Assembly: GCA_949358305.1 (NCBI GenBank) | Contig: OX442314.1 | Span: 36,739,211-36,803,210, forward strand | Length of the DNA stretch: 64,000 nucleotides | Reading direction: 5' to 3' | From: Strigamia acuminata | Lineage: Eukaryota > Arthropoda > Chilopoda > Geophilomorpha > Linotaeniidae | In this document: one piece after another, positions 1 through 64,000 of the stretch | Numbering within the stretch: position 1 is the first letter of the stretch | Layout of the letters: the number at the start of each line of letters is the position of its first letter | Notes under the pieces: generated by a model | Database searches by the model: none | What the model was told of the DNA's origin: nothing | Seen by the model: only the letters and a program-made list of their open reading frames with translations | Program-made: the position numbers and the translations under genes

Positions 1-773
1 ATTTTAAAGCTTATGACCTGGATGCTTTATTTATTGCAACCAATGCTCCAGGGCGCAGTGCGTTTAATCGGATTGAACGCAGAATGGCTCCTTTGAGTAA
101 AGAGCTATGCGGACTAATTCTTCAACATGACCATTTTGGAAGTCATTTGGACGGCCAAGGGCGTACAATTGACAGTGAACTAGAGAAACAAAACTTTGAA
201 CACGCAGGAAAAGTATTGGCTGAAGTATGGAGCTCGGTTAATTTAGACAACTTTGCTACAAATGCTGTTTATGTTTCCCCAGAAGAAAGTGAGGACGTTT
301 CATCAACTTCTCATTTGCCGGACTGGCGAGATAGGAATCTTAGAGAAAGTCATTACTTTCTTCATGTAAGCCTTTTGTTATGTTGGCGCCAACAAATTGA
401 TTAAACAATTGTAAAAGGGACTAATGAGATGCATTGTTTTTAATTCTAGATAGTCAAATGTGATGATTCTTCATGCTGCACTCCGAAGAAAGGAAAATAT
501 AGAAATATATTTCCTAGATTTATTCCTGCACCCTTGTGTTTGCCTCAAGATTCATTGGAAGCAACAAACAACCCTGTGCTGACCAATGAGTTTTCTAGTT
601 TACTGTTACGACTTCGAGTGAATGATTCAATTTTTCAGAACGCAAAGAACAATGAAGTTCCTTATGATACTTGTTGTCCGCCTGTAAAAGATTTGATTGA
701 ATGCAGAACCTGTACTCGCTGTGGATTGTACTTTGCGTCTGTAAAAAATGTCAAATCCCACCAACCTATGTAA
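1..773 (+). CDS. 3' part of a two-exon gene, conserved protein of unknown function
   Basis: The reading frame is open from the window edge to 365 and continues after an 84-bp GT-AG intron (366-449) to a stop at 771-773; the codon phase is kept across the junction. The visible protein has an HDHFG segment and an NFEHAGKVLAEVW segment, then a Cys/His-rich C-terminus (CCTPKK; CTRCGLYF...H) that looks like a C2H2 zinc finger. I recall similar uncharacterised proteins in invertebrates, often in many copies and associated with transposons, but I cannot name a function. The 5' end lies outside the window. No frameshift is visible in this part, so it could be a live gene or a young element. Confidence 0.5.
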
Positions 774-929
774 ACCTATGCAAACCACAAAGACCTAATG
801 ATAATAAACCGTGACTGTGACATAGGGGGTAGGAGGGGTAAAGCTTAGCGTGACAGTAGTGTGACATGGGGGGAGGGGGGTCTAAAAAAACCCGATTTTA
901 GTGTAACGTTCTAAATGGATCGCCCCAGA

Positions 930-1318
930 GAATAGAGTTGCTATTTACCGTGGAGAAGATCGACGACGACGATATTAAAGTGGCGTTTCTTATCGCGAAT
1001 GTAGGCGCTGACCACTACAAGTTATTATCGGACTTGTGTGCCCTGGAAAAGCCAAAAACTAAGACGTTCGCTGTGTTGACGGAACTCATGACGAAACACA
1101 CTAACCCGATACCGTTAGTTTTGGCCGAGAGATGTCGATTTTGGAACCGGAAGCAGCTCCCGACGGAATCCATCGCTGATTTTTCGCGTGCCTTGCAAAC
1201 ACTGTCAAAAAATTGTAATTTTGGAGAAGCACTAAAATCTAATCTGTGCGACCCTCTTGTTTCAGGCCTAAAATCCGACCTGATTCAGGTCACCATCATA
1301 AATTCGAAGGAGTTGGAC
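930..1318 (+). pseudogene. Ty3/gypsy gag fragment
   Basis: The frame at 938-1318 encodes a gag-like stretch: IDDDDIKVAFLIANVGADH, then a segment with LALPL/AERCRFWNRKQLP-like spacing and a QTLSKNCNFG motif. It resembles the gag of the full element at 4829-5500 in this window (AYVGMP, RFHHRDRLQEES, ELAQNCKF). After about 1318 the frame runs into unrelated sequence with no gag character, so this is a truncated relic. No LTR, PBS or pol is attached. It lies about 260 bp before the start of the THAP transposase gene and is probably unrelated to it. Confidence 0.55.
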
Positions 1319-1577
1319 CACAGAATAATACAGAATGGCCACTTCACCGCCATCTTGAAGATGGGCGGAGCCAATCGGCGACACAACTCCCTGGTGGTGG
1401 CGATGGTGGTTACACAAGTAAACTACTGTAATAAATCAGTTTTAATGTTATATTTTGCCAATATTTGCATGACAATCGCTTATGATGTAATTTTTCTGAA
1501 GATTTATTGGCGAAAAATTAAAAAATTGTTTCCTTTGTCAGTTTTCTGCATTCATTTTTATCTCCATCACTTTTAAA

Positions 1578-4456
1578 ATGTCAAAATCAAAAGGACATCA
1601 TTGCTCTGCCATTGGATGTAGGAGCAATAGAGGAGCATGTCCAGGATTATCTTTATTTCGATTTCCTAATGAAAAGGATACTTTGAGGTAATGAAATAAT
1701 AATAAAATAAATTTTATTAGTAATTAAAATTAAAAATTAAAAATCAAAATACATTTTTTTATGAAATTGTACAATTGAATTTTATTCTTTTAAAAATTAT
1801 ACAGATCTAAGCAGTGGATTATAAATTTAAGAAGAAAAGACCTTGAAAATGTTGATTCATCACATTTGCACAAAAATAATTATGCTTGTGCCAATCATTT
1901 TGAGCCATCTCAATTTATGAACATCAATGAGCAGAATAAATTGATTTGGAATGCCATTCCAACAATATTTGATGTTCCAAATCCACCAAAACCGCTGAAT
2001 TTAAATTCTGAGAGGACACAGAGAGCCAAGAATAGAAGCCAATTGGAACCGTGGAATCCTAAAAAACGAAAATGTGATGTTAATCTATAAAAAAATTTTT
2101 TAAAATATATAATTAATTAATGATAGTTATAATAAAATGCAGACATAGCTACCAGTTTAGAAAATGTCGTAGAGAATCCAGATCCCGCATCCGTTCCCAT
2201 GGAAGATGATTGTTCTGCAAACATGGTTTCATGTATTGTTACCAATCAAGATTCCTCGTCATCGTGGAATTATAAGCTAATAATTGAAATCTTATCTCAA
2301 AAATTGGAGGCAGCTAACAATACAATCAAATTACTTACTCAAAAGGTGCACCGATTGGAGCAGAGACTAAATGAAGCAAAAACAAATAACAGCTGTGACG
2401 CCACCTCTTTAAACATTCCTTTGCCAGATGAGATAATTGAATACGCATCGCATCATCTGTCTGGATTGCAACTAGCATTTGTTGCAAATAAGGATAAGCA
2501 GCTGGGTTTTAGCTTGGCATTTCATGAGCCCCAAATCGTATCGTTTTGCAAACGAAATTTTCTGCCTTCCGAGTGAGAGGTCACTGCGTAGATGGGTAGA
2601 AGGCATCCAAATCAGACCTGGAACAAAAACTGATGTCATCAGCATTTTAAAACTAAAAGCCAAAGCATTATGTTTGATGACATGTCTTTAAAACTGGACC
2701 TACACTACAATTGTCATCAAGATGTAGTTGAAGGTCTAAAAAATTCAACCGGAAATGTGGCCACACACAGCAATGTAATTTTGGCGAGGGGATTGAATAT
2801 AAACTGGAAGCAAGCAGTCACTTAAAACTTGACTTGCCAAGGAGTCACCAGCCAGCAATTAAGTGAAACGTTGAAAGAAACCCTTCAATTGTTAAAAGAT
2901 GCAAACTTAACTGTGAAGCTGTTTGTGTGTGATCAGGGTGCAAATAATTTGCAGTATTTTAAAGAGGAATTAGATGTTACCACCGAGAAACCCTATTTTG
3001 AGTTTGGCAATGAAAAGGTGTATTGCATTTATGATGTTCCACATTTATTTAAAAATATAAGAAATTGCTTGCATGCTCATGACATCGAATTTGATGGAAA
3101 AATTGCAAAATGGCAGCATATACGCAATTTCTTTGAACATGATAAATCCATGCCAGTTCAAGCTGCACCAAAATTAACTCCCGCTCATATTGATCCTCCT
3201 CCATTTCAAAGAATGAAAGTACGCTTGGCCACACAAATTTTTAGCCACTCGGTGTATGCAGGAATGATGATGCACACTGCAACAAGTAAATACAATTTTA
3301 ATAAATAAATAGATAAATAAATAAATAACATTTATCATCACTTATTTCTGGTTTTAGAATTGTCACCACTTGATGCAACTCATACTGCACAGTTTATCTT
3401 CACATTGGATAAGTTGTTTGATGTCCTTAACAGCAGCAAGTTGAAAGATCCAAAAGAAATACGACGGCATCTGACAGATGGAACTGGTAATAAAAAAAAA
3501 TAATAAATATAATAAAAATAAATTTATGGTGATATTATAATACAGCTAATGATACTTTTAACTCTAGGACAAACTGAATTCTTAAAGTTTGCTGTGCAGT
3601 GGATTGATTCAATAAAGGTGATTGGCAGCAGACGTAAATACAATTGTTTCAGCGGTCTGAAGCAAACAATCATTGGTATACTGATGCTGTGGGATGACTT
3701 GAAAATTAATTACGACTTCAAATCTCTTGCTACAAGAAGATGTAACCAAGATCCAGTTGAGAATTTCTTTTCCACCGTTAGGCAGCATGGTGGCTGTAAT
3801 GATGCACCAACACCAACACAATTCAATCAGATCTTCAAAAAAATTGTCATTAATTCCTTACTCAAATCAAGTACTGCAGCAAATTGTCAATTCGACACAG
3901 ATGTAATTCTTTGCTCGTAATTATCAAAGCAGACAAATGTTAATACGGGTATCGCTCCAACTCCAACTTCGGTATTGTTGTTTCCCTCTTCATTGTTGAC
4001 ATTACCTGAAATCACAAGCGAGCATGAAAATGTTATTACTTACATGTCTGGTTATGTTTTAAAAAAGTTACTGTCATGGCATGAATGTGATATTTGCATC
4101 CAATCCCTACAGAATAACACAAAGGTGTTATCACATGACAGGCAGCTTTTAACATTTTTTAAAGCATATGATAATACTGACAGCGATTTTCACCACTTAC
4201 ATCTGCCAAGTGAAGGTTTTATAAAATTTCTTGAGATGTGTGACAATCTGTTTAATGAGAATTTTGCAAACATTATTGAAAAAGAAAATATTTCCCAAAC
4301 TCTGTATAGCTTAACAAATGACCAATCTGTTGTTGCATTCCCTTCAACCTGCAAAAATGCAAAATTATTTGTAATGTGTTTATTTTATAAGATCAAAATT
4401 CATAGGAAGTTCAAAGAAATTAATGGAAAAATGAGGAATGTTAAAAATAAGAAAAG
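1578..4456 (+). pseudogene. THAP/P-element superfamily transposase, broken
   Basis: The ATG at 1578 opens a THAP zinc finger split by an intron (1688-1804): C-x4-C in CSAIGC, the conserved Trp in KQWI, and the C-x2-H of CANHF followed by EPSQF. A second intron ends near 2144. A leucine-rich coiled coil (about 2270-2380) precedes the RNase H-like core, which starts FDDMSLK (first Asp) and has VCDQGANN (second Asp); the C-terminal DPVENFFS motif is near 3750. Further exons start near 3358 and 3545. The gene is dead: a frameshift lies near 2670, and stops lie at about 2824 and at 3918-3920. The frame runs straight into the gypsy LTR at 4457, and its natural 3' end (stop about 9022) lies beyond that insertion. 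No P-type terminal inverted repeats were found. Confidence 0.8.
4452..4456. other. 5-bp target-site duplication, left copy (AAAAG)
   Basis: AAAAG precedes the 5' LTR here and follows the 3' LTR at 8990-8994. Because the LTR ends in A, a 4-bp reading (AAAG) is equally possible. The duplication shows that the gypsy element transposed into the P-type transposase gene. Confidence 0.8.
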
Positions 4457-4636
4457 TGGAGTGTTTGACTCCATTGGTCAGTTTGACCATTTTTGTTAAT
4501 GTATGACGCGCTGCTCCCAGCGCCCCCTATCTTATCTTTTTATTAAAATCAGTTATGTTAATTTCGTAATCCAAGATGGTCGTTCCTTGTGCGTACTCCA
4601 ACACAATCAGACTTCATCAACTCGAAAGACACAATA
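4457..4636 (+). repeat. 5' LTR of the gypsy element
   Basis: This 180-bp direct repeat starts TGGAGTGTTTGACTCC and ends GACACAATA; the partner is at 8812-8989. Compared with the 3' copy it has T for C near 4555, TG inserted near 4588, and C for T near 4613. Confidence 0.92.
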
Positions 4637-4637
4637 A

Positions 4638-4654
4638 TGGCGACGAGGACGGAC
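4638..4654 (+). promoter_or_regulatory. Primer-binding site (tRNA) of the gypsy element
   Basis: TGGCGACGAGGACGGAC begins one base after the LTR. It starts with TGG, complementary to a tRNA CCA end, as expected for minus-strand priming. I cannot assign the tRNA species from memory. Confidence 0.6.
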
Positions 4655-4828
4655 TAATCCGAATCAATCCACGGTACAAATGAAAATTGTGAACTTTTTC
4701 GAACTTTGGTGAACTTTTTGGGCGATTTTTCGGACCGTTGCCGACCACGCGTTTGTCATGTTAGGCCTAGTTGCTTTTCTTCGATTTTTCGTGTTCGTGC
4801 TCGCTTTTACGACCGTTTTGCCATCAAA

Positions 4829-5600
4829 ATGTCGTTTAAAGGCGCACCTAAAAAATATGACCCGGCGGATGACTGGGAGTTGTACTGCTTGCGTATGGCG
4901 AGCATCTTTAAGTGCAACAAGATCGTCGACAATGAGGAGCAGGTCCACACGCTGTTGGCATACGTTGGCATGCCTACTTTTAAGCAGTTGGTTGCCCTCG
5001 CTGAACCAAAAAAGCCGGCCGAATTAAAGTACGAAGAGTTGGTTGCATTAATGCAAAAGAATTCGCGCCCAAAACCGCTCGTGCTCTCCGAGATTCGACG
5101 CTTTCATCACCGCGATCGATTGCAGGAAGAATCGGTGATGGAATATGCTCTGGCGCTACAAGAATTGGCCCAGAACTGCAAGTTTGCAAATAAATCCGAC
5201 GAGCTGCGCAATCGTTTCTTGTGCGGCTTAAAAAACGAGCAAATTCAGCAAGCGCTGACTTTGAAGGAAAACCTGACGTTTGATGCAGCCGTAGAGTTTG
5301 CAGCGTCCGCAGAAGTATCCTGTAAAGAATTTTCCGACATTGCAGCCAAACAAGCGCCCACCACCTTGGTGCACAAAGTGAACGACTCAAAACCGCGTTA
5401 CGATGGGAGGAGAAGAGGTGGAAAACAACACACGAAAGGTACCAATGTGTTCCCAAACCAGCAGCAGCCATCCAATCGTAAAGGAAATGTGCATGCGTGT
5501 TCGGCGTGTGGCAAGAATAACCACTCGAGAGTCGTGTCGCTTCAAGGACGCCAAATACCACGGTTGTGGCAAGACGGGCCATATTCGTCCAGTTTGCTGC
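4829..5600 (+). pseudogene. gag of the gypsy element (frameshifted)
   Basis: The likely start is the ATG at 4829 (MSFKGAPKKYDPADDWELY), not the upstream in-frame ATG at 4706, because similarity to other gag proteins begins here. The capsid-like region runs to about 5370, followed by a basic linker. The first zinc knuckle, C-x2-C-x4-H, starts in one frame (CSACGKNNH) and its last Cys lies in another, so a frameshift falls near 5520-5530. The second knuckle reads Y-x2-C-x4-H-x4-C, with Tyr replacing the first Cys. Both defects would hurt genome packaging. Confidence 0.8.
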
Positions 5601-7620
5601 GCGTTGACGCAGAACCACGCTCCGACCCATTCAGTAGGCGTTTTGGACGATTTAACGTTTTATCGCGTCCAGACCAAGCACAAGCAGGTGGTAAACTCGG
5701 TCCATTTGCCTCGAGTGCAGCCAGTCTTCGTCGACGGTGTTGACTTGGGTATGGAGTTGGATACAGGTGCCAGCGCATCGATTATTAGTTTGGACACTTA
5801 TTTACAATATTTCTCTCGTTTCCCATTGCAGACCATTCCGTGCGGCATGACGACATACACTGGACACAAGATTCCGATGGAGGGCATAATTGAAGTTCCA
5901 GTCGTCTACAAGGATCGTAATTTTCTCCTGCCGCTCTGCATCGCACGGGATGGTCCTGTACCGCTGTTGGGACGAGGTTGGCTCTGCATGTTTGGCTTAC
6001 TGTCGAAAACTGCAGAAGCTGTTGGCGCCACGATTAATAAAGTGGACACGATCGCTCCCGGAGCCGCTGTCCTCGATGCCGCCACGCAGAACAAACTGGA
6101 CGCCGTGCTGACAAAACATGCGCACGTATTTAGAGAAGAAATTGGTTTTTTAAACACTTCGCAGGCCCACATCGACATCGATCCTGCTGTCCAGCCCATC
6201 TTCCTGAAGGCGTATCCAGTCCCAATCGCAATGAAGTCGCTTGTCGAGGCCGAATTGGAAAGACTCCAGTAGCTTGGCATAATTACTCCGGTCGCGTCAT
6301 CGCGCTGGGCGACTCCAGTGATGCACGTTAAGAAGTCAGATGGAACAATTAAGTTGGCTGGTTGCTACAACAGAACCATCAACAAAGCGATTCTCCCAAA
6401 CTCCTACCCGCTTCCTTTGTTTGCTGACATCACCACCAAGTTATCCAGGGGGAAACTTATTCCATTCTTGACATGACTTCGGCTTACAACCAAATCGAAT
6501 TAGATCCCGAGTCCCAATTATGTTGTACAATTAATACCCACCTTGGTCTTTTTAGGGTCAACCGGCTATTCTACGGTATTTCGTCCGCTCCAGCGATTTT
6601 CCAGAGGGAGATAAGACATCCTGACTGCCAAGATAGAAAGCACGCAACCTTTTATCGATGATTCGGCGCTGACCGGCGTAACAAATGCAGCTCATCTCAA
6701 AAACTTGGATAGGTTTCTGCACACGTTCCTGAAAGCCGGTTTGACCCTGAATCGAAGGAAATGTCGTTTTCTCCAGAAGGTCGTACAGTTCCTCGGTTTT
6801 AATATTTCAAAGAATGGTATTTCCCCCATTGATTCAAAGCTTGCTCCCTTACGTGACGCGAACCGCCCAACCGACGTGTTGTCGTTGAAATCTTTCCTCG
6901 GGCTGGTTAACTACTATGGTCGCTTTATTCCAAGCCTGTCCACCTTACTTGAGCCGTTGTACCGTTTAACACGCGACGAGGTCAGGTGGGAATGGACAGA
7001 GCGACACGAATCGACATGGAAAGCCGTTAAAGTTGCAGTTTCAGTTGAATCGGAACTTGCACACTTTGATCAACCCAAAAAGTTGTTTTTAACAGTTGAC
7101 GCTTCTCCAGTTGGAGTCGGCGCCTTTCTTTCTCATTTAGGTTCCGATGGCGTCCACAAACCGATCGCATTTGCCAGTTCGTTGTTGTCGGCTGCGCAAA
7201 AGAATTACGCGCAAATAGAGCGTGAGGGCCTGGCCATTATTTATGGCATACGCAAGTTCCACCACTATTTGTTTGGCCGTAGATTCTTTTTGCGCACCGA
7301 CACAAACCCCTTGTTTCAATTTTTGGAGACAAGAAGGGGTGCAACCAGGTTGTGGCAGCGAGGCTACACTGCTGGGCAGTTTTCCTCTCTGCCTACGACT
7401 ACGTCATCGAGCACGTGCCCGCTGCAGACAATGCTGTCGCTGACGGCTTGTCTCGAAACCCGCAACCAGTTGTTGATGGCAAGGAGGATTTGGAAATTGG
7501 TATTAATTCGATATTTTCAGCCTCAATTACAGATTTTCCTATGTCCACCGCTTCGCTGACTGCTGCTTATGTAGCCGAAGAGGTGTTGCAGTCCGTTCTG
7601 CACCACGTCCGAACCGGATA
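5600..7620 (+). pseudogene. pol of the gypsy element: protease, RT and RNase H (several frames)
   Basis: Protease: LDTGASAS near 5758 is the catalytic DTG triad, and PLLGRGWL near 5965 is the flap-side motif. RT: starts near 6150; a stop at 6270 interrupts it; LTSAYNQIELD is near 6478; the catalytic box reads FIDD near 6655 instead of the usual YxDD; FLGFNISKNG is near 6790. RNase H: LTVDASPVGVGAFLS near 7090, EREGLAIIYGI near 7220. Frames change near 6460, 6620 and 7340. The pol linker ends in HHVRTG and a stop at 7618-7620. The older gypsy relic at 33.7-34.3 kb retains sequence beyond this linker that is missing here. Confidence 0.85.
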
Positions 7621-7624
7621 GAAA

Positions 7625-8617
7625 GTGTGGGGTCGCGTGCACTTGGATTTCGCCGGCCCATTCCACAATTCGATGTTTTTACTTGCGGTTGACGCCAAAT
7701 CAAAATGGTGTGAAGTCCGCGCAATGTCAACGACCACCGCCGCCGCAACCATCGCAGTTGTGAAATCGTGGTTCGAGTGCCACGGTTTGCCGCTTCATTT
7801 TCACACGGATAACGGGCCGCAGTTCACATCGCAAGAATTCCGAAAATTTTTGGCAGTCAACGAGATTCGGCACACTCTTTCGCCGCCGTACCACCCCGCT
7901 ACGAATGGTGCCGTCGAAGAGTTTGTCAAAACCTTCAAGACCCAGGTAGACAAGTTGTTGGCCATTAACTTTTCGTTGTCAGCTGCAGTGTCGCATTTTT
8001 TGGCGTCGTATCGCTCCACGCCGCACGCCACGACCAAGATCACACCTTCTTTAGCATTCACTAATCGGGAAATGCGCTCCAGTTTGCATCTGCTCAACCC
8101 AAAATTGTTACCTGAGACTGGCCAAACTAAAACTTCACGTTACTTTGAGGTGGATGAGCTGGTGTTCGCTCGAGATTATCGAGGCACCAATCGATGGATT
8201 CCAGGAATTGTTCGACGTAAAACATCCTCGACCACTTACGACATTGAGGTCGCTTTGGAGGTTGTTTGGAGTCGCCACGTGGACCAGTTGCGCCCGAGAG
8301 TAGTTGGTGCAAAATTGCCTCATATTGAGAAAGAAAATTGTGGAAGTTCGCTTCTGTCTTTGCTCCCGGTTCCACAACTGACAGCTCCACCGATGAATAT
8401 TAACAATCCACCAACCTTACCTGCTCTACTGCCCACTACAGCACCCACCGTTGTTCCACAAACCGCTGCTCAGGTTCCTGCTCCGCTTTCGCCTGTTTGT
8501 GCACCGTCACCGCCTGCCACTGCTGGCCCCAGCTCCGCTCAGCCTAATGCTCGCAGCCCGCGTCCTAAGTGCATCAGAAAGCCACCGGACTTTTATGGTT
8601 ATCCTGTGGACAAGTGA
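7625..8617 (+). pseudogene. Integrase catalytic core and C-terminus of the gypsy element
   Basis: An open 330-codon frame covers the DDE integrase core: D in HLDFAGPF, D in HTDNGPQFTS, and E in NGAVEEFVKTF, with normal spacing. The C-terminal part is Pro-rich and ends PPDFYGYPVDK. The N-terminal HHCC zinc-binding domain, which should lie between the RNase H linker and the core, is absent: the linker stops at 7620 and the core begins at once. I infer an internal deletion. No chromodomain is visible. Confidence 0.82.
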
Positions 8618-8800
8618 TATTTTTTATGTGTTGTTTTTATTGATTTATTCCTAGTGTAGTCATGTTTAGATTTAATGTTTTTATTAATTCATTTGTTACA
8701 TTTATTTAACCACTAGTGTTTATTACTTTTATTCATTTTCTTATTCATTTTCTTAACCTTCATGTTAGTTTTATATTTGTAATTGGTGTTTGTCCCAATT

Positions 8801-8808
8801 AGAAGGGA
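8801..8808 (+). promoter_or_regulatory. Polypurine tract of the gypsy element
   Basis: AGAAGGGA lies just before the 3' LTR at 8812, where plus-strand DNA synthesis is primed. It is short but in the expected place. Confidence 0.5.
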
Positions 8809-8811
8809 TAC

Positions 8812-8989
8812 TGGAGTGTTTGACTCCATTGGTCAGTTTGACCATTTTTGTTAATGTATGACGCGCTGCTCCCAGCGCCCCCTATCTTATCTTTTTATTA
8901 AAATCAGTTATGTTAATTCCGTAATCCAAGATGGTCGTTCCTTGCGTACTCCAACACAATCAGACTTTATCAACTCGAAAGACACAATA
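8812..8989 (+). repeat. 3' LTR of the gypsy element
   Basis: Direct repeat of 4457-4636, 178 bp long, with two substitutions and a 2-bp deletion. It is followed by AAAAG (8990-8994), the right target-site copy, and then the remaining codons of the interrupted P-type transposase (stop about 9020-9022). Confidence 0.92.
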
Positions 8990-9108
8990 AAAAGAAAATA
9001 TTTAAAAATTACTAATCAGTAAATAAATACATACTAGTAGTTTAGCAAACACACCAATAAGTAGTTGATTTTTTTAGCTCCATTTGAAAGCAAGTCTATG
9101 CTGTTAAA

Positions 9109-9839
9109 ATGCCAAAATCCAGAAAGTGGAAATTTTTCTGGTCCGCCTGCGATTACAGCGGCGAATGGGGACCAATCGCAAGCACATGTTTTAAACTTGG
9201 AAAAATCCCATTCCTTGCGTCCGCTATGAGGTCGACACTACCAAATATGTCGCCTTTTCACAACAAGAAGACGGATGACATTTGGAAATTCATCGACCAA
9301 GTGGACACCGCCGCTGCTCCTGGAAACTGGTGGGACCAAACCAATCTCATGCATGCCAACGTGCTACTGCAAAGTCACGCACGAGATTGGCAGCATGTTC
9401 ACGGATCCAAGCTGCAAATCTGGAAGGAATGGATGGCCTCCATAACTAGGTTTATGGAAAACAACGAAAGCTGGACAGACTGGAACACCAACATGGCCGC
9501 TCGTGTGCAGACGCGCGACGAATCCCTTGCCAAATACACCCGCGGCAAAATTTGCTCTGATCCACACAACAAAACGCAATTTTCCTATCACCGATGCGGA
9601 GATGATAAAAATGACAACCACCGAATTTTGGAATTTTGGAATACGTAGCACAACAATATCACACCCTATCACTTGAGGAAGTAATCGACAACTTACATGG
9701 CCTCAACATCTCGACTACTGCACCCAAGACCCAGTTCACCGAAGGCGGACTTCCGACGAGCATCCCTCGTCCACCCAGTTATATTATGAGCATTTCCAGA
9801 AATAAAAAGCATATTCGCTTAAACCCTAGTCGGTTCTAA
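9109..9839 (+). pseudogene. gag-like retroelement fragment
   Basis: Two overlapping frames (9109-9648, then about 9636-9839) encode a Trp-rich capsid-like segment: PFHNKKTDDIWKFIDQVD, QSHARDWQHVHGSK, WKEWMASITRFM. The spacing of the Trp residues fits the retrotransposon gag family. The first 35 residues (MPKSRKW...) have a different character and may come from neighbouring sequence. A frameshift near 9640 and the lack of protease or LTRs mark it as a relic. It is not close to the 4829 gag. Confidence 0.45.
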
Positions 9840-9935
9840 ATCACAATCCATGGCAATTTTGGAAATCATAAATGTAGGCAATGACATGCAGGCCATGGAT
9901 TTTCAAGTAAGAAGCAGGACTGCACGTGAAAGATA

Positions 9936-10316
9936 GTGGTCAAAACAAATATAAATTATCAAGTGGTGGCTGTAATTATATCACAATACGAAACAACAGA
10001 GGCACGTACAGAAGGTAATCCAGATGTGGAGCCAAAATATGCTATAGTTGATTTTGCAGGCAGTATATCCAAGCATCAATGTTTTCATCCGTACCTTCCA
10101 CCGGGAACAAGCTTGGACAAGATGGTGCAATAAAAATGATCATCAACACAAGGACGAAACACTCTTTAACCTCCGCTCAGTTGCAAATGAGTGTTCTGAA
10201 AATGAAATGCAAAACGAGTTAAGCAAGTTAAAATCGTGGCTGCATTATAATAATTCTTTGCTGAAAAACTACTTTGAAGTAACTTGGCTACCGGAAATCA
10301 AGAGGCGCATGCATTA
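9936..10316 (+). pseudogene. ZSWIM-like MULE transposase fragment, copy 1
   Basis: Frames at 9936 and 10048 give VVKTNINYQVVAVIIS, AIVDF (the second catalytic Asp region of MULE transposases), then TFHREQAWTRW, the diagnostic motif of the ZSWIM1/3-type MULE core, and LKNYFEVTWLPEIKRRMH. A second copy lies at 11668-12120. The frame shifts between the VVKT and FHREQ parts near 10050. Only the middle of the core is present; the first Asp block and the SWIM domain are missing. Confidence 0.7.
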
Positions 10317-10639
10317 AAACCGTATGACTTGATTTTTTTTATACTAATAACAGAATTGAACGTTTAAATGAAGAACTTAAAGTAAATTGTTGCCTCGGAC
10401 GACTTCGTACCATTGGTTTTAAATAAAGTTCCCCCTACTAGACACGAAATAATCGATGCCCAGTTAAAAGACACGGAATGTAGCAAAATTCTACAAGAAC
10501 GAATCACTGATAAACATTGGTTAAATGCTATCAGGAGGTTTAGCCTGGATAAACGAGAATAAAATGGCAGCGTGATGCTAATCTACTTTTGCTCCACATT
10601 TGAGGAAGAATTAAATGACAGTTGAAATAGACACACACA

Positions 10640-10745
10640 TTTGTTACACCATTCCACTTCATTACCTGCTTTATGGTGTGTGATACCTCACTGACAAGTG
10701 ATCACATTATAAACATTTTTAAAGTTAGTGATTCACTGTGGACAC
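10640..10745 (+). repeat. Dispersed repeat shared with 14220-14330
   Basis: About 100 bp around TTACCTGCTTTATGG and AAAGTGATCACATTATAAAC-like sequence occur here and at 14220-14330 in the same orientation with scattered differences. No coding content is evident. It may be the edge of an unrecognised element. Confidence 0.6.
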
Positions 10746-10916
10746 CACGGTTATCAGCGGATTGGCAATTCGCAACGGAGAATGACATTTCGCTAGTGAT
10801 CCAAGCCTGCTTGAAAGCTGCAGAATATTACACTTTAACTAAAATTTCAAAAATTGAAAATAATGAAATGATCGAAAAATATCTGCAGGGTAATCATTAT
10901 GACACAATTTGCTTGC

Positions 10917-11610
10917 AGTGAAAGATGTGAAGGCTTATTGGGCTTCTTTCCGCGAGCAGCTACGGTGTATTGTTGGCAAAAACAACAAACGAAAAGTTTC
11001 AGGCGACAGCGGCGAAGATCCGGATGCCGATCACAATCAAAGTGATCCTGAAACACAGGAAAATGCTTTAGCATCCCAATGGGAATTATGGGAACATTAC
11101 AAATTTATGGTTGAGGAAAATGCAACAAGAATGTGAATTGAATTTATTTAAAAAAATTATAAATTGAAATACTCCGTAATAATTAAGTATTTTTTATCTA
11201 GATCAAACTCATCGTTGCTGATTGTAGAAAATGAGGTGGAAACTGGTGATCTCCACTCATCTGTTCGATTATCACCTGTTATTAGAGACACATCTTTGAA
11301 TGAAGAGGATACTGCTGATGATGATCGATTCACTCCAACTTTGCCTGCCATTGCCATTCCTAATCCAAATCTACAAATTGTAGTAAGCACAAGTTCTTTA
11401 GACAAGAACAGTTCCTCGAGCAGTCCGCCGTCAGATTACAATTATGTAATGTTGTCTAACAATAATGTTGTAGAAGTGATAATTACTAATACCAACAAAA
11501 TTTATTTCTAGATGAATGCAGGTCGTAATAAAAAGAAATCCTGTCGAACAATGGACAATCCACTAGACAGTGTGGTTTCTAAGCTAAACAGTTATATAGA
11601 TGTGCGCAGG
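10917..11610 (+). pseudogene. MADF/BESS-type DNA-binding protein fragment
   Basis: The first exon-like frame (10917-11131) encodes VKDVKAYWASFREQL and SQWELWEHYKFMVEE, the two helices typical of the MADF (Adf-1-like) domain. After a probable intron (acceptor TCTAG at about 11202) a Ser/Asp-rich segment follows to about 11440, and after another gap NPLDSVVSKLNSYIDVR near 11560. The layout fits an insect MADF transcription factor or a Harbinger-type Myb/SANT accessory protein. The upstream end is missing and the downstream end runs into the MULE copy at 11668, so it is probably not functional. Confidence 0.45.
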
Positions 11611-11667
11611 CTAACAAGCAATGCCTATATTATTGTCCTTACACCATTCCAGATGAAGAAAGCAAGA

Positions 11668-12310
11668 AAGATAAAAGAAAAACGTGCCAAAGACTCGCTT
11701 GTTTTTATCAATCTGAAGAAATGCGCCATTTGTTTACCTTGTACGGCCCAAATTCAGTTCTACTAGATGCAACGTATAAAACATGCAATTACGCAATACT
11801 ACTGTACTTTCTAGTGGTCAAAACAGATGTAAATTATCGCGTGGTGGCTATTATTATATCACAATACGAAACAACAGAGGCCTACAGAAGGTCTGAGCAT
11901 TATCAAGAAGTGGAATCCAGATGAAGAGCCAAAATATGCAATGGTGGATTTTGTACATGAGGAAATTAATTCCCCTTTGCATGCAGTATATCCAAGCATC
12001 AAAGTTTTCATCTGTACCTTCCACCAGGAACAAGCTTGGACAAGATGGTGCAATAAAAATGATCATCAATACAAGGACGAAACACTGCGCTCAGTTGCAA
12101 ATGTGTGTCATACACGTAACAAAACAATGTTTAATGTGGTAGGGGCAAACATGACTGCCAGTCGAATTAGTCGGATGTTTTCTGTAAGTATCGCAATTAT
12201 TTGTTTTTGCAATGATTTATTTAAATCATTTAAATCACAGATCCAAGAAAACAAGCTGTTTTTAACAGACGTGGCTGGATTACAGTATTTCCCGAACCTA
12301 TTGTATGTTT
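11668..12310 (+). pseudogene. ZSWIM-like MULE transposase fragment, copy 2
   Basis: This copy starts earlier than copy 1: LLDATYKTCNYAI carries the first catalytic Asp, followed by FLVVKTDVNYRVVAI, YAMVDFVHEEI (second Asp region) and ICTFHQEQAWTRW. Three frames are needed: shifts occur near 11720 and 11890. A probable exon end lies near 12185. It is about as close to copy 1 (9936-10316) as an older duplicate would be. The SWIM zinc finger expected in this family is not here. Confidence 0.72.
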
Positions 12311-12494
12311 GACGTTGCAAACCTTTCTTTTTAGGCTCAGAATACTGAAGACCGCCAACCAGAAAAATTAACAGCACGACAGTTGAGGCGTTTCAATAAC
12401 TAAAAGCGCAACAAACTAAAAAAAAAACGACAGCAAGTTGAAGAAATTAACAACAATAAGAATAATAAGAATGTCAATAATATAAATTCTTTTT

Positions 12495-13335
12495 ATTTAG
12501 GCGCTTGGACGCTGCTGTGCGATCCACTAGAGATAACAGCAATATCGCAGATATATTGGCAGAACTCAAAAGCTTTCGGACCGAAATGAGGTCCAAGTAG
12601 GCCAGTTTAGAAGTAGTGGCAAATTTAGAAGTGCACATCCTGACTCTTGAACAACGATTGCAAATCCGAAACACCTTAGGGAAATCATACCCAATGGTCC
12701 AATGAAAGAACAGTTGTACCAGAGTTTCCAAGCAGCGGTTTTGGCGGCACAGGTTACCCAGCGCGAAGTGGACTTGCACACAAACAAGTCGTTGAAACTA
12801 GCCGCATGGCGCATGGCGGCTGTCTTCGAACAGTTTCAAAGCGGCCAACTTTCAGACGAAGTTGTCAAATTACTGGGGACATCTTGGAAGCAATCCTTAT
12901 GCAAAACCTATGAAACATCATGGAAACGATGGTGTTATTGGGCACAGGGACAGAATCTAGACCCTTTTTGCCCCTCTCCAATAAATCTTGCTAATTTCTT
13001 GGGTTTTCTTAATTTATCAGGATTGGCCTACAGCTCCATTAATGGTCATCGCTCTTCCATTTCTTCAACCCTTTCTATTAACGGTTCCGAACCACTGGGT
13101 TCCCACCCACTTATCTGTAGAGTAATGAGAGCCATTAGATTGGCTAATCCGCCGAAACCCAGATATTCAGAACTCTGGCATGTAGGACCCGTTTTATTGT
13201 ACTTAAGAGGAATTACGTTATCTCTTTCTTCCCCCTTTCTATTAGTTAATCTGTAGACTGTAGGAATTTTGGCTTTATGTTTAGCCAGCAGATCGGCGAA
13301 CTTTTGTCTCCTTTCTTCGGATATCTCCTTTTTCA
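12495..13335 (+). pseudogene. DIRS-like tyrosine recombinase fragment
   Basis: The frame at 12702-13256 encodes a leading coiled region, then WKQSLCKTYETSWKRWCYWA, DPFCPSPINLANFLGFL, SSINGHRSSIS and SHPLICRVMRAI, the N-terminal core-binding domain of DIRS-type tyrosine recombinases. Directly after, in the same region (about 13255-13335), ILALCLASRSANF contains the first catalytic Arg environment. The catalytic half beyond that is missing, and stops at 12598 and 13254 break the frame. An antisense ORF at 13046-13336 is a shadow. Confidence 0.65.
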
Positions 13336-13866
13336 TTGCAACTCAAATACAGATGGCTAAGACTAAAACCTTGGGTAGAAGATATGATAAATACTACAAA
13401 TTATTCTCACTTTCCATATACTACCAAAGCCCTCAAACATAAGTTTCTATCATCTATTTTTATTTTTCCTAGTATAAGTACTTTGCATGCTTCAGTCCAA
13501 GGTTTAGAAATCTTACCTGGAATAAGCAATAACTTTCTACACGTTTTGGAAAAGAAGCTAAAAACCATGTCGGATGAAGATAAGATTTGCATACTCAGCT
13601 TTGATGAAATGTCACTTAAACTAAATTTAACCTACAACAGCAGAAAAGAAAAAGTGGATGGTTTTGAAAACTATGAAACTGAGTCCAATGATGAGAACAG
13701 CCTTGCTACCCATGCACTGGTTTTTATGATCAAGGGTATAAAGTCTCCATGGAAACAAGCTATTGCGTACATGTTTACATGTCAAGGTGCATCATTGCAT
13801 GAAGAGGCGGCGCAGTATTTAAAGGAAGATTACATGAATACATTATTTGACATTTACATTTTATAA
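13336..13866 (+). pseudogene. P-element (THAP9-like) transposase fragment
   Basis: An open frame of 176 codons encodes LPGISNNFLHVLEKKL, then ILSFDEMSLKLNLTYN with the first catalytic Asp of the RNase H-like fold, and THALVFMIKG...WKQAIAYMFTCQG. It is related to, but clearly diverged from, the transposase at 1578. The N-terminal THAP domain and everything after the first third of the catalytic core are absent. It starts exactly where the DIRS fragment ends, so one was probably inserted into or joined to the other. Confidence 0.75.
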
Positions 13867-13889
13867 TTTTCTAAATTTTTCTAGCCAAA

Positions 13890-14470
13890 TCGACAGTTTA
13901 TCTTACAAAATCCCACACGGAACCGGAATTAAGAAAACACACAGCATCAATACTGATATCGTTCACCATACTTGATGAGAATTAAAAGCACTCCTGTGCA
14001 AAGAAAAACACCACCATACACACATTAACACAGGTGAATGAATGACTTTATTCATCAAAAGATATGAAAAACAAGATACAGAACAAACCTATACACAAAC
14101 CTTAAAACAGAATAAATCTCTATAGATAATTGAATAGAACAAATCCCTATACAATTAATAGGATTAGGAAAATATTATAACAAATAGTACCAAATAATAA
14201 CAAATACTTTAGATATTTTTATACATTTGTTACACCAGTCCACTTCATTACCTGCTTTATGGGGTACCTACTACCTCACTCCAAAGTGATCACATTATAA
14301 ACATTTTTAAAGTTAGTGATTCTGTCAATGCAACGATCCAGATTTGTATTTTCCTAAATTCAATTGGCATTTTAAACATATTTGTTCAAACAATTGAGTT
14401 AAGTCCAGAGCATGAGATATGAAAGAAATTTGCAAAAGTGATGTCTAATATCAATCTGACAAACACCTCC
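13890..14470. other. No gene recognised
   Basis: AT-rich spacer. Apart from the 14220-14330 repeat already described, I see no coding frame, RNA gene or element end. Confidence 0.5.
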
Positions 14471-14639
14471 TTCAAGGCAACCAACCTGGAAGGACACAGT
14501 CTGCTGGAACCAGTACCCCGCTGTTCAAATCAGGAAAAAAATCGCCATCGGAAATTGCTTGGAAAGTAGAAACCACCCACCGGTATTTAGCCCGCATTAA
14601 TTCAACTGAGGGACAGCCCAAACAATGAGTAGATATTGC

Positions 14640-14995
14640 GGAGTCGCCAGAATGCCATATCAAACATATTTCAGTGTTATCAGCCGCCTTAGAGTCGGCA
14701 CAATGCCGCATAAAACAGCTAGAAGACAAGCAAATCCCGACCAATCCAGAAACCGTTCGGACATGTGGCATTTGTCCAGACCAGAGAGCGTATACGGCCC
14801 TACAGAACGGACATTGCCCAGACCAGACAAGTTTCTGGGTCCCGTCCTATGTCCGGGCTACTCAGCTTACACTGTACTTCATTTATCCAACAGTAAAAGA
14901 AAAACTAGGAATGCCAACAGATGAGAAAATTCATATGGTTCATGAAAAAAATTTGGCATTAATAGATGAAGATATTTATGATGAGTATATGGGAG
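14640..14995 (+). pseudogene. Coiled-coil/RING-like remnant
   Basis: The frame at 14674 encodes LSAALESAQCRIKQLEDKQ, a short coiled coil, then CGICPDQRAYTALQNGH, which has the C-x2-C and GH spacing of a RING finger start but loses the following Cys pairs. It then continues as MPTDEKIHMVHEKN...IDEDIYDEY. This last segment recurs at 38728-38815. I see no intact protein; the RING reading is tentative. Confidence 0.35.
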
Positions 14996-15002
14996 AGAGA
15001 AT

Positions 15003-15160
15003 TCTTTTCGACCTGGATTCCTTTCGACTGAGATCCTTTCGACTCAAGGTGAAGTGGCCTTCCTTTCGACTGGGATTCTATTCGACTGGGATTCTTTGCG
15101 ACCAGGATTCATCTCGACCAGGAATTTTTTCAACCGGATTTTTTTCGACTTGGTCGAAAT
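15003..15160 (+). repeat. Tandem array of about 16-bp TTCGACTGGGATTC units
   Basis: About nine degenerate copies of a unit near TTTCGACTGGGATTCC stand in a row, with spacing mostly 15-18 bp and one longer gap. No other copy was found in the window. Confidence 0.75.
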
Positions 15161-15576
15161 TTAGGTTGTTTATTTTTTGTTTTATTGTATTTGTTTATTT
15201 GAAGTTAAATGCTGAAGGAGTGTATGACTGGATCCTCTCCTCTGAGACCAGTTACAGGTAATACAGTGACTAAAATAACTGCATGATGAAATTGCCGTGT
15301 ATCTAACTAAATTAGCACTACCCGCTTTTACAAAAGGTAAGTTGCAATTAGATGCACTTTATGTAGAGGAAACCAAAAAAATTGCGAATGTTAGAATTAA
15401 TTTGTACCCCCCAATTATGAAGGAATTGGATGCGAAACACAATCACTTCCTGTTAAATTCATATTTTCTTACAAATTATTTTGAATTCCTTGCAAAAATG
15501 AAAAATGAATATAAAGTAGTGGATTGGAAGAGTAAACAACAAAATCTGCATCAATTAAGTGATTGACAACAATAAT

Positions 15577-16265
15577 TTAAAGGTGTTGGAAATAGCAAAT
15601 TCGAATGTGTGCACCATTAAAAATAGAATACCAAAAAGAAAAATGTATTTTTCTCAACCTTTCTTAGGAAAATAAGGATTACTCTGGATTAAATTTATAT
15701 AACCAGCACAAATATTTAGAATCTTCAAAAAATATAAATGCCACAATCATGGAGGAATGCGAGCTAACAATACAATAAAAGATTTATGCAACATTCATAA
15801 AAGAAAGGAATGTGGGCGAACAATACAATGAGAATTGTAAATGCCACATACATGAAAGAAAGGAATGTGCAGGCTTACAATACATTAGAAAATGTAAATG
15901 CCACACTCATGAAAGAAAGGAATGTGTAGGCTTACAATACATTAAAAAATGTAAATGCCACACTCATGAAAGAAAGGAATGTGCAGGCTTACAATACATT
16001 AAAAAATGTAAATGCCACACTCATGAAAGAAAGGAATGTGCAGGCTTACAATACATTAAAAAATGTAAATGCCACACTCATGAAAGAAAGGAATGTGCAG
16101 GCTTACAATACATTAAAAAATGTAAATGCCACACTCAGGAAGTTATGTTACAATGCAACTCAAAAATGTGAAAGATCTTTTCAAATGACCAGAGCTCTCT
16201 TCTGGTTTCACCGAGACAAGTAATGTGCTCAGTTTATCCAGGGGTGACCACGTGGAGGTAGAGAG
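15577..16265 (+). repeat. Dispersed repeat with a 57-bp minisatellite core
   Basis: The core (about 15800-16140) has about five near-identical 57-bp units. Since 57 is a multiple of three, it forms an open frame with a 19-residue Cys/His-rich period (KCKCHTHERKECAGLQYIK). I regard that ORF as a by-product of the repeat. The same flanks occur at 47298-47800 around a shorter array: left flank AAAGGTGTTGGAAATAG; right flank CCAGAGCTCTCTTCTGG through GGTAGAGAGTTGGATTTT. The whole block is therefore one repeat family. Confidence 0.75.
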
Positions 16266-17000
16266 TTGGATTTTACACCCCCGTAACAAATCTATTTATG
16301 GCTTTGAACAATTATATGCACCGTCTTTAGTTGCTATGTGACGTTTCAGCACCCAATCACATCCTCCTTACGTGACTTAGGATATGGCAAATTAAAGATT
16401 TTTTTTCTTCTATTTTTTAGTTTACATGGATTCAGTTTTCTAACAAACGTAAAAACCAGAATTTTCTTTTCTGAAAATAAAACTGCGAAAAATAATATAC
16501 GTACCAATTCGGACAAACGGAATTTTGTTTCTTTGTTTGGTGTGGTTGGCGTAAAACGGGCGTGACTAAAATATCAATTTTCCGGTTGATGTGGTACAAA
16601 AGACTGAAAAAAAATACGGAAATTAATCATAAAGTCATGTACTTTTTTTTAAATTACATAAAAGCTGCAGATTTGTCAAACAAAGAAATTTATAAAAAAA
16701 ATAATAAAAACATACATTTCGGATGGCTGTAATAAACACTTAAATACAAAGAAATAAATACATAAATAAATAACCATGAAATGTTTAAAACTAATTTAAG
16801 GTTACGGTAGAAGTGTGTTTGATCAGAGACCTACACTGTAGTTTGATCAAAGGATGAAAACTTACCTCGTTTTGTTGGACCAAAAGATTATGCTGTTTGT
16901 TTTAAAGGGAAAAAATACACTGAAGTTGGATAAACGATCGATAGAAACGACAAATTCAAAGAAATATTTAAGATAAATCGACGACACGACGGGACAAATA
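16266..17000. other. No gene recognised
   Basis: AT-rich sequence with several homopolymer runs. Short ORFs on both strands have no domain character. Confidence 0.5.
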
Positions 17001-17047
17001 AAACCTTCTGCTTCGACGTGGCTTGGATCAACGTGGCTGCTTTCCGT

Positions 17048-17250
17048 GCTACGGGATATACAAGACACAAATCATGGGCATTGTTCTCGACAGAACGAAT
17101 CTTTAAGGTTAACTACGTACGGAAGCTCAGAGGGATAATTCCTACAGTTGCCGCCAGATTTGCAGCAATAATAAGAATCAGCGAACAGACATTTTATATG
17201 AAATAACAAGTGTTTTTTTCTTTTGTATTGGTAATTTTTGATAATAAACC
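17048..17250. repeat. Dispersed repeat, copy 1 (partner 49225-49435)
   Basis: About 200 bp are shared in the same orientation with 49225-49435, including ATATACAAGACA, GTTCTCGACAGAACGAATC and CAGTTGCCGCCAGATTTGCAG. Identity is high with scattered substitutions. It may be part of an LTR or MITE; no terminal repeats were defined. Confidence 0.65.
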
Positions 17251-17811
17251 CAATTATAAGTACCAAACTTATCTACTTTTGCATAAATTAATTTTTTTAT
17301 ATTTGATATATTTATTTATTTATTTACGGAAACACACTCCAATGGAGTAATAACAGGGAAGTAGAATTAAACAATGTTTCGTATTTATGCAATATAAGCA
17401 ATTAAATTAAAAAGCATATTGCATGCTTTCCTATCCGATCCAGCAGCGCCAAACCTCATTTTCTTTGGGTAGTTTCCCTTGAACTTTCCTTACAAACTAT
17501 GAGAATTTAGTGATTTCAACTGTTTTTTATCTTTTAATTTCTAATGTTTAGAATATTTGACAATTTCTTAAGCGTTTGGCTGTGTTGGGTTGTTTGACCA
17601 ATAACCAAAGAACAACCACATTTTTTTTTCATTCTTTTATTTTTATGAAAAGCCAAAGCGTAACACAATAATAACTAGTTGAAAACCAGTCAATAATCAC
17701 AAGAAAAATTAATCAGAAATTAAAAGGAATACAAATGGCACAAATTGAAACATTCTAATTAAATCACACAAAAATTAAACAAAATTCATTACGTTTTTGA
17801 ACAGTAACATT
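17251..17811. other. Intergenic, 3' side of the ARIH2-like gene
   Basis: No ORF. 17265-17297 (AAACTTATCTACTTTTGC) recurs at 54692-54720, next to the second ARIH2 fragment. On the minus strand an AATAAA (plus coordinates 17636-17641) lies about 170 bp after the ARIH2-like stop codon and could serve as its polyadenylation signal. Confidence 0.4.
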
Positions 17812-19365
17812 CTAATTTTCGTCTCCAAATTCCTCCAACAAAGTAGCCCGACTACGCTCGCAAGCAGCCATGAGACTAACCACACCTCCTCTCCCCGTAG
17901 TCTCAACATTCTCAATCTCCCACGACAACTTCTCAATCGCAGACTCAAGTTGCGCTTGCTGATATTGAAACAACTCTTTCTTCTTCCCATCCTCCATAAA
18001 ATAAGCCAACGAATAAGTGTACTGCATCGTGTAACGACACTTAGCGAGCACCGCAGCCGCATCAAACAAATACTGCCAGTCAATCCACGTCCCTTCCTTA
18101 TTCATCACCTTCTGTTCGATTCTCTGTCTCACTTTCTCCAACGCCTCGTGCTCCAAACGCAGACTCTTCGCGTGATTCGACCACCTGTCGAAATAAAACA
18201 GATATTTCGCCGTAATAACTCTCGCCTCGTGCTCCGACTCGACCGTTTTCGTCGGATTAGCTTCGCGTTTTGGGCAATCTTTGGTGGCATTCCCCGAATC
18301 CGCATCGCATTTTGCGAGCCACTTTTTCATGGTTGCGCAGTCCGTCGGCGCGTGGTAATCCGACCCGCAGTTGAAGCAGAAAGAACTGTCGCATTCGTTG
18401 CAGGTGACGCGCTTGCTCTTCGGTTGTTCAGCGCGAATCACCACGCGATAGTTGGGCTCCGGATGGGAACTGACACAATCACGCACGAGGATCTTGCAAT
18501 CCGTGTGCATGCATTCGGTTTCGGCCGAAACGCCTCGGCCGAGTTGCATTTCGAAGTGGGCGAGACAGCACGAGATGCAAAACGAATGTCCGCACTGCAA
18601 GCGTGGGAATTCGGGTGCCGCGAACGGTTCGAAGCACACCCGATGCTCGTCGGGCGTCAATACGATTCGGGAATCGATTAATAAATTGTGCATATCTTTG
18701 GCGACATCTCCGACGGCCCATTTGCGATAGTTGGGCTCCGGACGGGAACTGACACAATCCCGCAACGCGAATTGTTTGTATATTTTTCGGAGATTCGATT
18801 TTCGCAAAATGTCCAACCCGAAATCTTCGGGCACGAGAATCTTGCAATCCGTGTGCATGCATCCGGTTTCGGTTTCGGTCGAAACGCCTTGGCCGAGCTG
18901 CATTTCGAAGTGGGCGATGCAGCACGAGATGCAAAACGAACGTCCGCACTGCAAGCGTGATAATTCGGGTGCCGCGAACGGTTCGAAGCTCACCGGACAC
19001 TCGTCGGGCGTCGATACGAGCGAATTGGGTTTCGTGGGTGAAGGTTTGATTCGGGAATCGATTAGTAAAGTGTCTATATCTTTGGCGACATCTCCGACGG
19101 CCCATTTGCGATTGCGGAGTTGAAACTTGGCGATGGGCGACGCGACGTGGATTTTCGCAGCAAACGCCTCGGCGCAGTCGTTCAGTAATTTCTCCACTTT
19201 GTCAGTCGATAGACACTCTAATTCACAATTCTCGGAATCCACTACCTTGTTTTTCGCATTCACTTTCATTTCGCATTCGTTCACACTCTTGTTGTAATAA
19301 TCGTCATCCACACCGTACTCGTCGTCGGATTGCATTTCAAAGCCCCATTCATCGTTTGAACACAT
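17812..19365 (-). CDS. ARIH2-like (Ariadne-2) RBR protein lacking the catalytic Rcat domain
   Basis: A 517-codon intronless ORF from the ATG at 19363-19365. Order: acidic N-terminus (1-60); a UBA-like region ending NRKWAVGDVAKD (about 65-115); RING1 copy a (about 118-165; CPVSFEPF, CGRSFC), which has lost its second Cys and its His; a repeat of the WAVGDVAKD segment and RING1 copy b (about 215-290; CFEPF, CGHSFC, His kept); IBR (about 305-355; CNECDSSFCFNCG, YHAPTDCATMKKWL); then TKDCPK joined straight to EANPTK and the Ariadne domain (about 370-517; YFDRWSNHAKSL, GTWIDWQYLFDAA, CRYTMQYTYSLAYFMEDG). In ARIH2 the RING2/Rcat domain with the thioester-forming Cys lies between TKDCPKC and ENPN; here it is gone. 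ARIH2 ubiquitinates substrates with neddylated CUL5-RBX2. This protein should bind partners but not transfer ubiquitin. The lack of introns suggests a retrocopy, yet the frame is fully open. Confidence 0.9.
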   Translation of the reverse strand: MCSNDEWGFEMQSDDEYGVDDDYYNKSVNECEMKVNAKNKVVDSENCELECLSTDKVEKLLNDCAEAFAAKIHVASPIAKFQLRNRKWAVGDVAKDIDTLLIDSRIKPSPTKPNSLVSTPDECPVSFEPFAAPELSRLQCGRSFCISCCIAHFEMQLGQGVSTETETGCMHTDCKILVPEDFGLDILRKSNLRKIYKQFALRDCVSSRPEPNYRKWAVGDVAKDMHNLLIDSRIVLTPDEHRVCFEPFAAPEFPRLQCGHSFCISCCLAHFEMQLGRGVSAETECMHTDCKILVRDCVSSHPEPNYRVVIRAEQPKSKRVTCNECDSSFCFNCGSDYHAPTDCATMKKWLAKCDADSGNATKDCPKREANPTKTVESEHEARVITAKYLFYFDRWSNHAKSLRLEHEALEKVRQRIEQKVMNKEGTWIDWQYLFDAAAVLAKCRYTMQYTYSLAYFMEDGKKKELFQYQQAQLESAIEKLSWEIENVETTGRGGVVSLMAACERSRATLLEEFGDEN

Positions 19366-19450
19366 TCTTCGATTATTGATTATTGAGTTGATTGAATTGT
19401 CAATCGACGTTGAAGCAAATGAGCTGAATAATGATTGTTAATATCTTTGG

Positions 19451-19460
19451 TGGTTTTATA
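19451..19460 (-). promoter_or_regulatory. Candidate TATA box of the ARIH2-like gene
   Basis: TATAAAACCA on the minus strand, about 90 bp upstream of the ATG. Position and sequence suit a TATA promoter, but no start site can be verified. Confidence 0.3.
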
Positions 19461-19465
19461 CGTCG

Positions 19466-20188
19466 GAATTTAGTTTTATAACGTTGTACTGACGTGATCA
19501 TTAATTTAACGGGAGATTAAACACTTAACATTACGCAGATTAGATTAATAATTGCAATTTCAAAGGTAAAAGTTGAATATGTTAAATAAATGTTGATGCA
19601 GAACGACGTCTTTCTCCGCACTAGGCGATAAATTAAAAGAAGAAACTGTGAAACAAATTTTTGGAAATCAAAGTAAAAACATAATTTGCGGTGTGGAGAC
19701 GTTGCGATCGAATTAACGACGTAAAAAGATGGGCCTAATAAAGGTATTAGCGGGTAGTATTTGAAAGACAATTTTTGATGATTTATTGGTATTCTATTTG
19801 TAAGATCATCAATTTTATAAATGTGCCATACCGGCGTTGTTCATTTCAAAAGTACAATGTGCAGTGTTGTTTATTTCAAAACTAAATTAAATTTATTTAT
19901 AGGTCTAATGCTGTTAGATAATTGGAAATTGAATTCGAAATCAAAGAATAAGTGCTATTTTATAAGTCAAAAATCACATGTTTTATGATTTATCTTTAGG
20001 CTTAATGTGCCAAAAAGTTTGATCCATGTTATCTGTCATGGAAATCAAACTTCCAGTAATGAAGTCCGAAAGAAAAAAAAAAAACAGAAATCGGAAAGAA
20101 AATCGGAGCTCGCATATTTGGTCGCGATTTATAACCTAAATCAAAAAATTCATTTTTTAGACCACGAGTGAATGTGATTTTCAAACTA
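19466..20188. other. No gene recognised
   Basis: AT-rich spacer upstream of the ARIH2-like gene. No supported ORF or repeat. Confidence 0.5.
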
Positions 20189-20581
20189 CCGTATATCTTC
20201 GGGTATAATACGACCCTGCGTATAATACGATCCCCCCATTTTAAGGCGTCATTTTTGTAATAAATGGTGTATGCACGAATAATACGAATTAGTAATTGCC
20301 TACCACAACAATGCGAAATGACAAAAGAAAAGTTTATTTATTTAAAAGAAAATGTTAGATTGTTGATTTTATAACCATAACAGCACATAAATATATAGAA
20401 ATATGTACATTATATGTCCATAATACGTACGTTTTGTGTCTATAATATGTACACAATACGTAACGTCCGTAATACGTACGTTAAAATTTTTTTTTTTGAT
20501 TATGCGCGTATAGTACGACCCCCCCAATTAGAGGTGCTAAATTCGTAATAAATTTCTCGTATTATACCCGAAGATATACGG
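20189..20581. mobile_element. 393-bp MITE with 25-bp TIRs and TA target site
   Basis: CCGTATATCTTCGGGTATAA... at the left end is matched in inverted form at the right end for about 25 bp, and both ends are flanked by TA (20187-20188 and 20582-20583). This fits a Tc1/mariner or pogo-type non-autonomous element. The interior has no ORF but repeats an AATACGTACGT-like motif several times (about 20410-20480). Confidence 0.85.
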
Positions 20582-20735
20582 TATACCATCATTTATATTT
20601 TTATTCAACACAGGATGTTACTTCTGAACCACAATCTAGATTTCATTCTACACCATCTTATAGGAAAACAACTTCTGTCAGTATATCTTCAAGAAAAATT
20701 AATTTTGTTATAAAATTTTTATTATTTTCTTACAG

Positions 20736-21690
20736 GAAAATGATGACTACAACTTAGGAGAAATCCTAAAAAATGATGCTTTAACTAGTCGCCTCCTCTC
20801 CGAGTTTGCTTCAACAAAGTCACTGAAAACTAAATCAAGGCAGTTTTTGATCAGAAAATGCTCATCATATTTGATTGAAAACTCAGTGTAAGTTAAATTT
20901 GTTTTGCTTAAGATATCAAATATTATTTTAAAAAATTGCATTATAGAGATGGGTATCCATCAACTGCCAGCAAGATGAAAATGGCAGCAAAAATCATCCA
21001 GTTGTTTACCTACCTAAAAGACCTTGATTTGATAGAAAATGGGAAAAATGGATGGGTATGATTTTGTTTAATAATTATAAAACCAAGTAACATCATATTT
21101 GTTTTTAAACAGGAACACATCTATGACCCTAGGACTGAATCGGGTTGGCTGGCTAGCTGCTTAAAAAACAAGAACAGGGGATTAAGGCCTAGAAAAAGAA
21201 AAATTCCGGAGGTAGAATCTCAGGCCACCCCTGTTGCAATTGTAGAACCTGTAGATGATCAATCTAGAGGTTCTGTAATTAATGAAGAAGAACTTTCAGG
21301 AGTGGAAATGGAGGCATTTCTTCTCATCACCAAGCCAACTAATGCCTCCATTTCCACTCTTGAAAAGTTCAAGAACTTCACAAGAGCTACCTTCAGCGAA
21401 AGGAGACACTGGATTATGACCAGTGCTCCTACGTTTGATGCTGTTACAGAGAAGTATCCACGATTTCTGGATACAGAGGGACTTGTAAGTAATTACTAGT
21501 ACACATATTTTAATTTGTCCACTCAACTAAATATCGTTTTCTCATTTCTTTAGATCGATTTAGAATTTCAAATGTTGGTTGGAGAGGAATGCAACAAACG
21601 ATTTTTGGACATGTGGGATACCTCATTTGTCCAAAAAATTGTCACAGTTGCAAAAATGCAGATGAAAACAGAACTATACTCTGGCCATGT
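20736..21690 (+). CDS. Four exons of a conserved protein of unknown function (partial)
   Basis: Exons 20736-20887, 20947-21055, 21113-21484 and 21554-21690 each end in GT and start after AG, and the codon phases match across every junction (2, 0, 0, then 2 at the last donor). The protein has NDALTSRLLSEF, PSTASKMKMAAKIIQLFTYL, RTESGWLASCLKN, RPRKRK (basic), then EKYPRFLDTEGLIDLEFQML and KRFLDMWDTSF. The RFLDT-GLI-DFxxMxG...FLxxW pattern is familiar from uncharacterised vertebrate and invertebrate proteins. Neither the first exon nor the last was found, and an unrelated sequence begins soon after 21691. No stop or shift lies inside the exons. Confidence 0.6.
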
Positions 21691-21827
21691 GTAAGTTTGG
21701 CCTAAATCCGAGCCTCATGACTCACTCTGTGCTGCCACCAGGGAAAATAGTTCAGAGTTTATTGCTTGCTTCTTCCAGAAACCAAAACAATTTTGAAATT
21801 TATTATTGATTGTTAAGTCTAAACAAA

Positions 21828-22434
21828 ATGGATACCAGTAACTCCGGCAGTTGTTCTTCTCCAGATCTGCTTTCGTTTGTAGAAAATAGCGCTACTAAAA
21901 TTAGGAAAGAAGGACATAGAAGTTGTGGCCGTTCTCCACAAATCATAGTGTCTGAATTCAATTCGATCAGCTGATCACTTGATCAGCTGACCGATTGTTA
22001 TAAATATCGCGTCGTGTCGATATTCCGGTACTTCGCGACCGACTACGAACAGGACCACAAGTCTGATTATTTTTCACATCTATTATTTCTGACCGTGCTC
22101 GCTCTAACTCCTATCCTTTTATTCACCCGGTGATATCCAAAGCCCCATTTTGGCCATTGAATTAACCGGTTTACTTAGATTTATTTCGATAATTCACACA
22201 TTCGATATTGGAATCGAGTCACCACATTTTTTACAACGGAATTGGGATTTTCTAGTGACCGACACCCTCGTTGAAGGTCATCATTATCAAGGAATTCCGC
22301 GAACCTGCGTACGCGTGTTTTGACGCACGCATTGTTTTGTAGCAACATTGTTACAAACTGTTGCTATTTTGGACAAAATTTGTTGTTATTTTGGGCAAAA
22401 TTTGCTTCAATTTTGAGCAAGATTTGGTGCGGTT
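21828..22434 (+). other. Short ORF and possible LTR remnant
   Basis: An ATG at 21828 opens about 48 codons (MDTSNSGSCSSPDLLSF...). From about 21950 the base composition becomes less AT-rich. The stretch holds TGATCAGCTGATC-like palindromes, a TATAAATAT at 22000-22008 and many short GC-rich patches to about 22320, which resembles an LTR. No second copy is present, so this stays a suspicion. The rest (22320-22434) repeats GTTGCTATTTTGG-like phrases. Confidence 0.25.
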
Positions 22435-22875
22435 TTGGAGAACTGCTTGTTGTACAATTTTGCAAAAGAAATTAGCTGTTTTGTGCAAAACAGACATAAA
22501 AATATAAAAAGTTTGAAAATAACTGCCTCAACATTAATTTGTATTTTAAAAAAATCTAATAGTGAATTCGAGGATCCTGAAACCATTGAAATTGACCGGC
22601 AGTCAGAAATGGATTCAATGCTACCATCATATTTGAGTTTTAAAAATGAGATTACTCCAATTGCAAATGAATGTGCTGTTGATCATGGAAGTGATTATTT
22701 ATTTCAATTGCCAAATTCTACTCACGAATTTGACAGTACACATCTTACAATTGGAGAGATATGTTCAACACCTAGGCCTGATCGAAACCAAAGAGGTGAC
22801 TCTCCTACTGACAAGAATACACCAATCAGTGATGAAGTTGCTGGTTCATCCAGTCAAGAAGATAATAGATTTTAA
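22435..22875 (+). CDS. Hypothetical protein, acidic/polar
   Basis: An open frame of 146 codons, probably without its true start (the first codon is not a convincing ATG context). The C-terminal half (from about residue 45) is rich in Asp, Glu, Ser and Thr and ends SSSQEDNRF. It recalls the disordered N-terminal regions of transposon proteins, but no domain is recognisable. It may be one exon of a larger gene. Confidence 0.25.
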   Translation: MENCLLYNFAKEISCFVQNRHKNIKSLKITASTLICILKKSNSEFEDPETIEIDRQSEMDSMLPSYLSFKNEITPIANECAVDHGSDYLFQLPNSTHEFDSTHLTIGEICSTPRPDRNQRGDSPTDKNTPISDEVAGSSSQEDNRF

Positions 22876-22939
22876 TATTTTTACATTGTTTTAGGCTTTA
22901 TATATACTGTAGTAACACTTGTTTCGTACATTTTTAGTC

Positions 22940-23640
22940 TGACCGATCGTCGTCTTCTGGATGCAAGCATCCAGAAAATGAACAATCATGAACCATTCAA
23001 CTGCACCTTCAGTGATATGGAACTTGTTCAGGAGACCAGGGAAGGCTTGCATTCGATATGGACTTTCGTGTGCAAAATGTGTAAGCTACAACAAAAGTTG
23101 CGCAGTGAACCGCTAGACGATAGGAAAATGAATGCATCAGTCTGTCAAGTTTTTGGGTTCGCGCTTTTCGAAGCAAGGAATTTCTCCCATCTACTCGAAG
23201 CTGGAACCACCGTGAATCAGAAACAGAGGAAGACAAAGCAAAGAGAGAAAGCAACAAGAAAGCTTGCAAAACGTATAGAGCAAAAAAGAAGGCAGGCCAT
23301 GCGGCTAATTTACTCAGAATAGCCGAATTAGAAAGTAATTTAAAAAAGGCAGAGGATACGATAGAAACGGAGTTAATTTCCCGCGGTGAATTAAATCCAA
23401 CAGACATTACTTCGCTTAAATCTTTTATCGGCTTAGTACTTTATTACGGTCGATTTGTGTCTAATTTATCCACATTACTTGAACCGTTATACAGCCTTAC
23501 ACGTGACAATACAAAATGGAGCTGGGACAAAAAGCACGAGACTGCTTGGAAAAAAGTGCGCATTGCCGTGTCGACCGAATCAGCGTTAACTCACTACGAC
23601 CAAGAGAAACAGTCTACCTGACGGTTGATGCATCTCCCGT
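22940..23640 (+). pseudogene. Gypsy RT/RNase H relic interrupted by a coiled-coil module
   Basis: The left part (22940-23130) encodes LTDRRLLDASIQKMN and FVCKMCKLQQKL, a Cys-bearing segment of unknown origin. 23131-23215 encodes VKFLGSRFSKQGISPIYSKLEP, the RT 'thumb' region seen at 6780 of the full gypsy element. Then 23216-23400 is a foreign coiled-coil module (REKATRKLAKRIEQKRR...; ISRGELN). The pol sequence resumes at 23404 with LKSFIGLVLYYGRFVSNLSTLLEPLYSL and reaches TVDASPVRVGAFLSHV of RNase H by 23680, with stops and a shift near 23620. Confidence 0.7.
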
Positions 23641-23705
23641 CAGAGTAGGAGCGTTTTTGTCCCACGTAGAAGAGATTAAGCTTTTCCACTGCGACCTAAT
23701 TTAAT

Positions 23706-23945
23706 GTGGCCACACAAAAAGAGAGATTTGACGTAAATCAGAAAATCTTCAATTATCGTTTGTGCCGAGCAAAAAGAATAGTGGAAAATGCATTTAGAAT
23801 CATGAGCCACAGATTTAGAATATTTAGAAGTGAACTTCAAGCAGGTGAAGTGACCAATGACCGAATGGTTTTAGCATCTATTGTTCTGCACAATTTTTTG
23901 ATTGAAGAAAATTGTCAATTATATTGCTTAAAAATGTTCCGTTAA
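23706..23945 (+). pseudogene. PIF/Harbinger transposase C-terminal fragment
   Basis: The frame encodes IFNYRLCRAKRIVENAFRIMSHRFRIFRSE, then MVLASIVLHNFLIEEN. The RL-RARRVVENAFG...F and LHNF signatures define the third catalytic block of PIF/Harbinger nucleases. The first two blocks are missing, so it is a relic. It joins directly to the gypsy relic on its left. Confidence 0.8.
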
Positions 23946-24075
23946 GAGTAAAACCAAAAACTTTATTTATATAACATTAGTAGTCATAATTGTATTAGCT
24001 TAAAATTAACATAATGAAAACAAAATTATCTTTAACTCCCATGTAAAATAATTGTGTTTATCTTTACAATCACAG

Positions 24076-24345
24076 GAAATGGATGAAGAAGAATACCGTC
24101 AAGTTTATGCACGACAAATGACACCAACGTACGACCCCATCCAACAAAGAAGATTGGAGCAGCAAGACAATGGTTTGGAGGCAACAGGGAACTGCAAAAT
24201 TTGTTTTGCAGAGGATGCTGTGTATGCCCTGATTCCTTGTGGTCATACTTTCTGCTGTGGTTGTGGTGAAGACTGTGTGCAAAGAAAAAAATGCTATTTC
24301 TGTAATAATACGGCGATTACAAGTAAGTTAAGGTTTTATATTTAG
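24076..24345 (+). CDS. RING-finger protein fragment (C3HC4)
   Basis: After an AG acceptor near 24075, the frame MDEEEYRQVYARQM... leads to CKICFAEDAVYALIPCGHTFCCGC...CYFCNN. This gives C-x2-C, C-x-H, C-x2-C and C-x2-C: a complete RING, probably with E3 ligase activity. A donor (AA/GTAAGT) lies near 24322, so the stop at 24345 may be intronic. The last exon piece (GCTATTTCTG...AAGTAAGTT...CAGCCACT) is duplicated at 24365-24445. RINGs of this type occur at the C-terminus of some MULE-derived proteins; one such case is at 32300 in this window. Confidence 0.65.
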   Translation, partial: EMDEEEYRQVYARQMTPTYDPIQQRRLEQQDNGLEATGNCKICFAEDAVYALIPCGHTFCCGCGEDCVQRKKCYFCNNTAITSKLRFYI

Positions 24346-24447
24346 CCACTCAACCTGCCGGAGGTGTTAAAATAAGTCATGCAGAAAAAGAATGTTATTT
24401 CTGCAATAAGGCGGCAACAAGTAAGTTTAAGGTTTTTATTCAGCCAC

Positions 24448-24738
24448 TTAATCTGCCTGACGTGCAAAGAACAAGGAAGTGCACTCCTGATATAAAAGAC
24501 CAGGATCTCCTGCCAAACAGAGTTCCAGCCACTCTTGTACCAGCCCTTTGAACGAATCAGACGCATTGACCAGCCACGCGGTGCGGACATTGAGAGAACC
24601 GCCATTTTCGACTTCTTGTGCGAACGTCGTTGTAACGTCGCCAAAACGTCGCAGTACCGTCGCCGGAAGGCCGCCAAAGTCGTCGCCGAGAACATTACCG
24701 AATGGCCAGTTGGTAATGATTCGAGATGTTGTTAGCAC
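24448..24738 (-). CDS. Hypothetical protein fragment
   Basis: A 96-codon minus-strand frame in a patch less AT-rich than its surroundings: NWPFGNVLGDDFGGLP, FGDVTTTFAQEVENGG, VNASDSFKGLVQEWLELCLAG. The residue mix is that of a folded protein and unlike the shadow ORFs opposite it. I do not recognise a family. It could be an exon from a retroelement or a captured gene. Confidence 0.25.
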   Translation of the reverse strand: MLTTSRIITNWPFGNVLGDDFGGLPATVLRRFGDVTTTFAQEVENGGSLNVRTAWLVNASDSFKGLVQEWLELCLAGDPGLLYQECTSLFFARQAD

Positions 24739-24739
24739 T

Positions 24740-25079
24740 GAACTATTTGATTGCCAAATGCCAGTTTTATCTTATTATTAATAAATTCTGTACATTGTAA
24801 ATCATGCTTGTTCATTTTCCATCCAACAAAGTCATTAGGACGGGTAATTCTACAATGGTACCGTTGACCAGTCCTATATACTAAGAATTGCTGTTTTTTT
24901 TAGTTTAGTGTTTGTTAGTTAAATTGTTTTAAAGTGTTTTAAAGTATTTTGGACTGTTTTTAGACAGTTCCAAGCGGTTTTTAGGCGTTTTCGGAACGTT
25001 TTACGAACATTTTCGCCATAGCGGCCAACTTGTTGCCTTTGTGTGCAATTTGGGACCGCATGGTCTTTAGGCCTTTGTA
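24740..25079. other. No gene recognised
   Basis: AT-rich. Contains a TTTTAGGCG/GTTTTAG-type repeated phrase (24900-25000) and ends in TGTAGCATAAGAAA, which also begins the exons at 32430 and 39720. Confidence 0.45.
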
Positions 25080-25834
25080 GCATAAGAAAAAAAAAAATTC
25101 AACGTTTACAAAATTTCACACAGACACAAAAAAAATAACATGTTGCTGTCCAGAGAAACAGATAAAGGTCACAAAATTTCAGGTTTGAGTTAAACATTTC
25201 TACCCATTAATTCAGAAAAGAGATATAAATATGCATATGGTGGATATGTAAAAAAAAATTAAATTTTGCACAATCCACATGAACAAATAAATGCGATAGT
25301 TAAATCTGATGTCCTGCCATCTCAAAGACCACATACCCACAGTGTGTGTGTGTCTTTAACAAATGAAAAAATGCACACTGTTCTTGTCCAGCTGGGTAAG
25401 TTTGTTAAGCTACTTTTTTCTTTAATTATAATTTTAATAACTGGTGTATTTTCTTAAAAAATTTATCAGGATCTTGCCATCACATTGCAGGATTACTGGA
25501 AGTTTTAGTATTCCTTTTAGAAAAAAAAATCGAAAATATTCCTGATGATAAAAGCTGCACAGAGCTTTTATGTAAGTGGGTTGCACCAACAGGTATTGGC
25601 ACAGGGAAGAGGATAAGTGAACTTACAATTCAAAGACATGACCAGGTTTGATTTTCTTTTGAACTTTTGCAATTACTTATAAATTATTTTTCAATAATAT
25701 TAATATTACCTGTTATTATAAGGTCAGGTTAAACGTGCCAAAACAAAAAAGCCTACAAGAGACTGCTATGATTCCAGAGCACCGCAACACCGGGATATTG
25801 CTGCAGAAGCACGTTATAAATTATTTCAACATGT
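25080..25834 (+). pseudogene. P-transposase tail plus SWIM zinc finger, copy A
   Basis: 25085-25190 matches 40726-40830 and encodes QRLQNFTQTQKNNMLL, the C-terminal end of a P-type transposase. Then comes a SWIM-containing segment: INAIVKSDVLPSQRPHTHSVCVSL, and after an intron (donor 25396, acceptor 25469) CHHIAGLLEVLVFLLEKKI and LLCKWVAPTGIGTGKRISEL. SWIM is C-x-C-xn-C-x-H; the first pair is damaged here (HTVLVQLG), but it is clear at 41010 (CSCPAG). A frame problem at the acceptor and truncation at 25834 make this copy dead. Confidence 0.65.
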
Positions 25835-26909
25835 GGTGACCTCAAATATTCCTATTTGAGTGCGCACCATATTTCCAAATTGTCTTATAAGCATATTCAA
25901 CAAGCTTATATGTTTTGTTTCAATATAAATTGAAATAAAATATATATTAATCAAATATAAAACAGGACACAATATTACCCAAATAATATTGTGTTTTGTA
26001 GCAAGTTTTGGCCCAGCAACAGCGTCAACCAATCGCGCTGCAGCGTGCATTGCTTTGATGATGCTGCTAGGCGTGTGCCTGGGCGGAGCATCCCTTCCCC
26101 TCGCGCGTGCCCGGCTCAATTGTTGCACACGACCCGAAGGCGGCCGTGTGTGATCTTTGTGCAACTCGTCATCTGCGCAGCTTTTCTGAGCAGATTTAGG
26201 AGTGAGCCAAACGGTTTTGGCCCACTCTTCCCGCATTCTTGATTCTGCTTCCAAACCATTCACATCTGTGTCAAACTTATGCCAACCATTGCTAAGTGTG
26301 ATCTGTGATATCTGGAAGAGTTGAGATTCATTGCTGGTCCGTGCCAACTGTACGGAATAGCGCCCTTCTGCTTGAATTACTACGCGTAATTTAAGCCATT
26401 TCTGTGTGTAAATTGACATTGAGCTTGCTCTGTCAATTTGAAGGCTTTGTGTCGAGTTTAACTCCACAAAGCGAACTGTGTTAAGACGGATTGTTACGTC
26501 GAGCTTGCTCCGTAATAATCAAACCGCTGTGTGCGAGACGTATTCTCGTGTTGAGCTTGCTCCGCGAGGATTTTAGTATATTTAGAGGCGTATTTTAGTG
26601 TTGAGTTTACTCCGCTAAAATCCCGCGCTCACACGACGCCGTCGACGCCATCTTGGAGCCAACGGTCAACTGTGAGTTTATATTGGTGAAGAAGAAGCCA
26701 GATCGACCCCAAACATTATTATTTTGCATATATCTCCTGTGTATTTTTGAACTAATTAAAACTATCTAATTTTTCCTTTACTCTGTGTAAAATCATTCCC
26801 CTAGACAAACATTTGGCCACAGAGTAGAAGTCCTGTAGGGCATCTCTACGACGATTGCTTGATAAGTCTCCTCGATTTATTAAGTAAAAACCCGGATCGC
26901 CGCAAACAA
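25832..26909 (+). mobile_element. About 1.07-kb insertion, candidate solo LTR
   Basis: Copy B of the host unit runs straight through this point (41440-41655), but here the SWIM part stops at TTTCAACAT and resumes at TAAATTA (about 26912). In between lies foreign DNA starting TGTGGTGACC and ending near GGATCGCCGCAAACA; the ends are imperfect inverted repeats of TG...CA type. About 195 bp of host sequence was lost, so no target duplication can be read. The middle holds the hairpin array described separately. A minus-strand ORF over 25826-26467 is, in my view, incidental. Confidence 0.5.
26410..26621 (+). ncRNA. Five covarying bulged hairpins (structured RNA candidate)
   Basis: Five stem-loops lie in a row at 26410-26439, 26444-26472, 26489-26520, 26542-26571 and 26592-26621. 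Each has a lower stem of 8-10 bp, a TT or TC bulge on the 5' side, then GAG pairing with CTC. Lower stems differ totally (AAATTGACA/TGTCAATTT; GCTTTGTG/CACAAAGC; GATTGTTACG/CGTAATAATC; ATTCTCGTG/CGCGAGGAT; ATTTTAGTG/CGCTAAAAT) yet pair fully, allowing G-T (G-U) pairs that fit only the plus strand. The apex also covaries: GAGC-TT-GCTC, GAGT-TT-ACTC and GAGTT-T-AACTC. The layout recalls bulged LTR RNA hairpins such as TAR, but the function is unknown. Confidence 0.75.
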
Positions 26910-27360
26910 GTGATAAATTAATTTTTTTCTGTATAACTGATAACTCAAAACAATAATAATTTTATAAAATTTATAGAAAGTAACATTATTCTAATAAGTC
27001 AACCGGAATCTACTTGCTGTGATAATACATTAGGTAGAGTAATTATGCATTCTAACTTGTACGTAAGCTTTATTTATAAGCACACTATTTTATGTTACAG
27101 GAATACCAAATGTAGTCCGCCATTATTTCAAATACAAACTTTAACCAAAAAGTTCACATCCTCCAAATTTGGAGAAATGACAAAATGCATGAAACCACAA
27201 AGTTTGTTGAAAACTCTGCTGTATGGAACACATCTTAGTTATCTACCTGCCGTTAAGTATGGCAGAAAAAATGAAGAACTAGCTGGAAATATGTACATAG
27301 TTAGAAAAAATATTGATAATTGTACAGTAATAGAATGTGGATTATTCTTAGAATATATAT
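26910..27360 (+). pseudogene. YqaJ-like exonuclease fragment, copy A (truncated)
   Basis: Matches 41650-42100 and 45247-45390. After an intron that ends near 27101 it encodes TSSKFGEMTKCMKPQSLLKTLLYGT, SYLPAVKYGRKNEELAGNMYIVRKN and CTVIECGLFLEYI, then stops. In copy C the sequence goes on to the catalytic SPDG and LEVK motifs of the PD-(D/E)XK fold; here it is cut off just before them. It belongs with the SWIM part at 25080-25834 as one gene split by the insertion. Confidence 0.7.
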
Positions 27361-27361
27361 A

Positions 27362-27621
27362 AAAATACTCGAATTTTCAGTTGCAGTCTCATCTTCGTCA
27401 TCCGAGTCGTAGAACCGTGGCTTCGGCCAGGTTGGGTACCCGCCCCATGTGTACCCAGGCGGCGAGGGGATAAAAATAATCGGTGGGTCTTCAAGTATGG
27501 AGCGGCATGGCTCCGTTGGCGGATTTTTTCGTTGGTAATCCTCGAGGTCCTCGTACCCCCATTCCATAAAGTCAGCTTTCGTATACTCGGATTGTTGAAA
27601 TAATTCGTTGTGTGCAGCCAT
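27362..27621 (-). CDS. Small acidic hypothetical protein
   Basis: From the ATG at 27619-27621 the minus strand encodes about 85 residues with an even, protein-like composition: SEYTKADFMEWGYEDLEDYQ, PPIIFIPSPPGYTWGGYPTW, YDSDDEDETATEN. The last 20 residues (IFIYILRIIHILL) read AT-rich sequence shared with copy A of YqaJ on the other strand and may not be real; a splice donor could lie before them. Upstream (27634-27655) is a short GGTTAGGTTAGGTTAG run of insect telomere type. Function unknown. Confidence 0.35.
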
Positions 27622-27659
27622 CTGGAAGGTACCTTGGTTAGGTTAGGTTAGATTATATG

Positions 27660-28680
27660 TATATTCTACTTACCTTTGTTCCTTGGGTCGAAGCACGAAT
27701 GGTTTTTGGCGTTTAAACCACAAGGTTATATACTACCGTCACTAAAAGGATTAAAAAAATAAGGTGAAATGGATTATGGATTTTGTACAAAAATGTGTCG
27801 AAATTCAATGCCTGAATGGAAAACCCAAACCACACACAATCAGAAGCAAGACATTACAACAAGAGAGTCAAAATTTAAAATAATTAATTAAAGTTTCAAT
27901 TTTTTTTTTTTTTTTTACATTTTATCAATAACGCAAATTCAGTTCAATAAATAATTGTTTTTAAATTGCCGACTTAAAAAAACCAAAGTTCAGAAATCAA
28001 ATTCAATTTGTAATGAGCCGATATGTAATAATTGACCAAAAAAATTATTTTAAAAATATAACATTTCAATTTTTTATTTTAAGTTTTACAAATTAATTCA
28101 GTACAAATGGGTAAATAAATCATTTATAAAATGAACACTTTTATTACGCCATTAACGTGACATCATGGATGCATTTTCCGAAATTAAAGCTTCCGACTCT
28201 TCTTGTAAATCCCCGTCGCTGTTCCTTCTTTTCGTACACAATTTCACAAACAAACATTTAAAATTATCGGTTTTATTTGTAAAATTAAAAAATTTATTTT
28301 TATAAAAATCTATAAATTTTAATATTACAAAAGCTTCGCTCCCACTCGCCTTCCGAAATCGTCTACGGTTTCTGGCAGTCTTTGGTTCAAATTTTCGGGT
28401 AAAAATTTCGCAAATAAACCGGCAAGAAGCGACGATAAACCAAAAATCAACAGCGGAACTTGTCGGCCGTAAATGTTATTTTCTTCCAATTATGGTGTCC
28501 ACCTTTTTCAAAGGCTTCATTTATTTAATTTATATTTATGAATTGGAGCATTTTATGCTAATCTGTTTGGCATTAAAAATTAAAAACGAATTTCAACACC
28601 GGTAATTTATTTGCCTCCATTTTGACCACTTTAAAATGTGAACATTTCATGCTCAATAAATTGTGCATGGTTTCTGTTAA
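27660..28680. other. AT-rich spacer, no gene recognised
   Basis: Long A and T runs, no supported ORF. 28190-28450 is a little richer in GC with short broken frames, none recognisable. Confidence 0.5.
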
Positions 28681-28682
28681 TC

Positions 28683-28916
28683 TCTTGTTAATCCCCCTAT
28701 TGTCTTGACTCATGGAATGCAAGGTGAATCTGTATCCATGCCATTGCAATAAGTGTCATAATTAAAATGACCCTGATTGGCAGAACCCAACTATTTGGGA
28801 TTAACTACTACCAATCCCAATCCAAAAAAAAAACTAAAACTCAACTTCCTGTTTGCATCTGAATGCAAAATCATTATTCACACTGCTTCGCACTAATCTA
28901 CGTCGCTTCCTAACTA
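28683..28916 (+). promoter_or_regulatory. Upstream region shared by the two paralogous genes (copy 1)
   Basis: Similar to 32490-32718: TTGACTCATGGAATGCAA, GTGTCATAATTAAAATGA, CTGATTGGCA..CCCAA and ACTCAACTTCCTGTTTG occur in the same order before both ATGs. It probably holds the promoter and 5' UTR. Confidence 0.5.
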
Positions 28917-29534
28917 TGGAAACCACCAACAACATTGACGATTTCATTCCCGACAATGCCGTCGGTGCACCGGACGAGCTGCACCAAAATGGCCAGACGG
29001 ATGGTTGCGCGGATGATTCCGGTGACATGGAATCGCTCGACAATCACCCAGATGTTAGCGTGGACGGCCACGCGCTGATTGCCGGCCTTACCAGGCTACC
29101 CGCCGGGATGGAGGACCCGCCAGCATACGCGCTACCCGCGCTTCCCTACGAGTTCTTCCTCCTTGCGCAGCCGGTCTCCGACGATGAATCAGACGACGAA
29201 ATGGCCCCAATAGGTACGCAGGGCAAAAGCATCGCCTTCGTCGCTCTTCCCGGATTCGAAGTTTACCACTTCAGCACTGCGGACGTCAGTTCCGCATATA
29301 AACTTTAGTAAGTCACATTACCTTAACAAAACCTGATCCAAAATGGTGGGACAATGGCGCCCAAACCTCAAAAATTTAAAACGCGCTTTACCCATTAATT
29401 TTCCTCCTTGTTTTAATAGTGCTAGCACCATCGAGCCAATGGATCAACTTGCAGAAATATCCCGGCGTTTACAAGAGCAAGCGCCAAAGGACGACACTGG
29501 CGCTCCCATATCAACAACGATGAAAATGGAATAA
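28917..29534 (+). CDS. Paralogous acidic protein, copy 1 (two exons)
   Basis: The ATG at 28917 starts about 130 codons: an acidic N-terminus, then VDGHALIAGLTRLPAGMEDPPA, PYEFFLLAQP, DDESDDEMAPIG and FEVYHFSTADVSSAYKL. An intron starts near 29310 (AGTAAGTC); after an acceptor near 29419 the frame EPMDQLAEISRRLQEQAP runs to a stop at 29534. The same domain order and a shared upstream region occur at 32719. In copy 2 the second exon leads into a coiled coil; here it ends early, so this copy may be truncated at its 3' end. The family is unknown to me. Multiple copies with shared flanks suggest a mobile-element protein. Confidence 0.45.
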
Positions 29535-29543
29535 TAAAAATAC

Positions 29544-29750
29544 TTATGAATCCAAAGTTGCTTCTGTTATTTCCCAAGAATCTTTCCGAATTAAATAACA
29601 AATTAAACGGACAAAATCAGCCTCAAAACACCACTCTAAAAACTTATCTAATTTCACGCAATTGACATTATCAACTGCTAATTGGCGCTTGAAGCGAGAT
29701 ATTTCATCTTCCGATTTCAAACACCGTTTCACGAATTCGTGCACCTCGTC
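29544..29750 (-). CDS. Hypothetical protein fragment
   Basis: Minus-strand frame of about 68 codons: VHEFVKRCLKSEDEISRFKRQ, VKLDKFLEWCFEADFVRLI, KDSWEITEATLDS. The alternation of charged and hydrophobic residues suggests a helical domain. The 5' end abuts the repeat at 29751, so it is probably cut. No family recognised. Confidence 0.3.
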   Translation of the reverse strand, partial: DEVHEFVKRCLKSEDEISRFKRQLAVDNVNCVKLDKFLEWCFEADFVRLICYLIRKDSWEITEATLDS

Positions 29751-30196
29751 CCAATAATACTTTCAAGAGTTAGCTGATTTGCCCAGGAGTGATGAAAAGA
29801 AAAAGTATTACGGACATGTCATATTTACACCAAGAAATAGACTGCCTCACTGCACATCAACTGTGAGGGCAACAGGGACAAGGGAAAATCTATTGTTCCA
29901 TCACATACGATGAGAAAAGCATTCTATGAAGTCCATTTCGACCTGTCAAATGCATGCAAGCGCACCTGTACTTGTACCTGCATAGATTTTAAAAGGTATT
30001 CAAAAAAAAAGTGAGTGTTGACTAAATTTTAACCTTTATACATTCACTCTTCAATGTTTTTCTTTTTCAGTGCAAAAATGGTTTAACTCATTTCTTAGAT
30101 TTTTGTTTACCTGAACAAACTCGTAACATGTTAAAGAAAGGTTGGCATATTGGTGATACGGGACTCTACAAGCTTTATGTCGAATTAAGTTTCTAG
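29751..30196 (+). repeat. Dispersed coding-like repeat (partner 42895-43290)
   Basis: Both copies encode QLADLPRSDEEKKYYxHVIF, TPRNRLPHCTSTVR, GTRENLLFHHI, then in another frame MRKAFYEVHFDLSNACKRTC with a CTCTC Cys cluster, and after an intron-like stretch THFLDFCLPEQTRNMLK. Exon-like blocks with GT-AG-like joints appear in both. The protein is not known to me. The two copies differ by scattered substitutions, so they are separate insertions of one element or gene. Confidence 0.55.
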
Positions 30197-30235
30197 CCGC
30201 CTTGACTTTCTTCAAAGTCAAGGTATTGTTTTGTG

Positions 30236-30845
30236 ACGACATTCAAATTGCACCCGAACCGAATTGCAATCAACGTCTGGATTGAGCCGCCATTTTGTTT
30301 ACCCCTTTTAATTCCCTCAGCGTAATTAAAAGCGCGCATTTGCTTTTACCTTTGTTCACACCCCTGCTTAGCTTCAGGCCATGAATTCTTCATGCACCCT
30401 AATGCTCTAGTTGTCATTTGTTTCTGTACTACCCCAATTATATTGGAGGCCATGTTAATAGCGCTGTTGTATATTTGTACCTATATTTTGGTTATGATTA
30501 ATTAATTAGGCCTTGTTAATAAATTAGTTTATATTCACCTTTATACACTTGTGTTGGCTCAATCATATATTTTACATCATTTTCATCTATCAATTTATGC
30601 TGTCGCTTTGTTACTAAGTCAGATGTTCTTTTATTAAGTTTATTCACATATTTATTCCTTTCTAGCCCTCAGGCTATTGGTGGTCACTTGCCAGTGAGCC
30701 CCTTCAACCTCTCAAGTGACTCACGTCACCCAAAGGTTCCTTTTCCCGCCTTTACTGCAATTCCCATTGACGTGCAGCCTACTCTTACCCCTTGGATATT
30801 TCTTAATATTACTCTATAATTTATTCGTGTCCTTTTATTCCGTCA
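30236..30845. other. No gene recognised; possible LTR-like stretch
   Basis: Less AT-rich than its neighbours, no ORF. Pyrimidine-rich 3' half. No second copy in the window, so an LTR identity is only a guess. Confidence 0.25.
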
Positions 30846-31150
30846 CAAGCTTGCAAAACGGAAAGAGCAAAAAAGAAGGAATTCCATGCGGCTAATATAC
30901 ACAGAATAGCCGAATTAGAAAGTAATTTAAAAAAGGCAGAAGATACGATAGAAACGGTGTTAATTTCCCGCGGTGAATTGAATCAAATAATCGTTGGGTT
31001 GAAACGTACCATTAACGAATTAAAAGCAACTAATCATGAGTTAACACAAAAAATTCATGAATTAGAAGAAAATCAAAATGATGCGAATCCCAACGGCGTG
31101 GATCACAACGCCGCGGCCGCGGGTCCCAACAGCGCGGTTCGACGCACCTT
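30846..31150 (+). pseudogene. Coiled-coil module, copy Y
   Basis: Matches 33290-33570 and, in part, 23240-23400. It encodes RIAELESNLKKAEDTIET, LISRGELNQIIVGLKRTINE, HELTQKIHELEENQ and an Ala/Asn/Pro-rich tail. Heptad leucines mark a long coiled coil. Small shifts separate the left part from the main frame (30957-31154). In copy Z it follows the acidic paralog exon, so this is probably the C-terminal half of that protein separated from its N-terminus. Confidence 0.6.
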
Positions 31151-31189
31151 GTAAAATAATTTCCGACGCATTCTCGAGTTTTGTTTCAG

Positions 31190-31700
31190 CCAAAATGGTC
31201 AGATTCTGTGACGAATTTCACATCGAACTGGAGACATCCCCACCGTAACACCACCAGGCCAACGGATTGGCGGAACGGATAATTCAGTCGAGAATAAGTG
31301 GGTGCCCCACCTCGTCGCTGTGGTATGGGGCCTAAATACTAATCGACAGTCATCAACGCAATTCACTCCATTCGAGCTCGTGCATGCCTTTTCTCTTCCG
31401 AACAAATCCGACGCTGCCGATAGTTTCGAGGACCGCGCTTCCGGTCCACTTCTTGAGCTCCTCGAGCGACGTGACGCAGCCTGTACAAACTTGTGTCCCA
31501 ACTTCATCAGAAGTCGCATTTCTATGAGCACCGCAAAGAAAACACGTTCGGCTCGTATGTCGTTAGCGAACGCCTGGGAAACAACACAGTCACTCTGGAC
31601 AATGGTAATCGAACCTGGACGTCCCACTGTTCGCAGCTGAAGCCGTTTTTCCCGCAATCAAGAGACGATTGCTCTTTGCTGAGGGGGGGGGGGGGCGTGA
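31190..31700 (+). pseudogene. Gypsy integrase fragment with polypurine tract, copy 1
   Basis: 31200-31300 encodes FCDEFHIELETSPP, HHQANGLAERIIQS (the Glu region of the DDE core), and 31302 onward VPHLVAVVWGLNTNRQSSTQFTPFELVHAF. After a shift, SYVVSERLGNNTVTLDNGNR and WTSHCSQLKPFFPQ give the integrase C-terminal domain, also present at 38100-38290. A G-run (31682-31694) is the likely polypurine tract, after which the LTR would start. This gypsy family differs from the element at 4457. Confidence 0.72.
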
Positions 31701-31725
31701 AACCCTTTCAGTCCACTAGAAACTT

Positions 31726-32430
31726 TTGGCGCCACATGCAATTGACCTTTGGTCACTGCCCGTGGACTTCTCGGGTAATCACATGTTTGACCTTTGTATC
31801 GGACTTGCACATCCAAGTATATGGGAGTTCATGGAGAAGCTGCGATCTGTGGAATTATCAACACGTCAAGATTATCAACGCACATCTGCGAGACTACAGG
31901 TCAGTCGATCAAGAAAAAAAAATACGCACTAAACAATAGAAAAATCATGTCCACGCAACAACAGTTCAACCAGCGCATCATTACTTTGGCCGAATATTTG
32001 TCATAAGTAGCACACAATCTACCTTTGCCTCATACTATTAGTGATGACGAGGACGACGACAGTGATCTACACTTTCAAAACAGTGTGCCGATTCCACGTC
32101 CAATTACACCGCCAAGTCAGATTCCACCGCCCGATTCACCGCCACCCGCTTTACGCATGTCGCAGCGTGTTCGGAATCTGGCTTTGGCAAATCCAGATGC
32201 GACGGTTCCGCAGCCAGGACGAGGACGAGGACGCTGGCATGGAAGCGGACGTGGTTGGGCTTCGAATGAGCCGATTGCAGCACCACAGTCTGAGCCACAG
32301 CCGGCAATGTGTGTTGTGTGCCACAACAGACAACCAATGTCCTTTTTCTTCCGTGCAAGCACGTGCATTGCTGTGAGCCATGCTCAAGTGTGCTTGAAGG
32401 TTGGCATTTCGACGAATTCAACAGGTGGGT
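31726..32430 (+). pseudogene. MULE transposase C-terminus with RING finger
   Basis: 31795-32005 encodes IGLAHPSIWEFMEKLRSVELS and RTSARLQVSRSRKKN, the C-terminal helical part of MULE transposases (also at 36887-37100). It continues with an acidic segment (SDDEDDDSD), a Pro-rich region and a Gly-Arg stretch (GRGRGRW). It ends in CVVCHNRQPMSFFF; with a one-base shift near 32350 the chain continues PCKHVHCCEPC, completing a C3HC4 RING. So this MULE protein carried a C-terminal RING. Shifts near 31920 and 32350 inactivate it. Confidence 0.65.
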
Positions 32431-32718
32431 TGTAGCATAAGAAATGGCAGATTTCATACTTGTGCAATGGATTAAAGAAGGAGCAGTGTTTAGTGTCCCC
32501 CTTTTGTTTGACTCCTGGAATGCAAAAGTGGGTCAGTATCCATTTCATTCCAATGGGTGTCATAATTAAAATGACTCTGATTGGCAAAACCCAATCTACC
32601 AGGATTAGCAAAAACCAATCCAAATCAAAAATTTTAAAACTCAACTTCCTGTTTGTACTGTAATTCGGAATTTCTACCATCACTCCAAACACAATCCAAA
32701 ATCTGTCTCCATCGCAAC

Positions 32719-33565
32719 ATGGAAAACACTGGCAACAAAGAAAACATTCCACCCAGCAACAATGACGGCGCGCAGGACGAACTGCACCATTACGGTGAGA
32801 ATGGCGATGCCGATACCAGTTTTGACGACGAAGTTGCCCCGTTTTCCCACCTTGACGTGGTGTGGACGGCCATGCGCTCGTCAACAGTCTGATGCGCATT
32901 CCCGCCGGAATGGAGGACGCACCAGCCACCACCCCGTCTCCGTATGAATTTGTTTGCCTGTCCCCTTCACCGAGTTCCTCATCTGACGACGATTTTGAAG
33001 AGCAGATGGAAGCTATCGGTCCCTTGGATCGCACCATTCACTTGGTCGATCCTCCAGACTTTGAATTGCATTACTTCAACTCCGCAGACATCACTCAAGC
33101 GCTCGCACGCCTTGGCTGAGGGTGAGTACAGAGTTCACTGCCTATTTATTAACCGTATCCCTAATCTCTATGCCCTTTCCAGCGCCGACACTCCACCCGC
33201 CGAGATTCCCGACGTGACGCGCCTCATGCAACAACTGCATTTAGACCGAGCCGACCAATCGTTTATGACAAGAAAGAGAAAAAGAGAGAAAGCAACAAAA
33301 AAGCTTGCAAGACGTATAGAGACAAAAAGCAGGCAGGTCATGAGGCTAATTTACTGAAAATAGCCGAATTAGAAAGAAATTTAAAAAAGGCAGAGCATCC
33401 ATAACGAAGTTAATTTCCCGCGGTGAATTAAATGAAATAATCGTTGGGTTGAGACGGACCATTGCCGAATTAAAAGAAACTAATCATGAGTTAACACAAA
33501 AAATTCATGAATTAGAAGAAAATCAAAATGGTGCGAATCCCAACGCCGCGGCCGCGGGTCCCAAC
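32719..33565 (+). CDS. Paralogous acidic/coiled-coil protein, copy 2
   Basis: From the ATG at 32719: ENTGNKENIPPSNNDG, an acidic stretch, VDGHALVNSLMRIPAGMEDAPA, PYEFVCLSPSPSSSSDDDF, DPPDFELHYFNSADITQAL. One shift is needed near 32870 between the acidic part and VDGHAL. An intron begins at about 33119 (GGTGAGTAC) and ends at about 33181 (TTTCCAG); exon 2 has PPAEIPDVTRLMQQL, a basic KRKREKATKKLARRIE segment and a leucine-heptad coiled coil (ISRGELNEIIVGLRRTIAEL, HELTQKIHELEENQ), with a stop and shift near 33355 and 33400. Copy 1 (28917) shows the same design. Family unknown; the damage suggests a recent pseudogene. Confidence 0.45.
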
Positions 33566-33669
33566 GCCAACCCAACAACAACAACACAACTGATCACTGC
33601 TTCGAACTTCAAACAAAAGGATTCAAGTATTGACCGTGTTTTACGTTTTGGTGAGTCAAGACTCTGCTG

Positions 33670-34268
33670 TTTCCACTGAGTATTCGGTGGAACCAGCTAC
33701 ATTTGCGATTTGATAACAAATCTCGGGTAACGCCCGAGAAAAACCCGCTCACCGGCGGCCATCATTGGCGCGAGGGCTACGCCATAGTGTTTGGAATCCA
33801 CAAATTCCATCACTATTTATTTGGCCGTCGGTTCTTGCCCCGCACCTACCACAAGCCTTTGGTATCGATCTTTGGCGAGAAAAAGGGCTGCAACCAAATT
33901 GTGGCTGCACGCCTCCATCGCTGAGCGGCCCCAGACCCGTCCGCTTATGATTTTCAGATCGCCCATGTTCCTGCAATTGACAATGCAATAGCAGATGGAC
34001 TCTCCAGGAATCCGCAGCCACTGATAGACAGAACTGAAGGACCTTGAGGTCGGGGCAATCCAAGTTTTCAACGCAACAGTACAGCAGTTTCCGGTTTCGC
34101 CGACGTCCTTACAAGCTGCGTATGCAGCAGATGCCTTGCTGCAGTCCGTACTCCAATGCGCTCGCACCGGATGGCAGAATCACACGCCTGCAACGGCGCA
34201 GTTTTATAAACACGCTCGTCTGCCCGCCGAATCAAATCAAAAAATTAAAACAATTGTACAAACAATGT
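33670..34268 (+). pseudogene. Gypsy RNase H and pol linker relic
   Basis: EGYAIVFGIHKFHHYLFGRRFL near 33770 matches the RNase H at 7220 of the full gypsy element; DFQIAHVPAIDNAIADGLSRN, in another frame, and SLQAAYAADALLQSVLQCARTGW (34100-34175) follow, then HTPATAQFYKHARLPAE. This relic is informative because it keeps sequence just beyond the ARTG block, which the 4457 element has lost. Several frames are used, and the left end is damaged near 33890. Confidence 0.7.
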
Positions 34269-34314
34269 TTTTTAGGCACTTCAGACAAACATGGTAAAGA
34301 GACCACACCTAATA

Positions 34315-34665
34315 CCTTGTTCGCACCAGAAAGTTTGGGCTAGCCTAAAGTTTAAATCTAGTTCTGGCCTGATATTAGCTTAAAAAGTTCAGGCTAGAGT
34401 GTTTGCACCAAAAAGTGAAAAGCCACATGTCTAGGCTAGGATGCAGCCAATAGACAATCAACTGACCATGTTACGCACAGAATTGTGGGAAGTGACCTTG
34501 GCAGTTATCTAGTTCTTTGGCAATTATCTAGTTCACACAACTGGATTAAAATTATCTAGTTTAAACATTTTTAAACTAGATAATTTTGGGCTAGATGCGT
34601 TCGCACCAACAACCAGAACTAGATTTAAACTTTGGGCTAGCCCAAACTTTCTGGTGCGAACAAGG
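34315..34665. mobile_element. 351-bp MITE with about 50-bp TIRs and TA target site
   Basis: CCTTGTTCGCACCAGAAAG... at the left end is repeated inverted at the right end for about 50 bp with one mismatch (TCTAGTTCTGG is the inner border). TA flanks both ends (34313-34314, 34666-34667). Inside, ATTATCTAGTTTAAAC and its inverse form a second palindrome near 34550-34580. No ORF. It probably moved with a Tc1/mariner-type transposase. Confidence 0.8.
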
Positions 34666-34669
34666 TATA

Positions 34670-35640
34670 AGTGCACTGATTGCAAGAAATGCAACAGATG
34701 CATTCATTCTCAGAATACTAAAATTAGCAATGGCATTGCCCTTACTGCCAGTAGACGCGATACCAGAAGGGTTAGAAGTCATTCAGGTAAACAAAAAATT
34801 AGGTTATACACATATATTTTGCAATTACACATCATTTCTTATTTACTAACCACTCAGAGAACCTTCACGACACTAGAACTGGAGTACTCGCAACCAATTA
34901 GAAACCAGATGACCAATTTTCTCCAGTATGTCCACAATTATTGGATTAATCAGGTGACACCAAGATGGTTCAGCGTCCACAACGATCCTGAGAGAACCAA
35001 TAACCTGCAGGAAACCTTTCACAGGCATTTCAATTATTATTTGCCTTCATCATTACCTCACTGGAAATTAATAAGTAAAAAAAATTCAAATTAGCATGTG
35101 GTATTTTAATTTCATTATTTTATTCCAGAAAAAATTAACTTGGACAGTCAGTCAATCAAAGTATATTGACTTATTAATAGTGCAATCGGGCCGTTCACTA
35201 AGGCGACCAAAACGATTGCACTACACCTCAGTGAACATTTCTCGGGCAAATGAAAGTGTTGAGTTTTTTGTTAAAAAGCTTGTATTATCTGCGCGTATTG
35301 CACTGTTGTGTCAGCAACAGCTGTTTGTATTATTGTTATCTGTTCCAAGATGAAGTAAAATACTATGTTCGTTTTTGTTTTTCAACTCAGCCTGTGTCTT
35401 TTATTCAAGTGTCTACAGAAAGGCTGGCAACTAGAGAATTGAGCATTCAGCAATTTTTAAATGCTATGGCTCACCAAACAGATGGCTACATTGATTTTGT
35501 AGTCACACAATTAGAAAGTCTAGAAAATCAGGAACTTCATGCACTTAAGAAACCTGAAAATCATGACATTCAGGAACATAAAAATCCGGAAAATCCTGAA
35601 ATTCCTAAACCTGAAGGTATCTTTGAAAAGTTGTTAGTAA
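34670..35640 (+). pseudogene. FLYWCH-type MULE transposase C-terminal exons
   Basis: A first exon (34678-34786) ends LALPLLPVDAIPEGLEVIQ, a motif close to the end of the MULE core. After a GT-AG intron (about 34787-34856) come TLELEYSQPIRNQMTNFLQYV, YWINQVTPRWFSV and RTNNLQETFHRHF; a third exon (about 35130-35330) and a fourth (about 35390-35620) encode IQQFLNAMAHQTDGYIDFV and a Glu/Pro tail. Exon borders look normal, so this may once have been a domesticated MULE gene, but the catalytic core is missing and the MITE sits immediately upstream. Confidence 0.6.
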
Positions 35641-35759
35641 ATTTAATTTCCATAATTTTAAATATATTTTTCTTAGAACCAATTCAACAAATTCGTTGGT
35701 CCCAAAGAACTGGCAGAATGTCGAGAAATAGACATCTGGATAGTCCATCTCATTAACCG

Positions 35760-36095
35760 ACTTTAAGATAAAAATTAAGGTATAACATGATACAAAGCAC
35801 TTGCTATTGGAAAAATTTTAAAACTTCTGAAATGTGTCATTCCAGGATGGGCCGACAACAACCACCACCAGTGCAGAATATTGCATTTTTTGTTCCCTGT
35901 TTTTCAGTGATCATTTTTGTGTATTTCATTTCACTTTTGATATATTTTTGGCTGAACTGTAAGTTTACTGTGTTTTCAGTTTTCCTCCGTTGCATTGCAA
36001 CTGCTTGATGTAAAAAATGTGCATTCCATTTGGTCAATTATTTTTATTTCATTTGTTCAATTGTACATTAACAATTTGCAATGAAGTAAAGTCAT
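35760..36095. other. No gene recognised
   Basis: AT-rich spacer with one short hydrophobic ORF (35787-36008) that reads through T-rich sequence; not supported. Confidence 0.45.
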
Positions 36096-36097
36096 AT

Positions 36098-36232
36098 TTG
36101 TTGTGAGTTGGTCACGCGATGAGTTGGCCGCGCGATGAGTTGGCCGCGCGATGAGTTGGCCGCGCGATGACTTGGCCGCGCGATGACTTAGCGCCGATGA
36201 ATGGTCGCGCGATGAATAGTCGCCGTACCACC
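36098..36232. repeat. 16-bp tandem array (GCGATGAGTTGGCCGC)
   Basis: About four exact or near-exact 16-bp units (36118-36185), with decayed units on both sides. The surrounding DNA is AT-rich, so the GC-rich array stands out. Confidence 0.75.
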
Positions 36233-36468
36233 GAGGTCGCTATTGCTTTAATAACGCAAGGAGTGATTATTGATTGGGGAAGCGACACTCCCATACTCTT
36301 CCGATTCGGAATGAATAAATGTGCATTGTAATAGAATAAATAAATAAATCTTAATTTCAAACTGTCTGTTATGTAAACAACTTTCTATTTTCCCACTGAA
36401 AGACCGAGAAATTCTTCCGGTTTTAAACTAAACAGTCAAATAGCGCAAACTTTGAGAAACTTTCGGCG

Positions 36469-36529
36469 ATGGAGACGGAATTCGAAGAAAATGAGCCCGT
36501 GGTGGTTATCACCAGAATCCCTAATTGTA
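36469..36529 (+). CDS. Possible first exon (METEFEENEPVVV...)
   Basis: An ATG in a good context opens about 20 codons, METEFEENEPVVVITRIPN, and runs into a strong donor (GTAAGAAA). No following exon could be linked. It may be the start of a gene that was cut off by the MULE sequence at 36760. Confidence 0.25.
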
Positions 36530-36759
36530 AGAAAAAATTTCCTCCCCTTATAGTTTTACTGAAAACTTTCACTCTTTCAACAATATTGATACATCAATTT
36601 AATACCACAAACGCGGAGAGAGAAAAACTTTCATGTAAACAAAAGTGAAAAATCCAAACACAAAAATTCATGAATTCTACAATAACAATCTCAACCACTG
36701 AGGTAGCGCCTGGAGTTGCATTTGTGCACAGCAAGAGCGCTTAGGCACACCGGCTCTAG

Positions 36760-37165
36760 ACCGACTGCTTGCGTATATCGATAGTTTTTGGCTGCGTAGA
36801 GTTACACCACGACGGTTCTCAGTGTTTGGTTTGATACGACGAACAAATAATGATGTTGAGAGCTTCCATAGCTCTTTACTTAAGCATATCGGACTTGCAC
36901 ATCCAAGTATATGAGAGTTCATGGAGAAGCTGCGATCTGTGGAATTATCAACACGTCAAGATTATCAACGCACATCTGCGGGATTACAGGTCAGTCGATC
37001 AAGAAAAAAAAATATGTACTAAACAATAAGAGAATCACGTCTGTGCAACAGAAGTTCAACAATCTCATCATTACTTTGGCCGAATATTTGTCATAAGTAG
37101 CACAAAATGTGGAGGATCTACCTTTGCCTCATACTATTAGTGATGACAGTGATCTACACTTTCAA
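36760..37165 (+). pseudogene. MULE transposase C-terminal fragment, copy 2
   Basis: Encodes FGLIRRTNNDVESFHSSLLKHIGLAHPSI (36826-36915), then EFMEKLRSVELSTRQDYQRT and QVSRSRKK; 36887-37165 matches 31795-32080 at high identity. A stop (TGA) replaces the Trp codon near 36913. This copy shows the sequence upstream of the 31.8-kb copy (the RTNNDVESFH motif), confirming a MULE origin. It stops before the Pro-rich and RING parts. Confidence 0.7.
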
Positions 37166-37331
37166 ATGGCCGACATGCAACGCAGTCATCAGAAATACGA
37201 TCGATGGTGTGTTTATACTATAAGGTTTTTATATTCGTTTGTGTTCATTTTGATTTCGTGACTAAATAAATGTTTTTTTTAAAGAGTTTGTTCTATTTTG
37301 CATAGTAATTTTTATTGTAATAAATAAATAA

Positions 37332-37510
37332 ATAAATGTTGCGCTCAATTACAGGAAAATGGAAGCAAGTTTTGGGGTATACGTATTCTCGAAATGCAAC
37401 AAGTGCTAGCAATATAGCATCTCTACTAAAGGGTTGGTTGGTGGAAATTCAAAATACAGGCTTGAATGTTGTTGCGATGGTGTGTGATCAAGGCCCAACA
37501 AATAGTGAAT
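37332..37510 (+). pseudogene. P-type transposase fragment (third family)
   Basis: Encodes MLRSITGKWKQVLGYTYSRN, ASNIASLLKGWL and VVAMVCDQGPTN, the second catalytic Asp block. The same stretch occurs at 42455-42610 and 45655-45830. It starts directly after an AATAAATAAATA run and ends abruptly. No THAP domain. Confidence 0.75.
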
Positions 37511-37519
37511 CACGCCAAC

Positions 37520-38035
37520 ACACTTTTCATTAGTTCTGCTGTTTAATGCTAGCGTGATTAATTAGCTTGGTGAGGTTGGTTTGTCATTAGTCACCAACTC
37601 ACCAAGCTCATCGGCACGCCAAAATAGCGACCCAACACGACCATTAGACCACCTCAGCTAATCCTTCTCCTGAGCTCACACGCACGCCGAAACAGCAGCG
37701 AAAGGCAACTATTAGTTCGCCGTTTCTGTGGCACGCACACCGAAATATCAGCAGTACGCGGCAATTAGTTCGCCGTTTCTGCGCAGGGGGAAAAAAAATG
37801 TCTGCCACCATTGTTTTCTTTGGGGGACCCAAAACGCAATAGGAGGCAGAAAAACATTTCCCTCCCGCCCCCAATGCATTTTTCAATGGCATAATGTCAA
37901 ATTGGTGAAATTGGACTTTTTGTAATGCAATTTGGGAACCAAAAAGACAAATTTTCAAATGGAATCTTCGGATAGGCAATATGGGGACAAAAAAAGACCA
38001 GTTTCATCTAACACCACACATATCAACATGCTCAA
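37520..38035. other. No gene recognised
   Basis: Contains ATTAGTTCGCCGTTTCTG twice (about 37712 and 37767) within a longer imperfect direct repeat. No coding frame supported. Confidence 0.45.
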
Positions 38036-38079
38036 TGCGTTTTGCCACCGACGGCGCCACATAATATACAGCTGTCCCA

Positions 38080-38470
38080 ATGTCATCAGAAGTCGGCGTT
38101 TCGATGAGCACCGCAAAGAAAACACTTTCGGTGTCGGCGACAAAGTGATGTACTCTAAGAGGAAGCGCGGATTGAAATTCGGCCCGTATGTCGTTAGCGA
38201 ACGCCTGGGAAACAACACGGTCACTCTGGACAACGGTAATCGAACCTGGACGTCCCACTGTTCGCAGCTAAAGCCGTTTTTCCCGCAAGCAAGGGACAAT
38301 TGTCCTTTGCTGGGGGGGAGGGGGGTGACTCTCGGACAACGGACTCCGACCTCCGCCCAGTGTCCACTCCTTATTGGGGGTTTGCGGATTGGCTACTGCA
38401 AATCCCATTGTACGCCATTTTGATTTTTCGAATAAAGTTGAGTTTTTCACAAACTTAACCCTTGTACGTA
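38080..38470 (+). pseudogene. Gypsy integrase C-terminus, polypurine tract and partial LTR, copy 2
   Basis: Encodes RRFDEHRKENTFGVGDKVMY, KRKRGLKFGPYVVSERLG and WTSHCSQLKPFFPQ up to about 38290; identical in layout to 31510-31650 but with an additional VGDKVMYSKRKRG segment lost there. A G-rich tract (38311-38326) is followed by TGACTCTCGG, a plausible LTR start, and an AATAAAG near 38431. The far LTR end is not defined. Confidence 0.65.
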
Positions 38471-38727
38471 CGAAATAGACTCACATTCTGGAAGCAATTA
38501 TTTGGAGGGAGAGTAAAAGTAAGATAAAAGCTATATTTTTTTCTGTTGAACATTTGGCAAGCTAACTAAAACATCTTCCACAGGCTTTGAAATTAAAAAT
38601 TAATGTAAAAAAATCAACATATTTTTACTACATGAGGCTGTTTTCTCTGCAATGCCATCATTTGATGAGTTCAGTAAAAAAGGTAATTTAATGCATTTTT
38701 TAAATTTGTTTCATTTTAAAATAAAAC

Positions 38728-38970
38728 TAGGAATGCCAACAGATGAGCAAATTCATATGGTTCATGAAAAGATTTGATATTAATAGACGAAGATATTTAT
38801 GATGAGTACAAGTATTTAACTGCTATAGGTGATGAGTTTAATTGTAACCACAATTCAAAATTTTGTTTACATTATTTTAGAAATGCCACTCACAACTTCT
38901 TTCACAATATACCAAATATAAAGATAAATGCAAGAATGAAGCACAGAAACGAAAAAAAAAGAGGGTGAAG
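38728..38970 (+). pseudogene. Remnant sharing a segment with 14910-14990
   Basis: MPTDEQIHMVHEK and ILIDEDIYDEY are shared with 14910-14990. Here the sequence continues KYLTAIGDEFN and an Asn/His-rich stretch to about 38968. The two copies diverge right after DIYDEY. Origin unknown. Confidence 0.4.
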
Positions 38971-38994
38971 GTTTGATTCGGGCATCGATTAATA
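38964..38994 (-). pseudogene. About 30-bp ARIH2-like shard
   Basis: GGTGAAGGTTTGATTCGGG and the following ATCGATTA match 19040-19070 of the ARIH2-like gene with one or two changes. Too short to be coding, but it lies in the same orientation and covers the same place (DSRIKPSPT) as the end of the 54727 fragment. Confidence 0.55.
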
Positions 38995-39475
38995 ATTATA
39001 ATTAATAATTGTTATGTAATATGCAAGAGAGAAAAAATTTTAGAAACAGAAAGTTCTAAAAATGCAGTTTTTTGTTTTTTTGCTCTGCATTGTATTTTCA
39101 ACATGCACTACAACAAAAAAATTTAAAAAACCTGTATTTTTTTCCAACACCACATATTTGAAACTGTGGAAAAAAAATTACCATTGAAGCTTGTTCAATT
39201 CATTGAGCAGATGGAATGAAAGTAAACAAGTAAATTTTATTTTTTACAATTTCATAAATGTGGTGTATATTTATGTAGAGATGTAAATTTTTGTCAGGTG
39301 ATTCATTTGGTTTCGTTTTTTTTATGTATATTTTGTTTCACTCTTTAGACAGAAATAAAACTGTTTAGTTGCACCAATAATTATGAAAAATTATTTTATC
39401 CAATAAATTTTAAAATATTAAATTAATATTAATATTAAATATTAAAAATAAAGTTTGCTTCTCCTTTGACCTCAA
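38995..39475. other. No gene recognised
   Basis: Very AT-rich. No ORF, repeat or element end supported. Confidence 0.5.
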
Positions 39476-39478
39476 TTT

Positions 39479-39712
39479 TGAGGGGTAAATTTTACACCCT
39501 TACAGTGCTCTTTAGAAACCCTTTTTATTTTCCAAAGGGGTATTATTTATACCCCTAAAGGATCATAATTATTCAAGGGGTGTTATTAAACACCCTGAAG
39601 CAGTGTTAAAAAACACTCTCAGAAAAAGTGTTTTTAAAACACCCCTAGAGAGTGCAATTCTGTGACAAGGTAAAAACCCCCTTAAAGGAAGTTATTTACA
39701 CCTAAATTTTTA
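39479..39712 (+). repeat. Cluster of short hairpins (GGGGTxT...AxACCCC type)
   Basis: Palindromes follow each other: 39536-39556 (AGGGGTAT, loop, ATACCCCT), 39575-39596 (AGGGGTGTT with a one-base bulge), 39602-39617 (AGTGTT/AACACT), 39628-39642 (GTGTTTT/AAAACAC), with an outer pair CACTCTC (39614-39620) and GAGAGTG (39648-39654). The cluster ends just before the TGTAGCATAAGAAATGGCAG that starts the next exon. Confidence 0.55.
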
Positions 39713-39729
39713 AGAGTGTAGCATAAGAA

Positions 39730-39915
39730 ATGGCAGATTTCGTAGTTGTGCAATGGATTGAAGAAGGAGAAGTGTTTAGTGTCATGAAGACCAGTGATAT
39801 CATATTCAAAGAAAATGAGCATGCTCTGGCCACAGATTTACTTATTGGAAAAACAGTAAATTTAAATTGGAAGGGCCAGTCCACACCTGGCAAAGTTATA
39901 GAATTTGATAAGTAC
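39730..39915 (+). CDS. First exon-like segment, MADFVVVQWIEEGEVF protein
   Basis: The ATG at 39730 opens MADFVVVQWIEEGEVFSVM, then LIGKTVNLNWKGQSTPGKVIEF. The VQWxEE...V...GKxVxxxWKGxxxPxKVIxF pattern resembles the Tudor/chromo-like N-terminus of BEN-domain proteins. A partial copy of the start lies at 32440. The open frame runs on to 39999 in T-rich sequence that is probably intron. It stands directly upstream of the P-type transposase exon at 40030 and may be its 5' neighbour in the same unit. Confidence 0.4.
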
Positions 39916-40029
39916 ACAGCAGCTAACAGTGGAATTCCGATATTTATACATTTATTATTATATGTAACATTACTTTATTTATATTGCTTATTAATATAGG
40001 AAAACAAAGAATTACAAAAAAGTTGCAAA

Positions 40030-40830
40030 GTGAGATCTCAAAAAACTGCCGACATATCCTTTAATTCCAAAGTGCCAAGAATTGAGGGCAAAGGACAGCG
40101 AACAAAGATTAAAAGTCGCAAGTCACATGTTAGCACTTTTCGTCCGCGGGGCTGTTACAGGATTCAAGTATGCCATGTATGTTCCAGAACGACCTCTTTG
40201 GTTCATTTGTGATTGCCCACACCTTTTAAAAACAACCTGCAACTGCTTTGCAAACAGCAGCGTCCAATGGAAGCCAAGGCTGCTTAAAAAAGGTGATCGA
40301 CATATTGTGTGGTCCCACATCAAAGACACTTTTGTTAAGTCAGAAGCCACTAAATACCGGATAACATGGCGTCTCACTAAAGAACATGTTTTTTTAACAC
40401 CCCATTCAAAAATGAATGCGAGGCTGGCAAGCCAAGTGTTAAGTGCCAGAACTGCTGCTGCAGTGGAAGAATTGATGGGTGATGAAGCAGCAGAAACTGT
40501 TGTTCTTTTACAACTTATGAATAAATGGTTCGATTGCGTAAATGTGAGTAGTGCATTTGCTGGAACCAGAAAAAGAAATTTAAATCTACTGCCATACACA
40601 TCCCCTACTGATGAAAGATTGCTAGTAAGTTGTGCAGTTAATATTTTCCTTCATAAAATAATCTACTTTTTGTTTCAGTGTTTGAAAAATCATTTTTTAG
40701 TTTACTTAGATTCTTGAAAAGAAGAAATTCAACGTTTACAAAATTTCACACAGACACAAAAAAATAACATGTTGCTGTCCATAGAAACAGATGAAGGTCA
40801 CAAAATTTCAGGTTTGAGTTAAATATTTCT
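40030..40830 (+). pseudogene. P-type transposase, C-terminal half (copy B of the unit)
   Basis: The frame at 40082 encodes YAMYVPERPLWFICDCPHLLKTTCNCFANSS, KKGDRHIVWSHIKDTFV, LTKEHVFLTPHSKMNARLASQVLSARTA and LLQLMNKWFDCVNVSSAFAG. This is the GTP-binding/insertion part and second half of the THAP9/P-type catalytic domain. After an intron (donor about 40624, acceptor about 40678) CLKNHFLVYLDS and QRLQNFTQTQKNNMLL continue the protein with one stop (40716-40718). The sequence then leads into the SWIM part with no gap. Confidence 0.72.
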
Positions 40831-40869
40831 ACCCATTAATTCAGAAAAGAGATATAAATACGCATATGG

Positions 40870-41560
40870 TGGATATGTAAAAAATAAATTAAATTTTGCA
40901 CAATCCACATGAACAAATAAATGCGATAGTTAAATGTGATGTCCTGCCATCTCAAAGACCACATCCCCACAGTGTGTGTGTCTATAACAAATGAAAAAAT
41001 TTTAGATGCACACTGTTCTTGTCCAGCTGGGTAAGTTTGTTAAGCTACTTTTTTCTCCAATTATAATTTTAATAACTGGTGTATTTTTTTAAAAAATTTA
41101 TACATTGGAGGATTACTGGAAGTTTTAGTATTCCTTTTAAAAAAAAATCGAAAATATTCCTGATGATAAAAGCTGCAGAGAGCTTTTATGTAAGTGGGTT
41201 GCACCAACAAGTATTGGCACTGGGAAGAGGATAAGTGAACTTACAATTCAAAAACATGACACCAGGTTTGATTTACTTTTGTACTTTTGTAATTTCTTAG
41301 AAATTATTTTTCAATAATATTAATATCACCTGTTATTATAGGGTCTAGTTAAACGTGCCAAAACAAAAAAGCCTACAACAGACTGCTATGATCCCAGAGC
41401 ACCGCAACACCGGGATATTGATGCAGAAGCAAGTTTTAAATTATTTCAACATTGCCAACCAACAAGTGCTGAACAAGCATTATTACAATTTAGGTTTGCT
41501 ATTTAAAAAAATTGATTTATTAATAATATATTTTTTAAAACCCTAATTTAGAAGAAACAC
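40870..41560 (+). pseudogene. SWIM zinc-finger part, copy B
   Basis: Encodes EQINAIVKCDVLPSQRPH, then ILDAHCSCPAG, the first half of a SWIM finger (C-x-C), at about 41003-41030. After the intron, copy A has CHHIAG, but here that block is deleted (41100), so zinc binding is lost. LLCKWVAPTSIGTGKRISEL follows, and after another intron RDIDAEASFKLFQHCQPTSAEQALL-like sequence. It links P-transposase (left) to YqaJ (right). Confidence 0.65.
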
Positions 41561-41827
41561 CGTGTGCAAGTATTGTTAATGACAACAATGTCAACACAGA
41601 AGAATTAAATGAGGAGTCCGATAGCGATATTAATCTGAGCACTGGTAAATTATTTTTTTCTGTATAACTGATAACTCAAAACAATAATAATTTTATAAAA
41701 TTTATAGAAAATAACATTATTCTAATAAGTCAAACGGAATCTACTTGCTGTGACAATACATTAGGTAGAGTAATTATGAATTCTAACTTATACGCTTTAT
41801 TTATAAACACACTATTTTATGTTATAG

Positions 41828-42190
41828 GAATACCCAATGATATATATATCTGATAATTATGTGTGGTTAGAAAAAAGGAAGGACAAATTATCATCCTCCA
41901 AATTTGGAGAAATGATAAAATGCATGAAACCACTAAGTTTGTTGAAAACTCTGCTGTATGGAACAGATCTTAGTTATCTACCTGCTATTAAATATGGCAA
42001 AAAAAATGAAGAACTAGCTGGAAATATGTATATAGTTAGAAAAAATATTGATAATTGTACAGTAATAGAATGTGGATTATTCTTAGACAAAATATTTTCA
42101 TTTTTGGCTAGCAGTCAAGACAGATTGGTTTATGATCCATCTCATAATCCACCTAAAGGGCTGCTGAAAGTAAAATGTCCATACAGTTAA
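41828..42190 (+). pseudogene. YqaJ-like exonuclease, copy B (active-site mutations)
   Basis: Encodes KLSSSKFGEMIKCMKPLSLL, SYLPAIKYGKKNEELAGNMY, CGLFLDKIFSFLASSQDR and LLKVKCPYS, then a stop. YqaJ/lambda-exonuclease enzymes need the Asp and the E-x-K of SPDG...LEVK. Copy C has these, but copy B reads SQDR and LKVK: the catalytic Glu is replaced by Lys. The enzyme would therefore be inactive even if made. YqaJ nucleases degrade DNA ends and aid strand annealing in phages and some transposons. Confidence 0.75.
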
Positions 42191-42359
42191 AAGAAGCTTA
42201 CATTTAGACATTCATGTGCAGCAAAATCACTATTCGACGATCACCACCCCCTCGTCTTAGCGACCACATGTTTAGCTTGTCGTCATCGAAGTCAAGTGTC
42301 GACGAAAATATATGATTAATCTCGCTAGATAAATCAGCACACAAAGTACAATTTTTGGA

Positions 42360-42615
42360 GAAGACAACAAAGCAGCTGACGAGGTGATTGAGTATGAAGA
42401 CTTTGGTGAACAAATAAGAAGAACTTCAACAATTGCTTCCCAAGTACTTGTGTTTATGTTGCGCTCAATTACAGGAAAATGGAAGCAAATTTTGGGGTAT
42501 AGGTATTCTCGAATGCAACAAGAGCTAGCAATATAGCGTCTCTACTAAAGGGTTGGTTGGCAAAAATTCAAAATACAGGCTGTGTGTGATCAAGGCCCAA
42601 CAAATAGGGTTAAAT
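42360..42615 (+). pseudogene. P-type transposase N-terminal core fragment (copy B)
   Basis: EVIEYEDFGEQIRRTSTIASQVLVFMLRSITG (from about 42384), then WKQ...ASNIA, a small deletion, and CDQGPTN. It stands about 200 bp after the YqaJ stop, and the connecting sequence (AAGAAGCTTACA..CATTCATGTGCAGC) is the same at 45490. The deletion removes LNVVAMV before the Asp. It ends abruptly at 42610. Confidence 0.7.
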
Positions 42616-42894
42616 ACTATAACTTAAAGGACGTTGAAACAGGACTTTAAAAAAATTCCTGAAAAATGGAATTGCATTTCATCCAGTGATCAAGAAATTG
42701 TCTTAATTTACAAGCGTGATAATTTGGTGGAAATGGAGGTCATCATACACCAAGATTTCAATACTACTATTCTTGTTTACGGATTAATAAATCAAGAAAC
42801 TTGCTCTGATAATATTGAAAACCAAAGCACTTTGTAAATTCCTGAACAAGATGCAAAAACTCAAGATTTGCCATGGTGTAGTTAATGCAGACTT

Positions 42895-43290
42895 TCAACA
42901 GTTAGCCGATTTGCCGAGGAGTGATGAAGAGAAAAAGTATTACAGACATGTCATATTTACACCAAGAAATAGACTGCCTCACTGCACATCAACTGTGAGG
43001 ACAACAGGGACAAGGGAAAATTTATTGTTCCATCACATACGATGAGAAAAGCATTCTATGAAGTCCATTTCAACCTGTCAAATACATGCAAGCGCACCTG
43101 TACTTGTACCTGCATAGATTTTAAAAGGTCCCCACAAAAGAAGTGAGTGTTGACTAAATTTTAACCTTTATACATTCACTCTTCAATGTTTTTCTTTTTC
43201 AGTGCAAAAATGATTTAACTCATTTCTTAGATTTTTGTTTACCTGAACAAACTCGTAACATGTTAAAGGAAGGTTGGCATATTGGTTAGC
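42895..43290 (+). repeat. Dispersed coding-like repeat, copy 2 (partner 29751-30196)
   Basis: Same blocks as copy 1: QLADLPRSDEEKKYYRHVIF, PHCTSTVRTTGTRENLL, ACKRTCTCTC and THFLDFCLPEQTRNMLKEGW. Here some 60 bp upstream are also coding-like (KMQKLKICHGVVNADF). Unknown protein. Confidence 0.55.
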
Positions 43291-43721
43291 ATACGGAGTC
43301 AATTCTATCATGCATTTTCCGTAAAGAATATCAGTGTATAAAGGAACGACTTATGAATAAATGGTTCGATTGCGTAAATGTGAGTAGTGCATTTGCTGGA
43401 ACCAGAAAAAGAAATGTAAATCTACTGCCAATTACGGAAAATTTCCGATAATACGAAAGCTAAAGCCGTTAATATTCAGGATTTAATGCCTTATATCCCG
43501 TCTTATCCAATCGAGGAATGGTCGTTAGATCAAAAAGCAAAATTTTCAAATAAACATTTGACAAACTCGATATAAACTAATTGATAAACATGATGTTTAT
43601 TTTTACAAGTAAATGTGCAATAAATGCATTGATAAACAAAGTTTATCATTCAATTTATTTCACTTTTTCAACCATTGTAAAATTGGTAATTTTGCATCAC
43701 ATTTATCAACACTTACACTCA

Positions 43722-45240
43722 ATAATTTTTGCATTGTTACAAGTTCAAGAAGTGAAGACATGGAAACTCAACCCAGTGTGCATAATGAAGACAATGTTTT
43801 TACAGAAGATCTAAGGGAACAATTGGTTAGCATAGAGAAAAAGATTTCCGAATTGCAAAAAAGAAATGAATTATTGGTACAACGACTCGAATGCTCCAAC
43901 ACCTTAAAAGCCAGATATTTAAAGCAAAGGAATGAGTCACAGCAAAAACTCAGAAAAATGGAAACAATTCATACACAACAATCAAAGCCTACTAATCCAG
44001 TGATACACAACAAATACAGGATGGTGTTAGAGATGATGGTGAAGAAATCAAAATGTTTTCAATCAAAGAAGGGGACAAATGGAATGAGATACAGCGATCA
44101 TTTTTTGCTAGAAAGTGCTTTACTTCGTATAAAATCGCCAAAGGGATACATGCACTGCTTGAAACGTGAACTTTTACCCCTTCCCTCACCCAGAAGGCTA
44201 GAAGAATTGATACGTGGATTGGAATGCAGTAATGGAATCAATGCAAATTCATTACTTGCAATAACTAACAACTTTGAAGCAACAGCTGCTAATCAGCGAT
44301 GTGGAGTTCTCATATTTGATGAAGTGAAGTTGCGGTAAACTGTAGAGTTTGACAAAAGTAATCTAAACTTTAATGATTTTGTGAATTTGGGAGAATGCAC
44401 ACAACAGGAAACCAAAACTCAGTTAGCAGATCATGCGTTGGTGTTTATGTTTGTACCATTTCTGGAAAATTTGGTACAGCCTATTGCTTGTTTTGCTGCT
44501 CGAGGGACAACTTCGGGAACAATTTTTGCAAAGTTAATTTTAAGTGTGATTCTTGAATTAGAAAATTCTTCTGCCCGAGTAGTGGGGATAACTTGTGATG
44601 GTCTTCAACTAATAAAAAAGCATGGAAAGAATTGGGTATCAACCTTCAGATTAATGCTGTAATAAATAAATTCGCCAATCCAATAGACAGCAACAGGTAC
44701 ATATATGTGTTTGGTGACTATGTGCATGAGTGGAAATGCATTAGAAATCATTTTGAGAAAGTTAAAAAATGCGTTGTAATTGTATAGTAAACTGATTTAA
44801 ATGTGACATTTTTAACTTTTGATTTGAATTTATAGTACAATGGAAAAACAGTTGATTACAACTTCTTTGACCATTTATTTGAACGTGATAATCAAAATGG
44901 CGGACTAAAAGTTGTACCAAAGTTGACAGCAAGCCATATCCACCCAAACCAATTTAAAAAAAATGAGTGTTAACAGATCTGTGCAAGTAAGTATTTACAT
45001 GTCTCTAATAAATGCTATATAGGATTAGTAATTACTTAAGTATTTTTATTTTTATAGCTGTTAAGTGGATCAACAGCTCGTGGGCTTTGTCACTACAGAA
45101 ATAGTTGTGATGTAGCATTTGCTAGAAGTGAAAACACAGAAATGTTTGTTGACCACGTGAATACCATTTTTGATATTTTAAATGCTAAATTGCCAAAGCA
45201 AGGTTTAAGAAAAGACACTGAAAAACACCAGGTAAAATCC
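43722..45240 (+). pseudogene. P-type transposase, coiled-coil to core (fourth copy)
   Basis: The frame at 43760 encodes METQPSVHNEDN, a coiled coil (LREQLVSIEKKISELQKRNELL), KYRMVLEMMVKKSKCF, HFLLESALLRIKSPKGYMHCL and LIFDEVKLR with the first catalytic Asp. After a stop (44336) the chain continues LADHALVFMFVPFLENLVQPI and VVGITCDGLQL (second Asp). Later exons (44690-44760, 44840-44985, 45060-45230) give RYIYVFGDYVHEWKCIRNHFE, the NRSVQLLSGSTARGLCHY block and MFVDHVNTIFDILNAKL. No THAP domain was found upstream. Several stops kill it. Confidence 0.75.
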
Positions 45241-45246
45241 GATGTT

Positions 45247-45489
45247 ACCCAAACGTATGGAACAGATCTTAGTTATCTACCTGCCATTAAGTATGGCAGA
45301 AAAAATGAAGAACTAGCTGGAAATATGTATATAGTTAGAAAAAATATTGATAATTGTACAGTAATAGAATGTGGATTATTCTTAGACAAAATATTTTCAT
45401 TTTTAGCTGGCAGTCCAGACGGATTGGTTTATGATCCATCTCATAATCCACCTGAAGGGCTGCTGGAAGTAAAATGTCCATACAGTTAA
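45247..45489 (+). CDS. YqaJ-like exonuclease fragment, copy C (catalytic residues intact)
   Basis: Encodes GTDLSYLPAIKYGRKNEELA, GNMYIVRKNIDNCTVIECGL, FLDKIFSFLAGSPDGLVY and PPEGLLEVKCPYS. The PD-(D/E)XK triad of YqaJ (Asp of SPDG, Glu and Lys of LEVK) is complete. The N-terminal part seen in copies A and B (SSKFGEMIKCMKP) is missing; the fragment is fused to the end of the P-type transposase at 45240. It is therefore a fragment with a good active site, not a full gene. Confidence 0.7.
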   Translation, partial: TQTYGTDLSYLPAIKYGRKNEELAGNMYIVRKNIDNCTVIECGLFLDKIFSFLAGSPDGLVYDPSHNPPEGLLEVKCPYS

Positions 45490-45544
45490 AAGAAGCTTAC
45501 AGTTAGACATTCATGTGCAGCAAAATCACTATTCGATGATCACC

Positions 45545-46060
45545 ACCCCCTCGTCTAAGCGACCACATGTTCAGCTTGACGAGGTGATTGAGTATGAAGA
45601 CTTTGGTGAACAATTAGGAAGAACTTCAAAAATTGCTTCCCAAGTACTTGTGTTTATGTTGCGCTCAATTACAGGAAAATGGAAGCAAATTTTGAGGTAT
45701 ACGTATTCTCGGAATGCAAAAAGAGCTAGCAATATAGCGTCTCTACTAAAGGGTTGGTTGGCGAAAATTCAAAATACAGGCTTGAATGTTGTTGCGATGG
45801 TGTGTGATCAAGGCCCAACAAATAGGGTTTTGATTGAAAAACACCTGAAAGTGTCCTCAAGCATTCCATACTTCCATTTTGGTGAGCAGCAAGTGTTTTG
45901 TGTTATGATATTGCTCATCTTGTTAAATCTATTGGTAGTAACTTTAAAAAGTACATTTTGGAAATGTATGAAGCGGGTACTCAGAAAGTGACAGGGTTCA
46001 GACTGGCTCCAAAACTGCAGCAGCGACATATCCACTTGCCAAAAAATAAGAAATAAATAG
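45545..46060 (+). pseudogene. P-type transposase core fragment (copy C)
   Basis: DEVIEYEDFGEQLGRTSKIA, FMLRSITGKWKQILRYTYSR, NVVAMVCDQGPTNRVLIEKH (second catalytic Asp) and YFHFGEQQVFCV; after a shift near 45905 the chain goes on YDIAHLVKSI and FRLAPKLQQRHIHLP. This is the longest copy of this third P-type family in the window. It follows YqaJ at the same spacing pattern as copy B, so the order YqaJ then P-transposase existed before the copies split. Confidence 0.72.
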
Positions 46061-46079
46061 GACATTTTTTATAGGTTAT

Positions 46080-47295
46080 AGGATTCCTCAGTTTCCGTCC
46101 TCTTTTCTTTGGTTTTTGTACGTACACCATCGTTGGACGTCTAATCGTTTAAAAGATTTAGGGTTTACTATTTCTCGTAAACAACACCTTTCTGGGAATT
46201 AACTAACACCCATTTAAAAGGTGATACAAAAACACATGATTTTTTTGGAACACCCAACTCGTAGTAGTATAACAATACTATGGTGTTGAATGAACACCAC
46301 AAAGCAAGCAGCAAAAATGCACTGAAAGAGTGTGCTCCACTTGTCTTAATTTCCATTAATCAAACATATAAAACCTTGGCTTTCAGAGAAACATGCTGGG
46401 CACCTTGAAGAAAGATCAACCGAACGACCCCCAGACGAAAAACGGCAATGTTCCCTGGACTTGTTATTTTTAGTGTGCTCCACTTGTTTTAAAAATTCGG
46501 GGTAGACCAAAAAGAAGTTGTAAAACGGTAATTGGGTCAAAACAAAAGAGTGATAAACCATCTTCGCTAAAGAAAAAAATAGAAAGCTGGAAAACCAGAA
46601 TTTAAACCCAATAACCACAAATACTGACGAAAAGTGCATTCTTTCGACCCAAATGTGCATTCTAGGTGAGATTGAGGATTTTGCATTTTCTTGCCATTGT
46701 GAAGATGAATGGATCGCAATTCCAACATGTCTTACCATTCATGACCGAAATAAAATTGTCCAGCATAATTAGTTAAATCATTTGATTTTGCTTCTGTTCT
46801 TTTGGCACAACAATATCCCCAAATTGTTGGTCTTGTAAATTTGGATAAATTCGGAACGGCTACAGATCCATTATTCAATGAATACATTGTTTATGTATAC
46901 ACTTTTCAAACGTGTAGATACCTATCAGTATACGTTGTGAAATTTCACTCTTTCTTAGTGCAATTTATATTTGTTTATTTGATTGTTGTCATTACATCTG
47001 AACAGTTACTTGATTTAATTATTTACTTTGGTCACCACTGAGTGACCCCCTTTTTGATTCCCCGAACTTTGACCTTTGAACTTTAACCCCCTTCCTTTTT
47101 CTTAGAACCAATTATCTAAAACCTAGGTTTCTTTTAATGTAAAAACAAAGTTTTACTCTGTTAAGACATGCTGTATTTTCTCCAGATGAATTTTTACGAA
47201 CTACAGTGAATAGAGACTGACTTGTTGATCATTCATTGCTGGAAATTTTACATACGAGCTATTTTCCCCGAAATTTCAGCGGAATTAGCCTCAGC
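46080..47295. other. No gene recognised
   Basis: AT-rich, short ORFs on both strands without domain character. A few GGTGTT/AACACC palindromes occur near 46190-46300. Confidence 0.45.
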
Positions 47296-47297
47296 CA

Positions 47298-47800
47298 TAA
47301 TTTAAAGGTGTTGGAAATAGTAAATTCGAATGAGTGCACCATTAAAAAAAATAGAATACCAAAAATTAGGATTACTCTGGATTAAATTTATGTACCCTTT
47401 TCTTAAGAAATAGTCAGCAAAGATGAAGTTTCAGCACAAATATTTAGAAACTTCAAAAAATATAAATGCCACAATCATGGAGGAATGCAGGCTAACAATA
47501 CAATGAGAATTGTAAATGCCACATTCATGAAAGAAAGAATTGCGGGCTAACAATACAATGAAAATTGTAAATGCCACATTCGTGAAAGAAAGGAATGCGG
47601 GCTAACAAGTAACAACACAATGAGAATTGTAAATGCCACATTCATGAAAGAAAGGAATGCGGGCTAACAATACAATGAGAATTGTAAATGCCACATTCCT
47701 TATTGAAAAAATGACCAGAGCTCTCTTCTGGTTTCACCGAGACAAGTAATGTGCTCAGTTTATCCAGGGATAACCACGAGGAGGTAGAGTTGGATTTTCT
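47298..47800 (+). repeat. Dispersed minisatellite repeat, copy 2
   Basis: Same flanks as 15577-16265. The core has about four looser units of AATGCCACATTCATGAAAG plus GCGGGCTAACAATACAATG. No open frame is kept here, which supports the view that the frame in copy 1 is incidental. Confidence 0.7.
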
Positions 47801-48600
47801 GTCCTCAAATAATTTTTAAATAAACTGGTACTGTAGAAATCAACCATAATAAAATAAAAGAACGGAAACGAGACGTATAAAAATGTAAAGTTGGGTGAAA
47901 AGTTTTAACAAAAACTTACCCCCAACGTGACAAATATAAAAATGGCGGAACGAAAAACTTCGGGAACAAATGAAACATTTTAACAACAGATGAATCGATC
48001 AAATTTTGCGATAACATCAAACAAAAGATCGCTGCGAACCGAGGGAATATTTTGAGATGGCCTTCGGAGACGACGCGTGTTCCAGGCTCATCAGGACCCA
48101 AAACATTTGCCAAATAAACATTAAAAATCCACAAAAAGAAAAACGAACGTGAAATGGAGACTGGGGTCACGGCAGCCTCAAACCAGTAGTTTCAAGAATC
48201 TGCGATGATCAAACACGAAGAATAGATTGAAAGATTAATCCGCATTGGAATAACAATAAAATCAGAATCCAAATTCCGAACACCAGAGCTCTCATTCAGC
48301 ACCACTGTTAACAGTGGCCCAGGGACAACCGCGAGGAGGTAGAGAGTTGGATTTTCTGTCCCCAAATCATTTTTAAATATACTGGTACTGTAGAAATCAA
48401 CCATAAATAAAATAAAAGAACGGAAACGAGAAGTATAAAAATGTAAAGTTGGATGAAAAGTTGTAATAAAAACTTACCGTCAACGTGGCCAATATAAAAA
48501 TGGCGGAACGAAAAACTTCGGGAACAAATGAAACATTTTAACACCGGATGAATCGATCGAATTTTGCGAAAACATCAAAAAAAAGATCGCTGTGAACCTG
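47799..48600. repeat. Direct duplication of about 240 bp
   Basis: 47799-48040 and 48357-48597 are near-identical and in the same orientation (AACTGGTACTGTAGAAATC to ATGAATCGATC and GAACC). Both are preceded by GGAGGTAGAG..TTGGATTTTCTGTCC. The segment between differs. This may be two copies of one element side by side. Confidence 0.7.
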
Positions 48601-48699
48601 ATGAACGTTCCCACACACAATACTGCATTCGATGGTAAAAGATTCGAGCGATATCTGCTAAAATTCGGTATGTTCAAGCAGCCCAAAACCACGCCGTGA

Positions 48700-49205
48700 C
48701 CCGACTACTAACGGAAGCAGAACTGAATCATGGGAAATAGCGAATACGCATTTAACGACTAACGTCTATCCGGTGTTGATTGGTTGAATTTAATGTGTCA
48801 TTACTTCTCAATACAGTGCACTTTGATACACTTTGATTACGCAGTATTTCTTCAATAAAACCGCATTGTGATATGATAAAACGGGTTGACGAATGTGATA
48901 AAACCCGAAAAGAAAATACTTAAGAGCTTCTTTTGAACGAAAACTGCTGCACGACAAGCAGTTCCACTTTCTACTATTATGGTAACAGAAGCGAGTCAAA
49001 TAACGCTGCAGTCCAATCACAATACGGGAAATAAATTGCATATTTTTTAAAAAATATTTCTCGAATTTGTCAAAATAATTTTGCTTAATTTTCCAAAATT
49101 GTTTTAAAAAAAATTTAATTTCCGCAACTTGTCCAAATTTTTCTCAAAAAGGTTTATTAAATTTAAGAATTTTTTTAAATCATGCCACTGACGTGAGATT
49201 TTCAT
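48700..49205. other. No gene recognised
   Basis: AT-rich spacer; nothing supported. Confidence 0.45.
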
Positions 49206-49224
49206 AATCTATCCCTTGTTACCT

Positions 49225-49435
49225 TGGGGGAATATACAAGACATAAATCATGGGCACTGTTCTCGACAGAACGAATCTTTAAGCTGTACTACGTACGGTA
49301 GCCCAGAGGGATAATTCCTACAGTTGCCGCCAGATTTGCAGCTATAATCAGAATCAGCGATCAGGCATCTTTTCTGAAATAACAAAGGTTTAATTCTTTT
49401 TTATTGCTAATTTTCGATAACAAACACAATTGGGA
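49225..49435. repeat. Dispersed repeat, copy 2 (partner 17048-17250)
   Basis: Same orientation and order as copy 1. It abuts the 3' end of the gag-pro element on the minus strand: the pro/RT frame reads from NP straight into this repeat, so the junction (about 49436) is a deletion or insertion point. Confidence 0.65.
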
Positions 49436-49436
49436 T

Positions 49437-50250
49437 TCATTGGTCGGTCTTTGCATCGAAATGAAGGCGCATCTCCAGTCGGAATTGGATGTTCCAACGT
49501 GGGGTGGCAGCCAGCTTTGTCACTAAACACATGTCTGTATTTTTCTACAAGAGTTAAGATTTGAGATCTCTGCCTTGGTGACAAATTGCTTTTTGCTAAC
49601 AGTCTCTGGCTCAAATCAGCCGTGGAGACAGAAGGTGACTTTGATTCTGCAACCAAAGCATCCCATCGATCCATTATTGCATTTCCAAGTTCTTCAGGCG
49701 ATGGTGGGTCGTCGAAGGGAAATGTGTCATGTGGAAAATCAAGAAAGAAATATTCTCGATCTGTTAGATTGAGAACAATCCTATTTTCGATAATCCAAGA
49801 GCAACCTAATAATATAAATTTGGAAGCTGATGGAAGAACAGTAAATGTCACAGGGATTTCGCCACCCCGCCACTTGAGTGACAGCGTGATTGTCCCGATT
49901 GGACGTGTTGGCCTATCGCCAGTGTATACAACTCGATTTTCTAAAAATGGAGTCATAAAGTGCAAGAGGTTTAGCTTTTTAAGCATTCCCCCGCTGATGT
50001 ACCTGTGGGTTGCCCCAGAATCCATCAGAGCGGTGACCTTTAAACCGTTTAGTGTTGCCTTGATGTAAGGCAGGGGAGTAATACTCTTTCCTGTCTTCAA
50101 TGCAACGTTTACATGGTCGATTTCAGGTTCTGTGGAAAAAACCACGCGAGGATCTGGCTCTGTGGATGAAATGTCATCAAATAGAGCATCCTCCATGTCC
50201 TCTTCCATTGGAATCAACACTATAGTAAGAGCGCAGTCGTCAGTTACTCG
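49437..50250 (-). CDS. Retropepsin and start of RT (truncated pol)
   Basis: Minus-strand frame: an acidic leader (IPMEEDMEDALFDD), then ALMDSGATHRYIS, the DSG catalytic triad of retropepsin, and FILLGCSWI, the ILG-type flap motif. It continues to LVEKYRHVFSDKAG and FRCKDRPMNP, where RT would begin, and is cut at about 49437 by the dispersed repeat. The frame is -1 relative to gag and overlaps its end, with a run of five C just before the gag stop (about 50246-50256) that could allow frameshifting. RT, RNase H and integrase are absent. Confidence 0.75.
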
Positions 50251-51845
50251 GGGGTTTCTGTCGACTGCGACTCCTCGTTTCCCGACATTTCAGGCCAGCC
50301 ACCAAATTCATTGGCTGCAAGCATAGCCTGCATCATGCTGTGTTGGGCAGCGGCGATTGTTTCCATTGCTGCTTTAGCGGCTTCCACTTTAAGGGGGCAA
50401 TCCCTTTCAAAGTGTGCGCCACCGCAGCCCCAGCAACCGCCAACTCTTGGTTTGGTCGCATAGTCTTTGAGCCTATTGCTCGGGACTAGCGCCTTCTCGT
50501 TGCCTTCTGCGGCCTTTGTTGCTGCTATCGCAGCATTTTTAGGCGCAGGGAACAGTGTTCTATTGTTTGGATTTCTCAATCCAAACGGAACAAATTTCGG
50601 TTTATCTCCACCCGCAGCATTTGGTATTGTTACCATTTGCTGGTTGGATTTTTGAATTGGCGTAACAGTTTCTGTTTTTGCCGCCTCAATGATTGCTGCA
50701 TTTGTCACAGTTTCCTGATTTATGATCGCGGCCTCCGTAGCAATGCAGGCTCTCCTGAGCGACGCCCAAGTGTTCTCTAAATTAATGGCATTTGCGACCA
50801 TGTTCTTGGCCGCTGGGCGCAGAATTGCCAGCACTTTTTGAATTTGCTGGCTCTCGTGCACAGGAATAGTCAATTGAGCGTATAACTTCTCGAGTCTTAT
50901 CACCACTTGGGTGGCAGACTCATGAGACAGTTGCTGTGTTTTAGCAATTTCTGCTAAAAGCAGCGCATCGCTCGGACGAAAATGGGTGATAAATTCATGT
51001 TCGAATTCCTCCCAATTCGTTTTGGCATGAGAAGAGAACCATGTGGCCGCATCTCCTCGGAAAAACTTAAACAAATGCTCAGCAAGCACTTGGTTCAGAT
51101 AGGGCAAAGCAAAGCGTAGAGAACGTTTTAAATCAATAAGGAAAGACTTAGCTTTCGTTTTGTCCCCTGCAAACGCTTCAATTCCAATGGATTTGACTCG
51201 TTTACTTAGCTCTACTTCATCCATTGGTCTGGGAGCAGGCATAGCCTGGTCAGTTTTGTGAAGAAACTTTTCTCCCCAAGCCAGAAAAAGAGGATTTCCA
51301 GTCGTAGGCGTTGAGCCTGTGCTGGATCCAGAGTTTGGTGTTGTCACGGTGGGAGAAATCGTGTTTGAGATTGCAGATTGTGCTCTCAAATTCGATTGTC
51401 CAGCCGCCACCACGCTGTCAACGATAGCTTTTTGACTAGCTATCATCTTCAACAAGCTTTCATTCGATAATTTCGTAGAGTCTAACTCCTGCAAAGCATG
51501 AGTTAACCGGTCGCTAATATCACCGAATTCCGTGCGCGTTTGCGTTAATTGACGCATAGTGCTATCCGATTTGTCTTGGAGTTCCACCAAGTGATCGGCT
51601 ACTTTCAGAAGCGTGTCTTCCCACACTTCGTAGGTTGTCATATCATCGATAACTAGATTAAAGACGTTGCAAGTCGTTTCAAGCATCGCTTGATCCAACA
51701 ATTTAACTTTAGGACTTGACATATCGTCGTTTGAAGAAGCAATCGAATTGTTATCCGAGTCGTTCAAATCTGAATCCGTTGCGGGTGTGAAAGAATTAGG
51801 TGCAGGAGAGTCCCACGTGGTCTTACCAGTTCTGGTCGCTGGCAT
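50244..51845 (-). CDS. gag polyprotein of a Ty3/gypsy-type element, open
   Basis: The start is probably the ATG at 51845 (MPATRTGKTTWDS); an upstream in-frame ATG-like codon at 51938 adds 31 residues of non-gag character. About 530 codons stay open: a Ser/Asp-rich leader, a coiled coil (LVELQDKSDSTMRQL), the retrotransposon gag core (RFALPYLNQVLAEHLFKFF, WFSSHAKTNWEEFEHEFITHF), and one CCHC knuckle (CWGCGGAHFERDC). Capsid and packaging function are thus plausible, while most of pol is missing. No LTR pair was found. An intact gag with no polymerase could be a recently truncated element or a gag kept for another use. Confidence 0.82.
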   Translation of the reverse strand: MPATRTGKTTWDSPAPNSFTPATDSDLNDSDNNSIASSNDDMSSPKVKLLDQAMLETTCNVFNLVIDDMTTYEVWEDTLLKVADHLVELQDKSDSTMRQLTQTRTEFGDISDRLTHALQELDSTKLSNESLLKMIASQKAIVDSVVAAGQSNLRAQSAISNTISPTVTTPNSGSSTGSTPTTGNPLFLAWGEKFLHKTDQAMPAPRPMDEVELSKRVKSIGIEAFAGDKTKAKSFLIDLKRSLRFALPYLNQVLAEHLFKFFRGDAATWFSSHAKTNWEEFEHEFITHFRPSDALLLAEIAKTQQLSHESATQVVIRLEKLYAQLTIPVHESQQIQKVLAILRPAAKNMVANAINLENTWASLRRACIATEAAIINQETVTNAAIIEAAKTETVTPIQKSNQQMVTIPNAAGGDKPKFVPFGLRNPNNRTLFPAPKNAAIAATKAAEGNEKALVPSNRLKDYATKPRVGGCWGCGGAHFERDCPLKVEAAKAAMETIAAAQHSMMQAMLAANEFGGWPEMSGNEESQSTETPE

Positions 51846-51959
51846 TGACACAATGTGACCAAAAGCAGGACCGCAGCTTGCAAGGTGAACAAGTGGAATT
51901 AAGTCACGACCAATGAGGAGACAGGAGATTAGGCTCAAGTAGCCATTCTTGGGAGAGGG

Positions 51960-53500
51960 ATTAGTGATGTCACTTCCCCCCCCTGGTTTCCCATTGGTAG
52001 AAAAATTAAATTAATTCATGGAATTGATTTCCCAGAGTTCCAAGAAAATGTCAAAATTTAAAATTCCAATCATTCTCGAAAATTCCGAGATTTCCACATG
52101 TTTTTCTATTGTTTTCAGGTCGCCATCTTGATTTTTTGACAAAAAATAAAACTTTGACCAATATAAATGCCGAATTTTCTCCATTTCTGAAGAGAAACAA
52201 CATTTTTTTGAAAGCAAAATAGAAATTTGTTTGGAACTAGAAGTTCTGAACCAGATCAAAATGGTCTGATTCCACAAAAACATGACTTTTGTGCTTTCCT
52301 AAAAAAGCACGAAATCATGTCTGTAGAACTTCGAAATTTTCAAACCAGTTAATTTTATCATTGTTGGCAACAAATAACAAAATCAAACCGCGCTAGCGCG
52401 CAGACAAACCGATTCTTGATGCCTCGCAAGAAGAAACAGAGGAAGAAAGATAAGAAAATAAAAATAAAAAATTACAAAATACTGGGTGTTTTTTAATCTA
52501 AAAGACACTCAAAAAGTTCCAATTTTTAGCAGAAGGTTTTTGCAGATATTTACACTACGGGGATATTGTTGCAATCTCTTCTTCTGCCCCAAGAGACCAA
52601 CAAACGCGCCCGCTCACCCCTTTCGGAGACTCATTCCAGTCTGCACGAGGCTGCCTTTCGACAGAAACGTGCCTACACTGAGATGTCTGTTCATCCCAAT
52701 GAAATGGTGTTTTTTGTGGAACAGTCAGTTGCACTTAAAGTAAGAAGGAAATGCATCTTCTGTCCCTAGTCGCCTTGGGTCCCACCCTTCAGCCGCCATT
52801 GTGAAGCCATATCGCCCTCCATTTGGCGCTGTATACAACCCGGCATTTGAGGTGATTACTACCGCTGTCAGGTGTGGAGTCCCAAGAAAACCATGAAAAT
52901 CATAGATAGGGAAGTTTAGAGAAAAAGTAAAAAATGAAAAAGATGTAAAAACAACTAATTTCCAAATTACAGAGATTGCTCCAGACTGTGGTTCGAGCAC
53001 AGTCCTTTAACAAACTGCAGTAGCCCAGAAATCAAGCAAGAGTGAATAAAATTCAGAAACAAAAGTTACAGGCTAGATTCCCAATCTTTTTTCAAAGTTG
53101 GTAGCTACCTGAACGCACAGATATCGTTCCTACGCCCTAACGAACTCTCTGTGCCATTTGAGCACTTCACCATCGGTATCCCCGTACCTCCGGCAGCTCT
53201 CCCTGCTGTCCGTGTCCCAATTTCAGCAACTCTTGGGTTAAATACGTTAACTTGCAGTTGCCTACCAACCAGTACACGGGACAGGGTAGGATTATGACCG
53301 ATGTGAACCCGGATGAGCGCCTTGAGCAGCCACAACGCAACCCATAAATTATGAGTCGCAACAAAAATCAAGGCAGTCTTCCCATGTGTGCGGACACTTC
53401 GCTGCTACTCGGGTCCAACTACACGCCAACTCACCGCACGTGACTGTTCCCGCGCCAGCGACCACTAAGCTAGCAACCTGCATCCAAGCGACTAAACGTC
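51960..53500. other. No gene recognised
   Basis: AT-rich at first, then less so from about 52780. Short ORFs on both strands lack domain character. Nothing resembling the 5' LTR of the gag-pro element was found. Confidence 0.45.
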
Positions 53501-54045
53501 CTACAAGAAATTTGGTGTCACTCAAAGCTCAGTTCAACATCGCCTCCTCGCCCGGCCCATAATGGAACCAGTGATTGCAGCGTGGCACCTGGAATATGAC
53601 CGCTTCTCCCCCGTGGGATTTGGTTTGCTGGTGGCCACCAGCGCGCCTCCTCCACGAATCGAGTTTGAATACGCTGCAGACTGTCCCATTACTTTTACTT
53701 GGGCTGCGCACCAAGAAATAGAAATAATAAAGAAGGTTTGGAATTATATTCCCCTCCCAACCACTCAGTTTTTTAGGCTAAGCTAGAAAGGAATAGAAGA
53801 CCGTTGGAAAGTGTGGCTAGTGTAAGTCCCGGCTTGCCAGTACCCAGGCAAGCTGGACATGCAAAGCCACCAATTTTTGTCTGATCAGGGTCCAATGGTC
53901 AGCGATTAGCGGCCGTTTCGCCTGCTGACCCCCTATCACAATCATGACCAAGGAAATTTCCCCCTCTAGTTGAAAGAAAAAATTCATTTAATATTGTGCT
54001 TCACACAATCAGTAAATTAGAATAGTATTCGCAAGAGAATTCAAA
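53500..54045 (-). other. Interior edge of a minus-strand LTR element
   Basis: This follows the PBS at 54046-54061 in the minus direction. No gag was recognised; the plus-strand ORF at 53562 and the minus-strand one at 53529-53714 are both unsupported. Confidence 0.35.
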
Positions 54046-54061
54046 ATCCTGGACGGGCCCA
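54046..54061 (-). promoter_or_regulatory. Primer-binding site of the minus-strand LTR element
   Basis: On the minus strand TGGGCCCGTCCAGGAT lies 4 nt after the LTR end. It begins TGG, as required to pair with a tRNA CCA end. tRNA identity not assigned. Confidence 0.45.
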
Positions 54062-54065
54062 CAAT

Positions 54066-54692
54066 TGTGAGTGTTCGGACGGACGCCACGTGGTCGGGGG
54101 AGAGCCACGGAGGCGCTGGACGCAACACACACGATAAAACAAACCACGAAATACACGGAGACACAATATAGTTTTAGTTATGGCTTTATTGGATGTCTAG
54201 GGGTATGATGCAGTGTCCCATAGTGTATTTCCCAAGGCGGCGGTTCCTTCGAACCGTCCCTAATCAGACCGCGTGGCACGGCGGCCATCGGCCGCCATGA
54301 CACACGAGGTCGGTAATCGGTTTTGGGCCACGCCGCCGAAGTTACGGTTAACGTCCGGCGGACGTGGCGCAACTGGACGCTCAGGTCCCGGCGGGCGACA
54401 ACGTCGCCACGCCGATAGTTCGGGTTATCTTTGCAGCCAGTTTCGGAGGCGGTCGCGATGCGACCGTTCGCCTTGCTGGTTGATCAACAACTCTCTTGTC
54501 CCTACGGGGACCAACCACTTCCGGAAGGGCGACTTCCGGGGCCTGATCCTGCTTGACCAAAGGCCCGCAGCTCCACCTGGTTGCGGAGGACCGCAACAGG
54601 CTGCGCGAGATACGAGAGGCGCTGGAGCTGCGCCAAGTGCATTGCCGTTGCAGTGCAGCGACCCGTGCGCAGGGGCAGCTGGTCACAGTACA
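54066..54692 (-). repeat. LTR of a retroelement, minus orientation
   Basis: On the minus strand it starts TGTACTGTGACC and ends CACTCACA (TG...CA), about 627 bp, much richer in GC than the surroundings. An AATAAA lies at plus coordinates 54185-54190, in the expected R region, and a PBS follows at 54046-54061. The other LTR is not in the window. It sits inside the ACTTATCTACTTTTGC repeat that also occurs at 17265. Long ORFs across it on both strands reflect GC content. Confidence 0.55.
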
Positions 54693-54726
54693 AAACTTAT
54701 CTACTTTTGCATAAATTAGTTTTTGG

Positions 54727-54918
54727 TCAGTGGAAATAGGGTTTCGTGGGTGAAGGTTTGATTCGAGAATCGATTAATAAAGTGTCTACATCTTGGACGA
54801 CATCTCCGACGGCCCATTTGCGAGTGCGGAGTAGAATCTTGGCGATGGGCGGCGCGACGTGGATTTTGTTGGCAAACGCCTCGGCACTCTCGTTCGGTCG
54901 ATAGGCACTCGAAATCAA
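54727..54918 (-). pseudogene. ARIH2-like gene fragment
   Basis: Minus-strand frame: AEAFANKIHVAPPIAKILLR, TRKWAVGDVVQDVDTLLIDS, RIKPSPTKP. It matches residues about 65-105 of the ARIH2-like protein (17812-19365), just upstream of RING1, with a few substitutions. Both ends stop abruptly. The AACTTATCTACTTTTGC sequence on its left also occurs near the 3' side of the ARIH2-like gene. Confidence 0.8.
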
Positions 54919-54929
54919 GTTTTTAATTT

Positions 54930-55320
54930 AATTTAATTTAATTTAATAATATGTACAGACATGTTCTGAGGAAATAACTATTAAAAGTGGTTTTAAATTT
55001 ATTCATCACGAAGCAAAAAAAGTTAAAAGTGTATTTTTAAAAACTAAATTGTGTGATTTTCTTACAAATTTCTGCAGTTCAGCACAGAGAAATGCAGTAA
55101 TTCTGACAAATTTTTGTATTTTTCATGGAAAAATGCATTATTTTCAGTAAAAGTCTTGTTTCTACACGGATATTACGGACAATAATCGTTTCAGAAAATT
55201 AGGAGCGGCCGAAGAAGAAGATTTACCAAACAGAAACGCGATTAGATCATTTTAAATTTTTTTTTAAATTAGAATTATTTTTAGTTGTTTAATATTTAAT
55301 ATTAATAATTAAAGAAAAAA
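54930..55320. other. AT-rich spacer, no gene recognised
   Basis: TTTAATTTAATTTAATTT run at 54925-54945. Nothing else supported; no polyadenylation signal could be assigned to the CUL5-like ORF. Confidence 0.45.
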
Positions 55321-55324
55321 GAAT

Positions 55325-56569
55325 TTAAGCAATGTACAATAATGTGTTGAAATCGGACGGATCTCTCTTCAAGTAATTATTCTCGATGCACCATTCGACT
55401 TGCTCCTTGATCATCCTCTTGGTGGGCAAAAACATGTTTTTCAACAATACCACCAACTCCATCTGCAACTGATCGCTCGCAATAGTCTTCCTCGTCTTCG
55501 CAACACGGATGAGCGCTTCTTGCAGCCTCAGCTCCCTCAATTGCACGATCTCTTCGTTCTCCGCCTCTTTATTCTCCATCGAAAGCTGCAACCGCCCGAT
55601 CAGGTTCACTTTACCCCGTTTCTGCTCTTTCCCGTTCCGAACCAAAGCGAACTCGTCGTTTATCCAAAACTGCGACTCACGATTGAAACCCGACGGCGAC
55701 TTCACTTCCGGGTGACACAACACAACGTTCCGTTTCAAACTCGTCGTCGTCGCAACCAACGACCACATCGTCTTCTCCAGTTGAGCTTCGGGCAGCTCGG
55801 TCGCCAATCGCAAATCCTCGAACGAAATTCGGTCGTTCGGACGCTCGTTCCACGCAAACAGCACCGCCATTTGGAACGTCGTCACGTCCAGATCGAACTT
55901 ACCGACCGCATTCAGGAAAGTTATCGTCGCAGTCGACAATTGATGGTCCCAAGTCAATTTCCTTCCGCTGAACTTGGTAGTGTAATATTTCTCCATCTCG
56001 CACACGTAATCTTCCAATTCGAGTGGCAGCGTCACGGCCATCTTGTTTCCCGGTCGCGACAAAGCAGTGGCTGAGAAAATCTTGACGTAGATCGAGTCTT
56101 TGATTTTCGGATTCGATTCTCTGAAGTCGCGATTGAAATCGACGCTCAATTGAATGTCGTTGAACATCTTCGAGGCCCTGGAGACGTATTCGGCCGGCAT
56201 CCCGATGTCTTTTAACCACCCGACCATCTCTCCTTCCTTGTCCAGATCGGCCGTCGTGTCCAAGAGCAAACGCCTCGTCAAATGCGACTTGTAATAGATC
56301 ATGTAAACGTCTTTGTTCGATACGTATTTGAGCAGCAGAACGGCGTCTTTCAACTTGCTGTCGATGTCCGCCGAAGTGAGTTTCTTGCTCATCGGCGACT
56401 TCCGTAACAACAATTCGCAGTAGTTGGCCAACAACTCGGGGCATTTCGACTCGGCCGAAGTTTTGTTTCTCACCCGCAGTTCCAATTTAAAGATGGTCGT
56501 GTCGTTGACGATTATTCTAAACGCCCTGTCCCTCGAAGAAAGGAATCGCGGGTCGTTTTGGAAAGCCAC
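55325..56569 (-). CDS. CUL5-like cullin, C-terminal half, intronless
   Basis: About 414 codons are open without introns. The first in-frame codon is GTG, right after TAG, which could also be a splice acceptor (GATCTAG/GTGG); no ATG start is seen, and no N-terminal cullin repeats lie upstream to 57450. The chain begins at NDPRFLSSRDRAFR, where CUL5 enters its C-terminal half, and holds IFKLELRV, KLTSADIDSKLKDAVLLLKY, YYKSHLTRRLLLDTTAD, FDLDVTTFQMAVLFAWN, EEIVQLRELRLQEALIRVAK (the Lys matches the neddylation site region) and the winged-helix end KNMFLPTKRMIKEQVEWCIE to TLLYIA. Missing: the repeats that bind Elongin/SOCS-box adaptors. Kept: the RBX2 and neddylation parts. Possibly a retrocopy or a dominant-negative form. 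Confidence 0.88.
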   Translation of the reverse strand: MAFQNDPRFLSSRDRAFRIIVNDTTIFKLELRVRNKTSAESKCPELLANYCELLLRKSPMSKKLTSADIDSKLKDAVLLLKYVSNKDVYMIYYKSHLTRRLLLDTTADLDKEGEMVGWLKDIGMPAEYVSRASKMFNDIQLSVDFNRDFRESNPKIKDSIYVKIFSATALSRPGNKMAVTLPLELEDYVCEMEKYYTTKFSGRKLTWDHQLSTATITFLNAVGKFDLDVTTFQMAVLFAWNERPNDRISFEDLRLATELPEAQLEKTMWSLVATTTSLKRNVVLCHPEVKSPSGFNRESQFWINDEFALVRNGKEQKRGKVNLIGRLQLSMENKEAENEEIVQLRELRLQEALIRVAKTRKTIASDQLQMELVVLLKNMFLPTKRMIKEQVEWCIENNYLKRDPSDFNTLLYIA

Positions 56570-56579
56570 CTAGATCACC

Positions 56580-57450
56580 TCTCCAATAAATACGTCGAGA
56601 TAACGTTGTGAGAGACGCACTGTGAACTTTATTAATTTTTTTAAACAAGCAATTGAGTACGATGTGTTAGTTGAGCCCCGCGATATTAATGCTAAATTCA
56701 AACTGTATGATTCGAAAAAAAATTCAATATTCTTTATGTTGGCATTTAACTTCACTGCTAAACATTAATTACAATCTATATCTTGTAAACAAATTCTTGT
56801 TGACAGTTTCCACCGGTTATTACATTAAGTGAATCATTGCCACTACTGGTAAGCCAAACTTAAGCGTTAGTTTTTATGAATTTCTTACTAATTTGTTCGT
56901 TTTATGCATTATATTACCAAGAAACATTAAGAAAACGACAAATAACACATGGTGGCTGTTGTCTTTAACTCCATAACTACTATTGTAAATCATGCAACAA
57001 TGTATCCGGTTGCCAAGGATCATGCTTGGCAACCAGTATTATACTCGACACAAATAAATCAACCAGTAGACCTAAAAAGGACTGACTTTTCTCACTCCTC
57101 GGGCCCGAGTTCGTTTTGGGACTCAAGACTCGATCCAGGACTAAGTCATTGTAACGGAAAAATTTCAGTGTTTTGGACCTTTCAATAACCTGCAAAATGA
57201 AATATTGATACGAAATTCTCCCAAAGAAACAAAATCAATACGTATTTCAGCAGAAAATATCACTAATCCCAACTCAAAACGAGGAAATCTAGTCGACAGC
57301 AGACTAAATAAAGAAAGCTGAAAGAATGGATCCTATTTGTTTGTTTAAAAATTTCTTAAAGTGCCATATAAAACTAATTTGCCTGCCAAAGTTGAATATT
57401 TCTTTGAGCTTAAGAAGGATTTGGCTTATGACAACCTTATTTAATTTTTT
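56580..57450. other. No gene recognised
   Basis: AT-rich; no N-terminal cullin exons found on the minus strand. Confidence 0.45.
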
Positions 57451-57589
57451 TTGTCATATTTCTTAGTATTAAGTTGATAGTAAGAAGGAAATACCGGGCT
57501 GAAGTTGGCAGACCATTCGATTCGCCCATCTAGGGGCAGGACGATACCCAATGTTAAAACTTAAAATATTTCCCAAACGTAAAATATTG

Positions 57590-58375
57590 ACTGGCACAGC
57601 ACCAATCATGGTCCATGGGGTCAATCACCCCCAAATCTACCGAATTTCCAAGTTTCAGGTCGATCTGATCGGCCAGTTTTGAGATATTGCCATTTTTACG
57701 CCAGCAGACTATTCAAAAAATGTGTAAAAGTGTCACCGACGAATAAATATTCGCTGGCACAGCACCATTCACAGTCCATAGGGTAAATAAACCTCGAATC
57801 TAACGAATTTCCAAGTTTCAGACCGATCTGATCGGCCAGTTTTGAGATATCGGTGTTTTTAGGCCAGCAGACTATTCGAAAATGTTTAAAAGTGCCACCA
57901 ACAAATAAATTTTCACTGGCACAGCACCATTCATGGTCCATAGGGTAAATAAACCTCGAATCTAACGAATTTCCAAGTTTCAGACCGATCTGATCGGCCA
58001 GTTTCGAGATATCGGTGTTTTTAGGCCAGCAGACTATTCGAAAATGTGTAAATGTGTCACCGACAAATAAATATTCGCTGGCACAGCACCATTCATGGTC
58101 CATAGGGTCAATCACCCCCAAATCTACCGAATTTCAAAGTTTCAGACCGATCTGATCGGCCAGTTTTGAGATATCGGTGTTTTTAGGCCAGCAGACTATT
58201 CGAAAATGTTTAAAAGTGCCACCAACAAATAAATTTTCACTGGCACAGCACCATTCATGGTCCATAGGGTAAATAAACCTCGAATCTAACGAATTTCCAA
58301 GTTTCAGACCGATCTGATCGGCCAGTTTTGAGATATCGGTGTTTTTAGGCCAGCAGACTATTCGAAAAATGCTTT
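57590..58375 (-). repeat. Left 162-bp tandem array
   Basis: Five units, each with GGTCCATAGGGT, CCAAGTTTCAGACCGATC, GGCCAGTTTTGAGATATC and GGCCAGCAGACTATTCG. Since 162 is a multiple of three, the minus strand shows a false-looking but open repeat ORF (57696-58121). Confidence 0.88.
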
Positions 58376-58445
58376 AAGTGTAAGTTTCAAATCAATCCAA
58401 TAATTCGTTTGGGAAATAATATTGTATTTATTTATTACAAGGAAT

Positions 58446-59560
58446 TTATTTTTGGGTGCACAGCGTTGCCAGCGTTTTGGACTGCCAGCGTTTTAATTTT
58501 CAGCGTTTTTGCAATATATTTTTTTTTTTCCCAGCGTTTTCAATTTCAGCGTTTTAATTATTTAATAAATAACGTTTATATTCGATTTGATTTTAGCGTT
58601 TTGTTTGCCAGCGTTTCTAGTGCCAGCGTTTCCAGTGCCAGCGTTTTTTGTGCCAGCGTTTTTTGTGCCAGCGTATTTAATTCCCGCGTCCGTATACGCA
58701 TTTGTTGCACGTCGCATGTACGTGCAACGTTGTTATTTGTTTGTTGTTGTTTTTCGGATTTTCGGGTTGGTTGTTAGTGGGTTGGTATTAGTGGATTTTA
58801 TTGGGGTATCGTTGTTGGATTTTGTTGGGTTTGTTGTGTCATCTAAACCCCAGATGTGTCAATTTGTCACACCTTATCGGTGGATACAGCCGAAAACGCT
58901 CATTCTGCAGGAGAGCTTCAAGCTAAACTGGGACAATTTTTATGTCCAAGGCTGCACACATGACAGGGGATATACTGTATAATGTCACTTGATTGCCGAA
59001 ATTATCATTGCCAGCATCTTACTTTCAATCAATTCAATATGACTGGATTAGTGCAAACCACCATAATTACACGATTTAACACACCAGTTGATCAAGCTGG
59101 TCACTACCATTGGCATGCCGAAACGTTTTTTCGATATCGGGACGGAAATACACCCAAATATCCGGAATCCTTAAAGAAATAGTCAAAAATAACTGCCTGT
59201 CTTGCAGGCAGGTGATTTTAACTGGACATAAAACTGTTTTAGTTTACTCTGAATTTAAAAAATAAAATAAAAACAAAAAAAACGCTAAAAACAAAAACTC
59301 AGGCAATTTAAATTTAAACAACAAATTTAAAAACGCTGAATAAATAAAAAATGGCAAATTAATTATTATTATTATTTTATTATTTAAATTTATTGGACGC
59401 TAGAAACAATTAACGCTGGCAACAATAAACGCTGGCAACGTAAAACGCTGGCAAAATTAAATTAAAAAACAAAAAAATATATATTAATAAAAAACGCTGA
59501 ATACAGAAACGCTGGCACTTTAAAACGCTGGCAAAACCCTGACCCAAAAATACATGATGA
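58446..59560. mobile_element. Nested element with inverted GCCAGCGTTTT clusters
   Basis: About twelve copies of (GC)CAGCGTTT lie at 58462-58680, and about nine of its inverse AAACGCTGGC at 59285-59545. The outermost sequences also match in inverted form (TATTTTTGGGT at 58449 and ACCCAAAAATA at 59550). This looks like a transposon with subterminal transposase-binding motifs. The middle (58850-59182) has two short coding-like frames (CQFVTPYRWIQPKTLILQES; FNTPVDQAGHYHWHAETFF) that I cannot identify. It lies inside the larger MULE-like element. Confidence 0.65.
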
Positions 59561-59655
59561 ATTCAATTATTTAAGGAGAAAAACTGTGTTTCCATCAGCT
59601 GGTTGCTAGAAAGTTGTGTTTTAAGTTTTGTTTTGTTTGGTTTGGTTTGGTGATG

Positions 59656-60797
59656 TCATTTCCTTTTAATTATTATGCCATAATTAATTTGATAATTGTC
59701 TGGTATTTCATTGTGTGCAAAAATTGTCAGTTCTTTTTCCATGCCATCATATAAAAACCACTCTTCTCCTATTCTAACAATGCAAACAAAATGACCAATT
59801 CCTCCAGATTGTCTAAATGTTACTGCTAATATTTCATACCTATCGTTACCTACTTTAAATTTAGTTGGTATGTCTTTGAGTTTTTCTGTTTTAATACCAT
59901 AGTAAAATATTAAAACAGGGCATGATCGTATGAATTGTTTGGTACATTTGGAAGTGCCTACGCAATTAGATATTTTGCAAGGCTCATCATAATCTCTAAT
60001 CCACATTAAATTTGTTGTGCGTTGAGAATACAAAAGTATCCCATGATCTTGTGATATTTGAATGTGTGAATTATCAATAGAACATATTTTTTTAAGCTCT
60101 CTTACCTGAAATGCTTTTTCATAAAAATCAACAAAACATTCTCCTTCAGAACCAAAGCAGTTTATAATACCATTATTTGGGATTGTATGATTTAATATGT
60201 TAGTTATCCAGAGCAGTCTAGCTTGATCAAATTCTTTATTTGATAATAACTGATTCATTTGTAGTATTACTACTGCTGCATTGTTATTTGATGATGAAAA
60301 AAATGTTTTTACGTCAACATCAATATTTATTGCAAAGTTTACAACTGATATTAATCCATCCATTGAACATGTGTTGGTTAGTTCAATTTTTTTATTGCCC
60401 ACAGTAAGAGAGCCAGACCAAGGAATTGGAATGAAAATATCTGTACCTAAAGTTGGATGCATATTCAATTTAGATTGTGCAGAATAATATTTTGACTTTG
60501 TGCTTTTTGGTTTTTTCCAAACTTCTTGGCACAAATCCCAATCTTCTGCATTAGCTTTTTTTCTGCACTTAGAATTGGTCAGTTTTTTTACATCCATTTC
60601 ACAAGCAAACTTCTTAATTCGGCCTTTAATGTACTCTCTTGCCTTTTGAACAAAACGGCCTGGTTTCAAATGCAATTTTTGTTGCAATTCATCCTCCTTA
60701 ATCATTTTGAACCAGTTTTCTACAGAATTATTTGTATCTCTAGTTACACCATCAAGCATTGCTCCACTCCAGAATGGATAGTATTTGTATATTTCTT
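59656..60797 (-). CDS. MULE-linked protein with USP-like cysteine peptidase domain
   Basis: The minus-strand frame begins, before its first ATG at 60759, with YYPFWSGAMLDG and RDTNNSVENWFK, a typical end of the MULE core region. After a basic helical stretch it enters a peptidase-like domain: LTNTCSMDGLISVVNF resembles the Cys box of USP deubiquitinases (NTC...L), a C-x4-C pair follows (SNCVGTSKC), and GIGHFVCIVRIGEEWFLYDGM resembles the His box with its Asp. Length from the Cys box to the end is about 240 residues. Some MULEs are known to carry Ulp1-type peptidases; a USP-like one is less usual. Coding sequence is intact from 60797 to 59656. Confidence 0.6.
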
Positions 60798-61622
60798 TCG
60801 AAGTAGTCTTAAGTCTTGAAAGAAATCAGAATCTAAATCTTGACTTTGTGTTCTTTCACTGCGGATTTTCTGAAACACTGCAAGGTTTTTTATTGTTGTT
60901 GTATTCCCTGCAATAATTGTACCTATTTCAGTTTGAGAAAACTTACTAACATGATAAGCACTAGGGTATACGTTCTCTAATATATCAGCTGTGGTCTTTC
61001 TTTTTGTTCCTTTTAAAGGCCTGGAATGAACATCTTCTTTATCATGAAAATATTCTCCAGATGATAATACTTTTACAATAACATCATCATTAAGAGAAGG
61101 CTTTGCTTCAACTATAAATTTCAAATGAAAACAGTTCTTATGTTGACAGTGGGCTTTAGCACTTAAGTAATACCCATTTTTCTTTCTAGACTCTTCTTTT
61201 TGAATGCGATGCCAGTCAAAAATAGGAATGCAGTTTTTGTTTTGTTCAAAAAATTTATCGGAAAAGAATTCAGTCCACTCTTTTTGTAACTTCATGGGCT
61301 TTTCTTTAAGTGGAGCTATCTTACTCCACTCTTCACTACTGAATTTGATATCAAAATTGGAAGGTGGAATAGTTCCATCTACTTGTTCTACATATTTTAA
61401 TGTTGATATTTTTGGAATTTCATTTTCCCCAGTGTTTATATTTTCAACATTTAAGGAGTCATTTACTATTATAGGTTCAGTACAATGTGAAACATCAGAA
61501 AAATTATAATCTTCATTTTGTGTAGCATTTATGCTTAAATCAATCTCATTTTGAATTATCAAGTAGTGATCAGTTTTATTTGTACAAACATCATTAATAT
61601 ATGAAGAATCACCATTGCTCAA
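60744..61622 (-). CDS. MULE N-terminal DNA-binding protein, core deleted
   Basis: From the ATG at 61620-61622: an acidic leader (1-80), WTEFFSDKFFEQNKNC, GYYLSAKAHCQHKNCFHLKF, GEYFHDKEDVHS. The C-x4-C...H pattern is a zinc-binding fold of the WRKY/FLYWCH kind used by MULEs for end binding. It continues YHVSKFSQTEIGTI and FFQDLRLLRKKY, after which the DDE core should start. Instead the sequence jumps, within about 10 codons, to the YYPFWSGAM block in another frame. The catalytic core (about 200 residues) is therefore missing, and the element is an internal-deletion derivative. Confidence 0.65.
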   Translation of the reverse strand: MSNGDSSYINDVCTNKTDHYLIIQNEIDLSINATQNEDYNFSDVSHCTEPIIVNDSLNVENINTGENEIPKISTLKYVEQVDGTIPPSNFDIKFSSEEWSKIAPLKEKPMKLQKEWTEFFSDKFFEQNKNCIPIFDWHRIQKEESRKKNGYYLSAKAHCQHKNCFHLKFIVEAKPSLNDDVIVKVLSSGEYFHDKEDVHSRPLKGTKRKTTADILENVYPSAYHVSKFSQTEIGTIIAGNTTTIKNLAVFQKIRSERTQSQDLDSDFFQDLRLLRKKYTNTIHSGVEQCLMV

Positions 61623-61726
61623 ATTATTTTCATTTCTTATGGAGTGGTCATAATCAATCTCATTTGAGTTTGCATTGTTCTTGGGTAATAAATGATCACT
61701 GAAATCAATTATCTTATTAGGCTAAA

Positions 61727-63190
61727 TATTTATTCGTCGGTGACACTTTTACACATTTTCGAATAGTCTGCTGGCCTAAAAACACCGATATCTCAAAACT
61801 GGCCGATCAGATCGGTCTGAAACTTGGAAATTCGTTAGATTCGAGGTTTATTTACCCTATGGACTGTGAATGGTGCTGTGCCAGTGAAAATTTATTTGTT
61901 GGTGGCACTTTTAAACATTTTCGAATAGTCTGCTGGCCTAAAAACACCGATATCTCAAAACTGGCCGATCAGATCGGTCTGAAACTTTGAAATTCGGTAG
62001 ATTTGGGGGTGATTGACCCTATGGACCATGAATGGTGCTGTGCCAGCGAATATTTATTTGTCGGTGACACATTTACACATTTTCGAATAGTCTGCTGGCC
62101 TAAAAACACCGATATCTCGAAACTGGCCGATCAGATCGGTCTGAAACTTGGAAATTCGTTAGATTCGAGGTTTATTTACCCTATGGACCATGAATGGTGC
62201 TGTGCCAGTGAAAATTTATTTGTTGGTGGCACTTTTAAACATTTTCGAATAGTCTGCTGGCCTAAAAACACCGATATCTCAAAACTGGCCGATCAGATCG
62301 GTCTGAAACTTTGAAATTCGGTAGATTTGGGGGTGATTGACCCTATGGACCATGAATGGTGCTGTGCCAGCGAATATTTATTTGTCGGTGACACATTTAC
62401 ACATTTTCGAATAGTCTGCTGGCCTAAAAACACCGATATCTCGAAACTGGCCGATCAGATCGGTCTGAAACTTGGAAATTCGTTAGATTCGAGGTTTATT
62501 TACCCTATGGACCATGAATGGTGCTGTGCCAGTGAAAATTTATTTGTTGGTGGCACTTTTAAACATTTTCGAATAGTCTGCTGGCCTAAAAACACCGATA
62601 TCTCAAAACTGGCCGATCAGATCGGTCTGAAACTTTGAAATTCGGTAGATTTGGGGGTGATTGACCCTATGGACCATGAATGGTGCTGTGCCAGCGAATA
62701 TTTATTTGTCGGTGACACATTTACACATTTTCGAATAGTCTGCTGGCCTAAAAACACCGATATCTCGAAACTGGCCGATCAGATCGGTCTGAAACTTGGA
62801 AATTCGTTAGATTCGAGGTTTATTTACCCTATGGACCATGAATGGTGCTGTGCCAGTGAAAATTTATTTGTTGGTGGCACTTTTAAACATTTTCGAATAG
62901 TCTGCTGGCCTAAAAACACCGATATCTCAAAACTGGCCGATCAGATCGGTCTGAAACTTGGAAATTCGTTAGATTCGAGGTTTATTTACCCTATGGACTG
63001 TGAATGGTGCTGTGCCAGCGAATATTTATTCGTCGGTGACACTTTTACACATTTTTTGAATAGTCTGCTGGCGTAAAAATGGCAATATCTCAAAACTGGC
63101 CGATCAGATCGACCTGAAACTTGGAAATTCGGTAGATTTGGGGGTGATTGACCCCATGGACCATGATTGGTGCTGTGCCAGTCAATATTT
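61727..63190 (+). repeat. Right 162-bp tandem array
   Basis: Nine units; CCCTATGGAC..GAATGG occurs at about 61856, 62017, 62180, 62341, 62504, 62665, 62828, 62990 and (as CCCCATGGACCATGATTGG) 63152. Units of 324 bp from 62003, 62327 and 62651 are nearly identical to each other. Plus-strand ORFs of 103-141 codons over it are repeat translations. Confidence 0.9.
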
Positions 63191-63318
63191 TACGTTTGGG
63201 AAATATTTTAAGTTTTAACATTGGGTATCGTCCTGCCCCTAGATGGGCGAATCGAATGGTCTGCCAACTTCAGCCCGGTATTTCCTTCTTACTATCAACT
63301 TAATACTAAGAAATATGA

Positions 63319-63567
63319 CAAGATGGCCGTGACGCTGCCACTCGAATTGGAAGATTACGTGTGCGAGATGGAGAAATATTACACTACCAAGTTCAGCGGA
63401 AGGAAATTGACTTGGGACCATCAATTGTCGACTGCGACGATAACTTTCCTGAATGCGGTCGGTAAGTTTGATTTGGACGTCTCGACGTTCCAAATGGCGG
63501 TGCTGTTTGCGTGGAACGTGCGTCCGAACGACAAAATTTCGTTCGAGGATCTGCGATTGGCGACCGG
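63319..63567 (+). pseudogene. Second CUL5-like fragment
   Basis: MAVTLPLELEDYVCEMEKYY, KLTWDHQLSTATITFLNAVG, FQMAVLFAWN and ISFEDLRLAT match residues about 175-258 of the CUL5-like ORF at 55325-56569, with only about three amino-acid changes over 83 residues. It starts exactly at the outer end of the MULE inverted repeat and stops at ACCG, after which the sequence is unrelated. It runs in the opposite direction to the longer copy. Confidence 0.85.
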
Positions 63568-64000
63568 TATTGCAATCCAGACAGCTGCCTAGCAACCCAC
63601 TCCATTCACATGTAATAAACCAGTCGACACATAAAAATCAAACCATGTAGACGCGTCTTTCTTTACTGGCCATTAGGCCCGTAAGAAGATGTTCTATGAC
63701 GGCCAAAATCCCACAACGGCCCGAGTTCAATTCATACAAACACATTAGAGCCCGTCGAGACAATCTTTTACCAACACATTCCCATCTGCCAGAACAAGAA
63801 GAAAATTTAAAACCATCTTTTTTTTATAAAGATTTGCAATTATTTTTAGAGCATGTTTGCTGTGTTATCTGCTAACCAGCAAACCGAAAGGATTTAAACG
63901 TGACTACTAGTATTAGGCATGTGCGAAAATGTGTCGCCGGTAAATAAACGGCTGGTCGAAGAAAGAAGAAACAGAGCAGCGATTTATTTACAGATATCGA
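63568..64000. other. No gene recognised; possible LTR remnant
   Basis: Contains AATAAACC near 63614 and pyrimidine-rich GTCTTTCTTTACTGGCC followed by GGCCCG-type sequences, as at the edge of an LTR and PBS, but no second copy is present. Confidence 0.25.

Follow-up and report, generated by a model that had tools for sequence, protein, structure and literature searches.

The 64-kb stretch of Strigamia acuminata DNA analysed in this work (hereafter the window) holds an array of five bulged hairpins which is almost certainly a selected RNA structure of the sense strand. It lies in the LTR of a Ty3/gypsy element, and its hairpins share a core whose pattern of constraint resembles that of the lentiviral TAR. 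We propose, with a probability of roughly 0.45, that the array serves as a platform for an arginine-rich protein that would export or protect the unspliced genomic RNA of the element. The case for the selected sense-strand array is strong, and the joint case for the export role is moderate.

The array and the element that carries it

The array occupies positions 26410-26621, where the preliminary description had reported five bulged hairpins of the same design, and all five are present at that place. Each consists of a lower stem (9, 8, 10, 9 and 9 bp in order), a 2-nt bulge on the 5' side (TT, TC, TC, TT and TT), a GAG/CTC upper stem and a tiny loop. The hairpins, together with a helix that may close the array, are:

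26410-26439, + strand: hairpin 1; 9-bp lower stem, bulge TT at 26419-26420, GAGC/GCTC, loop TT; compensatory changes at three pairs
26444-26472, + strand: hairpin 2; 8-bp lower stem, bulge TC at 26452-26453, GAGT/ACTC, loop TTA in this copy; double changes at two pairs
26489-26520, + strand: hairpin 3; 10-bp lower stem including one G.T, bulge TC at 26499-26500, GAGC/GCTC, loop TT; zero double changes
26542-26571, + strand: hairpin 4; 9-bp lower stem including two T.G, bulge TT at 26551-26552, GAGC/GCTC, loop TT; one-sided changes only
26592-26621, + strand: hairpin 5; 9-bp lower stem including one T.G, bulge TT at 26601-26602, GAGT/ACTC, loop TT; double changes at two pairs
26403-26408, + strand: 5' side (TGTGTG) of a possible array-closing helix, from RNAalifold; one-sided changes only, weak
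26630-26635, + strand: 3' side (CACACG) of the same possible helix, from RNAalifold; one-sided changes only, weak

The hairpin design is beyond chance, since five such hairpins were counted in the 221 nt analysed and at most two per array in 2000 dinucleotide shuffles (none in 1919, one in 79 and two in 2). No further hairpin with a U-N-GAG..CUC core and a lower stem of at least 5 bp was found on either strand of the 64-kb window, and a scan against Rfam gave no family match, its single row being at chance level (E 0.82) and outside the array. Folding of the single sequence recovered all five hairpins on the + strand (-64.4 kcal/mol, z -2.88), while the - strand fold was less stable (-52.6 kcal/mol, z -3.10) and its MFE structure kept only the first two. 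Shuffles folded as stably as the array in 2 of 200 cases on either strand, and the z-scores do not choose between the strands, so that folding is supportive but not decisive. RNAalifold on the alignment of genomic copies described below gave the same five hairpins and the possible TGTGTG/CACACG helix, which would enclose all of them in one domain. CTGTGTG or CTGTGTT is repeated in the linkers (26402-26408, 26476-26482 and 26527-26533 of the window), where it is well conserved; it may be another binding motif or belong to the closing helix. An origin of the array by simple tandem duplication is ruled out, as had been argued from the window alone, because the cores are common to the hairpins whereas the lower stems have no shared sequence.

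The array had been placed in about 1.07 kb of foreign DNA that might be a solo LTR, and this guess was right. Window positions 25832-26904 align over their full length with complete-copy LTRs, the edges coming from 67 other fetched loci and from the flanks of the complete copies. This segment measures 1073 bp, begins with TGTGGT, ends with GCCGCA (TG..CA ends) and is flanked by a 4-bp duplication, AACA; from these ends and flanks it is assigned as a solo LTR of a young Ty3/gypsy element. Its features are the following:

25828-25831, no strand: target-site duplication AACA, left flank of the LTR
25832-26904, + strand: solo LTR (TGTGGT...GCCGCA), bounded by alignment edges and complete-copy flanks
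25907-25946, + strand: 18-bp hairpin near the LTR start with AATAAA (25934-25939) in its 3' arm; AATAAA in 56 of 61 copies
25956-25961, + strand: TATAAA, candidate promoter box; in 59 of 61 copies
26755-26760, + strand: ATTAAA, second candidate polyadenylation signal; in 60 of 61 copies
26905-26908, no strand: target-site duplication AACA, right flank of the LTR

A layout using TATAAA at 25956 and ATTAAA at 26755 would place the array in R, at both ends of the RNA, and one using AATAAA at 25934 would place it in U5, in the leader only; under either layout the LTR sequence is transcribed. The AATAAA hairpin at 25907-25946 recalls the retroviral poly(A) hairpin.

In complete copies the two LTRs are separated by about 11.7 kb; the first is followed by TGGGGGCCC, which resembles a primer site, and the second is preceded by the purine tract AAAAGGGGGGGAAG or a near variant of it. 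The array, first noticed in a solo LTR, lies inside both LTRs of these copies. The two LTRs of a copy are 99.25-100% identical (23 pairs compared), which indicates recent activity of the family. The frames of one natural copy comprise a Gag of 964 aa (Retrotrans_gag and CCHC matches), a pol frame in which RT and RNase H were recognised, an integrase portion and a third frame at least 730 aa long. The LTR with TG..CA ends, the short target duplication, the primer site and the purine tract, together with a gag with CCHC followed by pol in the order protease, RT, RNase H and integrase, are those of Ty3/gypsy elements (Metaviridae), the protease match being under the Pfam cut-off (E 0.0057, 17.7 bits against 28.2). 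The pol search matched 126 proteins at identities of up to 41%, none of them giving the clade, and no viral contig was found.

The window contains other pieces of LTR elements, with RNase H and integrase at 6705-8617 (+) and with protease and gag at 49390-51938 (-), which make at least two Ty3-type stretches. No hairpins of the array kind accompany these two pieces in the window, and their LTRs may lie outside it. There are also 162-bp tandem repeats at 57582-58377 (about 5 copies) and 61725-63190 (about 9 copies), apparently of the same unit in opposite orientation, and host-gene matches to a cullin with a neddylation domain (55325-56569, -) and to an Ariadne/IBR-type protein (17812-19365, -).

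Paired changes among genomic copies

The preliminary description had staked its proposal on the presence of further copies of the array, and these are present. A search of the 237.5-Mb genome with 401 bases gave 274 candidates, the best 40 of which were scored, and the pattern GAGYTTRCTC-N26..56-GAGYTTRCTC occurs at 295 places genome-wide against 1 for the reversed control; 295 is the whole count of this apex-pair pattern, and one LTR may yield two or three places. The 101 array-holding loci examined gave 79 distinct array sequences, 73 of which were aligned. The other six (L071, L072, L073, L085, L090 and L092) were left out for a match short of both ends or for extra units. L073 is the most distant LTR, 76.9% identical to that of the window. 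L071 and L072 (C1:8946000-8948400 and C1:8967100-8969500), which judging by their flanks are the two LTRs of one element, carry seven-hairpin arrays in which the extra units, a further pair resembling hairpins 1 and 2 and with compensated letters, stand between hairpins 1 and 3. No hairpins of the array type were found in the internal pieces L069 and L070.

The 73 aligned arrays provided 65 pairs and 4731 stem cells, of which 99.3% are paired, against 38-48% when one side was slid by 1-3 columns. The covariation score was 0.114 (at most 0.042 in the slid controls, with none of 500 shuffles as high), and 106 cells were altered on both sides against at most 8 after sliding; each of these three measures was above all 500 shuffles. 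Pairs with a double change were no more numerous than in the shuffles (7 against 6.5, with 290 of 500 as high) and further pair types were fewer (36 against 41.4). By three of five measures, the covariation of stems and apex claimed at the outset is thus above what sliding or shuffling gives, and paired changes beyond controls are what marks a functional structured RNA; the other two measures are not above the shuffles. Of the seven pairs with double changes, three belong to hairpin 1, two to hairpin 2 and two to hairpin 5, with compensatory examples such as TTTTAGCG/CGCTAAAA to TTTTGGCA/TGCCAAAA and GAGC/GCTC to GAGT/ACTC, while in hairpins 3 and 4 only one side of a pair varies, with zero double changes. 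On a tree, 21 double changes from one Watson-Crick pair to another were inferred, although this tree was built from the array itself and the copies probably recombine, so that event counts are approximate and inflated.

The same alignment bears on the strand. It contains 289 G-U cells against 14 A-C cells, and single changes from a Watson-Crick pair on the tree led 55 times to G-U and 12 times to A-C (binomial p 1e-7). This excess points to RNA of the sense strand, as DNA pairing would favour neither, and the copies accordingly favour the plus-strand sense that had been read from the window and support the wider reading of a structured RNA in the LTR. A function at the DNA level, with the hairpins acting as palindromic factor-binding sites or as cruciforms, is very improbable: GAGCTTGCTC is also an inverted repeat in DNA, but the unlike lower stems stay paired, the bias of 289 G-U to 14 A-C cells is unexpected for DNA pairing, and the first base of the bulge is fixed on one side only. 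DNA cruciforms in particular were rejected on the bias in both cells (289 vs 14) and changes (55 vs 12).

The conserved core and its putative partner

Comparison of the copies indicates that the selected core of the hairpins is U-N-GAG..CUC. All 364 aligned hairpins have U as first bulge base (heterozygosity 0.000), whereas the second base belongs to the most variable site class (0.361). Mean heterozygosity per site was 0.0127 for the three GAG/CUC pairs, 0.111 for the fourth pair, 0.0725 for the loop, 0.0763 for the lower stems and 0.165 for the linkers. Inferred changes follow the same classes, with 0 at the five first bulge bases, 12 at 30 GAG/CUC sites, 124 at 90 lower-stem sites, 179 at 61 linker sites and 37 at the five second bulge bases (33 of them C<->T, to which CpG decay may add, as this base precedes G). 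Of the 364 complete aligned hairpins, 351 have the exact core U..GAG..CUC, and 62 of the 73 arrays have it in all five. The six left-out loci have 33 readable array hairpins (array members counted by eye among 42 rows), with U first in 32 and an exact core in 30; the lone exception to the first U is hairpin 5 of L073, with a CC bulge.

In TAR, U23 forms a triple with the A27-U38 pair between G26-C39 and G28-C37, on which two Tat arginines stack; Tat binding is abrogated by U23C and U23A and by reversal of G26-C39 or G28-C37, while position 24 takes any base, U25 can be deleted and UU is natural in HIV-2 (PMC11885821). The hairpins of the array have a U as first bulge base, G-C, A-U and G-C above the bulge and a free second base, with the L073 hairpin as the exception, and by our comparison their constraint profile matches that of TAR position by position. 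By this analogy of constraint, the hairpins are probably five (seven in one element) tandem TAR-type arginine-sandwich sites.

The earlier suggestion of a protein-binding platform in the LTR is also favoured by the copies, as judged from the core constraint. Each hairpin would be an arginine-sandwich site built like the lentiviral TAR: the U that opens the bulge would join the A-U pair, flanked by the two G-C pairs, in a triple and would hold guanidinium groups of an arginine-rich protein in a clamp. The lower stems would act as handles, their letters being free provided that pairing holds, and the five adjacent sites would make a multivalent landing strip. The partner could be encoded by the element itself, either by the third gene, with its Arg/Ser-rich stretch, or by gag, whose product starts like an AT-hook and includes Arg-rich stretches. 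The complex would then allow full-length RNA with functional introns to leave the nucleus or to escape splicing, and thus to be translated and packaged: overall, an RRE- or CERV-like job done through TAR-like contacts.

The same core could instead control transcription in the manner of TAR/Tat or 7SK/HEXIM, the array on the nascent RNA recruiting P-TEFb through an element protein or by mimicry of 7SK. This is quite unlikely, although the core matches the sandwich sites described for TAR and 7SK stem-loop 1, and the TAR of HIV-2 and SIV is already multi-hairpin (PMC2443169). With the TATA box at 25956, the array would lie about 420 nt past the transcription start, which is far for a TAR. Moreover, the TAR hexaloop, which is read by cyclin T1, is absent.

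The intron content of the copies points to a need for control of the unspliced RNA. The third gene has two GT-AG introns, one of 78 nt (GTAAGTAG..GAATTAG; L070:2165-2242) and one of 352 nt (GTAAATAA..TTTACAG; L070:2515-2866), and both are exactly removed in the copy L115. Genome-wide, the first intron gave 73 places for the kept pattern and 3 for the exact spliced junction and the second gave 80 and 8, counts which are not exact shares as the patterns allow unequal mismatches. Both introns are missing at C1:44669037 and C1:46099810, the first alone at C1:54387617, and the second alone, with the first kept, at C1:51159318. Another copy (C1:58907607-58918971, with L060 as its gag locus at C1:58917600) lacks the second intron and a 420-nt GT-AG piece of gag, exactly absent. 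These differing losses indicate that the RNA of the element is spliced in several ways and that the products are sometimes reverse transcribed. Most copies keep the introns and so descend from intron-holding RNA, and such genomic RNA has to be shielded from complete splicing and exported. An RNA that is spliced while its genomic form retains introns is also the setting of RRE/CTE-type elements. A splice junction from gag to the third gene was found as a genomic copy at 0 places, though the frame would fit.

Purifying selection acts on the third frame (36 comparisons of nine copies; mean dN 0.0122, mean dS 0.0905), which is open in eight of the nine copies, with one stop in L113. Its protein has a conserved stretch, RHRSHHRRE[PS]TPPKRHSKSVSR..SRSRPRVQSRQ (K to R once, in one copy), which looks Arg/Ser-rich and RS-like rather than a classic arginine-rich motif. 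No homologue was found at E 1e-3 among 7996 scored candidates, its two parts matched no Pfam family at E 1, and the protein matched no PDB sequence at E 1; its AlphaFold2 model (pLDDT 31.6) was useless for fold comparison. In L112, L114 and L118, and partly in other copies too, the +1 frame contains long open frames (151-244 aa) that overlap the third gene.

As the main job of the array, export or splicing control falls somewhat short of an even chance, with the RS-like character of the Arg-rich stretch and an apical loop of 2-3 nt that is not the TAR hexaloop among the points against it. Its main rival, though an unlikely one, is a packaging signal to which Gag would bind in order to select full-length RNA for particles. 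Gag has the Arg-rich stretches RSRRRHRSKRKRP and RHRSHRRRHRGHSSRR, one CCHC zinc knuckle and an AT-hook-like start, and the roughly 75 nt between primer site and gag start leave little leader room elsewhere. However, an array in R or U5 would also sit on the spliced RNA, which a packaging signal should discriminate, and the invariant core fits arginine-fork sites rather than exposed loop letters of the kind known to be recognised by nucleocapsids. There is a small chance, equal to that of transcription control and below that of packaging, that the array is a host-protein or translation element, namely an IRES or CTE-like site which would use a host factor without any element protein. If the array is 5', a long structured leader would precede gag, and an element-encoded partner is only proposed here, but constraint on one small core repeated five times suits multivalent binding over a global IRES fold.

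Comparison with known RNA elements

The closest resemblance of the array is to the TAR of HIV-1, HIV-2 and SIV, with a 5' pyrimidine bulge starting with U and followed by G-C, A-U and G-C. The first bulge base is essential in TAR and fixed in the array, the second is free in TAR and variable in the array, and the UU bulge is as in HIV-2. However, the array has five to seven hairpins, when the TAR of HIV-2 and SIV has up to three stem-loops (PMC2443169), its loops are of 2-3 nt instead of the hexaloop of lentiviral TAR proper, and it belongs to a Ty3/gypsy element without a recognised Tat. Stem-loop 1 of 7SK likewise holds several pyrimidine-bulge arginine sandwich motifs on one RNA, taking arginines of HEXIM or Tat (PMC6189040), but 7SK is a host RNA with its sites stacked in one stem, whereas the array presents one site per hairpin, side by side.

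The putative export role would bring the array close to the retroviral export elements RRE, RxRE, RcRE, RmRE and CTE, multi-hairpin RNAs read by an arginine-rich viral protein that is itself made from spliced RNA. Rev, Rex, Rec and Rem act on such RNAs to export unspliced RNA, and the RmRE appears to span the junction of env and the 3' LTR (PMC2661877). Unlike these elements, each of one complex fold, the array repeats an identical core with what would be a TAR-like contact. The Ty3/gypsy element Cer1 of C. elegans depends for the export of its unspliced genomic RNA on the protein CERV, which is translated from a spliced mRNA (PMC10309623). Both elements are thus Ty3/gypsy with an extra gene on spliced RNA, a role in export being demonstrated for CERV and only proposed for the third protein here, but CERV shares gag exons, while the junction from gag to the third gene has 0 places here.

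A limited search of titles and abstracts in the open-licence literature found no description of TAR-like hairpins arrayed in tandem within the LTR of a retrotransposon. It is conceivable, if doubtful, that the Ty3/gypsy element evolved, independently of lentiviruses, both a tandem TAR-type arginine-sandwich array and, from its doubly spliced third gene, an arginine-rich regulator to match, that is, an RNA switch in the style of complex retroviruses. TAR and 7SK serve as the models of how an RNA grips arginine, and here a separate lineage provides hundreds of natural copies with five sites each, in which the letters that selection has fixed are the letters that mutagenesis reports as essential in TAR. 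The array makes the question of which RNA site the export proteins of Ty3/gypsy elements use directly testable. If the proposed binding is true, the control of retroelement RNA by arginine sandwiches either arose more than once or far predates the lentiviruses.
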